A DNA stretch of 35,546 nucleotides, taken from Thermoanaerobaculia bacterium. Its GTDB lineage: Bacteria > Acidobacteriota > Thermoanaerobaculia > Multivoradales > JAHEKO01. Both the position numbers and the translations under genes were made by a program. Location of the stretch: positions 1 through 35,546 of the forward strand of contig CALZKB010000031.1 in NCBI GenBank assembly GCA_945787575.1. The letters are read 5' to 3'. Position 1 is the stretch's first letter, and each line of letters opens with the position of its first letter. The notes under the pieces were generated by a model. That model had not been told where the DNA came from and made no database searches. It saw only the letters and a program-made list of their open reading frames with translations. Positions 1-35,546 of this stretch are shown here, piece after piece.

Positions 1-428
1 CCCTCTACGGCGAGCTGCATCGCTACATCCCCGTGCTGGCGAGCCGCAAGGGCTTCCGCGTCGGCGAGCTCGCCGTCGAGCATCACCCTCGGGTTCACGG
101 TGCGAGCAAGTACGGGTGGGATCGCTACTACAAGGGGATGCTCGACCTGATGACCGTGCTCTTCCTCACCCGATACACCCGGCGACCGCTCCATCTGTTC
201 GGGGCGATCGGACTCGGGTGCGTGGGGGTCGGTTTCGTTATCAACACCTACCTGGCCATTCGTTGGAGCCTCGGCGAGACGCTGTCGAATCGACCGCTCC
301 TCCTCCTCGGTATCCTGCTGATGCTGGTGGGAATCCAGGTTCTGACGACCGGTCTGATCGGCGAGATGATCACTTTCAAGAACTTCCGCCGCGAGGACAG
401 CTACAGCGTGAAGGAGCGGATCGAGTAG
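1..428 (+). CDS. Polyprenyl-phosphate glycosyltransferase, GT2 family (3' part only)
   Basis: This is the C-terminal part of a gene that begins before the window; the frame is open from base 3. The visible residues GELHRYIPVLA, followed shortly by VEHHPRVHGASKYG, are typical of the end of the catalytic domain of dolichol- or undecaprenyl-phosphate sugar transferases (DPM1/GtrB-like, GT2). Two hydrophobic segments follow, at about 184-260 and 292-370 in the DNA, matching the two C-terminal membrane helices of the GtrB/ArnC type. Such enzymes move a sugar from a nucleotide donor to a lipid phosphate on the inner face of the membrane. The next gene is also a glycosyltransferase and starts 6 nt after the stop, so this is probably a cell-envelope glycan cluster. 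The sugar cannot be told from the sequence. Confidence 0.85.
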   Translation, partial: LYGELHRYIPVLASRKGFRVGELAVEHHPRVHGASKYGWDRYYKGMLDLMTVLFLTRYTRRPLHLFGAIGLGCVGVGFVINTYLAIRWSLGETLSNRPLLLLGILLMLVGIQVLTTGLIGEMITFKNFRREDSYSVKERIE

Positions 429-434
429 CCCGCG

Positions 435-1643
435 GTGAACATCCTCTTCCTCACCCAGACGTTCCCCCGTACTCCCGTCGACACCTCAGGCCCCTTTATT
501 CGCGACCTCGCGAAGGGGCTCGTGGAGCACGGCGATGCGGTGACGGTGCTCACACCTCACGCCGAGGGCGTGGCACCGCGCTGGGAGGAGGGTGGCGTAG
601 ACGTTCGCTCGTTCCGGTACGCCCCCGAGGGAAGCGAGGTGCTCGGCTACAGCCGCAGCCTCAACGCCGACGAGAAGGTGCGGATCAAGGCTGGCCTGAT
701 CACGCCGCTCTATCTGAGGGGCGCCCGTCGCGCGGTCGCGACGGTGCTCGACGAAGGACCTTTCGAGATTCTCCAGGGCCATTGGGTCGTTCCCAACGGC
801 CTCGTCGCCGCGCGCTTCGCAGATCGTCTCGTGGTGGGCACCGGCCTTCACGGCAGCGACGTCTTCATGGCCGAGCGGCCGATCGTCCGCAGCCTCGTCG
901 GCCGAGCGCTCGGCAGATGCTCGTTCCTTACCGGCTGCTCTCAGGAGCTGGTGGCGCGGGTCTGCGCGCTCGGGTTCCCCGAGGAGCGGTCGCGGGTGAT
1001 CCCCTACGGGGTCGACATCGACGCCTTCAGTCCGGAGGGGAGCGACCGAACCGGGTGGCGCGAGAAGCTCTCGATCCCGGAGGATGCCGTGCTGCTGTTG
1101 TCGGTGGGGCGGATGGTGAGCAAGAAAGGCTACCAGGTCCTGCTGCCGATTCTGCCCGAGCTCCTCGAGCGCGAACCGGCACTCCATGTCGTGCTCGCGG
1201 GTGAGGGCGACCTACTGGACGATTTCAGGCGGCAAACGAGCGGTTGGGCTGATCGTGTCCACCTGCCAGGCATCGTCTTGCGCGACACCTTGCCGGACCT
1301 CTACCGCGCCGCCGATCTGTTCGTGCTCCCGGCGGTGCACGACGCCAAGGGCAATGTCGACGGTCTCCCGAACGTGATCTTGGAGGCTATGGCGAGCGGT
1401 CTGCCGGTCGTCGCTTCGGGAATCTCGGGCATCCCGCTGGCCATCACGGACGGCATACACGGACGGCTGGTCGAGGAACGGCAGCCAGTCCAGCTACTCG
1501 CGGCTCTCACCGAGCTCGTTCCCGATGCCGAGCGGCGAGTGGCGATGGGCCGAGAGGCGCGCGACAAGGCGGTCGCGGAGCTGACCTGGCGCGCCGTGGC
1601 GGGCCGCTACCGCGATGCCTACGAGGCGGCGCTTGCCCGATGA
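435..1643 (+). CDS. Glycosyltransferase family 4 protein
   Basis: A 402-residue GT-B fold glycosyltransferase. The N-terminal half has the Rossmann start NILFLTQTFPRTPVDTSGPF and a GTGLHGSDVF acceptor-side loop. The C-terminal half has LSVGRMVSKKGYQVLLPIL and, near residues 308-325, GLPNVILEAMASGLPVVAS. The latter holds the E(x7)E-type nucleotide-sugar site of GT4 enzymes. The length is normal for the family. The GTG start at 435 is the first usable codon after the preceding stop, and no clear Shine-Dalgarno sequence is present, so translation is probably coupled to the upstream gene. It overlaps the threonine synthase gene by ATGA. Likely role: a cytoplasmic, membrane-associated step in exopolysaccharide or lipid-linked glycan assembly; donor and acceptor unknown. 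Confidence 0.88.
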   Translation: MNILFLTQTFPRTPVDTSGPFIRDLAKGLVEHGDAVTVLTPHAEGVAPRWEEGGVDVRSFRYAPEGSEVLGYSRSLNADEKVRIKAGLITPLYLRGARRAVATVLDEGPFEILQGHWVVPNGLVAARFADRLVVGTGLHGSDVFMAERPIVRSLVGRALGRCSFLTGCSQELVARVCALGFPEERSRVIPYGVDIDAFSPEGSDRTGWREKLSIPEDAVLLLSVGRMVSKKGYQVLLPILPELLEREPALHVVLAGEGDLLDDFRRQTSGWADRVHLPGIVLRDTLPDLYRAADLFVLPAVHDAKGNVDGLPNVILEAMASGLPVVASGISGIPLAITDGIHGRLVEERQPVQLLAALTELVPDAERRVAMGREARDKAVAELTWRAVAGRYRDAYEAALAR

Positions 1644-2794
1644 AGGGCGACCTCGGCTCGTCGCTGGCCGCGCGGCTGGTGTGCTCTAGGACCGGCGAAA
1701 CCGCCCGCCTGGACCGGCCGGCCTTTCTTTCTCCGACCGGCGCGCCCTGGCTCGTCGAGTACGACCTCGACGGAGTCGACGGCGAGGAGCTACGCGCGGC
1801 GTGGGCTGGTCGGCCGTGCTCGATGTGGCGCTACCGCGAGCTTCTACCGCTCATCGCACACGAGCATCGGGTCGACCTCGGAGAGGGGGGCACGCCGCTA
1901 GTTCGCTTGCGTCGCACGGCTCCACCGGGCGTGGATGTGTGGGTCAAGGAGGAGGGGGGCAATCCGACGGGATCGTTCAAGGCTCGTGGCTTGTCGATGG
2001 CGGTCAACCGCGCCCGCGAGCTGGGGGCTCCCGGCGTGCAGATCCCCAGCGCCGGCAACGCCGCTCTTGCGATCGCCGCCTACGCCGCCGCGAGCGATCT
2101 TCCGGCGCGGGTCGCGCTGCCCGAGGACACCCCCGCCAAGATCGTGGAGCGCTGCAGGGAATACGGCGCGGAGGTGCTGACGGCACCCGGCACGCTGGTC
2201 GATGCTGGTCACCGGCTCGCGGAGAGAGACGACGGGTTTTTCAATCTCGCGACGATGAAGGAACCGTACCGGGCCGAGGGGAAGAAAACGATGGGACTCG
2301 AGCTCGCCGAGCAGTTCGGATGGGAGCTGCCCGACTGGATCGTCTATCCCACCGGAGGCGGTACCGGCATCATCGGCATGCATCGAGCCTTCGACCAGCT
2401 CGCACGGCTGGGATTGTTGAGCGGACGGCGGCCGCGCTTCGTGGCGGTTCAGGTGTCCGGCTGTGCACCGCTCGTGCGGGCGTTCGAGAAGGGCGACGCC
2501 GCGGCGGAGCCGTGGACCGATCCGCAGACGCGCGTCTGGGGGCTCAGGGTGCCGCGAGCGGTCGGTGATTTTCTCGTCCTCGATGCCGTCCGCGCCACCG
2601 GAGGGCTGGCGCTGGCGGTCGACGAGGGCGGATTGCCGACGGCCTGCAGGCGCTTGGCTGCCGGGGAGGGGATGCGCTTCGGTCCCGAGGGGGCGGCCTG
2701 CGCGCTCGCCATCGAGGAGCTAGCGAGTCGGGGGACGATCGAGCGAGGGCAGAGGGTCGTGCTCTTCCAGACCGGACATCCCGACAACTACTGA
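1640..2794 (+). CDS. thrC: Threonine synthase (PLP-dependent)
   Basis: A 384-residue fold-type II PLP enzyme. GEGGTPL (residues 81-87) is the usual threonine-synthase entry motif. NPTGSFKARG (108-117) carries the PLP lysine K114. PSAGNAALAIAAYAAASD and YPTGGGTGIIGM supply the substrate and phosphate-binding loops. Family role: converts O-phosphohomoserine to threonine and phosphate, the last step of threonine synthesis, in the cytoplasm. Its start overlaps the end of the glycosyltransferase gene (ATGA), and the next gene starts 2 nt after its stop, so it is co-transcribed with unrelated neighbours. The N-terminus has one cysteine (C15), not the pair seen in many relatives, so a zinc-ribbon cannot be claimed. 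Another PLP lyase (threonine dehydratase-like) is possible but less likely given GEGGTPL. Confidence 0.85.
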   Translation: MKGDLGSSLAARLVCSRTGETARLDRPAFLSPTGAPWLVEYDLDGVDGEELRAAWAGRPCSMWRYRELLPLIAHEHRVDLGEGGTPLVRLRRTAPPGVDVWVKEEGGNPTGSFKARGLSMAVNRARELGAPGVQIPSAGNAALAIAAYAAASDLPARVALPEDTPAKIVERCREYGAEVLTAPGTLVDAGHRLAERDDGFFNLATMKEPYRAEGKKTMGLELAEQFGWELPDWIVYPTGGGTGIIGMHRAFDQLARLGLLSGRRPRFVAVQVSGCAPLVRAFEKGDAAAEPWTDPQTRVWGLRVPRAVGDFLVLDAVRATGGLALAVDEGGLPTACRRLAAGEGMRFGPEGAACALAIEELASRGTIERGQRVVLFQTGHPDNY

Positions 2795-2796
2795 TC

Positions 2797-3738
2797 ATGC
2801 GAGACGCCTTCCAGGAGCTGGTCACGGCGATGGTGAACGCCGGCGATGCGACCGCCGTGGCGGCGATCGTCGGCTCGGGCGACTCGATCCTCGCCGAGGC
2901 TCGCGCCGGCTGGCGAGACGTCGAGCGCAGGGAGCGCCTCGGGCGTTGGGACCGTTTCGATCTGGCGTCGTTGACCAAGCCGTGGGTCGCGACCCTGGCG
3001 CTGAGGCTCGAGGGCGCTTTGCCGCTGGCGACCACCCTCGGCGAGGTCTGGCCCGCGACCCCGAAGCGCTGGCGCCGACGGTCGCTCGAGTCGTTGCTGC
3101 GACACCGCTCCGGACTACCCGCCTGGTGGCCGCTCTACCGCCTCGTCCGCGATCCCGTCAGAGCCGGGGAAAGGCTCTTGGCGACGGAAGAGCGCGCGCC
3201 GATTCCCACCTACAGCGACGTCGGATATCTGCTCTACGCGAGGGCTGCAGAGGCGGTGCTCGGCCGACCGGCCGAGGCGTTGCTGGAGAACCGAGTCACC
3301 CGGCCACTGGGAATCAAGACGGTCAGCGTCGATCCCGACCCGCGACGAGCGGTGTATTGCGCCCTCGATAACGGCCGCGAGGTCGAGCTGGCGAAGGAGC
3401 TTCGGATCGCGGTCGCTCATCGAGGACCTGTCGACCGGGGCATCGTTCAGGACGGCAATGCCCGGTTTCTGGGTGGCCTTGCCGGACACGCGGGGCTCTT
3501 CGGGTCTGCATACGCCGTCTGGCGGTTGGGCACCGAGTGGCTCGAGCCGGAGAGGCTATTGTCGATGGTCCAGGTGCGACGCGGGCTGGCCGGTGCCGGA
3601 CACTACCGGCTCGGCTGGTGGCGGCGAGACCCGCGTCGCCGCCGGGTGCTCGTCCTGCTCGCTCATCGCGCGGCAATCGACACCGATCTCGACCGCTGGC
3701 GAGCTCGGTTCCATCGCCTGGCTGTCGGTCGAAACTGA
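2797..3738 (+). CDS. Serine hydrolase, beta-lactamase/esterase superfamily, possibly inactive
   Basis: A 313-residue protein of the beta-lactamase-related family (PF00144 type). SLTK at residues 58-61 is the SxxK nucleophile motif, and HRSGLPAW near 103 is a family hallmark. YSDVGY (139-144) is the YxN-type motif with Asp in place of Asn. The region that normally carries the third motif (GHTGFTG or HxG/KTG, before the final strand) is missing: LGWW runs almost directly into VLVLLAHR. No signal peptide is visible, so it is probably cytoplasmic. ATG at 2797 lies 2 nt behind thrC. It could be a shortened, inactive or re-purposed homologue. The substrate is unknown. Confidence 0.75.
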   Translation: MRDAFQELVTAMVNAGDATAVAAIVGSGDSILAEARAGWRDVERRERLGRWDRFDLASLTKPWVATLALRLEGALPLATTLGEVWPATPKRWRRRSLESLLRHRSGLPAWWPLYRLVRDPVRAGERLLATEERAPIPTYSDVGYLLYARAAEAVLGRPAEALLENRVTRPLGIKTVSVDPDPRRAVYCALDNGREVELAKELRIAVAHRGPVDRGIVQDGNARFLGGLAGHAGLFGSAYAVWRLGTEWLEPERLLSMVQVRRGLAGAGHYRLGWWRRDPRRRRVLVLLAHRAAIDTDLDRWRARFHRLAVGRN

Positions 3739-3774
3739 AGTCTGAGCGACTGCTCGGCGTGGTAGAAAAGAGAC

Positions 3775-3788
3775 TCGAACGGGTTCGA
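3775..3788. promoter_or_regulatory. Perfect inverted repeat before the thiolase gene
   Basis: TCGAAC-GG-GTTCGA is a perfect 6-bp inverted repeat with a 2-bp centre, ending 26 bp before the thiolase start codon. Its size and place fit an operator for a dimeric repressor, but no regulator gene is adjacent and a chance palindrome is possible. Confidence 0.25.
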
Positions 3789-3814
3789 AAAACGAGCAGC
3801 AGGCGGAGGCGAAT

Positions 3815-4996
3815 ATGAGCGAGCAACTAGTCTTGGTTCACGGGGCGCGCACCCCGATGGGAGAGTTCGGAGGTTCTTTCGCGCGGACCTCGGCGCTCGA
3901 GCTCGGAGCACACGCGGCGAAGTCCGCTCTCGAGCGCAGCGGCTATGCCCCTGACGAGATCGATCACACCGTCGTCGGTAACGCGCTTCAGACATCCGCG
4001 GACGCGCTCTACGGGGCGCGTCACGTGGCACTCAAGGCCGGTGTCCCCATCGAGGTTCCCGCGCTGACGGTCAACCGTCTGTGCGGATCCGGTATCCAGT
4101 CGATCGTCTCCGGCGCCCACCTCATTTTGACCGGTGAGGCGACGACCTGTCTGGTGGGCGGAACGGAGAACATGAGCCAGGCCCCGCACTGCATCAGGGG
4201 TGCGCGCGCCGGCTTCAAGCTCGGTCAGGGCAAGCTCGAGGACCTGTTGATGGCGTCGCTCTACGACCCGTACTGCGGCTGCTTCATGGCTCAGACGAGC
4301 AACAACCTGGCCCGCGACTACGACATCTCGCGAGAAGAGCAGGACGGCTTCGCGCTGCTCAGTCAGCAACGGGCGGTCGCGGCGATCGAAGCGGGTCGAC
4401 TGGCCGAGGAGATCGCGCCGATCGAGGTCGGCAAGGGGAAGCGAGCGCGCGTCGTCAAGCGCGACGAGCATCCGCGCGCGGATACGACGGCGGAAGTGCT
4501 GGCCGGACTCCCGGTGGTCTTCGGAGACGACAGCTTCGTGACCGCCGGCAACGCCTCGGGCATCGTCGACGGCGCCGCCATGATGGTGCTGACGACGGCC
4601 TCGGCGGCCGCGGCACGATCTGTCGAGCCACTCGGCAGGATCCGATCCTGGTCGGTCGTCGGCGTCGATCCGTCGCGGATGGGAATCGGGCCGGCCCCGG
4701 CGATCCAGGCGGCCCTGGAAAAGGCGCGCATGAGCCTGGGCGACCTCGACCTCATCGAGATCAACGAGGCGTTCGCCGGTCAGATCCTGGCGGTCGTCAA
4801 AGAGCTCGATCTCGATTCCGACAAGCTCAACGTCAACGGCGGCGCTATCGCTCTCGGGCATCCCCTGGGGGCTACCGGCACGCGGATCGTGCTGACTCTG
4901 CTCATGGAGCTCAGACGGCGAGGAGGGGGTGTCGGTGTCGCCTCGGCTTGCATCGGCGGCGGTCAAGGAATCGCGATGATCGTCGAGACGGTCTAG
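3815..4996 (+). CDS. Acetyl-CoA acetyltransferase / 3-ketoacyl-CoA thiolase
   Basis: A 393-residue thiolase of normal length. The nucleophile C90 lies in NRLCGSGIQSI, the general-base H349 in GGAIALGHPLGATG, and the second catalytic cysteine C379 in SACIGGGQG. NEAFAGQ is also present. The enzyme condenses two acetyl-CoA or cleaves 3-ketoacyl-CoA in the cytoplasm; sequence alone does not separate the two roles. The ATG at 3815 follows a good ribosome-binding sequence (AGGCGGAGG) and a 76-bp gap, so it may have its own promoter. Two acyl-CoA dehydrogenases about 23 kb away suggest fatty-acid or branched-chain acyl-CoA oxidation, but no hydratase or hydroxyacyl dehydrogenase lies in this window. 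Confidence 0.93.
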   Translation: MSEQLVLVHGARTPMGEFGGSFARTSALELGAHAAKSALERSGYAPDEIDHTVVGNALQTSADALYGARHVALKAGVPIEVPALTVNRLCGSGIQSIVSGAHLILTGEATTCLVGGTENMSQAPHCIRGARAGFKLGQGKLEDLLMASLYDPYCGCFMAQTSNNLARDYDISREEQDGFALLSQQRAVAAIEAGRLAEEIAPIEVGKGKRARVVKRDEHPRADTTAEVLAGLPVVFGDDSFVTAGNASGIVDGAAMMVLTTASAAAARSVEPLGRIRSWSVVGVDPSRMGIGPAPAIQAALEKARMSLGDLDLIEINEAFAGQILAVVKELDLDSDKLNVNGGAIALGHPLGATGTRIVLTLLMELRRRGGGVGVASACIGGGQGIAMIVETV

Positions 4997-5007
4997 CCGG
5001 CCGGTCG

Positions 5008-7212
5008 CTACTCGACGGGGACGAGTGGCGATCGTCTTCGCCAGAGCCTCTTCTTCGGGGGTCGGGCCCTGCGCCGAAACAGGAACTGCTCGGCCCCGTC
5101 GCGACGGTGGGCGAGGCGCAAGCCAGACTCGACGTCGACCCAATGCTCGATCAACGAAGAGGGGCGAGCAGGTTCGAACGGACCGCGGGACGGTGCTGCT
5201 GCCCGCATGAACTCGGTCCAGATCGGAAGCGCCGCCTCGGCGCCGGAGAGGCCGAGCGAGCGATCGTCGTCGAGGCCGATCCAGACGGCCGCGACGACGC
5301 GGCCGGCGCCACCCGCGTACCAGGCGTCCCGCTCCTCGGAGGAGGTGCCGGTCTTCCCGAAGGCGGCGAGTGGCAGATCATCTCTCCTCAACAGGTCCCA
5401 GACCATGTAGCTGGCGGCGCTCGATGCCACGTGTCGGCTACCGCCGCCGCCGATGAGCCGCTGCCGGCCGCGCGGAGTCCAGGCCTTGCGTATCGCCTGC
5501 GGCCGGTGGACCTCCCCGCCGTTCAGGAACAGGCTGTACGCCGCGGCCAGTTCGAGGGGCGAGGTCTCGACGGCTCCCAGCACGAAGGCCGGTTGCACGT
5601 CGCGCGGGAGCTCGAGACCGGCTCGGCGCAGCCGGCGCGCCGTGGCGTCGAAACCGCAGTGACGGGCGATGCGGACGAGCGGAACGTTGAGCGATTGCGC
5701 GAGGGCTTGACGAACCGTGACCGTCCCTCGGAAAGTGCGGTCGGCGTTCAGCGGCTCCCAGGCGCCGCTCGGCAGAGCGATCGAGAGCGGCGTGTCGTGC
5801 ACCCGCCGGGAAGGGAACAGGGCGGACCGCGATCCACAGGAGTCGAGGGCCTCGAGAGCGACGAGCGGCTTTACTGTGGAGCCCGGCTGCCGCCGGCCGC
5901 GACGAGCGCGATCGAAGTCGCCAGGATGATCGGGGTCCCCCCCGACGTAGGCGAGAACGTCGCCGGTCGTGGCGTCGAGCGCCACGAGCGCAGCCGCCAG
6001 AGGCTTGTCGCGCAGAGACGGCCGACGTCGGCGTGCCGAGTCGAGCCCGCGGCGCACGGCGCTCTCCGCCGCCGCCTGGAGCTCGATGTCGAGAGTGGCT
6101 TCGATCACGATTCCGCGCCCTTCTTCGTGGTCGGCCTCGGAGGCGAGCCACCTCAAGTAGTGGGGCGCCGGAGGGCGTCGAACGACACCCGGCCTGGTCG
6201 GTGGAAGGGCTTGTCTCGCCCGTTCCAGCAGCTCCTTCGGTGCCCATTCGAGCTCTTCGAGGCGGCCGAGCACCAGCCGGTAACGTTCGGCCAGCCGTTC
6301 GGGGTGGCGCAAGGGAGAGAGTCGGTTGGGGCTCTGGACGAGGGCGGCGAGCGCCGCCGCTTGAGGGAGAGTGAGTCGCTCGGCGGCGACCGAATAGTAG
6401 GCCTGCGCCGCGGCTTCGATGCCGTAGAGGCTGATTCCATCCGTGTGTCCGTAGTAGACGGAGTTGAGGTAGCCCTCGAGGATCTCTTCCTTGGTGTGCT
6501 CGGCCTCCAGCGTGAGGGCGCGGAACGCTTCCGACGCCTTGCGACCGAGAGTGCGCTTCGAAGAAAGATCGCGGAGCTTGATCAACTGTTGAGTGATCGT
6601 GCTACCGCCCTGTACGACTTCGCCTGACCGGACGTTGGCCAGCAGAGCGCGAGCGACGGCTCTGCCGTCGACACCGTGATGATCGAAAAAGCGGGCGTCC
6701 TCGATGGCGAGCAGCGGTCGCCAGACGTGCACCGGCAACCGCTCGAGCGGCACCCAGGTAGCGACCGACCGGGGCTCGGTGAGACTCGTCGCCAACAGCT
6801 CCGGCTCGAGCTCGATCGCATCCTTCGATCGCTTCGAAGGCTTGGCGTCGGCGCCCGAGCGGTAGCCGACGATGCTGCCGTCGCTGCGCTCGAGCTCGAG
6901 TCCGAGGAGACGGGCGGGACGGCCGCGCGCTGGGCGTCGGAAGATCCAGAAGACGTCGTGACCCCAGAAGAACTCGCCGGGGGTCTCGGGGCGACGTCGG
7001 ACCCGTCCGTAGCCCATCCGCTCGAGCCGCGCCGCCAGTCCGATGGCGTCGACGCTGGATCCCAGAGCCGGCCTGTAAGGAGCGGCGTAGACCCGCACCT
7101 CGTTACGCCCGAGGGCGTCGCGGAGCGACCGCGCCGATGCGAGCGAGCAGCTCGACAGAGCGATGAGGGCGGCGCAGGCTGCTCGCCGCAAGGCAGGTCG
7201 GGCTCGATCCAT
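5008..7212 (-). CDS. Class A penicillin-binding protein (PBP1b type)
   Basis: A 734-residue bifunctional peptidoglycan synthase. After a short hydrophobic N-terminus, residues about 38-105 (VYAAPYRPALGSS through LERMGYGRV and GEFFWGHDVFWI) resemble the UB2H domain of PBP1b. The GT51 glycosyltransferase has catalytic E171 in AIEDARFFDHHG, then GGSTITQQL, and the second Glu region at KEEILEGYLNSVYYG. The transpeptidase has S445 in QPGSTVKP, SLN at 507-509 and KTG at 620-622. It polymerises and cross-links glycan strands outside the inner membrane. I start it at ATG 7212, not at earlier in-frame codons, because residues before it have no PBP character and would overlap radC. The N-terminus includes a lipobox-like LSSC (19-22), which is unusual for this class. 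It converges with the thiolase (11-bp gap) and diverges from radC. Confidence 0.93.
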   Translation of the reverse strand: MDRARPALRRAACAALIALSSCSLASARSLRDALGRNEVRVYAAPYRPALGSSVDAIGLAARLERMGYGRVRRRPETPGEFFWGHDVFWIFRRPARGRPARLLGLELERSDGSIVGYRSGADAKPSKRSKDAIELEPELLATSLTEPRSVATWVPLERLPVHVWRPLLAIEDARFFDHHGVDGRAVARALLANVRSGEVVQGGSTITQQLIKLRDLSSKRTLGRKASEAFRALTLEAEHTKEEILEGYLNSVYYGHTDGISLYGIEAAAQAYYSVAAERLTLPQAAALAALVQSPNRLSPLRHPERLAERYRLVLGRLEELEWAPKELLERARQALPPTRPGVVRRPPAPHYLRWLASEADHEEGRGIVIEATLDIELQAAAESAVRRGLDSARRRRPSLRDKPLAAALVALDATTGDVLAYVGGDPDHPGDFDRARRGRRQPGSTVKPLVALEALDSCGSRSALFPSRRVHDTPLSIALPSGAWEPLNADRTFRGTVTVRQALAQSLNVPLVRIARHCGFDATARRLRRAGLELPRDVQPAFVLGAVETSPLELAAAYSLFLNGGEVHRPQAIRKAWTPRGRQRLIGGGGSRHVASSAASYMVWDLLRRDDLPLAAFGKTGTSSEERDAWYAGGAGRVVAAVWIGLDDDRSLGLSGAEAALPIWTEFMRAAAPSRGPFEPARPSSLIEHWVDVESGLRLAHRRDGAEQFLFRRRARPPKKRLWRRRSPLVPVE

Positions 7213-7220
7213 GGCGGCCG

Positions 7221-7226
7221 ATTCTA
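7221..7226 (-). promoter_or_regulatory. -10-like hexamer just before the PBP start
   Basis: TAGAAT on the - strand ends 8 nt before the PBP ATG. A transcript started from it would have almost no 5' leader. No convincing -35 hexamer lies 17 nt upstream. Confidence 0.3.
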
Positions 7227-7314
7227 GCCGCGGCCCTTCGCTGCGATCTCGACCGACGCGACCGGGGCGTGTGCGAATGGGCCGTGCCCTTCCGTCTGGA
7301 GAGATGGAAGACCG

Positions 7315-8022
7315 ATGCCAGAAGACCGCACGAGCGCCGCACCTTCGACCTCGATTCGAGAGCTCTCCCCGGCGGAGCGTCCTCGCGAGCGCCTTCTCGC
7401 GCACGGCTCGCAGACGGCGAGTGACGCCGAGCTTGTAGCCATCTTGTTGAGAACCGGGCGCCCCGGCTATTCCGCCGTCGACGTTGCCCGCGAGCTGCTG
7501 AGCGAATGCGGGGGTCTCGTCGGCCTCTTGGGCGCCTTGCCCGAAAGCCTGCGTCGTCGCGGTCTCGGTCCGGCCAAGGCCTCCGCGCTGCTTGCCGCCG
7601 TCGAGGTGGGCCGGCGTCTGGCGAAGGCTCGACTCCCGTCCCGCCGTCCGCTCGATCGTCCGGAGTCGGTGGCGGAGTATTTGGTCCTGCGCTACTCGCG
7701 GAGAGACCAGGAGATCATGGGAGCGCTCTATCTCGACACCAGGCAGCGTCTGATCGGGGAGCGAGAGGTCTATCGAGGTACGCTCAATCGCGCCGCGGCC
7801 GAGCCCCGGTCGCTGTTGAAGTCCGGGCTGCTGCGCGACGCGGCGGGCCTCATCCTCTTCCACACCCATCCGAGCGGAGACCCGAGTCCGAGTCCCGAGG
7901 ACATCGCGTTCACTCGACGGATGGTCGAGGCGGGAGAGATCGTCGGTGTTCGACTGATCGATCATCTGATCCTCGGCGATTCGGGCCGTTGGGTATCGTT
8001 GAGGAAGCGGGGAGCGTGGTAG
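7315..8022 (+). CDS. radC: RadC-family JAB/MPN domain protein
   Basis: A 235-residue protein with the standard RadC layout. The N-terminal helix-hairpin-helix-like part begins IRELSPAERPRERLLAHG, with the typical SDAELVAILLRTG. The C-terminal MPN+ domain carries the JAMM zinc motif HTHPSGDPSPS (H183, H185, D189). The family was once linked to DNA repair, but this is not well supported; a metal-dependent hydrolase role is inferred from the JAMM residues, and the substrate is unknown. The gene diverges from the PBP gene across a 102-bp spacer and lies 51 bp ahead of metG on the same strand. ATG at 7315 follows GGAAG, a fair ribosome-binding sequence. Confidence 0.92.
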   Translation: MPEDRTSAAPSTSIRELSPAERPRERLLAHGSQTASDAELVAILLRTGRPGYSAVDVARELLSECGGLVGLLGALPESLRRRGLGPAKASALLAAVEVGRRLAKARLPSRRPLDRPESVAEYLVLRYSRRDQEIMGALYLDTRQRLIGEREVYRGTLNRAAAEPRSLLKSGLLRDAAGLILFHTHPSGDPSPSPEDIAFTRRMVEAGEIVGVRLIDHLILGDSGRWVSLRKRGAW

Positions 8023-8073
8023 CGTGACGCTCCCATTTCGAGCGGTGTCCTGCGACATTACCTACTCCGACCC

Positions 8074-9951
8074 ATGCGTCCCTTCTACGTCACCACTCCG
8101 ATCTATTACGTCAACGCACGGCCCCACATCGGGCACTCGTACACCACGGTCGTGTGCGATGTGCTGGCGCGCTACCGCCGCCTCACCGGTGCCCCGGTCC
8201 ACTTCCTGACCGGGACGGACGAGCACGGTCAGAAGATCGAGCGAGCGGCCGCCGAGCGCGGCCTGCAGCCGATCGAGCTCGCCGACGAGGTCGTGGCTGA
8301 ATTCGACGCTATGTGGGCAAAGCTCGGCGTCGCGCCGGACGACTTCATCCGCACGACGGAACACCGTCATCGCCTGGGAGTCGAGGAGATGATCCGGCGG
8401 ATAGACGCGGCGGGAGACCTCTACGTCGGTCGCCATGACGGCTGGTACTGCACCTCGTGCGAGCTCTTCTACACGGAAAAGGAGTTGGAGGACGACAAGC
8501 GCTGCCCGATCCACGACGAGGAGGCGGAGTGGCGTTCCGAGGACAACGTCTTCTTCCGCCTGTCGAAGTACGAGCAGCCGCTGCTGTCTTGGCTGCGCGA
8601 TCATCCTGAGGCGGTAAGGCCGGAGAGCCGGTACAACGAGGTCAAGAGCTTCATCGAGGGCGGGCTGCGGGATCTGAGCGTGAGCCGAGCGGGGCTCCAG
8701 TGGGGAATCCCCTTCCCAGAACACGACGGCCAGGCGGTTTATGTCTGGCTCGATGCCTTGACCAACTATGTCAGCGCCCTCGGCTTCGGGCGAGCGGCCC
8801 CGGAGGACGTACTGTGGCAACGGTTCTGGGCCGACGACGAGGCCGAGGTCGTGCACGTCGTGGGCAAGGACATCCTGCGTTTCCACACGATCTACTGGCC
8901 CGCCTTTCTGATGTCGGCTGGATTGCCGCTACCGTCGACGGTGTGGGTCCACGGCTGGTGGTTGAAGGACGAGCACAAGGTATCGAAATCGAAGGGCAAT
9001 ATCGTCCAGCTCGACGGGCTCATCGAGCAGTTCGGTGCCGACGCCGTTCGCTACTTTCTTCTTCGCGACATGGTCTTCGGCCAGGATGCGGCGTTCTCGG
9101 ACGAAGCGTTCATCGATCGCTACAACAGCGAGCTCGCCAACGGACTGGGCAATACGGTCAGCCGGCTCGTCACGCTCTCGCGGAGGGCGTTCGACGGTCG
9201 AACTCCGCCGATCGCCTGCGACGACAACCAGTTGATCGCGCGCGCGGCCGAGGCGGTCGACGCCTACCACGCGGCCATGGGTCGACTGCAGTTCGACCGC
9301 GCGCTGAGGGCGGTGAGCGGCCTCGTGAGTGAGGTCAACCAGTATTTGGTCGAGCGCGAGCCCTGGAAGCTGCTCAAGGCGGAAGAGAGTCGAGAGTCGC
9401 TGTCTCGGGTACTCTGGAACGGTCTGGAGGCCGTGCGGATTGCCGTTTCGTGCCTGCTTCCGGTGATGCCCCGAGTGTCGGCGACCGTCCTCGCCGCGAT
9501 CGGAGCCGGCGGCACGACCTCGTTCGAGCACCAGCGATGGGGCGCTCTCGAGGTCGGCACGGAGCTGCCGGAGACCGGCCCGCTCTTCCCGCGTATCGAT
9601 AAGGAAGGGGAGGAAGAGGAGACCGATCCCATGATCTCGATCGACCAGTTCTTCGAGACCCGTTTGCGGGTCGCCACCGTCAAGACGGCGGAGTCGATCC
9701 CCAAGTCCGACAAGCTGCTGAAGCTCGGGGTTTCCCTTGGCGACGAGGAGCGAACGCTGGTCGCCGGCATCGCTCAGCAGTATGCGCCCGAGGATTTAGT
9801 CGGCAAGCAGGTAGTGATCGTCGCTAACCTCCAACCCGTGAAGCTGATGGGGGTGGAGTCCCAGGGAATGGTGTTGGCCGCGTCCGTCGAAGGCGAGCCG
9901 GTTCTTCTCCATCCCGGCGACGCGGTCCCCGACGGCACCCCCGTCCGCTGA
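8074..9951 (+). CDS. metG: Methionyl-tRNA synthetase with C-terminal tRNA-binding domain
   Basis: A 625-residue class I synthetase that charges tRNA-Met in the cytoplasm. HIGH is intact at residues 18-21, and the KMSKS loop is KVSKS at 302-306. TGTDEHGQKIE and the YCTSC knuckle (C126, C129, with a later CPIH) show the metal-binding connective-peptide form. From about residue 520 (MISIDQFFETRLRVATV) there is an EMAPII/Trbp111-type tRNA-binding domain, ending with KLMGVESQGMVLAA. A stretch rich in Glu (about 510-518) links the two parts. The full length matches bacterial MetG with a fused C-terminal dimerisation and tRNA-binding domain. It converges with the Nif3-like gene. Confidence 0.97.
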   Translation: MRPFYVTTPIYYVNARPHIGHSYTTVVCDVLARYRRLTGAPVHFLTGTDEHGQKIERAAAERGLQPIELADEVVAEFDAMWAKLGVAPDDFIRTTEHRHRLGVEEMIRRIDAAGDLYVGRHDGWYCTSCELFYTEKELEDDKRCPIHDEEAEWRSEDNVFFRLSKYEQPLLSWLRDHPEAVRPESRYNEVKSFIEGGLRDLSVSRAGLQWGIPFPEHDGQAVYVWLDALTNYVSALGFGRAAPEDVLWQRFWADDEAEVVHVVGKDILRFHTIYWPAFLMSAGLPLPSTVWVHGWWLKDEHKVSKSKGNIVQLDGLIEQFGADAVRYFLLRDMVFGQDAAFSDEAFIDRYNSELANGLGNTVSRLVTLSRRAFDGRTPPIACDDNQLIARAAEAVDAYHAAMGRLQFDRALRAVSGLVSEVNQYLVEREPWKLLKAEESRESLSRVLWNGLEAVRIAVSCLLPVMPRVSATVLAAIGAGGTTSFEHQRWGALEVGTELPETGPLFPRIDKEGEEEETDPMISIDQFFETRLRVATVKTAESIPKSDKLLKLGVSLGDEERTLVAGIAQQYAPEDLVGKQVVIVANLQPVKLMGVESQGMVLAASVEGEPVLLHPGDAVPDGTPVR

Positions 9952-9954
9952 CCG

Positions 9955-9975
9955 GAGCCGCCCTTGGAGCGGCTC
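9955..9975. terminator. Hairpin between convergent metG and Nif3-like genes
   Basis: GAGCCGC and GCGGCTC form a perfect 7-bp stem around a 7-nt loop, 3 nt after the metG stop. There is no T run on either side, so this may be a Rho-assisted or simple 3' stabilising hairpin, not a classic intrinsic terminator. Confidence 0.4.
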
Positions 9976-10028
9976 GTCCCAGTCTCTGTCCCGGCCGACA
10001 GGAAACGGGCAGTCTGTCAGGGCTGTCG

Positions 10029-10799
10029 CTACACGGGGTTCGGAACGTCGACGAACTCGACGGTGATACCGAACTCGCGCGCCAGCAGCCGACCGAGCTC
10101 GCGGACGCCGAGGCGCTCCGTGGCGTAGTGGCCGGCGGCGAAAAAGTGCGTCCCCGTTTCCCGAGCCACGTTCATCACCCATTCGCTCGCCTCGCCGGTG
10201 ACGAAAGCGTCGTAGCCGTCGGCGATCGCTTGATGGAACAGGCGCTCCGCAGCGCCGCTGACGAAGGCGGCGGTGCGGATCGGATCCGGTCCGTGGGCGA
10301 AGGCGAGAGGCGCCTGACCGAACACCTCTTCGCAGCGGCGCTCGAACCGGGCGGGAGCGAGCGGCTCGTCGAGCTCGCCGGCAGACCCGATCGGCAGCTC
10401 CTCGTGTTCGCCGAAGGGGCGAGGCGGATCGATCCCGAAGGCGCGTGCCGCCAGCACGTTGTTGCCGAGGCCCGAGTGCCGGTCGAGGGGAAGGTGGTAC
10501 GCGAAGAGGTTGATGTCGCCTTCGATGAGTGCCCCCACTCGTCTCCGCAGGAATCCGACGAGCCGGCGATCGTCTCCGTTCCAGAAGAGCCCGTGATGCA
10601 CGAGGACGGCGTCCGCTTCGAGCTCGCGAGCGCGGCGGAAGAGCGCCTCGCTCGCCGAGACTCCGGTCACGATCTTGCGGATGGTTCCCCGCCCCTCGAC
10701 CTGCAGTCCGTTCGGCCCAAAGTCATCTCCGACGTCGGCGTCGAGATAGCCGTCCAGGTAGTCGAGCAGCTGCTGGCGACGGACCTCGCCTTCAGACAT
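10029..10799 (-). CDS. Nif3-like dinuclear metal-centre protein (YbgI/Nif3 family)
   Basis: A 256-residue Nif3 family member. The N-terminal half shows NGLQVEGRGTIRKIVTGVSAS, the metal-binding HHGLFWNGD and AYHLPLDRHSGLGNN; the C-terminal half shows FFAAGHYATERLGV, with the conserved His and Glu ligands. The family forms hexamers with a two-metal site. Its biochemical role is unsettled; GTP cyclohydrolase-like naming in databases is weakly founded. The start codon (10797-10799) overlaps the end of the HD-GYP regulator gene by 8 nt, so the two are co-transcribed and probably translationally coupled. There is no large inserted PII-like domain between the two halves, so this is the short bacterial form. 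Confidence 0.9.
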   Translation of the reverse strand: MSEGEVRRQQLLDYLDGYLDADVGDDFGPNGLQVEGRGTIRKIVTGVSASEALFRRARELEADAVLVHHGLFWNGDDRRLVGFLRRRVGALIEGDINLFAYHLPLDRHSGLGNNVLAARAFGIDPPRPFGEHEELPIGSAGELDEPLAPARFERRCEEVFGQAPLAFAHGPDPIRTAAFVSGAAERLFHQAIADGYDAFVTGEASEWVMNVARETGTHFFAAGHYATERLGVRELGRLLAREFGITVEFVDVPNPV

Positions 10800-11874
10800 G
10801 GGTGTCTCCGAGCTTGCGCCCGATCGTCTCGAACTCCGAGGAACAGCTGAGAAAGGCGCTGACGATGTCGGGGTCGAAGTGCTCGCCTGAGTCGATCGTC
10901 ACCCGGCGGACCGCCTCCGCGTGACTCAACGCCTCCTGATAGGGCCGGTCACTCGTGATCGCATCGTAGGCGTCGCACACTGCGACGATGCGCGCCGCCA
11001 GGGGAATCTCCTCGCCGCTGAGTCCGGCCGGGTATCCATGGCCGTCCCAGCGCTCGTGGTGGCTGTAAGCGATGTGCATGGCGAGGTGCAGGTAACGGTG
11101 GCCTTCGTACCCTTCGATGATCTGGCGGAGAGTGTCTCCACCGACCGTCGTGTGAGTCTGCATGATCGCCCTCTCTTCGGGCGTCAGACTCCCCGGTTTC
11201 AGCAAAATCGCATCCGGGACTGCCACCTTGCCGATATCGTGGAGCGCGCTCGACCGCTCGATTCGGTCGATGTCGGTGTCATCGAGGTCAGCCTTCTCCG
11301 TGAAGGCCAGCGCCGTCGCGAGCAGCGCCGTGTAGGCACCGATGCGCTCGAGGTGCCGACCCGTCGCGCGATCCCTGGATTCCGCCAGGCGACCCAAGGT
11401 CATCAGGGCGATATCGCGGGTTTGCCGAGCTTCACGGGTACGGTCCAGCACCATCTGCTCGAGCTTCAGTTGGTAGTGCCGGGTCTCCTCGAGCAGGCGA
11501 AAACGCTCGAGCGAGCGGTCGACCGTCCGCTGCAGCTCCTCGGCCTGGAACGGCTTGATCAGGTAATCACAGGCACCCTCCCGGAGGCACTCCCGCACGG
11601 TGTCGAGGTCACTCATCGCCGTCATCATGACGACTTGAATCGATTCATCGACGACCTTGATCTCGTGCAGGAGCTCGACGCCGCTCACCTGTGGCATGTT
11701 GACGTCCGAGATGACGAGAGCGGGTCGCGCCGAGCGGTTGCGGACCGCCGCCAGAGCGTCTTTGGCGTTCGCCGCTACGTCAGTCTCGTAGCCGAGGCGG
11801 GCGAGTTGGGAGGAGACGACTCGGCAAACCGCGGGCTCGTCGTCGACAACCAGAACGAGAGGGGATTCCGTCAT
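10792..11874 (-). CDS. Response regulator with HD-GYP domain
   Basis: A 360-residue protein of the RpfG type. The receiver domain (about 1-120) has acidic DDE at 11-13, phospho-acceptor D57 in VISDVNMPQ, and KP at 107-108. A coiled-coil-like linker (about 118-155) leads to the HD-GYP domain, with ALHDIGK (HD at 212-213), the HTTVGGD segment, SHHERWDGHGYP (GYP 280-282) and DAYDAITSDRPY. The family hydrolyses cyclic di-GMP, so phosphorylation probably tunes local c-di-GMP. No partner kinase lies in the window. I use ATG 11874 because the receiver domain begins directly after it (ESPLVLVVDDEP); the 40 earlier in-frame codons have no homologous look. Confidence 0.94.
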   Translation of the reverse strand: MTESPLVLVVDDEPAVCRVVSSQLARLGYETDVAANAKDALAAVRNRSARPALVISDVNMPQVSGVELLHEIKVVDESIQVVMMTAMSDLDTVRECLREGACDYLIKPFQAEELQRTVDRSLERFRLLEETRHYQLKLEQMVLDRTREARQTRDIALMTLGRLAESRDRATGRHLERIGAYTALLATALAFTEKADLDDTDIDRIERSSALHDIGKVAVPDAILLKPGSLTPEERAIMQTHTTVGGDTLRQIIEGYEGHRYLHLAMHIAYSHHERWDGHGYPAGLSGEEIPLAARIVAVCDAYDAITSDRPYQEALSHAEAVRRVTIDSGEHFDPDIVSAFLSCSSEFETIGRKLGDTHV

Positions 11875-11883
11875 TGCGCAGCG

Positions 11884-11889
11884 AGTATA
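11884..11889 (-). promoter_or_regulatory. -10-like hexamer before the HD-GYP regulator
   Basis: TATACT on the - strand ends 9 nt before the ATG at 11874. It is a close match to a sigma70 -10 box and would give a leaderless or near-leaderless mRNA. No good -35 box is seen at 16-18 nt. Confidence 0.4.
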
Positions 11890-11971
11890 AGCGCCGCGAC
11901 ATGCAGCGAGCGGAAGGCTTCCCGAGAACGGTCCGCGACCGAGGCCTCGACGACCCCGGCCGCCGGTTCCC

Positions 11972-12015
11972 AGCAGCCCGGGGCGCAAGTCCAAGGAGTT
12001 CGACCACGGGCTGCT
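11972..12015 (-). terminator. Long-stem inverted repeat downstream of pnp
   Basis: The arms AGCAGCCCG (- strand, 12015-12007) and CGGGCTGCT (11980-11972) are perfectly complementary over 9 bp, extendable by a G-U pair, around a 26-nt loop. It begins 6 nt after the pnp stop. There is no T run after it, so it may serve as an mRNA 3'-end stabiliser or a Rho-dependent stop, not an intrinsic terminator. Confidence 0.45.
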
Positions 12016-12021
12016 AGCCGA

Positions 12022-14223
12022 TCAGCGTCGTCGGCCGCCGCGCGCGGGTCGACGGGCGCCGCGATCACGCCCGCCGCGTCCGCCTCGATCACCGCCCGGC
12101 GGAGGGCCGTCGTAGCCCATCCCCTCGTATTTGGAAGGGTCGTAGTCCGGCGCGTCCATCAGCACGGCCTTGTGGGAGAGCCGAACTCGCCCCTCGTCCA
12201 TGCTGATCACTTTGACCTGGAGCTCGTCGCCGTCCTTGACGATGTCGGAGACGGCACGGACTCTGTACGGCATCAACTCCGAAACATGCAGGAGACCGTC
12301 GGTGCCTGGAAGAATCTCGAGAAATGCGCCATAGTCCTCGATCCGCCGGACGATGCCGGTGTAGACCTTGCCGACTTCAGCGGTCTCGGTGAGTCGCTCG
12401 ATGATCTCGATCGCGCGCTCTGCCGCCAGGCCGTCCGGCGAGCCGATGATGACCTTACCGTCGTCGTTGATCTCGATCTCGCAACCGGTCTCCGCCGTGA
12501 TCGAGCGGATCGTCTTGCCTCCCGGTCCGATGACGTCTCGGATCTTCTCGGTGTCGATGTAGATCGTGTGAAGCCGCGGCGCGTAGGGCGACAGATCCGC
12601 GCGCGGAGCTTCGATCTCCCGCTCCATGGCGTCGAGGATGTGGTAGCGCCCCGCCTTGGCCTGATCGAGCGCCGCCTTCATGATCTCCTTGGTCACACCC
12701 TTGATCTTGATGTCCATCTGGAGGGCGGTGATTCCCTCGCGGCTGCCCGCGACCTTGAAGTCCATGTCGCCGGAGTGATCCTCCTGACCGGCGATGTCGG
12801 AGAGGACCGCGAACTGATCGTCACCCTTGATCAAGCCCATGGCGACACCGGCGACGGGCGCAAGCATCGGAACGCCCGCGTCGAATAGCGAGAGGGAACC
12901 GCCACAGACCGTCGCCATCGACGACGAGCCGTTGGACTCCATGATCTCCGAGACGACCCGCAGGGTGTAGGGGAAGTCCTCGGAGGAGGGGAGCAGGGGG
13001 CTAAGCGCTCGGCGGGCGAGCACGCCATGGCCGATCTCGCGTCGACTCGGGCCACGGAGAAACCGAACCTCACCGACAGAGAACGGCGGGAAGGTGTAGT
13101 GGAGGAGGAAGCGCTGCCGGCTCTCGCCCTCGTACTCCTCGATGATCTGGGCATCGCGGCCCGTGCCGAGAGTGGTGGTCACCAGCGCCTGAGTCTCGCC
13201 ACGAGTGAAGAGACTCGAGCCGTGGGTGCGAGGTAGGAGCCCGGTCTCGATGGTGAGCTCTCGAATCTCGTCGAGTCTCCGGCCGTCGAGGCGGACGCGC
13301 TCGTCGAGCACCGTCTCCCTGAGAATCTCCTCCTCGACCTCGTGGATCGCCGCCTTGAACTGGCCGCGGACGTCTTCGTCTTCCGACTGACCTTCGACGT
13401 AGGGGCCGACGAGCTCCTTGAGCGCCTTTTTCTGTGCGAACTTACCCTCGGTCTTGAGGGCGGTTCTCAGGGGCTCTCTCAGCTCCGTTCGGACCTGCTC
13501 GAGGGTCTCGGCGGGATAGCGGCCGGGGATCTCCCACGCTGGCTTGACGACTCCGACCGCCCTCTGGAGACTTTCCTGAGCGTCGAGAATCGGCTGAATC
13601 CGCTCGTGAGCCTGAAAGATGGCGTCGAGAATCACCTCCTCGTCGAGCTGATTGGCGCCGGCCTCGACCATGACGATCGCTTCGCGGGTGCCGACGACGA
13701 TGAGATCGAGGTCGCTCATCTCTCGGTACGAGTTGGTCGGATTGAAGACGAGCTCGCCCTCGACGCGACCAACGCGAACGGCGCCCACGAGATCGTAAAA
13801 CGGGATCTCCGAGACCGCGAGGGCCGCCGAGGCGCCGTTGATCGCCAGGACGTCGGGGTCGAACTCCGCATCCGCGGAGAGCACGAAGGAGATGACCTGC
13901 GTTTCGTGCCGGTAGCCCTCGGGGAAGAGCGGGCGCAACGGCCGGTCGGTCATTCGGCAGGTGAGGATCTCCTTCTCGGAAGGTCGTCCCTCTCGCTTGA
14001 AGAACCCGCCCGGGATGCGACCGCCGGCAGACGTGCCTTCACGGTAGTCGACGGTCAGAGGGAGAAAGTTGGGGTTGCTTCGCGACGGGTCCCAGCAAGC
14101 GGTGCTGAGCACCATGGTGTCACCGCAGCGGATGATGCAAGAACCGTCCGCCTGTCTGGCGATGCGGCCGGTCTCGAGAGACAGGGTGGTTTGGCCTACT
14201 TGGGCCTCTTCGGTGTGTTTCAT
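12022..14223 (-). CDS. pnp: Polyribonucleotide nucleotidyltransferase (PNPase)
   Basis: A 733-residue PNPase of normal length. It begins with the first RNase PH-like domain (QTTLSLETGRIARQADGS and DYREGTSAGGRIPGGFFKRE). A helical linker follows, then the second RNase PH domain (SLFTRGETQALVTTTLG, GSSSMATVCGGSLSLFDAG). A KH domain (DVIGPGGKTIRSI, about residue 560) and an S1 domain (about 615-690, GIVRRIEDYGAFLEILPG) complete it. The enzyme degrades RNA 3' to 5' with phosphate and joins degradosome-like assemblies. The last 25 residues are almost only Gly and Arg with RGG-like repeats (GGDRGGRGGRDRGARR), probably an added RNA-binding tail. ATG at 14223 follows the purine-rich GGAAGAGGAAAGA. 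It lies 132 bp behind rpsO, the classical rpsO-pnp pair. Confidence 0.98.
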   Translation of the reverse strand: MKHTEEAQVGQTTLSLETGRIARQADGSCIIRCGDTMVLSTACWDPSRSNPNFLPLTVDYREGTSAGGRIPGGFFKREGRPSEKEILTCRMTDRPLRPLFPEGYRHETQVISFVLSADAEFDPDVLAINGASAALAVSEIPFYDLVGAVRVGRVEGELVFNPTNSYREMSDLDLIVVGTREAIVMVEAGANQLDEEVILDAIFQAHERIQPILDAQESLQRAVGVVKPAWEIPGRYPAETLEQVRTELREPLRTALKTEGKFAQKKALKELVGPYVEGQSEDEDVRGQFKAAIHEVEEEILRETVLDERVRLDGRRLDEIRELTIETGLLPRTHGSSLFTRGETQALVTTTLGTGRDAQIIEEYEGESRQRFLLHYTFPPFSVGEVRFLRGPSRREIGHGVLARRALSPLLPSSEDFPYTLRVVSEIMESNGSSSMATVCGGSLSLFDAGVPMLAPVAGVAMGLIKGDDQFAVLSDIAGQEDHSGDMDFKVAGSREGITALQMDIKIKGVTKEIMKAALDQAKAGRYHILDAMEREIEAPRADLSPYAPRLHTIYIDTEKIRDVIGPGGKTIRSITAETGCEIEINDDGKVIIGSPDGLAAERAIEIIERLTETAEVGKVYTGIVRRIEDYGAFLEILPGTDGLLHVSELMPYRVRAVSDIVKDGDELQVKVISMDEGRVRLSHKAVLMDAPDYDPSKYEGMGYDGPPPGGDRGGRGGRDRGARRPARGGRRR

Positions 14224-14297
14224 TCTTTCCTCTTCCTTGGCGTCCCACCCAGCGGGCGCGTCGAGTCCGATTTCGTTTACGCAGGCTCGATCGGGTC

Positions 14298-14322
14298 GAG
14301 CTGCCGGCCGTTGGGCAGGCTC
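14298..14322 (-). other. Hairpin in the rpsO-pnp spacer
   Basis: On the - strand, GAGCCTGCC and GGCAGCTC pair as an 8-bp stem with one bulged C and an 8-nt loop. In several bacteria the rpsO-pnp spacer holds a structured RNase III processing and autoregulation site; this hairpin could be the counterpart, but only position and pairing support that. Confidence 0.3.
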
Positions 14323-14355
14323 AGCAGAGCGTGGAAACGAGACTGGGGTGGGGGG

Positions 14356-14625
14356 TTACTTTCGAATCGACAACCGCTCGATGGTCGTGCGGTACCGCTC
14401 GAAGTCCTGCTTCTTCATGTAATCGAGCAGACGGCGACGACGACCGACCAGCTTCAGGAGACCGCGCCTGCTGTGGTGGTCCTTGGCGTGGGTCTTGAAG
14501 TGATCCGTGAGCTGATTGATGCGTTGCGTCAAGAGCGCTACCTGTACCTCCGGCGACCCGGTGTCGCTTTCGTGGAGGCGGTAATCCTCGATGACCTCTG
14601 CCTTGACGGCCTTGACTTGTGACAA
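14356..14625 (-). CDS. rpsO: 30S ribosomal protein S15
   Basis: An 89-residue protein, exactly the usual S15 length. [20 protein letters not shown] and [20 protein letters not shown] are the family hallmarks; the protein binds 16S rRNA in the central domain and helps S6/S18 join. I choose the TTG at 14625 as start: it gives the canonical length, and a perfect AGGAGG lies 8 nt upstream (- strand, 14639-14634). An in-frame extension further upstream would add 48 low-complexity residues and read through the promoter region. The gene is followed by pnp and preceded by truB. Confidence 0.96.
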
Positions 14626-14630
14626 ATCTT

Positions 14631-14639
14631 CTTCCTCCT
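14631..14639 (-). promoter_or_regulatory. Ribosome-binding site deciding the rpsO TTG start
   Basis: AGGAGGAAG on the - strand, with AGGAGG placed 8 nt before TTG 14625. It supports this non-ATG start over longer in-frame alternatives. Confidence 0.75.
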
Positions 14640-14660
14640 GAGTCCTTTTTCTCGCGCGCG

Positions 14661-14687
14661 AGGGTATCACAGAAACTGCTGACTCAA
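14661..14687 (-). promoter_or_regulatory. Possible rpsO promoter
   Basis: On the - strand TTGAGT (14687-14682) is 15 nt from TACCCT (14666-14661), which is preceded by TG in the extended -10 position. The spacing is short and the -10 weak, so this is a candidate only. It lies in the 106-bp truB-rpsO spacer, where an internal operon promoter would be expected. Confidence 0.35.
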
Positions 14688-14731
14688 TGGGCACTTCGGG
14701 CGGCGGGCGTCGAGCCCGGCCGGAGCTATTG

Positions 14732-15643
14732 CTAGGAGAACACGATACGGGGCTGGACGATGCCGACACCGCTGCTGATTCGCTCGCTCACGGTGCCGAC
14801 TGCGATGAACTGACGACGGGCGTCGACGACCTTGATCCAGTCGCCCTCCTCGCCCTCGAGCTCGCGTACGAGGATGGTCTGGCCATGCGAGATCCGCTCG
14901 GCCTGGCCGCCGTCGACCGTGAGTTCCTCGAAGGGGAGTCGGATCTGGTGGAACGGGATCCACCAGCTGCCCTCGGTCGGGTCTTCGAGCCCGGAGAGTC
15001 GCTCGAGATCGACGGCGTCATCCACGTCGAACGGGCCGACTCGAGTCCGTCGCAAGGAAGCGAGGTGGGCGCCGAAGCCGGTTTCGACGCCCAGGTCGTG
15101 GGCGAGGCTGCGCACGTACGTGCCTGACGAGCACTCGAGTCGGATGCCGATTCTCCCCTCGTCGAGGTCGGAGGTCGCCTCCAACGAGAAGACGGTGATC
15201 TCCTTGTGGGCTTCGGGCACTTCCTCGCCTTTGCGGGCCAGCTCGTAGTATTTGCGGCCGCCGACCTTCTTCGCGCTGAACGCCGGGGCGATCTGCTCGT
15301 AGGTTCCCCTAAAGCCAGTCATCGCCTCGACGATGCGATCGGCGGTCAGGTCGTCGATCGGTTTCTGCTCCACGACCTTGCCGAGAGCGTCGTAGGTGTC
15401 GGTCGAGACTCCGAACTCAACGTCACCCTCGTAGGTCTTCGGCGCCTCGATCAGAAAGCGGGTGAGCCGGGTCGCCTTGCCGACCGTCAGCAGCAGGAGG
15501 CCGGTGGCTCCGGGATCGAGCGTTCCGCAATGGCCGACGCGGCGCTCGCGAAGCGCACGCCGAGCTCTCTGCACGACGTCGTGCGACGTGCAGCCGGTCG
15601 GCTTGTCGACCAGCAGGAGGCCGGCGAGCTTGCCCTGGCTCAA
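14732..15643 (-). CDS. truB: tRNA pseudouridine(55) synthase
   Basis: A 303-residue TruB. It begins [21 protein letters not shown], has the catalytic D43 in [13 protein letters not shown], and continues [17 protein letters not shown] and [15 protein letters not shown], all standard family blocks. A C-terminal PUA-like portion ends the protein. It makes pseudouridine 55 in the T-loop of tRNAs and also acts as a tRNA chaperone. The start is TTG at 15643, sharing TTGA with the end of nrnA, so translation is coupled. It belongs to the conserved infB-rbfA-truB-rpsO-pnp order. Confidence 0.97.
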
Positions 15644-16617
15644 CCCAGCGCTTCTCCCAGGCTGGCGACGAGCTCGGCGCGCAGCGAGTCGACGGCGCCC
15701 TCGACCTCGAATCCGGCCGCGTTCTTGTGTCCTCCGCCACCGTAGCTGCGGGCGATACGCTCCACGTCCACGTTGCCGCGACTCCTCAACGAGCCCTTGA
15801 ACGAGTTCGCACCTTGCTGACGCAGCAGGACCACCGCGTCGACGCCTTCGATGGAGCGCGGATAGTCGACGAGATCCTCGGCGTCCGCGGCGGTCGCCGA
15901 GGCGCGCTCGAACATCTCGTCCAGCAGAAGCACCGTCGCGATCCTCCCGTCATGATGCAGCTCGAGCCTGCGGAGCATCTCGCCCAACAGCCGGAGGGTC
16001 GCCTCGGACTGGCTCTCGTAGAGCCAGTGGCTGACGCGTTCGGGCTGAGCCCCTTCGCGCACCAATGCTGCCGCTGCGTCGAATGCTTCGGCGGTCGTGT
16101 TTCCGAATCGAAAACCGCCCGTGTCGGTCATCACCGCGGTGTATAGGCTGGTCGCAGTGTCCGCGTCGATCTGGACGCCGAGCGCCTCGGCCAGTCGGTG
16201 GATCATCATTCCGAGGGCGGCTGCTCCGGTGTCGACCCAGTTGGCCTCCCCGTAGAGATCGTTGCCGAGGTGATGATCGAGGTTGAGAATTGGGAGGAGA
16301 GAGAGCGCGTCGGCGATGCCCGTCCGGTCGAGGGTCGGACACTCGCAGCAGATGGCGTAGTCGAAGTTGTCGGGGAATCCGGTCGGCGGCTCCTCGCCGA
16401 CATGGACACGGGCGCTTCCCGGTAGCTTGGTGTAGACGGGAGGCATCGGATCGAGATTCCAGACCTGGGCTCCCTTGCCGAGGCTTCTCAGGATGCGGGC
16501 GAGACCGAGCGCCGAGCCGAGCGAGTCGCCATCGGGGCGCCGGTGTCCGGTCAGCACGAACCGCTGACCGTTGCGCAGGGCCTGGAGCAGGCCGTCGGGA
16601 GGCGGGACTTGGCTCAT
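15640..16617 (-). CDS. nrnA: DHH/DHHA1 phosphoesterase, NrnA-like oligoribonuclease/pAp phosphatase
   Basis: A 325-residue DHH family enzyme. The N-terminal metal site has GHRRPDGDSLGSALGLAR (H25, D29, D31). The DHH triad is at 114-116 in NLDHHLGN, with MTDTGGFRFGNTT following. The DHHA1 substrate-binding domain ends with SYGGGGHKNAAGFEVEG. Members degrade nanoRNA (2-5 nt) and/or dephosphorylate pAp in the cytoplasm, so it would finish RNA breakdown begun by PNPase and other nucleases of the same operon. Its start shares ATGA with the rbfA stop, and its end overlaps truB. A c-di-AMP or pGpG role is possible for this family and cannot be excluded. Confidence 0.93.
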   Translation of the reverse strand: MSQVPPPDGLLQALRNGQRFVLTGHRRPDGDSLGSALGLARILRSLGKGAQVWNLDPMPPVYTKLPGSARVHVGEEPPTGFPDNFDYAICCECPTLDRTGIADALSLLPILNLDHHLGNDLYGEANWVDTGAAALGMMIHRLAEALGVQIDADTATSLYTAVMTDTGGFRFGNTTAEAFDAAAALVREGAQPERVSHWLYESQSEATLRLLGEMLRRLELHHDGRIATVLLLDEMFERASATAADAEDLVDYPRSIEGVDAVVLLRQQGANSFKGSLRSRGNVDVERIARSYGGGGHKNAAGFEVEGAVDSLRAELVASLGEALG

Positions 16618-16952
16618 CGTAGGTTCTCCAACAGATCGTTGATGCGTTGACTGTGTTCGGCCCCGCGGTCGATCTGGAAGCTGAGAGTAGGGACGCGGCG
16701 CATGTGGCGCAGGCGCTTGGCAAGTCGAACCTTGAAGTAGCCGGCGGCGTGGTCGAGCGCCTCTTGGACCTGCGCTCTCTCCTCGTCGTCCGCCAGCACC
16801 GAGACCCGCACCCGGGCGTTCGATAGATCCGCGGAGACGTCGACACCCACGACCGACACCCCCTCGAAGCGAGGATCGCGGATGTCGCGTAGCAGCAGAT
16901 CCGTCAACTCGGCGCGCAGTAGATCCTGGACGCGGTGAGTGCGACGGCTCAT
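16614..16952 (-). CDS. rbfA: Ribosome-binding factor A
   Basis: A 112-residue RbfA. It opens RRTHRVQDLLRAELTDLLLR, continues DIRDPRFEGVSVVGVDVS and ends RLRHMRRVPTLSFQIDRGAE, a close fit to the single KH-like fold of the family. It binds immature 30S subunits and helps 16S rRNA 5'-end maturation. It is joined by 4-nt overlaps to the DUF503 gene upstream and nrnA downstream, so all are probably made in fixed ratio. Confidence 0.95.
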   Translation of the reverse strand: MSRRTHRVQDLLRAELTDLLLRDIRDPRFEGVSVVGVDVSADLSNARVRVSVLADDEERAQVQEALDHAAGYFKVRLAKRLRHMRRVPTLSFQIDRGAEHSQRINDLLENLR

Positions 16953-17242
16953 GACGGGGTCTCCAGTGCGCGCTCGTCCCAGCGAGTCACGACGAGATCG
17001 AAGCGGGAGTCGAAAAGCCTGCGGACCGCAGCGAGCAACTCCTCGAGGTGAGAGAGATTGGGCGAGACCGCCGCGAGGCCGAGCCCGACCCGCTGATGCA
17101 TGTCGTGGAATTCGGTCTCCGCGATGGACACGCGGAAGCGACTGTGGATCTTGTCTTTGAGGCTATTCACGATCCGACGCTTGTGCTTGAGGCTGCGCGC
17201 CTCGGGGAGATGGAGTTCGATGGCGACGACGGTCACGACCAT
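16949..17242 (-). CDS. DUF503 family protein (YlxP-like)
   Basis: A 97-residue member of the DUF503 family. It starts VVTVVAIELHLPEARSLKHK, then RRIVNSLKDKIHSRFRVSIA and ETEFHDMHQRVGLGLAAVS, the family pattern. Such proteins (YlxP in Bacillus) regularly sit between infB and rbfA, as here, 48 nt after infB and overlapping rbfA by ATGA. A role in ribosome assembly or RNA binding is suggested by that context, but no function is established from the sequence. No catalytic residues are apparent. Confidence 0.9.
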   Translation of the reverse strand: MVVTVVAIELHLPEARSLKHKRRIVNSLKDKIHSRFRVSIAETEFHDMHQRVGLGLAAVSPNLSHLEELLAAVRRLFDSRFDLVVTRWDERALETPS

Positions 17243-17290
17243 GGCGGGTCGTCGGAAGCCCAGCAGCGAGGCTGCGGTAAGCGGGCCGGC

Positions 17291-19585
17291 CTAGAGAGTA
17301 GGCGCGACCTCTTCCTCGACGAAGGCTTCGATTACATCGCCCGGCTTGAAGTCCTGGAAGTTATCGAGGCCGATTCCGCAGTCGAAACCGCTGCGGACCT
17401 CGCTCGCGTCGTCCTTGAAGCGCCTCAACGACGAGATCCTGCCCTCGTAGACGACGACGTTATCGCGGAGGAGTCGGGCCATGCCGGATCGGGGAATGAG
17501 TCCTTCGACGACATGACAGCCGGCGATACGACCGATCTTGGGCACCTTGAAGATCTCTCGGATCTCGGCGCGTCCCCTGCTGACTTCGCGGTAGGTCGGA
17601 TCGAGAAGCCCGGCCATCGCCTTGGTCAGCTCGTCGGTGATCTCGTAGATCACGGTATGGAGACGGACGTCGATCTCCTCTTTGTCCGCGAGCTCCGCCG
17701 CGTTGCGCTCGGGACGAACGTTGAAGCCGACGATGACCGCCTGCGAGGCTGAGGCCAGAAGGACGTCATCGGTCGTGATGCTACCGATGCCGCCGCGGAT
17801 CACTTGGATCTTCACCTGATTCGTGGAGAGCTTGGCCAGGGTGTCCTTGAGGACCTCCAGCGAGCCTTGAACATCGGCCTTGAGGACGACTGGCAGCTCC
17901 TTGATCTCGCCCTCTTGGATTCGATCGAACAGCTGCTCGAGGGAGACCTTCCCGAGCGTTTCACCGAGACTGCTCGCGCGCTCTTCCTCACGGCGGAAGT
18001 CGGCGATGCTGCGGGCCTCGGCCTCCTTGGCGACCACCTGGAAGGTATCGCCGGCGGACGGCAGGTCGTTGAAGCCCATCACTTCGATCGGAGTCGAAGG
18101 GCCGGCCTTCTTGACCCGCTCTCCGATGTCGTTGGTCATCGATCGGACCTTGCCCCAGGTCGCGCCAGCCACGAACACGTCGCCGATCGAGAGCGTGCCG
18201 TCCTGTACGAGGACGGTCGAGACGATACCTCGGCCCTGCTCTTTACGGGCCTCGACGATCGCCCCCTGGGCGGCAATCGTCGGGTTCGCTTGAAGCTCCA
18301 GCATCTCGTTGGTCAGCGAGATCATCTCGAGGAGGTCGGTGACCCCCTCGTTGTTGAGCGCCGACACCGACACGGCGACGGTCTCGCCACCCCAGTCCTC
18401 GACCAGGAGACTGTGCTCCGAGAGCTCTTTCTTGACTCGGTCCGGGTTCGCGTTGGCCTTGTCGATCTTGTTGATGGCGACGAGGATTGGCGCCTTCGCG
18501 GCCTTGGCGTGATCGATCGCCTCGATCGTCTGTGGCATCACACCGTCGTCGGCGGCGACCACCAGAACAACGATGTCGGTAACGGCTGCGCCGCGGGCAC
18601 GCATTCGCGTGAACGCCTCGTGCCCGGGAGTGTCGAGGAATACGATCTTCGAATCGTGGAATGGCACCTCGTAGGCGCCGATGTGCTGGGTGATCCCCCC
18701 AAACTCGCCTTCGGTGACCTTGGACGAGCGGATCGTGTCGAGCAGCGTCGTCTTGCCGTGGTCGACGTGGCCCATGATCGTGACGACCGGAGCGCGAGGC
18801 TCGCGGCCCTCCTCGAAGTCGTCACCGGAAAGCTCTTCTCGGAGCTGGACCTCCTCTTCGAAGGTGACCGGCATCGCCTCCGCACCGAGACTCTCCGCGA
18901 CCTCGATGGCGAGATCCTCGGCGATGACGTGGTTGACGGTGGCCATGACGCCACGATCCATCAGAATCGAGATGAGGTCCTTCGCCTTGACTCCGAGCTT
19001 CTCGGCGAAGACTCGCACCGTCATCCCTTCCGTCACCGTGATCGGAGCGTCGGGAACGCTCTCGAGCTGAATCGTGGGGCCGGTGGTCTTCCGTGCAGCG
19101 CGGCGCTGCCCCCTGGCTGACGGTTCCTCAGGCGGGCGCCGCGGAGCGGGTCGTCGAGAGGTGGGTGGGAGCTCAACGGTGCTCGGCGCCGCTGCGGTCG
19201 CCGCCGGCGCGGAGGGAGCCTCCGCCGCGGCGGCCGGTTTCGGCGCTGCCGGCTTGGGTCGCTCGGTGACTGGAATCGTCTTGATTCGCGGTTCGACCTT
19301 CTGGATGATTGCGCGCCGCCGGTTTGGCCTCACCGGTCCCGGGGGCGTCGGTCTGCCCGGCCGGCGTGGTGCGGTCGGAACGGACACTTTGCTCTCCTCG
19401 TCCCGGAGGATGACCTCGCGGGGCTGGGTGATGGTTCGACCTTCGAGAGCGGCTTGCAGGATTCCGGCGTCGATATCGGCGTCGGCGCTGTCGAGCCGAA
19501 GTCCGATCGATTTCAGTTTGAAGAGGAGGTCCTGCTCGGGAACCCCCATCTTGGTCGCCAGTTCCTTGACTTTCATCTTCGCCAT
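17291..19585 (-). CDS. infB: Translation initiation factor IF-2
   Basis: A 764-residue IF-2. The N-terminal IF2N-like domain ([22 protein letters not shown]) is followed by a Pro/Ala/Arg-rich linker (about 75-175), then a second IF2N region ([20 protein letters not shown]). The G domain has G1 GHVDHGKTT (about residue 272), G3 DTPGHEAF and G4 NKID. Domains II, III and the fMet-tRNA-binding C domain follow, ending [14 protein letters not shown]. It is the GTPase that brings initiator tRNA to the 30S subunit. ATG at 19585 follows AAGGAG. It comes 69 nt after nusA without the small YlxR/L7Ae-like genes found between them in many bacteria. Confidence 0.98.
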
Positions 19586-19654
19586 GTGAGGTCGCTGCTC
19601 CTTGCCACGTGCGTTCTGCTGCCGGCCCGTCGGTGGTTCCGTTTCTCTTCGGTT

Positions 19655-21133
19655 CTACTCTTCCTCGCTGCCGGCAGAGGCGTCTTCGCCTTCCGCCTCC
19701 TGGAAGGCTTTGCTGAGCGCGGCCATGAAGTCCGTACCGCCGAGAGCTCCCTGGTGGGCGTCAGCGCCGGCGTCGTCAGAGGCGGTTGCCGAAGTAGCAT
19801 CAGCCTTCGGAGCCGCGGCTTGTCGGGCGCTGAGATCGACCGCCCAAGCGACGATTGCCTGTGCGGTCTTGCCTCCGACCCCCTCCACCTTCTCGAGCTC
19901 TCCGGGATCGGCCTCGGTCAACGCCTCGAGGGTACCGTAGCCCTCTTCTTCGAACTTCTCGGCGAGCTTGGCACCAACGCCCGGGGCGTCGGTGAGCCGG
20001 AAGGTGACGTCCTCGGGCGCGGCGCTCTCCTCGGACATGGCGGACTGCAGCATTTCAGCGAGCGCGTCCGCAACCTCGCCCTTGACATCGGACTCGCTCT
20101 TGATGTCGATCCTGGCTCCGAGAAGCTCCGAGGCGAGGCGCACGTTGTGTCCGCGCTTGCCGATTGCCAGCGACAGCTGATCGTCCTCGACGATGACATC
20201 GAGGTGCGGCTCTTCGCCCGGATGGGTGATCGACACCCGCGTGATCCGGGCCGGTGCCAACGAGCTCTGTGCGAACGTGACGAGATCATCGGAATACTCG
20301 ATGATGTCGATCTTCTCGCCACGAAGCTCGCGGATGATCGACTGGACCCGCGAACCCTTCATGCCGACGCAAGCGCCGACCGGGTCGACGTCTCGCTCGC
20401 GGCTGAAGACGGCGACTTTAGCGCGCTCGCCGGGCGCCCGCACGGCGGCCTTGATCTGAACCGTGCCGTCGTAGATCTCGGGCACCTCCATCTCGAAAAG
20501 CTTGACGATGAGCCGCGGATCGGTGCGGGAGAGGATCACCTGAGGTCCCTTTGGCTGAGTGTGAACGTCGGCGATCACGGCGCGGATCCTCTCGCCCTGG
20601 CTGTAGCGCTCGTGCCGGGACTGTTCGCTGCGCGGCACCACGGCCTCGGTGCGGCCGAGATCGACGATGATGTCACCGCGCTCAAACCGTTTCACGGTGC
20701 CGTTGACGACCTCGCCGACCCGGTCGATGAACTCGTCGTAGACCTTTTCCCGCTCGGCCTCGCGAATCCGCTGATACAGGACCTGCTTGGCTGACTGCGC
20801 CGCGATCCTGCCGAGGCCTTCGGTCGAAACCGGGATGTGGATCTCGCTTCCGACCTCGGCTTCGGGGTCGTGGTCGCGAGCCTCCTCGACGGTCCACTCG
20901 GCCTGGGCGTCCTCGACCTCCTCGACCACCATCTTGACGATGAAGGCGGAGAAGGTGCCGTTTTCTCGGTCGAAGTCCGCGCGCACCGGCGCCTTGATCC
21001 GATGCTGTTTCTTGGCCGCCGAGGCCATTGCGTCCTCGAGCGCCGAGATCCAACGATCCAGATCGATGTCGCGTTCGCGCGCTGCCTGCTGGAGCGCCTC
21101 TTCCAAGCGGAACTCGGGTGTCTGCGTCGCCAT
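19655..21133 (-). CDS. nusA: Transcription termination/antitermination protein NusA
   Basis: A 492-residue NusA. The N-terminal RNA-polymerase-binding domain spans about 1-130, then an S1 domain (GEVVNGTVKRFERGDIIVDL). Two KH domains follow (ERDVDPVGACVGMKGSRVQS and LAIGKRGHNVRLASELLG). A helix-hairpin-helix region comes next (APGVGAKLAEKFEEEGYGTL and VEGVGGKTAQAIVAW). A Ser/Ala/Glu-rich acidic tail ends the protein. It controls pausing, intrinsic termination and rRNA antitermination. Because a terminator-like hairpin sits in the leader of this same operon, NusA could influence its own expression, as known in other bacteria. It starts 20 nt after the rimP stop. Confidence 0.98.
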   Translation of the reverse strand: MATQTPEFRLEEALQQAARERDIDLDRWISALEDAMASAAKKQHRIKAPVRADFDRENGTFSAFIVKMVVEEVEDAQAEWTVEEARDHDPEAEVGSEIHIPVSTEGLGRIAAQSAKQVLYQRIREAEREKVYDEFIDRVGEVVNGTVKRFERGDIIVDLGRTEAVVPRSEQSRHERYSQGERIRAVIADVHTQPKGPQVILSRTDPRLIVKLFEMEVPEIYDGTVQIKAAVRAPGERAKVAVFSRERDVDPVGACVGMKGSRVQSIIRELRGEKIDIIEYSDDLVTFAQSSLAPARITRVSITHPGEEPHLDVIVEDDQLSLAIGKRGHNVRLASELLGARIDIKSESDVKGEVADALAEMLQSAMSEESAAPEDVTFRLTDAPGVGAKLAEKFEEEGYGTLEALTEADPGELEKVEGVGGKTAQAIVAWAVDLSARQAAAPKADATSATASDDAGADAHQGALGGTDFMAALSKAFQEAEGEDASAGSEEE

Positions 21134-21153
21134 GATTGTCTTCTGCCCCTGTC

Positions 21154-21618
21154 TTACGGGAACTCGGGAACGAGTCTTGCCTTTTCGATCGAACTCAAGG
21201 GAATCGCGAGCAGTTCGGCGTCGGTTCGAAGGTGGATCGTGTCCGCGCCCCCCGCGCCGCCCGCGCCGCCGGCGGAGACGTACTCCTCAAGCACTCCCCT
21301 GACCGTGCGCTTGCCTGTCGGGGGATGATAGGTGACTTTGACCACGCCTCCTTCGAATCGCTGATAGTCGCGTGCACTGTAGAGTTCACGGTCGAGGCCG
21401 GGTGAGGTCACTTCCAGGGTGTAGTGCTCCCGTCCCCAATCGACGACATCGAGGAATGCCGACACCTGCTTCGAGACGGTCTGGCAGTGGTCGATCGTGA
21501 CGCCGTCATGATGGTCGAGCACGATCCGAAGAAGGCCGCCACGGAACTCCGCATGCAAGATCTCGCAACCGCTGCTCTTCGCTATGGCCGCGAACTCGGC
21601 CGTGAGCGCTTCGTCCAA
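21154..21618 (-). CDS. rimP: Ribosome maturation factor RimP
   Basis: A 154-residue RimP. The N-terminal domain (GCEILHAEFRGGLLRIVLDH) and DVVDWGREHYTLEVTSPGLD, with SPGLDREL following, are the family signature. The C-terminal SH3-like barrel contains a short Gly/Ala insertion, SAGGAGGAGGAD, in a loop after EEYV. It helps 30S assembly in the cytoplasm. The start is a TTG (21618) with GAGGAGA about 8 nt upstream. It is the first gene of the operon, about 97 nt downstream of the predicted transcription start. Confidence 0.95.
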   Translation of the reverse strand: MDEALTAEFAAIAKSSGCEILHAEFRGGLLRIVLDHHDGVTIDHCQTVSKQVSAFLDVVDWGREHYTLEVTSPGLDRELYSARDYQRFEGGVVKVTYHPPTGKRTVRGVLEEYVSAGGAGGAGGADTIHLRTDAELLAIPLSSIEKARLVPEFP

Positions 21619-21625
21619 CCAATCG

Positions 21626-21632
21626 TCTCCTC
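21626..21632 (-). promoter_or_regulatory. Ribosome-binding site for the rimP TTG start
   Basis: GAGGAGA on the - strand, placed 7 nt before TTG 21618. It decides this start, since no ATG lies at a suitable place. Confidence 0.65.
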
Positions 21633-21644
21633 ATTGCGTTAGCC

Positions 21645-21666
21645 TTGTCGCCGTCGCCTGCGACAA
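21645..21666 (-). other. Second leader hairpin upstream of rimP
   Basis: TTGTCGC and GCGACAA (- strand) are perfectly complementary over 7 bp around an 8-nt loop. It begins at the end of the U run of the terminator-like hairpin, so it cannot easily form without using part of that U tract. This makes it a candidate partner in a structural switch. Confidence 0.4.
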
Positions 21667-21690
21667 AAAAAAGCGGGCCATGGCCCACTT
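21665..21690 (-). terminator. Intrinsic terminator in the rimP leader (candidate attenuator)
   Basis: On the - strand GTGGGCC-AT-GGCCCGC is a GC-rich self-complementary hairpin followed at once by eight T (21672-21665). This is a textbook Rho-independent terminator. It lies between the rimP promoter and the rimP start codon, so it would reduce transcription of the whole rimP-nusA-infB operon unless overridden. Enterobacterial rimP leaders are also reported as attenuators; shared descent with this one is not shown. Confidence 0.75.
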
Positions 21691-21721
21691 CATCGACGGA
21701 CAGCGATTCAGTGACCTGCGG

Positions 21722-21750
21722 ATTATAGCCGTGAAAGACGCGGATTTCAA
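21722..21750 (-). promoter_or_regulatory. Sigma70-type promoter of the rimP-nusA-infB operon
   Basis: On the - strand TTGAAA (21750-21745) is separated by exactly 17 nt from a perfect TATAAT (21727-21722). The start of transcription would be near 21715. It is the best promoter in the window and points at rimP. Confidence 0.8.
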
Positions 21751-21944
21751 GAGCGGACCGGGACTTGGGCTGAAGGCCGGCGGCGGCTGCCGGGGCGTCC
21801 TGGGGCGTCAAATTGGCACCTCGTCGCCGGTGGTGGTGGACCGGCAGGCAAGCGACGTCGGCACTACGGACTTGGCAACCAGCTTGCGTAGGATGACGAA
21901 GTACTGATGGAATCAGTGACGACCGACAGGAGACTCGAAACATC

Positions 21945-23438
21945 ATGAGCAGTCATTTCAAGAGACAGACCACCACCGCGGCGCTCGTTTTTGGGGCCGT
22001 GATCTTCGGTATGGTGTTGTCCGGGGGACTCGACTGGACGTCGACCGCCTCGTCGCAGGGCACCGGCGACCCGGTCGCACCACCCGTCGGGATCGAAACG
22101 GGCCTTCCCAACCTCGCCGACCTTGCCGAACGGGTTTCGCCGGCGGTGGTCTCCATCGACGCCAGCTCGTTCGAGACGGCCGAGGAGCGGGGCCGCAATC
22201 TGCCGTTCGAGTTCTTCATGGGCCCCCGGGGCCCGAGGGACGACGACCGCGAATTCCGGCGCGACTCCGGCGGCAGCGGATTCCTGGTGTCGGCCGATGG
22301 CTTTGTCGTCACCAACAACCACGTCATCAGGGGTGCGGAACGGCTCCGCGTGAGAGTCGGTGACCGCGAGTACGACGCCGAAGTGCGAGGCACCGATCCG
22401 GCGACCGACCTGGCTCTTCTGAAGATCGACGACGGGCACGAGTTCCAGTACCTGGCCCTTGGTGATAGCGAGCGCTTGAGGCCTGGTGACTGGGTGATGG
22501 CGATCGGCTCCCCGGCCGGCCTCGACAACTCGGTGACGGTCGGTGTCGTCAGCGCCAAGCAGCGTCGCATCGGCATCTCGAGCGAGACCACCTCGTTCGA
22601 GAACTTCATTCAGACCGACGCCGCGATCAACTTCGGTAACTCAGGCGGCCCGTTGATGAACCTCTCCGGAGAAGTGATCGGCATCAACACGGCGATCAAT
22701 TGGGGATCCGAGAACATCGGTTTCGCGGTCCCCGTCAACGTCCTCAAGACGGTTCTTCCCCAACTGCGCGACGTCGGCCGGGTCCGGCGCGGCTTCCTCG
22801 GACTCAGCGTGAACGACGTGGCTCCTGAAGCCGCGGAGGCGTTCGGTCTCGATTCGACCGACGGTGCGCTGGTGATGGGAGTCACCGAAGACATGCCGGC
22901 CGACAAGGCGGGGATCGAGGTCGGAGACATCGTGCTGAAGGTGGACGACCGTAAGATCGGCAACACCCGCGAGCTCATCGACTACGTGTCGGAGCGCGGG
23001 CCCGACGCCGAAGTCGAGCTCGAGATCCTGCGCAACGGTAAGCGCATCCGCCGCGAGGTCGTTCTCACGGAGAGGACGATCGAGGCCGAGACGCCGACCG
23101 ACGAGTCGGACGGCGAGGAGAGCGGAATCGAGTGGCTGGGGATCCGGTACCAGGATCTCGCGCCCGCGAGCCGGGCGGCACATCGAATCCCGGATGACGT
23201 CGAAGGGGTTTGGGTCACTGAAGTGTCACCCCGCAGCCCGCTGTTCGACGCCGGGGTCCGCGCCGACGACATCGTCAGCATCATCGCGAGCGTCAACGGC
23301 GAGCCGGTCTCCAGCGCCGCCGAGCTCGAGAGCATCATCGGCGAGGCTCCATCCGGGTCGCGCTTGCGTCTTTTCGTTCGCAGGTTCGCGAACGGACGCG
23401 AGGGCCAGCCGCTCTTCGCTTTCCCGAACAAACCGTAG
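21945..23438 (+). CDS. DegP/HtrA-type periplasmic serine protease (Do family)
   Basis: A 497-residue trypsin-like protease with two PDZ domains. An N-terminal hydrophobic stretch (about 11-28, AALVFGAVIFGMVLSGGL) is a signal peptide or anchor. The catalytic triad is visible: H126 in VTNNHVIRG, D155 in DPATDLALLKID, S233 in NFGNSGGPLMN. PDZ1 starts near residue 280 (GFLGLSVNDVAPEAAEAFG), with DKAGIEVGDIVLKVDD; PDZ2 is near 390-490 (WLGIRYQDLAP, GVWVTEVSPRSPLFDAGV). It degrades or refolds damaged envelope proteins. ATG at 21945 follows ACAGGAGAC. It is divergent from the rimP operon and ends in a strong terminator, so it is monocistronic. The exact subtype (DegP, DegQ or DegS) is not resolved. 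Confidence 0.95.
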   Translation: MSSHFKRQTTTAALVFGAVIFGMVLSGGLDWTSTASSQGTGDPVAPPVGIETGLPNLADLAERVSPAVVSIDASSFETAEERGRNLPFEFFMGPRGPRDDDREFRRDSGGSGFLVSADGFVVTNNHVIRGAERLRVRVGDREYDAEVRGTDPATDLALLKIDDGHEFQYLALGDSERLRPGDWVMAIGSPAGLDNSVTVGVVSAKQRRIGISSETTSFENFIQTDAAINFGNSGGPLMNLSGEVIGINTAINWGSENIGFAVPVNVLKTVLPQLRDVGRVRRGFLGLSVNDVAPEAAEAFGLDSTDGALVMGVTEDMPADKAGIEVGDIVLKVDDRKIGNTRELIDYVSERGPDAEVELEILRNGKRIRREVVLTERTIEAETPTDESDGEESGIEWLGIRYQDLAPASRAAHRIPDDVEGVWVTEVSPRSPLFDAGVRADDIVSIIASVNGEPVSSAAELESIIGEAPSGSRLRLFVRRFANGREGQPLFAFPNKP

Positions 23439-23466
23439 GCCTCGCTGCGACGCGACAGGAGTTCTC

Positions 23467-23493
23467 GGGGCCGGCTGCAACGCCGGCCCTTTT
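23467..23493 (+). terminator. Intrinsic terminator after the degP-like gene
   Basis: GGGCCGGC and GCCGGCCC form a perfect 8-bp GC stem with a 6-nt loop (TGCAAC), followed by TTTT. It lies 29 nt after the protease stop codon. Confidence 0.85.
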
Positions 23494-23643
23494 CGACCGT
23501 TCGGGCGAAAACCGATGCTTGAGCTTCTCGGAGCGAAGCCGAGCCAGATTTGCGGTGTGCAAGATGCCATAATGCGTCTCGAGTTGTAGACTCGGTTGAC
23601 GTGGCTTCGTGATACCAACATCGTTTCGCAACCACTCGGTGAC

Positions 23644-26055
23644 GTGAACAACGAAAGCGAACTGAGCAAGAACGTCGCGTACTCGCAGGAGCTCGAGCAA
23701 CGCGTCGAGAAATCCTCCTTGCCGGCGCTCGAGATTGTCGGTGGACGGGTGGAGGCGGCCAACGCGGCCGCCCTCGCTCTGTTCGGGGAGCGAGTCGTTG
23801 GCCAGCTTTTCTCTGAGCGGTTCGACGGTAGCCGCGGCAACGGCTCGGAGGCGGAGAGCACGGAGACCGCGGATGTCGTGACCGCGCTCGGTGGGCGAGC
23901 CGAGGGCCGTTCCTTTCTCGTGCGCTGGGCGGATGAGGGTGCCGAGCGCGAAGGCGCCGCGCTGCTGATCGACATAACTCGGCAAGTCGGCGTCGAGAAG
24001 GCGCTGACCAACCGGCTGCGAGAGGTCGCGAGAGCTCACCGTGGCGGCGGAGTGACGAGCTGGGAGCTCGACCTTCGGACGCTCAAGGTCGCGATTCCAC
24101 ATCGCCTTCCCGACGGCTACGGCGGCGCCATCCGATCCCTGTCGTTCGAGAGCGTCCTCGATATGATTCACCCCGACGACGTGGAGGGCGTCAAGACCGC
24201 CCTGCGTCGGGCGATCGAAGCGGGCAGGCTTCTGGTGGACGCGAGGTTCGTCGATACCGACGGCAAGGCTCATTGGGTCGAGTTGCGTGGCCGGGCCGTT
24301 CCCGATGCGAGGGGCGACATCGTGGCGGTGAGCGGCGTGTCGATCGGCTTGGGCTCTGACGGGCGTCGCAGCACCGAGCTCGAAAGCCAGCTCTCTCTTC
24401 AGATGGCGTTGCTCGACCACCTCGCCGACGGCGTCGTCCGAGCAGACTCCGTCGGAGACATCGTGGCGGTCAACGCGGCCGCCGAGAGGATGACTCGATG
24501 GCGCTCGGAGGAGGCGCTCGGGCGTCCGGCGTCGTCGGTCGTTCGACTCGTGGACGAGGAGACGGGCGAGAAGATCGAGATCAAGCCGGGCGAGGCGTTG
24601 GATACCGGGCTCCACAGCCGACTGATCCGGAGGGACGGGACGGAGCTTCCGGTGCGCTGTGAGATCAGGCGGTTCGAGACCCTGCAAGGTGAGCCGGCCA
24701 CGGTCATCGAGATCCGCGACCTGTCCGAGCTGCGCGGCCTCGAGAGCCAGATGCTCTTCCGCGCCACTCACGACGGCTTGACCGGACTGTTCGACCGGGT
24801 CGAGTTCGAGCGTCGGTTGGGCGACGCCCTCGTCGATGCGCGGGGCGAGGGTCGCGTGCACGCTCTCTGTTACGTCGACCTCGATAACTTCAAGATCATC
24901 AACGACACCTGCGGCCACCTCGCGGGCGACGAGATGCTCAAGCAGATCGGCTCGCTACTGCGCTGCAATTTTCGTGGGACCGATACCCTCGGCCGTCTCG
25001 GCGGCGACGAGTTCGGCGTGCTGTTGACCGACTGTCCGGCGCCCAAGGCCCACGACATTGCCAAGTCGCTGTGCAAGGACATCAAGATGTTCCGCTTTTC
25101 ATGGGGGGACAAGGTGTTCAACGTGACTGCGAGCGTAGGGCTGGTCGGCATCGACGGTCAGACCTCGAGCGTCGCCGAGGTGCTGGGCGCGGCCGACGGC
25201 GCTTGCTACATCGCCAAGAAGAACGGCTCCAATCGCGTGGAGGTCTACCGTCCCGATGACACGGTTCTGTCCGAGCGTCGCGACCAGCTCGAACTCGTGC
25301 AAGCGGTGCAGCACGCCTTGGCGACAGACACCTTCGAGCTGCACGGCCAACCGATCCAGCCGCTCCACGAGCGGGAGCGGAAGATCATCGAGCTGCTGCT
25401 CCGGATGCGCGACGAGGACGGCGACCTCATTCTGCCCGGGGAGTTCATGCGGGTCGCGGAAGGGCACGGAATGGCGGTGATGATCGACCGCTGGGTCGTG
25501 CGCCAGGCGTTGCTGGAGCTGGGAGAGAGCGGGGAGGCCGCCGGATTCGAGGACGTGGCGTTCGCCATCAATCTGTCGGGTCAGTCGCTGGGCGACGAGA
25601 CTTTCCTGCAGTTCGTCTTGGCGCAGTTCGAGAACTCGCGCGTCGATCCGGCGCGCGTCTACTTCGAGATTACCGAGACGGCGGCGATCTCGCATCTCGG
25701 TCGCGCCATGCGCTTCATCACCGCGCTGCGGGGGCTGGGCTGCGTTTTCGTGCTCGACGACTTCGGTGCCGGACTGAGCTCATTCGGCTATCTCAGGAAC
25801 CTGCCTGTCGGGCTGATCAAGATCGACGGCCAATTCGTGAAGGGGCTGACCCGCGATCCGATCCAGCGAGCCCTGGTCGAGGCGATCAACCAGATCGGTC
25901 ACGTGATGCAAATGCGGACCGTCGCGGAGTCGGTCGAGGACGAGGAGACTCTCAAGGCGCTGCACAACATCAAGGTCGACTACGCTCAGGGCTTCCACGT
26001 TGCGCGCCCCGCACCGCTGTCCGAGCTGCGGATGGGACCGACGACCGAGAAGTAG
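23644..26055 (+). CDS. PAS-GGDEF-EAL cyclic di-GMP signalling protein
   Basis: About 803 residues from GTG 23644; a TTG at 23596 would add 16. Two or three PAS-like sensor domains fill the first ~390 residues (EIVGGRVEAANAAALALFGE; a PAC-like HWVELRGRAVPDARGDI; VRADSVGDIVAVNAAAERMT). The GGDEF motif is intact at 453-457, with the inhibitory I-site RGTD at 444-447. The EAL domain has ELLLRM in place of EALLRW (Glu 583 kept), then NLSGQSLGD, FEITETAAI, LDDFGAGLSSFGYL and VAESVED, so the catalytic residues look present. It may both make and break c-di-GMP. No membrane helix is seen, so it is probably a soluble sensor. A -10-like TAGACT at 23587 favours the GTG start. Confidence 0.9.
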   Translation: MNNESELSKNVAYSQELEQRVEKSSLPALEIVGGRVEAANAAALALFGERVVGQLFSERFDGSRGNGSEAESTETADVVTALGGRAEGRSFLVRWADEGAEREGAALLIDITRQVGVEKALTNRLREVARAHRGGGVTSWELDLRTLKVAIPHRLPDGYGGAIRSLSFESVLDMIHPDDVEGVKTALRRAIEAGRLLVDARFVDTDGKAHWVELRGRAVPDARGDIVAVSGVSIGLGSDGRRSTELESQLSLQMALLDHLADGVVRADSVGDIVAVNAAAERMTRWRSEEALGRPASSVVRLVDEETGEKIEIKPGEALDTGLHSRLIRRDGTELPVRCEIRRFETLQGEPATVIEIRDLSELRGLESQMLFRATHDGLTGLFDRVEFERRLGDALVDARGEGRVHALCYVDLDNFKIINDTCGHLAGDEMLKQIGSLLRCNFRGTDTLGRLGGDEFGVLLTDCPAPKAHDIAKSLCKDIKMFRFSWGDKVFNVTASVGLVGIDGQTSSVAEVLGAADGACYIAKKNGSNRVEVYRPDDTVLSERRDQLELVQAVQHALATDTFELHGQPIQPLHERERKIIELLLRMRDEDGDLILPGEFMRVAEGHGMAVMIDRWVVRQALLELGESGEAAGFEDVAFAINLSGQSLGDETFLQFVLAQFENSRVDPARVYFEITETAAISHLGRAMRFITALRGLGCVFVLDDFGAGLSSFGYLRNLPVGLIKIDGQFVKGLTRDPIQRALVEAINQIGHVMQMRTVAESVEDEETLKALHNIKVDYAQGFHVARPAPLSELRMGPTTEK

Positions 26056-26079
26056 AGCGACAGACCACCCGCGACGGCT

Positions 26080-26104
26080 GGTCGCGCGACCGACGGGGGT
26101 CGGT
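26080..26104. other. Nested inverted repeats before the sigma54 activator
   Basis: A perfect 12-bp palindrome GGTCGCGCGACC (26080-26091) overlaps a 6-bp hairpin ACCGAC-gggg-GTCGGT (26089-26104) in the 73-bp spacer after the GGDEF-EAL gene. No T run follows. It could be an operator or an RNA 3' hairpin. Confidence 0.3.
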
Positions 26105-26128
26105 CCACCGGCTGCTAGACTCCCGCGA

Positions 26129-27532
<1,404 letters not shown>

Positions 27533-27647
27533 CCGCCGTTTCGAGCCGTTGCTAGCATGCGGGAGCTCCTCGTGGCGGCCCTAGCTCAGCCGTTTCCCCA
27601 ATTCGCAGCGTTCGGAGACTCAGCCCACTCGGAGGTTCCAGATCGAC

Positions 27648-28790
27648 ATGCGTGTCCAACTCAGTGAGGAGCAGCAGCTGTTGCGGGAGACCGTCCGCCG
27701 CTTCGCGGACGAAGTGGTCGCGCCCAAGGCCCGAGAAATCGACGAGACGGGTGAGTTCCCCCGAGACTTCTTCGAGCGGGCCGCCGAATTGGGATTGGCG
27801 GGCGTGGCGGTGCCGGAAGAGCTCGGCGGCTCCGGGATGGACACGGTTTCCTACTGTCTCGTGATCGAGGAGATCAGCCGGGTCTGCGCCACCAGCGGCG
27901 TGATCCTCTCGGTCAACAACTCGCTCGTCTGCGATCCGATCCTCCAGTTCGGTAGCGACGAGCAAAAGGAGCGCTTCCTCAGGCCCTTGGCATCGGGGGA
28001 GAAGCTGGGCTGCTTCGCTCTGACCGAGCCGGGCGCCGGAAGCGACGCCGCTGCCCTGCGGACGACGGCGCGCCGTGATGGCTCGGACTACGTGCTCAAC
28101 GGCAGCAAGGTCTTCATCACGAACGGCACCCATGCCGAGATTGCGCTGGTCTTCGCCTCCGTCGACCTCGAGGCCAGACACAAGGGGATCGCCGCGTTTC
28201 TCGTCGAAGCGTCGAGCGACGGCTACAAGACAGGCGGCCACGAATACAAGCTCGGGGTCAACGCCTCCGGAACGACGGAGCTCTTCTTCGAGGAGATGCG
28301 AGTCCCGGCCTCCCAGCTGCTGGGCGAGGAGAGCGACGGCTTCAAGATCGCGATGGCGACGCTCGACGGGGGTCGGATCGGAATCTCCGCCCAGGCTGTC
28401 GGCATCGCGCAAGGAGCCTTCGAGGAGGGGATGAGCTATGCCCAGGAGCGCGAACAGTTCGGGCAGGCGCTCTCGAGCTTCCAGGCGATCCAGTTCTATC
28501 TGGCGGACATGTCGACCGAGATCGACGCGGGTCGCCTGTTGACATGGAAAGCCGCTTGGGCGAAGGAGAACCAGAAGCGCTACACGCTCGAGGCGGCACA
28601 AGCCAAGCTGTTCACTTCCGAGATGGCGCAGCGGGTGACGAGCAAGGCGCTCCAGATTCACGGTGGTTACGGTTACACCAAGGAGTACAACGTCGAGCGC
28701 TACTTCCGTGACGCGCGGATCACCGAGATCTACGAAGGCACGAGCGAGGTACAGAAGATGGTGATCGCGAGCGCCGTCCTCGAGCGCTGA
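27648..28790 (+). CDS. Acyl-CoA dehydrogenase (short-chain type)
   Basis: A 380-residue flavoprotein of standard length. FALTEPGAGSDAAALRTTA is the FAD and substrate-binding signature, and HGGYGYTKEYNVERYFRDARI is the second. The catalytic base is E363 in IYEGTSEVQKM. The position of the base and the overall pattern match butyryl-CoA or short-chain dehydrogenases; the exact substrate is not resolved. It oxidises acyl-CoA to 2-enoyl-CoA, passing electrons to ETF. GGAGG lies 12 nt before the ATG. A paralogous gene follows 15 nt downstream. Confidence 0.95.
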   Translation: MRVQLSEEQQLLRETVRRFADEVVAPKAREIDETGEFPRDFFERAAELGLAGVAVPEELGGSGMDTVSYCLVIEEISRVCATSGVILSVNNSLVCDPILQFGSDEQKERFLRPLASGEKLGCFALTEPGAGSDAAALRTTARRDGSDYVLNGSKVFITNGTHAEIALVFASVDLEARHKGIAAFLVEASSDGYKTGGHEYKLGVNASGTTELFFEEMRVPASQLLGEESDGFKIAMATLDGGRIGISAQAVGIAQGAFEEGMSYAQEREQFGQALSSFQAIQFYLADMSTEIDAGRLLTWKAAWAKENQKRYTLEAAQAKLFTSEMAQRVTSKALQIHGGYGYTKEYNVERYFRDARITEIYEGTSEVQKMVIASAVLER

Positions 28791-28805
28791 TCTGGCGCCG
28801 AATCG

Positions 28806-29957
28806 ATGGAAGAGGCGCTGAGTTTCGAGCTGAGCGAAGAGCAGGAGCTGCTTCGCAACGAGGTTCGGCGTTTCGCCGAGGAGCGGATCCGACCGGGACT
28901 CGAGGAGCGCGAGCGCAACCACGCTTTTCCCAGCGAGATTCTCTCCGAGATGGGAGAGCTCGGCCTCCTCGGCATGCTCGTGGGCGAGAGGTTCGGCGGT
29001 GCCGGCCTCGACACGCTGGGATACGTCGTCGCCGTCGAGGAGATCTCCCGCGTCTGTCCTTCCGTCGGCGTCACGATGAGCGTCACCAACTCGGTGTGCG
29101 CGTGGCCGATCTACCGTTTCGGGAGCAACGAGCTGCGGCAACGGTTCCTGCCCGCCCTCTGCTCGGGTGAGATGTTGGGAGGCTTCGGGCTCACCGAGCC
29201 CGGCTCGGGAAGCGACGCGGCAGCCTTGCGGACGCTCGCCGAACGAGACGGCGAGACCTGGGTGCTCAATGGAGAGAAGACTTGGATCACCAACGCGGGC
29301 GTAGCGGGAACCTACGTCATCATGGCGAAGACCGACCCGGGTGCGGGGAGTCGCGGGATCTCGGCCTTCGTCGTACCGGCCGACGCTCCCGGGCTGACGA
29401 TCGGAACCCCCGAATCCAAGATGGGACTGAAGGCATCTCGGACGGCGCCGCTGATCCTCGAGGGCTGTCGGGTGGGTGTGGCCAATCTCCTCGGCGCGCC
29501 GGGCGAGGGTTTCAAGATCGCGCTCGCGACGCTCGATCACTCGAGGTTGGGCATTGCCGCGCAGGCGGTCGGAATCCACCAGCGGGCGCTCGAGCTGGCC
29601 GTCGACTATGCCCGCGAGCGCGTCCAGTTCGGCGTGCCGATCGCCGAGCACCAAGCGATCCGGTTTCAGATCGCTCAGATGGCGACCGAACTGGAGGCTG
29701 CCCGCGCGCTGACCCGCTATGCGGCGCTGCGGGAGGCCCACTCCGATGGCGGTCGGCTCGCTTCGGAGGCGAAGCTCTACGCTTCGGAGGCCGCGAATCG
29801 AGCCTGCTACGCCGCCCTTCAGATCCACGGCGGTAACGGATTTGCCGACGAGTACGAGATCTCGCGGCTCTATCGGGACGTTCGAGTGACGACGATCTAC
29901 GAGGGCACCAGCGAGATGCAGCGGCTGGTTACGGCGCGCCACCTGCTGCGCGGCTGA
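28806..29957 (+). CDS. Acyl-CoA dehydrogenase, second copy
   Basis: A 383-residue paralogue of the preceding enzyme in the same order. GFGLTEPGSGSDAAALRTLA and HGGNGFADEYEISRLYRDVR are the family signatures, and the catalytic base is E366 in IYEGTSEMQRL. It begins 15 nt after the stop of the first gene, so the two are an operon. Similar but not identical motifs suggest an old duplication and different acyl-chain preference. With the thiolase gene elsewhere in the window they imply acyl-CoA oxidation capacity. Confidence 0.95.
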   Translation: MEEALSFELSEEQELLRNEVRRFAEERIRPGLEERERNHAFPSEILSEMGELGLLGMLVGERFGGAGLDTLGYVVAVEEISRVCPSVGVTMSVTNSVCAWPIYRFGSNELRQRFLPALCSGEMLGGFGLTEPGSGSDAAALRTLAERDGETWVLNGEKTWITNAGVAGTYVIMAKTDPGAGSRGISAFVVPADAPGLTIGTPESKMGLKASRTAPLILEGCRVGVANLLGAPGEGFKIALATLDHSRLGIAAQAVGIHQRALELAVDYARERVQFGVPIAEHQAIRFQIAQMATELEAARALTRYAALREAHSDGGRLASEAKLYASEAANRACYAALQIHGGNGFADEYEISRLYRDVRVTTIYEGTSEMQRLVTARHLLRG

Positions 29958-30000
29958 TTGGCGAAGGGAGGCGTCGCAGCAGAGGTCGACGAACCTGAAC

Positions 30001-30028
30001 TATACTGCGTCATCGCGATGGTGCGATG
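30001..30028 (+). promoter_or_regulatory. Possible promoter and leader hairpin before the receiver protein
   Basis: TATACT at 30001-30006 is a good -10 match with a weak -35 region. It is followed by CATCGC-gatggt-GCGATG (30011-30028), a perfect 6-bp inverted repeat at the expected transcription start. The gap after the acyl-CoA dehydrogenases (104 bp) fits an independent transcription unit. Confidence 0.4.
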
Positions 30029-30061
30029 AGATCAGGGCCCAATCGACCTGGGAGCCGTTGA

Positions 30062-31027
30062 ATGGACAAGCGAATACTTCTTGCCGACGACAGTCTGACG
30101 ATTCAAAAAGTCGTCGAGCTGACCTTCATGGACGAACCGTTCGAGATCACTGCCGTCGGCAGCGGCGACGAGGCGATCTCGCGTCTCGAGGCCGAACTTC
30201 CGACGGTCGTCATCGCCGATGTCCACATGCCCGGTCCGTCGGGCTACGAAGTGTGCCGACGGGCCAAGGAGCTCGCCCCCGACCTTCCCGTGCTCCTGCT
30301 GGTCGGTACCTTCGAGACGTTGGACGAGGGTGAGCTGGAGGCGTGCGGAGCGGACGCTCACCTCAAGAAGCCTTTCGACTCCCAAGAGCTCCTGAGCCGG
30401 GTCCTGGAGCTGTCGGCCGATGTCTCCCCTCCGACGCGGGTCGGCGAGGCCGAGGGACTCGAACAGACCGCCTACTCCGAGGAGTCGATCGACGAGCCCG
30501 CCGCGGAGGCCTCCGGCGAGTCCGATCGACCGAAGGAGGCCGAGGTGATCGGAGAAGCAGGCGGGGGTGCGAGCGTCGTCGATGAGCTGATCGACGAATC
30601 GCTCTCTGCCGGTTTCGACCTCGTTGGAGAGGAGCCACCCTCGGTTCCCGAGCCGCACGAGGATCTTTCCGACATCGACCTCGGATTCACGGCGCCGGAT
30701 GCGGACAGCGACGCCACGGCGCTGGACGAGGACATCGCGACAGCGGAGCCCGAAGACGGGGACGAGTCCCCAGAACCGGCTGTCGCAGATTCCGAGACCG
30801 CGGGCGCCGTTCCGATCGAGAGCGCCGTGGTGGAGTCGGAGGCAGCCGCAGAAACGCCGGCAGCCGCTATCAGCCTGAGCGACGGCGATGTCGAGAGGAT
30901 CGCTCGCAAAGCAGTCGAGCTCATGGCTGACGAGACCGTGCGCGAGGTCGCCTGGGACGTCATTCCCGACATGGCCGAGATCGTGATCAAAGGTCGAATT
31001 CGCGAGCTCGAAGCCGAGGCCGAGTAA
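30062..31027 (+). CDS. Receiver-domain protein with long acidic linker and C-terminal helical segment
   Basis: A 321-residue protein. Residues 1-120 form a CheY-like receiver: DD at 9-10, phospho-acceptor D53 in [12 protein letters not shown], and KKPF at 102-105. The Thr/Ser normally found after beta-4 is replaced (LLLVGTFE; V81). Residues about 125-268 are a very acidic, low-complexity Glu/Asp/Ser/Ala linker. Residues 270-321 form a predicted helical segment, from [19 protein letters not shown] to [19 protein letters not shown]. No DNA-binding or enzyme domain is seen, so it is probably a protein-protein signalling or adaptor protein. ATG follows GGGAG. From memory, similar receivers with this C-terminal segment occur in Acidobacteriota and Myxococcota; the function is not known to me. 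Confidence 0.85.
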
Positions 31028-31081
31028 CCGGAGGCCGCCGGGCCGCTCGGCTCGCTTCGCGTCGAGGCTCGCCCCGGCGTC

Positions 31082-31087
31082 AGGTGA
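31082..31087 (+). promoter_or_regulatory. Ribosome-binding site deciding the valS start
   Basis: AGGTGA lies 8 nt before ATG 31096. It overlaps the alternative GTG codon at 31084 and so favours the ATG. Confidence 0.6.
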
Positions 31088-31095
31088 CTACCAGT

Positions 31096-33729
31096 ATGGA
31101 TAAACGGTTCGATCCCTCGACCTACGAACAGCGCTGGCAGCGGTGGTGGACCGAGCGCGGGGTGTTCGAGGTGGACGCGACCTCCGATCGGCCCAGCTAC
31201 TGCATCATGATTCCGCCGCCCAACGTCACGGGAAAACTGCACCTCGGCCATGCATTGCAGTCGGCGATTCAGGATCTGTTGACCCGCTGGCGCCGGATGC
31301 AGGGATACAACGCTCTCTGGCTACCCGGTACCGACCATGCGGGTATTGCCACTCAATTGATGGTCGAGAGGGAGATCGAGCGCGAGGGCTCGAACCGAGT
31401 CGAGCTCGGGCGCGAAGCGTTCCTCGAGCGGACGTGGCGGTGGAAGGAGGACTACCAGGGCAACATCCGCCGGCAGCTCGACGTGCTCGGTGCGAGCTGC
31501 GACTGGTCGCGCGAGCGCTTTACTCTCGATGAAGGCTTGTCTCTCGCCGTCGCCGAGGCGTTCGTCCGGCTGCACGAAGAGGGGCTGATCTACCGCGGCG
31601 AGTACATGGTGAACTGGTCGCCGGACCTCGACACCGCGATCTCCGACCTCGAAGTCGAGATGAGAGAGGTCCAGGGAAAGCTGTACCACGTCGCCTATCC
31701 CGTCGTCGGGAGCGACGAGAGGATCGTCGTGGCTACGACGCGTCCGGAGACGATGCTCGGCGACACCGCGATCGCTCGACATCCAGAGGACGAGCGCTAC
31801 GAGCACCTCGACGACGCCAAGGCGCTCCTCCCGCTCGTCGGTCGCGAGTTGCCGTTCGTCGCTGACGACGTCGTCGAGCGTGACTTCGGAACCGGGCTCG
31901 TCAAGGTCACTCCGGCGCACGACCTCACCGACTTCGAGATCGGCCGCCGGCACGAGCTGCCTCATGTTCAGGTAATCGATCGCCGCGGCAAGATGACCGA
32001 GGCGGCTGGAGAGAAGTGGGCCGGGCTCGATCGCGCCGAAGCGAGAGCGGAGATCGTCGAGCGGCTCGCCGCGGAGGGTTACCTCGTCCGCGTCGAAGAC
32101 CACGTTCACAACGTCGGCCACTGCCAGCGCAGTGGCGTTCCGATCGAACCACTGGTCTCGACGCAGTGGTTCTGCGACGTCTCGACAATGGCGGAGCGCG
32201 CCCTTCGCGGGATCGACGGTGAGCGACTCGAGTTCGTGCCCGAGACCTGGAGCCGAACCTGGGAGCACTGGCTGGAGAACATTCGCCCCTGGTGCGTGTC
32301 CAGGCAGCTGTGGTGGGGGCACCAGATCCCGGCCTGGTACACCGCCGACGGCGATTGCTTCGTGGCCAGGAGTCGGGAGGAAGCGGCGGCGATGGCCGGT
32401 ACGGATGAGCTCGAGCGCGATCCGGACGTGCTCGACACCTGGTTCTCGTCGGGCCTGTGGCCGTTCTCGACGCTGGGGTGGCCGCAGGAGACTGCCGATC
32501 TCGACAGGTTCTATCCGACCGACGTCCTCGTCACCGCCTTCGACATCCTCTTCTTCTGGGTCGCGCGAATGGTGATGATGGGGATCCATTTCACCGGGCG
32601 TCTCCCCTTCCACACCGTCCATCTCACCGGTCTCGTGAGAGACGCCGACGGCCAGAAGATGTCAAAGACTCGGGGCAACGCGGTCGATCCGCTGGAGCTC
32701 GTGAAGGAGTACGGTGCCGACGCGCTACGCTTCACCCTCGCCGCGCTCGATAGCCCTGGCCGCGACATTCCTCTCGACACCGAGCGAATGGCCGGCTATC
32801 GAGCCTTCGGCAACAAGATCTGGAACGCCGTCCGCTTCAGTCTTTCGCGGACCGAGGGAGCGAAGGTCGCCGTCAACCTGGAGCCCGCCCGGCTGGCCGC
32901 TCCGGAGCGGTGGATTCTCTCGCGCCTCGCTCGCGCCGAGAGCGAGGTCAACGCTCGCTTCGAGGCCTTTCGGTTCGACGAGGCTTGTCGCAAGCTCTAC
33001 GCGTTTTTCTGGGGAGAGCTCTGTGACTGGTACATCGAGCTCGCCAAGCCCGCGCTGTCGAAGGGCGACGACCGGCGACCGGAAGTGGCGACCGTCCTCT
33101 TGACGGTGATCGAGAGGAGCCTCCGCCTGCTGCATCCGGTGATGCCGTTCTTGACCGAGGAGCTCTGGCAACGGCTACCGGGCCGTGAGCAGATCCATGG
33201 CGAGACGATCAGCTTGGCCCCGTTCCCTAATGGCGACGAGAGCTGGGTCGACGAGCGCGTGGAGGCGCACATGGGACGTTTCATGGAGATCGTCGGCTGG
33301 GTCCGCAACCGCCGGGCGGAGCTCGGGCTCAAGCCGAAGGACCCGGCGACCCTTGCTCTGGTTGCCGGGGAGCACGAGTGGGGGCAGTTCCTCGCCGAGC
33401 AGGGACCGCTGGGCGAGAAGCTCGCGGGGCTCGACAAGTGGGACGTCGTCGCCGAGCTGGCGGCCGAGGCTAGCCGCGACCGGGTGGCGGATACCGAGGT
33501 CGCCTTGCGGGTGGCGGGCCGCGATCTCGAGGAAGAGGAACGAGAGCGCTTGCGGGGCGAGCTCGCGGAGCTCCAGCCGCAGATCGCGCGGGTCGAGGCC
33601 CTGCTCGCCAACGACGGCTTCGTCTCGAAAGCACCCGACGCGATCGTCGAGAAGAACCGAGGACGCCTTCGCGAGCTCGAAGACCGGAGTGCCAGTATTC
33701 GAGGCGCGTTGAGCCAGCTGGGGGGCTGA
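31096..33729 (+). CDS. valS: Valyl-tRNA synthetase
   Basis: An 877-residue class I synthetase of usual length. [19 protein letters not shown] holds the HIGH box (HLGH, 49-52), then [10 protein letters not shown]. The CP1 editing domain follows ([19 protein letters not shown] and [14 protein letters not shown]). [15 protein letters not shown] precedes the KMSKT loop (521-525). An anticodon-binding domain and a C-terminal coiled coil, rich in Glu/Arg ([20 protein letters not shown]), complete it. It charges tRNA-Val and hydrolyses mischarged Thr-tRNA. I choose ATG 31096 over GTG 31084, since AGGTGA is well placed and MDKRFDP is a common ValS beginning. birA starts 3 nt after its stop. Confidence 0.98.
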
Positions 33730-33732
33730 GGC

Positions 33733-34503
33733 GTGGACTTCCACTCCTGGGGATCGGAGCTCGCGCACTGGGGACGGTCCGGCGGACGCAACCTCGCACT
33801 GTTCGAGTCGGTTTCGTCGACCCATCGCGTCGGTCGACGCGTCGCCGATAGACTCGAGTCGCCCGCGGCTTGGCTGCTCGCGCTCCATCAGACGGCGGGT
33901 TACGGTCGCTTCGAGCGAGGTTGGTCGAGCCCCCGCGCGGCCGGCGTCTACGCGACCTATCTGACGACCATCGCCGGCGATCGGCTCCCCGTCGTGCCGA
34001 TGGCGCTCGGGGTCGCGCTCTGCCGGTCACTTGGCGAGCTCGGCTACGACTGCCGGCTCGAGTGGCCCAACGACGTGACCCTCGATGGGGCCAAGCTCGG
34101 CGGGATCCTCGCTCATGGCCGATCGACGGGTGGACGCGCAGTGGTCGCCGCCAGTTTCGGAATCAACCGCTCCCATCAGCCCGCCGACTTGCCCCGAGAC
34201 GATGCCACGAGCCTCGAGCTCGCCAGCTCCGGCGGCGCCCGCTCGCGGTCGACTCCGTCGCTCGTCGAGCTGACCTGCCGGCTGGCGAGCTCGGTAGAGG
34301 CAGCGCTCGACTCGGGCACCAGTCGCGAGCGACTCGTCGAGCAGTACGGACAGTGGTCGGCGCACCGGACCGGCGAGCTGCTCGAGGTGCAAAGCGGCGA
34401 AGAGACGGTGCGCGGAGCGCTTTCCGGCTTCACCCCCGAGGGGTACCTCGAACTCCAGACGTCCGACGGCTTGGTCCGCGTCGCGTCAGGGGTGATGCAA
34501 TGA
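33733..34503 (+). CDS. birA: Biotin--[acetyl-CoA-carboxylase] ligase (no DNA-binding domain)
   Basis: A 256-residue biotin protein ligase. The catalytic core shows FESVSST, the biotinyl-AMP loop as GYGRFERGW (56-64), WPND (111-114) and KLGGIL with K121. A C-terminal SH3-like part ends the protein. It joins biotin to the carboxyl-carrier protein BCCP through biotinyl-5'-AMP. There is no N-terminal helix-turn-helix, so it is a group I, non-repressor ligase. The nucleotide loop departs from the usual GRGRRGRxW: Tyr at the second place and Glu where Gly is common. It starts at GTG 33733, 3 nt after valS, and is therefore probably co-transcribed with it. Confidence 0.9.
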   Translation: MDFHSWGSELAHWGRSGGRNLALFESVSSTHRVGRRVADRLESPAAWLLALHQTAGYGRFERGWSSPRAAGVYATYLTTIAGDRLPVVPMALGVALCRSLGELGYDCRLEWPNDVTLDGAKLGGILAHGRSTGGRAVVAASFGINRSHQPADLPRDDATSLELASSGGARSRSTPSLVELTCRLASSVEAALDSGTSRERLVEQYGQWSAHRTGELLEVQSGEETVRGALSGFTPEGYLELQTSDGLVRVASGVMQ

Positions 34504-34523
34504 GACCCGCGGGCTGGGCGAGT

Positions 34524-34529
34524 TAGGCT
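34524..34529 (+). promoter_or_regulatory. -10-like hexamer before the 226-residue protein
   Basis: TAGGCT ends 10 nt before the ATG at 34540, in the 36-nt spacer after birA. A partner -35 box is not clear. Confidence 0.2.
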
Positions 34530-34539
34530 CGACCCGAGG

Positions 34540-35220
34540 ATGACTTCCGAGCGCGACGACAACTACCTGTACTTTCGGGCGATCGAGGAGGCGTTCGTTC
34601 GTCTCCGCGGATCTCCGCTGCTGCTGTCACCCTCCGACTGGCGGGTGGCGAAGCGCTGGTTCGAGGAGGGTATTCCGCTCGATGTCGTAGCCCAGGCGCT
34701 CCGCGACGTATTCGAGCGTCGGGCCGAGCGCGGCGCGACGAGCCCCGTCCAGGGACTGCGCTACTGCGCTGCGGCGGTGGCGGAGGCGTGGAACAGGCGC
34801 CGCGAGCTGGGGGTCGAGGCGGCTGCCGATCGGGACGCCTATCGAGTCAGGATCGGCGAGCGCCTGGAGTCGCTCGCCCGCAACCTTCCGGACGCTCTCC
34901 CCGAGCGGGAGCGGTGGGCGGAGCGTGTGCGCGCCCTCGACGGCGAGGCCGGGGCGGTAGAATCGGAGCTTGCCGGCCTCGACGCCCGGATGATGGTCGA
35001 GGTTCTAGAAGCGCTGCCGGCCGGAGATCGCGCGAAGCTCCAGCGGGAAGCGGACTCCGTTCTCGCGGCCCTCGCGGAGAAGATCGACGCGGCCGAGCTC
35101 GGCGAGCAGCGGGAACGCTTCGTCCGCGACGCCGCCCGCCGGCGCCTCGGTCTCCCGCTGCTCTCTCTGTTCTCTCCGGAGGCGCTCGAGGAGAGCGACT
35201 CGCAGGCCGCCGACCGGTAG
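34540..35220 (+). CDS. Helical protein of unrecognised family
   Basis: A 226-residue protein I cannot place in a named family. Residues 9-85 look like a compact helical domain: YLYFRAIEEAFVRLRGSPLL is followed by LSPSDWRVAKRWFEEGIPLD and VVAQALRDVFERRAE, with VQGLRYCAAAVAEAW after it. The phrase LSPSDW...W..GIPL...V..AL recalls small helix-turn-helix domains in replication or DNA-binding proteins, but that is only a resemblance. Residues 95-200 are Glu/Arg/Ala-rich and probably coiled-coil. The end (LPLLSLFSPEALEESDSQ) is not hydrophobic. Codon use is like the neighbours. It follows birA by 36 nt and precedes a membrane protein in the same reading frame after one stop codon. Confidence 0.7.
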   Translation: MTSERDDNYLYFRAIEEAFVRLRGSPLLLSPSDWRVAKRWFEEGIPLDVVAQALRDVFERRAERGATSPVQGLRYCAAAVAEAWNRRRELGVEAAADRDAYRVRIGERLESLARNLPDALPERERWAERVRALDGEAGAVESELAGLDARMMVEVLEALPAGDRAKLQREADSVLAALAEKIDAAELGEQRERFVRDAARRRLGLPLLSLFSPEALEESDSQAADR

Positions 35221-35283
35221 GGAGCGGGGCCGAGTGGGTCACTCGGCGCAAGAGCGGCGACCTCGCCTGCGTCTAGTGGAGGT

Positions 35284-35546
35284 GTGAGTCCGCACCCGCG
35301 TCTTCTCGAGCTCACCCCCTCGTCGACGGCCGCTCTCGGTCTGCTCACGGGGTTGGTGGGGGCAGCCCTGCTTCCGGTGGCCACACCGGTCGCCGCCGTG
35401 GCGCTCGTCGGCGCCGCCCTGGCTCTGCGGGGTCGGTTCGGCTGGACCGCGGCGAGCGTCGGAGTCGGTCTCGTCGTCGGCTGGAATGCGACGCCTTTTC
35501 CAGCCGTCGAGTCGCATCGACCCGTCGACGCCCTCGTTCAGCGCAC
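35284..35546 (+). CDS. Membrane protein N-terminus, possibly ComEC/Rec2 (5' part only)
   Basis: The frame is open from the stop at 35220 to the window end; GTG 35284 is its first start codon. The 87 visible residues begin SPHPRLLELTPSSTAALGLL and hold at least two hydrophobic segments rich in Val, Ala, Leu and Gly (about residues 17-52 and 58-70). These are followed by the hydrophilic ESHRPVDALVQR. Such a start, helices and then a soluble part, is what ComEC DNA-uptake channels show, but no diagnostic motif is inside the window. The GGAGG at 35278-35282 is too close to the GTG to be certain. It could be any polytopic membrane protein. Confidence 0.5.
   Translation, partial: MSPHPRLLELTPSSTAALGLLTGLVGAALLPVATPVAAVALVGAALALRGRFGWTAASVGVGLVVGWNATPFPAVESHRPVDALVQR

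Follow-up and report, generated by a model that had tools for sequence, protein, structure and literature searches.

Does the operon encoding the ribosome maturation factor RimP, the termination factor NusA and IF-2 begin with a transcription attenuator in a Thermoanaerobaculia bacterium and, if so, is its leader the same RNA as the rimP leaders described in other bacteria or a separate invention? Both questions were raised by an earlier note on a stretch of DNA of 35,546 nucleotides (here called the window, at its full length), in which a near-consensus promoter is followed closely by a GC-rich hairpin with a run of U residues. As detailed below, we consider it likely that the leader is a rimP-leader transcription attenuator and that NusA is its most likely controller.

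A promoter and a terminator upstream of rimP-nusA-infB

The gene order rimP, nusA, infB was confirmed by Pfam for the three open reading frames, with the leader located upstream of them. The closest named relatives of the NusA protein come from Acidobacteriota and Thermoanaerobaculia metagenome genomes. The genes and the elements of the leader are as follows.

21154 to 21618, minus strand: rimP, ribosome maturation factor, with its TTG start at 21618-21616 (Pfam RimP_N, 2.2e-17; RimP C-terminal domain, 3e-08)
19655 to 21133, minus strand: nusA (Pfam NusA_N, S1, KH_5 and HHH)
17291 to 19585, minus strand: infB, encoding IF-2 (Pfam IF-2, IF2_N and GTP_EFTU)
21722 to 21750, minus strand: sigma-70-type promoter TTGAAA-N17-TATAAT, matching the consensus at 11/12 positions, predicted transcription start at about 21715
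21745 to 21750, minus strand: -35 box TTGAAA, read from the sequence and separated from the -10 box by a 17-nt spacer
21722 to 21727, minus strand: -10 box TATAAT, read from the sequence
21670 to 21691, minus strand: terminator hairpin GAAGTGGGCCATGGCCCGCTTT, composed of GAAGTGGGC-CATG-GCCCGCTTT, with the GGGc...gCCC signature of the rimP-leader
21665 to 21672, minus strand: U8 tract of the terminator, conserved in relatives, predicted RNA 3' end at about 21665
21626 to 21632, minus strand: Shine-Dalgarno-like GAGGAGA, read from the sequence

Thus, the promoter, the GC hairpin with its eight U residues, GAGGAGA and the TTG start were all found on the minus strand exactly where the earlier note had placed them. 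The G/C stem of 8-9 bp lies about 40 nt downstream of the promoter, a 26-mer comprising the hairpin folds at -11.9 kcal/mol, and the T8 (21672-21665) follows directly 3' of the stem, leaving 51 nt between the terminator and the TTG start of rimP. TTGAAA-N17-TATAAT was the sole promoter-like site in a scan of 12 kb.

To assess whether these elements could have arisen by chance, the intergenic region of 326 nt was shuffled 20,000 times with its dinucleotide composition preserved. These shuffles produced a promoter matching at least 11/12 positions 4 times, but never a hairpin with 8 or more base pairs and 7 or more T residues (0 in 20,000), nor the promoter jointly with the hairpin and T run (0 in 20,000). 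A looser scan for terminators over 12 kb returned 10 sites, with 7.3 +/- 3.1 expected, which is no excess over chance. The weight of the argument therefore rests on the conservation of the hairpin. The fold of the whole leader (115 nt) was not unusual when compared with shuffled sequences (z -0.44).

Conservation of the terminator across Acidobacteriota

The earlier note had proposed an alignment of this region across related genomes. The sample of rimP leaders combined relatives belonging to the window's order with named loci of Acidobacteriota and, in a few cases, Desulfobacterota; removal of known duplicates left 124 leaders. When scored by regular expression, the hairpin core and U run were present, at the same place, in 107 of these 124 leaders, and the consensus reads (A)GTGGGC-N4-GCCCAC-U6-8. 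Several of the 17 leaders missed by the regular expression carry variants that are visible by eye, such as GTGAGTGGGTGTTTCACTCAC in locus L010. No hairpin was found in the leaders L028, L033-L035 and L051, and L109 and L140 have a different hairpin or none; the motif is therefore not indispensable in the phylum. In most leaders of the window's family and order, the hairpin core is also preceded, at 26-44 nt, by TTGNNN-N16-18-TATAMT, and in 27 of 81 distinct cores the U run is directly followed by GTTG.

A strict pattern was matched 13 times in 72 whole genomes, with at most one match per genome and 0 matches for a reversed-pattern control; this pattern is narrow, and the copy in the window itself, where GTCG follows the U run, escapes it. 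All 13 loci with a match carry rimP, and every match lies upstream of it. With core and U run recurring phylum-wide and specific to rimP leaders, as reported for the general rimP-leader (PMC2965389), the view that this leader is a candidate attenuator of rimP-nusA-infB is strengthened.

Two alternatives must be considered here. The architecture would free a short RNA, and this RNA of about 50 nt could be a separate trans-acting small RNA while the rimP operon uses other promoters. We regard this as very unlikely, as all strict-pattern matches precede rimP and the stretch from the terminator to rimP contained no further promoter-like site in the scan. Alternatively, the terminator could have a fixed efficiency, allowing a constant low read-through and no regulation, in which case GGGC/GCCC would simply be a favourable terminator sequence. 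In line with this idea, no antiterminator that pairs with the 5' arm of the terminator was recognised by eye in the leaders, and there is no conserved leader peptide: a candidate peptide starting at ATG 21693 has 20 codons in the window, and its frame ends after 4 codons in the leaders L002 and L012. However, the stem sequence is kept phylum-wide and its strict pattern occurs nowhere else in 72 genomes, which exceeds what a generic terminator needs, and feedback by NusA is reported for E. coli and B. subtilis in the accounts cited below. A terminator of fixed efficiency is therefore an unlikely explanation. As no antiterminator was recognised by eye, a switch, if there is one, would have to work through a protein or through intrinsic efficiency.

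The second hairpin

The earlier note had also described a second hairpin that begins in the U tract, and had suggested that the terminator and this hairpin use the tract in a mutually exclusive manner.

21645 to 21666, minus strand: second hairpin, TTGTCGC (21666-21660) with GCGACAA (21651-21645), read from the sequence and overlapping the 3' arm of the outer stem P1 described below

This hairpin does exist and folds well in the window genome (-10.9 kcal/mol), but it is not conserved: of two congeners, one lacks it (L002) and the other forms 5 bp (L012), and none was found in the remaining members of the family. Its stability in this genome speaks for an RNA-only switch, in which TTGTCGC/GCGACAA would occupy the U tract and block termination. 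However, the 3' arm lies 14-20 nt past the stop point and is not made until RNA polymerase has moved beyond that point, which is too late to prevent termination, so that the hairpin cannot act as an antiterminator. Moreover, folding with P1 gives the read-through RNA greater stability (-30.6 kcal/mol, calculated for a 64-mer). We therefore consider such a switch to be extremely improbable, and the suggestion that the two hairpins compete for the U tract is not supported.

A possible outer stem in the read-through RNA

In the minimum-energy fold of the read-through RNA, a helix that we term P1 pairs UCGCUGUC with GACGGCGA and encloses the terminator.

21699 to 21706, minus strand: P1 5' arm UCGCUGUC, just downstream of the predicted transcription start and paired with 21655-21648 in the minimum-energy fold
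21648 to 21655, minus strand: P1 3' arm GACGGCGA, transcribed in the read-through RNA only, with moderate and lineage-restricted support

The same helix can be formed in the congeners L012 (CGCUGUCGG/CCGACGGCG) and L002 (CGCUGG/CCAGCG and CGGUG/CACCG). Outer stems of different sequence are possible in other members of the family and in some further families, for example GGCUUCGG/CCGAAGCC in L017, CGCCAAC/GUUGGCG in L022, GCUUGCC/GGCAGGC in L025 and GUCUGCC/GGCGGAC in L039. In the window's family, comparison with shuffled 3' sequence gave a mean z of -1.16 +/- 0.26, and native sequences folded at -17.4 kcal/mol as compared to -14.4 kcal/mol for swapped ones (sd 0.77); it should be noted that these controls are imperfect, with 3'-shifted sequence windows giving about 0 and 5'-shifted ones, which cover the promoter, giving z -0.58 +/- 0.34 in the family. 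Constrained folds yielded a mean z of -1.18 +/- 0.32 in the family and of -0.71 +/- 0.24 in the other families of the order, where the native number of outer pairs was barely above that of the controls. Pair counting was also applied to two other families, represented by five distinct arm sequences, and found two pairs with changes on both sides; the resulting score was reached by 86 of 500 shuffles and is not significant, and the arms had been picked after the pairing was seen. An outer stem as a feature of the whole phylum was rejected, as there was hardly any signal in the rest of the phylum (z -0.18 +/- 0.12). Altogether, these comparisons of sequences give moderate support for an outer stem that is real in the window's family, and partly in the order, and that does not extend to the whole phylum.

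P1 is formed in the read-through RNA only and cannot affect the choice between termination and read-through. The read-through RNA may fold its 5' end against the sequence downstream of the U run, thereby enclosing the terminator hairpin, and P1 might conceivably protect the 5' end of the mRNA. It is a tentative and rather doubtful proposition that the rimP leader of Thermoanaerobaculia-like Acidobacteriota gained a conserved outer stem that marks and protects read-through transcripts only, as a second, post-termination layer of control. If this were true, the 5' end would be sequestered and a possible site for RNase III would be created.

Other sequence features around the leader

Several further features were observed in these regions. 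In many other families of the order (among L013-L040), the predicted transcription start coincides with a CAGCTTGCC-like box. It pairs downstream in L023, L025 and L039, and does not do so in L013, L014 and L018; since pairing is found in only some leaders, the box may serve a different function, such as one in initiation. ACGTC-TAAC-GACGT, in this or a closely similar form, folds into a local hairpin in the leaders L003, L006 and L008. The 5' arm of this hairpin can alternatively pair with an AGACGT that lies beyond the U run, which may give another fold in this genus.

On the other side of the promoter lies a divergent gene.

21945 to 23438, divergent from rimP: gene for an HtrA-like protease (Pfam trypsin/PDZ)
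21805 to 21818, minus strand: imperfect copy of the palindrome GCCA-NNN-TGGC, reading TGCCAATTTGACGC

The protease gene is retained beside rimP in nearly all loci of the window's order (L001-L065), and tblastn found none in the loci from other classes. Seen from rimP, the palindrome lies beyond the promoter, towards the htrA-like gene. It was present in about three fifths of the leaders in the window's order, including those of the relatives L003, L007, L008, L011 and L041-L048, and in none of the leaders from the rest of the phylum. A pattern related to it is commoner genome-wide than a reversed control. One possibility is that the palindrome acts as an operator for the protease gene.

A probable feedback loop through NusA

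Our preferred reading, attenuation of rimP-nusA-infB with NusA as the most likely controller, involves the following steps. The strong promoter would initiate an RNA at about 21715. As judged from sequence and conservation, the GUGGGC/GCCCGC hairpin and U8 would be made within about 50 nt of this start. Part of the transcription would then stop at U8 and free a short RNA, and the fraction reading through would transcribe rimP-nusA-infB. NusA would stimulate termination at the conserved hairpin, so that a high level of NusA would lower the expression of its own operon. We infer this feedback because the motif is conserved and because there are precedents in E. coli, B. subtilis and S. agalactiae. 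Transcripts of the E. coli operon increase when termination by NusA is reduced (PMC6511841). For B. subtilis, a review (PMC12288461), in its account of Mondal et al. 2016, describes that nusA is controlled by NusA-stimulated intrinsic termination in its own leader. In S. agalactiae, two transcripts of the rimP-nusA operon share a single start: a long RNA, and a short RNA that ends 31 nt downstream, at a predicted intrinsic terminator (PMC4448216). By analogy, NusA, a termination factor, probably keeps its own synthesis in check through the leader terminator, and NusA may be the effector in the window organism as well.

These findings extend the rimP-leader attenuator densely through the Acidobacteriota; in the survey of 2010 (PMC2965389), hardly any of the attenuators predicted for this phylum had been assigned a function. 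They support the view that a feedback loop acting on the nusA operon is either of ancient origin or under recurring constraint, and the phylum-wide stem sequence makes a good test case for sequence-specific reading of a hairpin by NusA.

Comparison with known systems

The S. agalactiae leader (gbs0413-gbs0418) resembles that of the window in having a terminator within tens of nucleotides of the start of a rimP-nusA-infB operon. It differs in belonging to a Firmicute and in that its short RNA was observed by RNA-seq, whereas that of the window is predicted. The nusA leader of B. subtilis, as portrayed in the review, likewise combines an intrinsic terminator in the operon leader with NusA as the proposed effector; the NusA dependence was demonstrated there and is proposed here from the analogy, the two leaders being likened by their architecture.

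The earlier note had also suggested a search with the Rfam rimP-leader model. This gammaproteobacterial model (RF01770; 102 positions, gathering cut-off of 47 bits) had no match in the window, in the leader alone at E values of up to 10, or in 20 relatives, and 0 of 99 genomes had a match over the gathering cut-off. Weak matches of the leader to four other Rfam models (AS-pc01, Pseudomon-Rho, Bp1_162 and Bp1_781) were all far below the respective cut-offs and were rejected. Upstream of rimP, E. coli has GCCCCGATTTATCGGGG and then GGGCTTTAGGCCC in tandem, with a T run after each. The operon is thus the same, and the second E. coli terminator has GGGC...GCCC and a U run, but the window's leader is without the upstream CCCg...cGGG terminator with its antiterminator and does not match the model.

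Naville and Gautheret (2010) found the rimP-leader to be the most frequent of their predicted attenuators (PMC2965389). In its general type (Figure 2b of that paper), it is a short terminator that is found specifically in rimP-nusA-infB operons, 4-130 nt before the gene, and whose stem carries an unusual conserved GGGc...gCCC sequence, without a larger element or a visible antiterminator; direct feedback by NusA was proposed. The window's terminator shows every one of these structural features and, on its sequence, is of the same kind: GTGGGCCATGGCCCGC at 21688-21673 provides the GGGc...gCCC stem, a U stretch follows upstream of rimP-nusA-infB, and the distance of 51 nt lies within the reported range. 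With respect to the choice between the same RNA and a separate invention, signature and spacing thus place the leader with the general rimP-leader, but not with the tandem RNA of RF01770. The element is real and conserved, and it is probably a functional attenuator of an already described type. It differs from the general type of the 2010 paper, which has no larger element, in the outer stem around the terminator in some families of the order; should this stem prove real, it would add a new element to the rimP-leader.
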